A stretch of DNA of 6,896 nt from Planctomycetota bacterium (GTDB lineage: Bacteria > Planctomycetota > PUPC01 > JACPCR01). Positions within the stretch are counted from its first letter, which is position 1. Every line of letters begins with the position of its first letter. The DNA is taken from assembly GCA_030740295.1 (NCBI GenBank), contig JASLXP010000293.1:1-6896 (forward strand), in the 5' to 3' direction. Position numbers and translations under genes: made by a program. A model generated the notes under the pieces. That model was not told the DNA's origin and ran no database searches. It worked only from the letters and a program-made list of their open reading frames with translations. Positions 1-6,896 of this stretch are shown here, one piece after another.

Positions 1-372
1 TTCAAGGGCTTCTACATCGCGCTTGGCTCGGCCATGTTCTCTCTTCTGGCCTTCTACATTGCGACCGCCGCGTACCGAGCGTTCCGGCTGCAATCAGGCG
101 AATCCTTTCTTCTGATGCTGGCCGCGCTGCTGGTCATGCTCGGCCAGATCCCGCCGGGCGTTGCTGCGGCTGATTGGGTGTTGAGGACGATTGGTTTCGA
201 GTCTCTCAGCATTACACAGATTCGTCTGTGGATTCTGCAACAGGTAAACACAGCGGCGTTCAGGGGTATCGCCCTCGGCAGCTCCATCGCCGGGCTCTCG
301 ATGGCCTGGCGAGTCTGGTGGTCGATGGAATCCAGCGCGCTGCTCGATGATGCGGACGAGGGAGGTGCGTGA
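1..372 (+). CDS. Conserved multi-pass membrane protein, C-terminal fragment (5' end outside window)
   Basis: The reading frame is open from base 1, so the ATG at 34 is probably internal and only the last 123 residues are visible. The fragment has a hydrophobic segment at about residues 3-24, followed by a basic turn (AAYRAFR). A second lies at about 35-58, and a shorter amphipathic one at about 86-104 leads into an acidic cytoplasm-like tail (DDADEGG). I do not recognise a named family. The segment 'AMFSLLAFYIATAAYRAFR' and the final block around 'AAFRGIALG' look like a conserved uncharacterised bacterial membrane family I have seen beside similar genes; that is recollection, not a search. 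The stop overlaps the start of the next gene (TGATG), so the two are almost certainly co-transcribed and coupled. The 5' part could carry a further domain that cannot be seen here. Confidence 0.8.
   Translation, partial: FKGFYIALGSAMFSLLAFYIATAAYRAFRLQSGESFLLMLAALLVMLGQIPPGVAAADWVLRTIGFESLSITQIRLWILQQVNTAAFRGIALGSSIAGLSMAWRVWWSMESSALLDDADEGGA
361..365 (+). promoter_or_regulatory. Ribosome binding site for the anchored exported-domain gene
   Basis: GGAGG lies six bases before the ATG at 372 and inside the end of the preceding gene. It favours ATG 372 over the in-frame GTG at 369, which would leave only three bases of spacing. It also explains how translation re-initiates at the TGATG overlap. 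Confidence 0.75.
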
Positions 373-1298
373 TGGAGCATCCGGAGAACAAAGGCTTCTA
401 CGAATTCCTCCTCAGCATCGACCGTCGCGTGGTCTACGTGCTCGTGCTTATCGCGCTGATCGTGCCCTTGCTGGTAGAAAAGGGAATGCAGCCGGCGAAA
501 ATGACGACCGCTCAGATGGCCTACGACGCAGTCGAAAAGCTGCCCACCGATACCGGCAAGATGGTCTGGATCGCGATGGATTGGGGTCCGGCGACCCAGG
601 CCGAGAACATGCCGCAGACCTCGGTGTTCATGGAACATCTGATGCGCCGCAAGATCCTTTTCTGCACCTATTCGATTTCGTTTTCATCCGAGCCCTTCAT
701 GAAGTCCGTCCCGAACGAAGTGGCGAACAGTATGAACAAGAAGAATGAAGAGTCGGGCGACCCGTACCGATACGAGTACGGCAAAGACTGGGTCAATATC
801 GGCTTCCGTCCGGCCGCAGTGCTCTTTGTGCGCGGGCTCGGCAAAACGGAGGACGTGCGTGAGTACCTGAGCGTGGATGCCCGCGGCACGCCGATGACCG
901 AGATCCCCTGCATGAAGAACATCAAGACGATCGAAGATTTCATCATGCTGGCGGAGTTCACCGGCTGGGTCGGCGCGTTCAACATCTGGGTGCAGTTTTT
1001 CCAGACCAAAGATTACAAGCCCATCTTCGTCCATGGGTGTACCTCCATCACTATTCCCGAGGCATTCATCTACCTCGATTCAAAGCAGATTCACGGGCTC
1101 TTCGAAGGCGTGGCCGGAGCGGCCTATTATTCGAAGCTGATCAAGGGCGATGAATTCGATCCGGTGAACAATCCCGACCTGGCGACTAAGTTCATGATGA
1201 GTCTGTCCATGGCGCACATTCTCATCTTCTTCTTCATCCTGGTCGGCAATATAGGGCTCTGGTGGGGCAAATTAGCGGAGAAGGGAGGCCCGTCATGA
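372..1298 (+). CDS. Uncharacterised membrane-anchored protein with a large exported central domain
   Basis: This 308-residue protein has no recognised name or function. A short basic N-terminus (IDRR, 17-19) precedes a membrane helix at about residues 20-36. A soluble domain of about 235 residues follows, and a second helix at about 275-298 precedes a lysine-containing tail (GKLAEKGG). Charge distribution predicts both ends in the cytoplasm and the central domain outside the membrane. That domain looks like an alpha/beta fold, with a strand running into 'WIAMDWGP' near residues 66-73, then 'GKDWVNIGFRP' (137-147), 'GTPMTEIPCMKNIK' (172-185) and a GVAGAAYYSKLI block (246-257). It resembles, from memory, a widespread hypothetical family found with similar membrane genes. 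ATG 372 is chosen for its spacing to GGAGG and its overlap with the previous stop. The stop overlaps the next gene by four bases. A ligand-sensing or solute-handling role is possible but not shown. Confidence 0.85.
   Translation: MEHPENKGFYEFLLSIDRRVVYVLVLIALIVPLLVEKGMQPAKMTTAQMAYDAVEKLPTDTGKMVWIAMDWGPATQAENMPQTSVFMEHLMRRKILFCTYSISFSSEPFMKSVPNEVANSMNKKNEESGDPYRYEYGKDWVNIGFRPAAVLFVRGLGKTEDVREYLSVDARGTPMTEIPCMKNIKTIEDFIMLAEFTGWVGAFNIWVQFFQTKDYKPIFVHGCTSITIPEAFIYLDSKQIHGLFEGVAGAAYYSKLIKGDEFDPVNNPDLATKFMMSLSMAHILIFFFILVGNIGLWWGKLAEKGGPS
1281..1288 (+). promoter_or_regulatory. Ribosome binding site for the six-helix membrane protein gene
   Basis: AAGGGAGG ends six bases before the ATG at 1295, inside the end of the upstream gene. 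It decides the start against the in-frame GTG at 1262, which would add eleven residues with a hydrophilic, glycine-rich character and has no such site at the right distance. Confidence 0.8.
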
Positions 1299-2008
1299 CC
1301 GTCGAATGGTGGACCATCTTCTTCGGTGGGATTTCGACCCTCGCGATCTACTCTTTCCTTTACAAAGAGAATCCGTTCTATCGTGTGTTTGAGCACATGT
1401 ACATCGGCATCGCGACCGGGCTGGGACTGGTCATCTCGCTGGAGCGTTTCATCTGGCCACAGCTCCTGGCAAAGATCTTCCACGCGTCGCCACAGGTCTA
1501 CGCAACGCCCCCGCAGCTCGTTGCGCAGGGCGCGCCGCTGACAAGCACCGTGCCATACGAGCCGCTGTACCTGCTCTACCTGATCCCGATGGCCTTCGGT
1601 CTCGGCTACTACACCATCTACACCAAGCGTTACGCCTGGGTCAGCCGCATCGTCATCAGCTTCGCTCTCGGCTATGGAGGCGGCCTCGCCTTCAAAGGTT
1701 TCTTCGCCGAATACATCCCGCAGATCGTGAGCTCCTTCAAGCCGCTCTATGTGCCCGGCGATTTTTGGACGAGTTTCAACAACACCATCTTCGTGTTCAC
1801 CCTTGTCTGCGTGATGATTTATTTCTTCTTCAGCTTCGAGCACGACAAGCCCGGCATCAAACAAGCGTCCACGGCCGGACGCTGGCTGATGATGATTTCC
1901 TTTGGCGCATTCTTCGGCGCAACGATCATGGCAAGGATGTCACTGCTGATTGAACGTCTGCAGTTTTTTATCGAGGACTGGCTTCCTAATTTTAGCGTTC
2001 TTTTCTGA
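1295..2008 (+). CDS. Uncharacterised polytopic (about six-helix) membrane protein
   Basis: This 237-residue protein is mostly hydrophobic. Likely membrane segments are about residues 5-22, 34-54, 90-109, 115-138, 163-180 and 196-213. A Pro/Gln/Ala-rich loop at about 60-88 lies between the second and third. Two blocks look conserved and functional: 'ENPFYRVFEHMYIGIATG' (25-42), which puts charged and aromatic residues at a membrane entry, and the C-terminal stretch from FSFEH (179-183) through GRWLMMISFGAFFGATIMAR (195-214) to LLIERLQFF (217-225). The small-residue face in the last helix would suit tight helix packing in an oligomer. I recall related unnamed proteins in other environmental bacteria but cannot give a family name. 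The ATGA overlap with the preceding gene implies coupled translation and probably a joint complex. No transporter or enzyme signature was identified. Confidence 0.85.
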   Translation: MTVEWWTIFFGGISTLAIYSFLYKENPFYRVFEHMYIGIATGLGLVISLERFIWPQLLAKIFHASPQVYATPPQLVAQGAPLTSTVPYEPLYLLYLIPMAFGLGYYTIYTKRYAWVSRIVISFALGYGGGLAFKGFFAEYIPQIVSSFKPLYVPGDFWTSFNNTIFVFTLVCVMIYFFFSFEHDKPGIKQASTAGRWLMMISFGAFFGATIMARMSLLIERLQFFIEDWLPNFSVLF

Positions 2009-2040
2009 TGCAGAGCGGAGAGCCGCTTCTGCTGTGGCAG

Positions 2041-2100
2041 GACAGGCATCTTGCCTGTAACCGGCGGGGCGTGCCGCAAATGACAGCCATCTTGCCTGTC
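2041..2100 (+). repeat. Two tandem copies of a dispersed palindromic repeat (GACAGGC-ATCTT-GCCTGTC type)
   Basis: Copy 1 (2041-2058) has the perfect six-base inverted arms ACAGGC and GCCTGT around ATCTT. Copy 2 (2082-2100) has seven-base arms GACAGCC and GCCTGTC around the same ATCTT, with one mismatch. The copies are in the same orientation, 41 bases apart. Between them GCGG (2064-2067) and CCGC (2074-2077) can form a third small hairpin. On the reverse strand the copies translate as 'TGKMPVLP' or 'YRQDACPA', peptide fragments I recognise from spurious short ORFs in many environmental genomes. That marks this as a dispersed intergenic element, not coding sequence. Its function is unknown; RNA structure or transcript processing between the membrane genes and the ATPase gene is possible. 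Confidence 0.75.
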
Positions 2101-2116
2101 GTTCAGAAATACTCAC

Positions 2117-3940
2117 ATGCCAGAACAATCCACAAACGCCGATTCACTCCGCGCCGTCCTCGCCACCGATTGCGGCTCGACAACCACGAAGGCTGTCTTC
2201 TTTGAAAAGACACCCGAAGGCTGGCGGCAGACCTGGCGCGGCGAAGCACCGACAACCGTCGAGAAACCCTTCGAAGACGTCACCATCGGCGCTCGCAATG
2301 CCATCAACGAGGTCGAGGAGCTTTCCGGACGCCGAATTCTGTCTGATGAAGACGGTGACGGTCCGCTTAAATTCCAGATGCCCGCGGACGATGAAAACGG
2401 TATCGACATGTACGTCTCCACCTCATCTGCCGGCGGCGGCCTGCAGATGGCCGTCACCGGAGTTGTGCGCTCCATGACCGCAGAATCCGCCGAACGGGCC
2501 GCGCTCGGGGCAGGGGCGATCGTGATGGATGTGGTGTCTATCGATGATGGCCGCAAGCCGCACGAAAGAGTCGCACGCATCCGGCATCTGAGACCGGACA
2601 TTGTGCTGCTGTCCGGCGGTATCGACGGCGGCACCAAATCCCACGTCCTCGAGCTCGCAGAGACAATGCTTTCCGCGGATCCTCGACCCAGGTTCGGTGC
2701 GACGCTGAACCTTCCGGTGATCTACGCGGGGAACAACGAGATCCAGGACGAAGTCGGCGATCTACTGGGCGAGCATTTTTCGTATCAGTCCGTCGAAAAT
2801 ATTCGCCCGACTCTGGAGGAAGAGAACCTCGGCCCCGCGCGGGAAGCCATTCACGAGGTCTTCCTTTCGCACGTGATGTCTCACGCGCCCGGTTACGACA
2901 AGCTGCTCGAATCCACGTCCATCGAAATCATGCCGACACCCCACGCAGTCGGCCTGATGACTGAAGCCGCCGCAAGGAAGCGCGGGTTCGATGTGATTGC
3001 CGTCGATATCGGCGGCGCGACGACCGATGTATTTTCTGTCTGCGGCGGCACGTTCAACCGGACAGTGAGCGCGAACCTGGGCATGAGCTATTCGATCTCG
3101 AACGTTCTGCTCGAGGCGGGCATCGACAACATCTGCCGCTGGCTGCCGTTCGCGGAAGATCCGTATCGCATCAAGGAATCCCTGCGGAACAAGATGATCA
3201 GGCCGACCACGATTCCTGAAGAGCTTTCCGATCTCCTGGTCGAACAGGCGGTCGCCAGAGAAGCGCTCCGTCTCGCGTTCGAACATCACAAGATGCTGGC
3301 GGTCGGCCTCAAGGGCGTTCAGCGCGAGCGCACCATCGCCGAAGTCTTCACGCAGGAAGGGGCCGGCGAATCACTCATCGATATGCGCAAGGTCGGGATG
3401 ATCATCGGCTCGGGCGGAGTGCTTTCCCACGCGCCGGATCGCAAGGCCGCGGCGTTGATGCTGCTGGATGCGTTCGAGCCCGAGGGCATCACCGAGCTCT
3501 GCGTGGACAGCATTTTCATGATGCCGCACCTGGGGGTGTTCAGTCAGGCCCACGAAGAAGGCGCCCTCGAGATTTTCGAGCGCGATTGCCTTGTCTTTCT
3601 CGGCACGGCCATCTGCCCGAGCGCGAAAAAAATCAAACCGGGCCAACCGCTCATGGAATACGCCATCGATGGCGGCCCAACTGAACCGCTTTTCGCCGGC
3701 GAGCTGTTAAGGCATGAACTGGGCGCCGGTGAGGAGGCTGAAATCCGTCTGACCCCGTCACACCGAAAGGTGGACGTTGGGGATGGTCCGGGTCGTTCCA
3801 TTACCCGGCGGATCAAGGGCGGCCACGCGGGCGTGATCCTGGATGGACGAGGGCGGCCCCTGGTTCATTCCAGTGAGGAGAGTGCGAGGGCCGACCTGAA
3901 TCGAAGGTGCATGGAAATCTTCGAGTTGGAGCTGCCTTAA
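2117..3940 (+). CDS. glmL: MutL/GlmL-family (glutamate mutase L) ASKHA ATPase, long form
   Basis: This 607-residue protein belongs to the glutamate mutase L family (not the DNA mismatch repair MutL). The ATPase core is complete. The phosphate-1 loop is DCGSTTTK (18-25), a family block SSAGGGLQMAVTG starts at 103, and SGGIDGGT is at 166-173. The phosphate-2 loop is DIGGATTD (297-304), and the adenosine motif region is IIGSGGVL (429-436). An extra beta-rich C-terminal part follows, with KVDVGDGPG (551-559) and GHAGVILDGRGRP (569-581); the clostridial proteins I recall are about 460 residues. In clostridia the gene lies between the two glutamate mutase subunit genes and is thought to help maintain that B12 enzyme, though its job is unproven. 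No mutase is present here. The gene follows three membrane protein genes on the same strand, so energising or maturing that complex is an inference worth testing. The ATG has no clear Shine-Dalgarno, but residues just after it match where the family begins. Confidence 0.9.
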   Translation: MPEQSTNADSLRAVLATDCGSTTTKAVFFEKTPEGWRQTWRGEAPTTVEKPFEDVTIGARNAINEVEELSGRRILSDEDGDGPLKFQMPADDENGIDMYVSTSSAGGGLQMAVTGVVRSMTAESAERAALGAGAIVMDVVSIDDGRKPHERVARIRHLRPDIVLLSGGIDGGTKSHVLELAETMLSADPRPRFGATLNLPVIYAGNNEIQDEVGDLLGEHFSYQSVENIRPTLEEENLGPAREAIHEVFLSHVMSHAPGYDKLLESTSIEIMPTPHAVGLMTEAAARKRGFDVIAVDIGGATTDVFSVCGGTFNRTVSANLGMSYSISNVLLEAGIDNICRWLPFAEDPYRIKESLRNKMIRPTTIPEELSDLLVEQAVAREALRLAFEHHKMLAVGLKGVQRERTIAEVFTQEGAGESLIDMRKVGMIIGSGGVLSHAPDRKAAALMLLDAFEPEGITELCVDSIFMMPHLGVFSQAHEEGALEIFERDCLVFLGTAICPSAKKIKPGQPLMEYAIDGGPTEPLFAGELLRHELGAGEEAEIRLTPSHRKVDVGDGPGRSITRRIKGGHAGVILDGRGRPLVHSSEESARADLNRRCMEIFELELP

Positions 3941-4058
3941 CAGAAGCGACAATTCGTTGAAGCCCGTGATGCCCGCCAGCCAATTGTGTTGCGATCGTTC
4001 ACTGAATCGATAAGCCCACGGCGAAGAGAGAGCACCAGAACCACACGAACGGTTCGCC

Positions 4059-5228
4059 CTACCCCTCTACTGCATATTTCTCGATTGCCTCCTCATTCAA
4101 CTCGATGCCCAGTCCCGGTCGGTCGGGGAGTCTGATGACGCCGTCCTCAATCACGAGCGGGTCATTCACCAGTTCGCGACGAAGCTCCGAATCACACATT
4201 TCCGCAGGCAGGAATTCAATGAACGGACAATTGGGAATTGCCGCTGCCATATGTGCCGAGGCCGCGATACCGATGCCGGTCTTCCAGCAGTGCGGCACGA
4301 CCAGCCGTCCGCGATCCTGGGCCATATGGCAGACGCGCATGGCTTCGGTGAGCCCGCCAACCCGGCCCACATCCGGCTGCACCACCTGGACGCCCGCATC
4401 CAGGAGTTCCTTGAATTCGAAACGAGTGTTCTGCCATTCGCCGATCGCAATGCGCATGGGGGCTTCACGAGCGAGAATGGCGTAGCCTTCGAGATTGTCT
4501 ACCTGCAGCGGCGTCTCGAGAAAGAAGATGTCGAGGTCGGCCCAGTTGTTGACGGTTCGCAGGCAGGAGTCTGCATCGAACCAGCGATACTGAACATCCA
4601 CCATCATGGCGAAATCAGGGCCGACCGCCTCGCGGCAGGCGCGAACGATCTCGGTGGCTTGTTCGTCGGTACCCTTCAGGCCTGCGTGCCGATAAGGGCC
4701 GTCCAGAGTGCATTCCATCTTGCCGGCCTGATAGCCCATATCCCTGGCGCGCCCGGCCCATTCGACAAGAGACGCGCCGTATTCTTCCACCGTATCACCA
4801 TAGGGCTGCAGGGAAGCGTAGGGAACAATGTGGTCTTTGTGCGCACCTCCCAGCAGTTTGTAACAGGGCAGTCCGAGCGCCTTGCCCTTGATATCCCAGA
4901 GCGCCATGTCGATGGCGCCCATCGCGCTGATGACCGCGCCCCGTCGCCCCGTCATACAGGTGAACGTGTACATCTTTTCCCAGAGCGCGCTGGTATCGAA
5001 AGGGTCCTGGCCGATGAGAAGCTCTTTCATGCACATGTCCATGCTGTGTCCGCCCGGCGATTCGATCGCGGCTCTGGCCACCCACGGTCCGGTATCCGTT
5101 TCGCCGATACCCGTGATGCCGTGGTCCGTGTGGACGACCACCACGATGTCGTCCTGCGAAGAAGAGGTAGCGTCTTCACGGACATCGGGGATGACAAGTA
5201 TGTGACATTCGATCTCGGTAATCTTCAA
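4059..5228 (-). CDS. Enolase superfamily, mandelate racemase/muconate lactonizing-type enzyme (probable acid-sugar dehydratase)
   Basis: The 389-residue protein has the usual family length, with an N-terminal capping domain (about 1-125), a TIM barrel (about 130-360) and a C-terminal return to the cap. Magnesium ligands are D211 (VDVQYRW), E238 (FLETPL) and E264 (IGEW). The acid-base dyad is D286 (QPDVGRVGG) and H313 (VPHCW), with the same 27-residue spacing as D270/H297 of mandelate racemase, and E338 (FIEF) sits where its Glu317 would be. The position of the usual K-x-K bases reads K170-M-E172, and a 10-residue expansion follows before D211. Such enzymes abstract a proton alpha to a carboxylate; with this dyad, dehydration of a sugar acid is more likely than cycloisomerisation. 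The exact substrate is unknown. The start is TTG with AGGAG seven bases upstream, giving MKITEIEC, a typical beginning. It is divergent to the dioxygenase gene. Confidence 0.92.
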   Translation of the reverse strand: MKITEIECHILVIPDVREDATSSSQDDIVVVVHTDHGITGIGETDTGPWVARAAIESPGGHSMDMCMKELLIGQDPFDTSALWEKMYTFTCMTGRRGAVISAMGAIDMALWDIKGKALGLPCYKLLGGAHKDHIVPYASLQPYGDTVEEYGASLVEWAGRARDMGYQAGKMECTLDGPYRHAGLKGTDEQATEIVRACREAVGPDFAMMVDVQYRWFDADSCLRTVNNWADLDIFFLETPLQVDNLEGYAILAREAPMRIAIGEWQNTRFEFKELLDAGVQVVQPDVGRVGGLTEAMRVCHMAQDRGRLVVPHCWKTGIGIAASAHMAAAIPNCPFIEFLPAEMCDSELRRELVNDPLVIEDGVIRLPDRPGLGIELNEEAIEKYAVEG

Positions 5229-5336
5229 TGCTGCGCTCCTGGTTGCGGTCGCTGATGAGAAATACTGCTTGCGGCTGAATTCTTATGTCGGTATCAGACA
5301 GAAGATGTCAAACCCGTTCAACGTGGCCTGCCAAAC
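5229..5336. promoter_or_regulatory. Divergent intergenic region between the enolase and dioxygenase genes
   Basis: These 108 bases separate two genes transcribed away from each other, so promoters for both must lie here or overlap the gene starts. A weak candidate for the + strand gene is TTGCGG (5269-5274) with TATCAG (5292-5297) at 17-base spacing, but only seven of twelve positions match the sigma-70 consensus. No clear operator palindrome was found. The assignment rests on gene orientation. Confidence 0.4.
5236..5240 (-). promoter_or_regulatory. Ribosome binding site supporting the TTG start of the enolase-family gene
   Basis: AGGAG on the - strand lies seven bases before the TTG at 5228-5226. 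This supports initiation at the rare codon and places the N-terminus at MKITEIEC, where related proteins start. Confidence 0.7.
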
Positions 5337-6077
5337 GTGAATCCGGAAAAACTTGTCAGCGAATTTGAATCTGAAGGCTTTGTCCTGGTCGAAAATCTGA
5401 TGACTGCTGAACAGCTTGCGTCGGCTCAGGCTGGCGTAGAGTGGGCCATGTCGCAGCAACCGGAACGTTACAGATGGATACGCCAGCGCACCTATGAGTG
5501 GTTCGCAACCTATCCGGTTTTCGTCGAGCTGATGGAACACCCGCTGGTGCTTGAGACGGCAGAAAGAATTCTGGGTTCGAACTTTCACCTGATCGCGGCA
5601 CAGTGTTCCCGAAATACGAGAGACGACCCATACGCACCCGGCGCAATGAAGATCCATCAGGACAGAGTGTTCTTTCCGGGCGAGGAGACGACGGAAACCA
5701 TCCCTCCTCATCACAATGGATTCTCCGCCATGTGGTATGTGCAGGATACGCCGCCGGCGATGGGCCCGACGGAGCTCATCCCTCGTTCGCATGCTTCCGA
5801 TGAGCGTTACACGGAGGACGCGTTGGATGAGGTCGACCTGTTTCGGCGCCGCATTCCAGCGGGCAGTCTGCTTCTGTTCTTTCACCGCACCTGGCATCGC
5901 GGCGCATTCAATCAGACAGACACCCCGCGCGACCTCATCACCAACGCCTACGCAGTAAGGGCAATCGAAAAAGTGCAACTGACGACCCCGCTGGCCGACG
6001 AGGATGACCGCTACCTGTCCTGTGAGGATCTTCTGGCAGTTTCAAGCGACGCAATGCGGTTGATGTTAAGAGCCTGA
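5337..6077 (+). CDS. Phytanoyl-CoA dioxygenase (PhyH)-family Fe(II)/2-oxoglutarate oxygenase
   Basis: The 246-residue protein has the full PhyH pattern. The N-terminal 'FESEGFVLVENLM' (10-22) is the typical opening strand. Iron is bound by H107-x-D109 (KIHQD) and the distal H187 (TWHRGAFN). R198 (TPRDL), eleven residues after the histidine, is positioned to bind 2-oxoglutarate. The block GPTELIPRSH (143-152) is the usual strand before the active-site lid. Such enzymes hydroxylate a small organic substrate using O2 and 2-oxoglutarate; the family name does not imply a CoA substrate, and bacterial members are highly varied. There is no signal peptide, so it is cytoplasmic. The start is GTG with no good Shine-Dalgarno, and the frame has no other standard start between an upstream stop at 5256 and here. 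Its divergent enolase neighbour suggests a shared catabolic pathway, which is an inference. Confidence 0.9.
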   Translation: MNPEKLVSEFESEGFVLVENLMTAEQLASAQAGVEWAMSQQPERYRWIRQRTYEWFATYPVFVELMEHPLVLETAERILGSNFHLIAAQCSRNTRDDPYAPGAMKIHQDRVFFPGEETTETIPPHHNGFSAMWYVQDTPPAMGPTELIPRSHASDERYTEDALDEVDLFRRRIPAGSLLLFFHRTWHRGAFNQTDTPRDLITNAYAVRAIEKVQLTTPLADEDDRYLSCEDLLAVSSDAMRLMLRA

Positions 6078-6166
6078 GTCGAGGCCAGCCTTCGGTCGCC
6101 ATGCCGCCGTGACGCCGACCCACCCGGGAACCGGCCCGGCGGGATCACCACCACTCCATCACTTCA

Positions 6167-6236
6167 CCATCCACCATTCACCATTCACCATTCACCATTC
6201 ACCATTCACCATTCACCATTCGCCATTCACCATCAA
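6167..6236. repeat. Heptanucleotide tandem array, (CCATTCA) x 10
   Basis: Ten contiguous 7-base units are present. Seven are exactly CCATTCA (starting at 6174, 6181, 6188, 6195, 6202, 6209 and 6223). Three are variants: CCATCCA at 6167, CCATTCG at 6216 and CCATCAA at 6230. The preceding bases (6156-6166) look like a decayed unit. On the - strand the unit is TGAATGG; because seven is not a multiple of three, TGA and ATG recur in all three frames. The array starts eight bases after the stop of the - strand membrane gene. Slipped-strand copy-number change is expected of such arrays; no function is assigned. Confidence 0.9.
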
Positions 6237-6244
6237 CCTCTTCC

Positions 6245-6896
6245 TCACCCGTCCTTCACATGCTTCCCATTCGTGCTCGTGAGCGCGCCGAAAGGGTCCT
6301 CGCGTTCCGGTGGCTCGGTCTCGCCGCCGACGAAGAATTCTATCGCCGCCAGGAGCACTAGAACGCCTGCGCCCATGAGCGACGCACAAGGGATGACGAG
6401 CTCGGTGTAGAGGAGGTTCATCAGGACCTCCTGCTGATAGAAGCCAAAGAAAGTGGCGACTCCACATCCCCACGCCAGGGCGAACCATTCCTGCGCAGTG
6501 CGAATGGCGTACATCCGTGATGCGCGCCAGAACATTCCGAAAGTGCCTCCGACCAGGGGCCCGAAACAGACGGCCAGAATGAGAGACTCCTGCGACTGAA
6601 GATCTTTGAAATAGAATGTCGCACCCAGGAAGAAGACCAGACCCAATGGAAGCGCCAGCTTGATGTAACTCGAAAACAGGGCAATCGCTTCCTCGAGACC
6701 GCTGTCCATGGGGATGTTCCGCTCTTCTCTTGTCAAGAGAACCAGGGCTATCAGTCCGCCGATGAGCGCGCCGGGGTATGGGTTGTCTTTGGAGATTCCG
6801 AAGATGTAGAGCGTCGACACTCGGCACCCGAACTGGCCGACTATCGCGCCAGCAGTAACCAGAATCATGACCGTTGCACAACGCCCGCCTGAGAAA
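6245..6896 (-). CDS. Unrecognised multi-pass membrane protein, N-terminus beyond the right edge
   Basis: The frame stays open from the ATG at 6868 to the window edge, adding FSGGRCATV. That ATG falls inside a hydrophobic helix and has no Shine-Dalgarno, so the gene probably starts outside the window; if the ATG is the start the protein is 207 residues. Counting from that ATG, hydrophobic segments are at about 1-24, 32-46, 60-85, 96-113, 125-143 and 156-180. A charged hydrophilic tail rich in Glu, Pro and Lys ends the protein. Notable motifs are GQFGCRVSTLYIFG (11-24), YPGALIGG (31-38) and FGPLVGGTFGMFWR (102-115), all small-residue rich. GQFGCR slightly recalls the prolipoprotein transferase Lgt, but the order and spacing of motifs do not fit it. 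The family and function are unknown. The sequence ends just before a 7-base tandem array. Confidence 0.7.
   Translation of the reverse strand, partial: FSGGRCATVMILVTAGAIVGQFGCRVSTLYIFGISKDNPYPGALIGGLIALVLLTREERNIPMDSGLEEAIALFSSYIKLALPLGLVFFLGATFYFKDLQSQESLILAVCFGPLVGGTFGMFWRASRMYAIRTAQEWFALAWGCGVATFFGFYQQEVLMNLLYTELVIPCASLMGAGVLVLLAAIEFFVGGETEPPEREDPFGALTSTNGKHVKDG

Follow-up and report, generated by a model that had tools for sequence, protein, structure and literature searches.

Evidence for a conserved seven-gene module of membrane proteins and a MutL-family ATPase, a possible remodeller of an envelope complex

Introduction

ASKHA ATPases combine ATPase activity with a two-lobe, actin-like fold. 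Among the described proteins closest to the one considered here are GlmL/MutL (NF040745) and a GlmL-related ornithine degradation protein (NF040744), which have in common with it PF13941 and ATP motifs of the same kind. GlmL is reported to occur together with the E subunit of glutamate mutase (PMC4682846). In the locus described here, a MutL-family ATPase instead follows a trio of membrane protein genes. The window, by which we mean the whole 6,896-nucleotide stretch analysed (Planctomycetota bacterium, contig JASLXP010000293.1), contains four of the seven genes of what is, on sequence comparison, almost certainly a conserved module: F5, DUF6754, ORF1, ORF2, ORF3, MutL and F6. No description of this module, and no paper naming the DUF6754 family, was found in the literature searched, which included only a minority of subscription papers and no bioRxiv preprints. 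The one paper matching the family and GlmL names concerns a thiamin enzyme (PMC4389238).

Genes of the Window

The features of the window are collected in Table 1. The original prediction was of three membrane genes joined stop to start and an ATPase gene downstream on the same strand, and both parts are confirmed. The ORF2 start codon (ATG, 372-374) overlaps the ORF1 stop by 1 nt (TGATG), and the ORF3 start codon (ATG, 1295-1297) overlaps the ORF2 stop (1296-1298) by 4 nt (ATGA). The PF13941 frame begins 108 bp after ORF3, so no overlap couples MutL to the trio. The exact 17-mer of an intergenic repeat is found in none of five relatives, and the idea that this lineage is already known to carry the repeat was dropped.

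Table 1. Features of the window and the residues they cover.
Feature	Positions	Strand	Residues	Remarks
ORF1, C-terminal part only (partial)	1..372	+		open from base 1; stop 370-372
ORF2, two membrane anchors flanking a Rossmann-like domain (predicted extracytoplasmic)	372..1298	+
ORF2 Rossmann-like domain	513..1145	+	48-258	structure model
ORF2 motif HGCTSITIPEA	1032..1064	+	221-231	highly conserved in window-type subfamily
ORF3, predicted 6-TM protein, N-terminus outside	1295..2008	+
ORF3 motif ENPFYRVFEH	1367..1396	+	25-34
MutL-family ATPase, long module-type subfamily, intact	2117..3940	+		607 aa
MutL putative phosphate-1 motif DCGSTTTK	2168..2191	+	18-25	alignment of 26 sequences
MutL putative phosphate-2 motif DIGGATTD	3005..3028	+	297-304	invariant in 26 sequences
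MutL putative adenosine-site motif GSGGVLSHAP	3407..3436	+	431-440	alignment of 26 sequences
MutL C-terminal extension past the PF13941 match	3590..3937	+	492-607

The predicted topologies also agree with the expectation of an exported domain on two anchors accompanied by two polytopic proteins. By hydropathy and charge, ORF2 has hydrophobic helices at both its N-terminus and C-terminus, which flank a domain predicted to lie outside the cytoplasm, and the ORF1 and ORF3 families are each predicted to have six transmembrane segments. Full-length relatives of ORF1, such as one of 374 aa (L001:8877-10001), are predicted six-TM proteins whose TM3 and TM4 are separated by a variable insert on the extracytoplasmic side, and members of the family range from 210 to 896 aa through variable outer insertions. 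An outer insertion is also present in ORF3 at two loci (L003 and L004).

None of ORF1, ORF2 and ORF3 matches a Pfam family over its cut-off. Homologues are plentiful at E<=1e-3 (344 for ORF2 and 1005 for ORF3), and since the set also recurs across genomes and phyla, the genes of the window are not together by chance adjacency. In an alignment of 31 ORF2 sequences, H221, G222, C223, T224, S225 and P229 of the tabulated motif are invariant; when diverged Planctomycetota forms are added, T224 is the only one of the six to stay so. The ORF3 motif has E25, N26, R30, F32, E33 and H34 invariant in 30 sequences. The ORF2 structure model (pLDDT 91) was considered as a specific dehydrogenase, and Foldseek returned no match at E<=0.001, the structural neighbours being generic Rossmann proteins. 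ORF2 and DUF6754 were also considered as paralogous domains, and hhalign found no homology between them. Sequence search of the PDB gave only weak matches, the best E being 0.008 for F6, 0.08 for ORF1 and 0.15 for ORF2, and nothing for DUF6754, MutL (E<=1) or ORF3.

The ATPase and Its Relation to GlmL

The window MutL scores 411.7 bits against PF13941 (cut-off 27, profile 1-450) and, by alignment, carries the ASKHA ATPase motif set. In 26 sequences, every residue of DCGSTTTK is invariant except C19, which is kept in at least 90%, as is every residue of GSGGVLSHAP except L436. We take DCGSTTTK, DIGGATTD and GSGGVLSHAP to be the phosphate-1, phosphate-2 and adenosine motifs of ASKHA ATPases, respectively. 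The best NCBIfam match is GlmL itself (NF040745), at 231.1 bits against a cut-off of 475; NF040744 gives 215 against 600. In a tree that includes five long end branches, a branch (97/89) sets the module MutLs apart, and the GlmL-type group (100/100) forms a separate clade. The module label in this tree covers MutLs beside the trio and the first-type MutLs from DUF6754-positive Planctomycetota genomes, while three divergent MutLs, whose genomes likewise have DUF6754, were labelled separately by their neighbourhoods and scores. Judged by this tree and by its length, module MutL is a long subfamily distinct from the GlmL-type MutLs. A match to PF13941 by itself, then, does not identify a mutase accessory protein.

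Partner Proteins

In relatives, the recurring gene order is F5-DUF6754-ORF1-ORF2-ORF3-MutL-F6. F5, a small protein, has no family assignment. The partner called F3 belongs fully to DUF6754 (PF20539), a family to which no function has been assigned; the two proteins scanned score 286.3 and 298.2 bits, the cut-off being 27, and the conserved domain of F3 is predicted to lie on the cytoplasmic side. DUF6754 proteins are also present in WOR-3, TA06 and Latescibacteria. Some of these carry the name fibronectin type III in their source records; in the four scanned, Pfam finds only DUF6754 at E<=0.01, and the name is given no weight here.

F6, like MutL, is predicted to be soluble, and its model (pLDDT 89) has a barrel-sandwich, an RraA-like swivel and a KOW part. 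Thermotoga NusG (2.8e-5) is the one match that Foldseek returns at E<=0.001, and no protein with the three-part combination appears among the matches listed. RnfC_N scores below its own cut-off wherever a score is available, and F6 is probably not an Rnf/Nqr subunit, the likeness being limited to the barrel-sandwich part. An alignment of 27 F6 sequences contains no lysine or histidine that is invariant or nearly so; therefore, a covalent carrier of biotin, lipoyl or phosphohistidine is unlikely.

Two further families, F7 and F8, lie near the trio in 18 and 17 of 48 related loci, and their scanned representatives match no family over cut-off. Around 27 Planctomycetota and related loci, each neighbouring family is found at three loci at most, one such family being a small membrane protein that adjoins F5 (L105, L128 and L129). 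The neighbours were therefore set aside as a lead on function. A defence system was also considered, and the seven proteins compared with the PADLOC models of known or candidate anti-phage systems gave no match at E<=0.01.

Conservation and Linkage across Genomes

MutL is present in 41 of the 48 related loci; in four, the contig ends first, and in three, MutL is on another contig. DUF6754 is found in 41, F5 in 39 and F6 in 36, the absences nearly all being contig ends. The ORFs of the extra loci were called mechanically, so that starts may be too early and some gaps are negative. Of 23 trio genomes, none has glutamate mutase E (Met_asp_mut_E) above its cut-off, and one has two sub-threshold matches. 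Phylum group names here are those of the record titles.

Among 119 Planctomycetota genomes, ORF2 and DUF6754 are found in the same 31, a match that the ORF2 profile, partly built from these genomes, may inflate, although this cannot explain the absences elsewhere. MutL exceeds its cut-off in 28 of the 31, and its co-occurrence with DUF6754 has a Fisher p of 1.4e-20 when phylogeny is ignored. The gene order differs among Planctomycetota, a second order being F5-MutL-F6-DUF6754-ORF1-ORF2-ORF3, and there are also split loci. Of the 28 genomes, 12 do not have MutL within 8 kb of DUF6754 on the same strand: three carry the two at distant sites of a single contig (G045, G104 and G135), and nine carry them on separate contigs. 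The closest relative of the window (G001) has its MutL on another contig. Genomes that have just one of the two families are excluded from these linkage counts, as are a few further DUF6754 fragments (G030 C390, G042 C330, G128 C39 and a second C99 piece); the omissions do not alter which genomes count as linked.

In a second phylum, MutL is present in 42 of 43 genomes and is together with DUF6754 in 40; in 31 of these 40, the two share a contig and strand and are separated by 2340-2904 nt. The module there is single-copy apart from split fragments. The module is kept in possibly incomplete assemblies down to 1.2-1.3 Mb (G023 and G022). DUF6754 and ORF2 occur without MutL in three Planctomycetota genomes (G057, G061 and G070), and DUF6754 without MutL in one of the second phylum (G265); MutL occurs without DUF6754 in three and two, respectively (G032, G060 and G112; G259 and G281). 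There is no F6 after MutL in the window, beside the MutL of G001 (L099), or in L108, L118 and L045. Divergent pairs of MutL and an F6-like gene also exist as second copies away from the membrane genes (L119 and L120).

Judged from homology searches, the seven genes co-occur in genomes of at least three phyla. The original prediction of a four-gene system thus stands in that its genes recur as a set, but the recurring set has seven members. Its argument from distant lineages holds in that other phyla carry the set; it is weaker than the record titles imply, since at least 28 of the 38 genomes reached via trio loci are in one phylum. Two outcomes had been named beforehand as speaking against the prediction: that ATPase homologues outside the genus sit with mutase genes and not with these membrane genes, and that the trio usually occurs without the ATPase. 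Neither is what we see, because MutL lies with the trio in the loci counted above, mutase E exceeds its cut-off in none of the genomes searched, and MutL is present in most ORF2-positive Planctomycetota genomes and in 37 of the 38 reached via trio loci.

What the Module May Do

Co-occurrence and the gene overlaps suggest that the membrane proteins may form one stoichiometric complex, which MutL may energise. The best overall explanation, which we hold at a little under even confidence, is a module encoding membrane proteins and an ATPase that remodels them. The mechanism of remodelling is drawn by analogy and is more tentative. The module MutL would work like its relatives, the reactivases of B12 enzymes, with ATP binding and hydrolysis moving its two lobes. 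Acting via F6, it would reshape the side of the membrane complex formed by DUF6754, or return that side to its starting state, and this change would in turn alter the outer Rossmann domain of ORF2. On this view, the module would use ATP to remodel or gate an envelope complex and would not be an accessory of a mutase.

A different use of the ATP would be transport of a solute, lipid or polymer by the membrane proteins, with the ATPase powering each cycle and the outer Rossmann domain serving as the substrate receptor. Two predicted six-TM proteins with a receptor-like outer domain, and the conserved ATP motifs of MutL, would suit this, and varied cargo would suit the variable outer insertions of ORF1 and ORF3. 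However, the proteins scanned matched no transporter family of Pfam or NCBIfam above its cut-off, and the MutL and F6 genes can lie far from the membrane genes. We also know of no ASKHA protein that serves as a primary transport motor, and we consider transport unlikely. Relatives of MutL among the hydantoinases and acetone carboxylases act as kinases, and by analogy, MutL could be the kinase of a membrane enzyme, with the barrel-sandwich and swivel domains of F6 delivering an activated intermediate to the membrane proteins. The lack of a near-invariant lysine or histidine in the F6 alignment counts against this, and we think it improbable. The near-universal presence of MutL in the second phylum is what one would see in a stable neighbourhood of unrelated housekeeping genes, but there are two different gene orders, and that reading is largely contradicted because the patchy presence and absence in Planctomycetota is matched between genes even when they are unlinked; we give it very little credence. 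Finally, that MutL is an ordinary glutamate- or ornithine-mutase accessory adjoining unrelated membrane genes by chance, as its PF13941 membership and best NCBIfam match might imply, is scarcely credible and largely contradicted by its score under the GlmL cut-off, its separate clade, its co-occurrence with DUF6754 and ORF2, and the lack of any mutase E over cut-off in the 23 genomes, the genome-wide search having covered mutase E alone and not ornithine aminomutase.

Returning to the envelope remodeller, we propose, with some reserve, that it could represent a new class of ATP-driven envelope machine, present in several phyla and near-universal in one, in which an ASKHA ATPase and its adaptor F6 drive a four-protein membrane core and couple the inner DUF6754 domain to an outer Rossmann-like receptor. 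A system that is near-universal in one phylum and recurs in Planctomycetota, with no described function in the sources searched, points to something missing from the picture of the cell envelope. Its genes are present or absent together, which opens the system to a direct test by gene deletion in a planctomycete in culture.

Comparison with Known Systems

The module MutLs are about 600 aa with a C-terminal extension, whereas the GlmL and ornithine types are about 460 aa (447-475 aa in the nine compared). The neighbours differ too: the module MutLs adjoin membrane genes, whereas the GlmL-type MutLs whose neighbours were scanned by Pfam, four of the nine, all adjoin B12 proteins. The parts of F6 resemble, one by one, the N-terminal barrel-sandwich of NqrA/RnfC, the biotin/lipoyl domain, the RraA fold and the KOW domain of NusG/Spt5. 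MT0777 (1kjn) and the ACDS epsilon subunit (3cf4_G) also count among the closest known systems.

Genes of the Window

The window opens with four plus-strand genes, of which the first three (ORF1–ORF3) encode membrane proteins and the fourth is a MutL ATPase matching PF13941 at 411.7 bits. The original observation that the trio is coupled by stop–start overlaps holds: ORF1 and ORF2 share 1 base and ORF2 and ORF3 share 4 nt, with the ATPase on the same strand. ORF1–3 match no Pfam or NCBIfam family above cut-off, and the hydrophobic ORF at the far end matches no Pfam family above cut-off. F6, a protein introduced below, is absent between MutL and the window end. The exact 17-mer core of the intergenic repeat was not found in the genomes of 5 relatives.

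Features of the window
Feature	Position	Strand	Remarks
ORF1	stop 370-372	+	5' part cut off by window start
ORF2	starts at last base of ORF1 stop	+	
ORF3	start overlaps ORF2 end by 4 nt	+	
Two near-identical 18-nt palindrome-like repeats	2041-2058, 2082-2099		ORF3–MutL gap; GACAGGCATCTTGCCTGT
MutL-like gene	2117-3940	+	108 bp past ORF3
Enolase-superfamily (MR_MLE) gene	4059-5228	-	downstream of MutL
PhyH-family gene	5337-6077	+	downstream of MutL
Tandem TTCACCA heptamer array	6149-6239		separates PhyH gene from last membrane ORF
Hydrophobic membrane ORF	6245-6895	-	truncated by window end

A Seven-Gene Module in Relatives

Homologs at E ≤ 1e-3 numbered 344 for ORF2 and 1005 for ORF3. An ORF2-profile scan of genome contigs gave 48 loci, and the gene order across their neighborhoods is F5, DUF6754, ORF1, ORF2, ORF3, MutL and F6. 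F5 is a small protein (typically ~98 aa), DUF6754 is PF20539, and F6 (~374 aa) is predicted to contain barrel-sandwich, RraA-like swivel and KOW domains. The four-gene system proposed originally stands as to co-localization and falls short as to gene number, the 48 loci showing a set of seven. DUF6754 was found in 41 of them, the other 7 contigs beginning within ORF1 or ORF2, and F5 accompanies it in 39 of the 41. Seven loci are without MutL: in L007, L010, L020 and L048 the contig stops inside ORF2 or ORF3, while in L001, L002 and L044 space is available and MutL is on another contig of the same genomes. F6 accompanies MutL in 36 of 41 loci, the absences being 4 contig ends and L045; it lies 3.3 kb further downstream in L035, and the distance from ORF3 to MutL is 788 nt in L028. 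Since F5 and DUF6754 are upstream of ORF1 in L001, the nearest relative of the window, the window's contig probably carries them there as well.

Individual loci show further features. A PMT-family glycosyltransferase gene overlaps the ORF3 stop at MutL's usual place in L044 (5949-7652). The ORF3 proteins of L003 (1384-3318) and L004 (2676-4433) reach 585-644 aa through a large insertion in a loop predicted to be outside, and the 896-aa ORF1 of L010 (430-3120) also has an insertion in such a loop. F8 and F7, proteins that appear coiled-coil and envelope-bound, precede the module upstream of F5 in 17 and 18 of the 48 loci, respectively (e.g., L013, L014, L022).

Gene Orders and Co-Occurrence

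The first gene order is also found in the extra loci L105 and L138. A second, F5-MutL-F6-DUF6754-ORF1-ORF2-ORF3, occurs in L101, L103, L104, L106, L125, L126, L128, L136 and L137, where some genes were called as overlapping ORFs. The genes thus mostly form two units, F5-MutL-F6 and the DUF6754-ORF1-ORF2-ORF3 quartet. MutL is away from the quartet in the split loci L107/L108, L109/L110 and L134/L135; in G045, F6 adjoins DUF6754 and MutL stands alone (L117/L118). ORF2 is distant or on another contig in G103, G119 and G045. Joint presence, more than position, thus keeps the module genes together. Linkage varies even among close relatives, since the MutLs of the window and G001 are 90% identical and that of G001 is on a different contig from the trio. 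Four Planctomycetota loci show extra copies: L107 and L128 carry a duplicated quartet, and L124 and L125 repeat some of its genes.

Whole genomes were sampled from three phyla. Among 119 Planctomycetota genomes (the phylum of G001, named by record title), DUF6754 and ORF2 are each in 31, the identical 31. MutL is above cut-off in 31, of which 28 are in common with DUF6754, bearing out the expected co-occurrence of ATPase and membrane genes (Fisher p 1.4e-20, phylogeny ignored). G057, G061 and G070 have DUF6754 and ORF2 without MutL; MutL without DUF6754 is seen as fragments in G032 and G112 and, in G060, as a weak match of 102 bits. In 16 of these 28 genomes, MutL and DUF6754 share a contig and strand and are at most 8 kb apart; in the other 12, they are far apart on one contig (G045, G104, G135) or on different contigs (nine). 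In the phylum of G013 (43 genomes), MutL is in 42, DUF6754 in 41 and both in 40; in 31 of those 40 genomes the pair shares a contig and strand (gaps 2340-2904 nt), and in 9 it is split between contigs. Of the 38 genomes searched via the 48 loci, at least 28 come from this phylum, so fewer lineages are represented than the variety of record titles suggests.

Among 118 genomes from the phylum of G018 (Binatia according to its record title), 11 have MutL above cut-off; DUF6754 and F6 occur in 1 each, both times G018. Nine of the other 10 MutLs are full-length GlmL-type proteins (447-475 aa), related to mutase accessory proteins. The tenth, in G173, is a MutL fragment at a contig end preceded by an F5-like gene, the two together being at L133:5913-6743; neither DUF6754 nor F6 was found in the G173 assembly.

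DUF6754 itself has at least 8000 homologs, and the 120 matches listed include proteins named WOR-3, TA06 and Latescibacteria. Four longer DUF6754 proteins (P0249, P0257, P0275, P0332) are named fibronectin type III by their sources; Pfam finds DUF6754 only, and nothing in their ~100-residue N-terminal part.

Proposed Function and Comparison with Known Systems

Comparison establishes a recurring gene set, co-occurrence, a separate MutL clade and conserved ATP motifs; the topology and two folds of the module proteins are predicted. We propose that the module proteins would assemble as one complex, in which MutL would hydrolyze ATP and remodel the membrane proteins via F6. The weakest step is that MutL may act like the reactivases, an analogy from family membership. 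The module may instead be a transport motor or a phosphotransfer enzyme. Neither a description of the module nor a paper naming DUF6754 was found in the openly licensed papers searched; the module may be described elsewhere.

In a tree of 73 MutLs, the 61 module MutLs lie beyond one branch (97/89) and 9 GlmL-types beyond another (100/100). The 3 divergent MutLs (L119, L120, L123) are intermediate; these are second copies in DUF6754-carrying genomes, and 2 have a clear F6-like neighbor. The pairs of MutL and F6-like genes in L119 (6391-9332) and L120 (2001-5017) have no DUF6754 or ORF1–3 nearby, a possible sign that MutL-F6 also works with other partners.

Against the GlmL equivalog (cut-off 475) the window MutL scores only 231 bits, and against the ornithine-pathway GlmL-related model (cut-off 600) 215 bits. 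Of the 9 GlmL-types, 4 had their neighbors scanned; those of L113, L114 and L116 adjoin ornithine aminomutase proteins, and that of L112 a B12-binding protein. The glutamate mutase E family does not exceed its cut-off in any of 23 module genomes; G020 gives two sub-threshold matches. The ATPase accompanies the membrane genes (41 of 48 loci) without glutamate mutase E above cut-off in those 23 genomes, as anticipated, and it stands apart from ordinary mutase accessories. Beyond the labels MutL and DUF6754, no known system was found that fits the module; specialists may yet assign it to a familiar kind of system.
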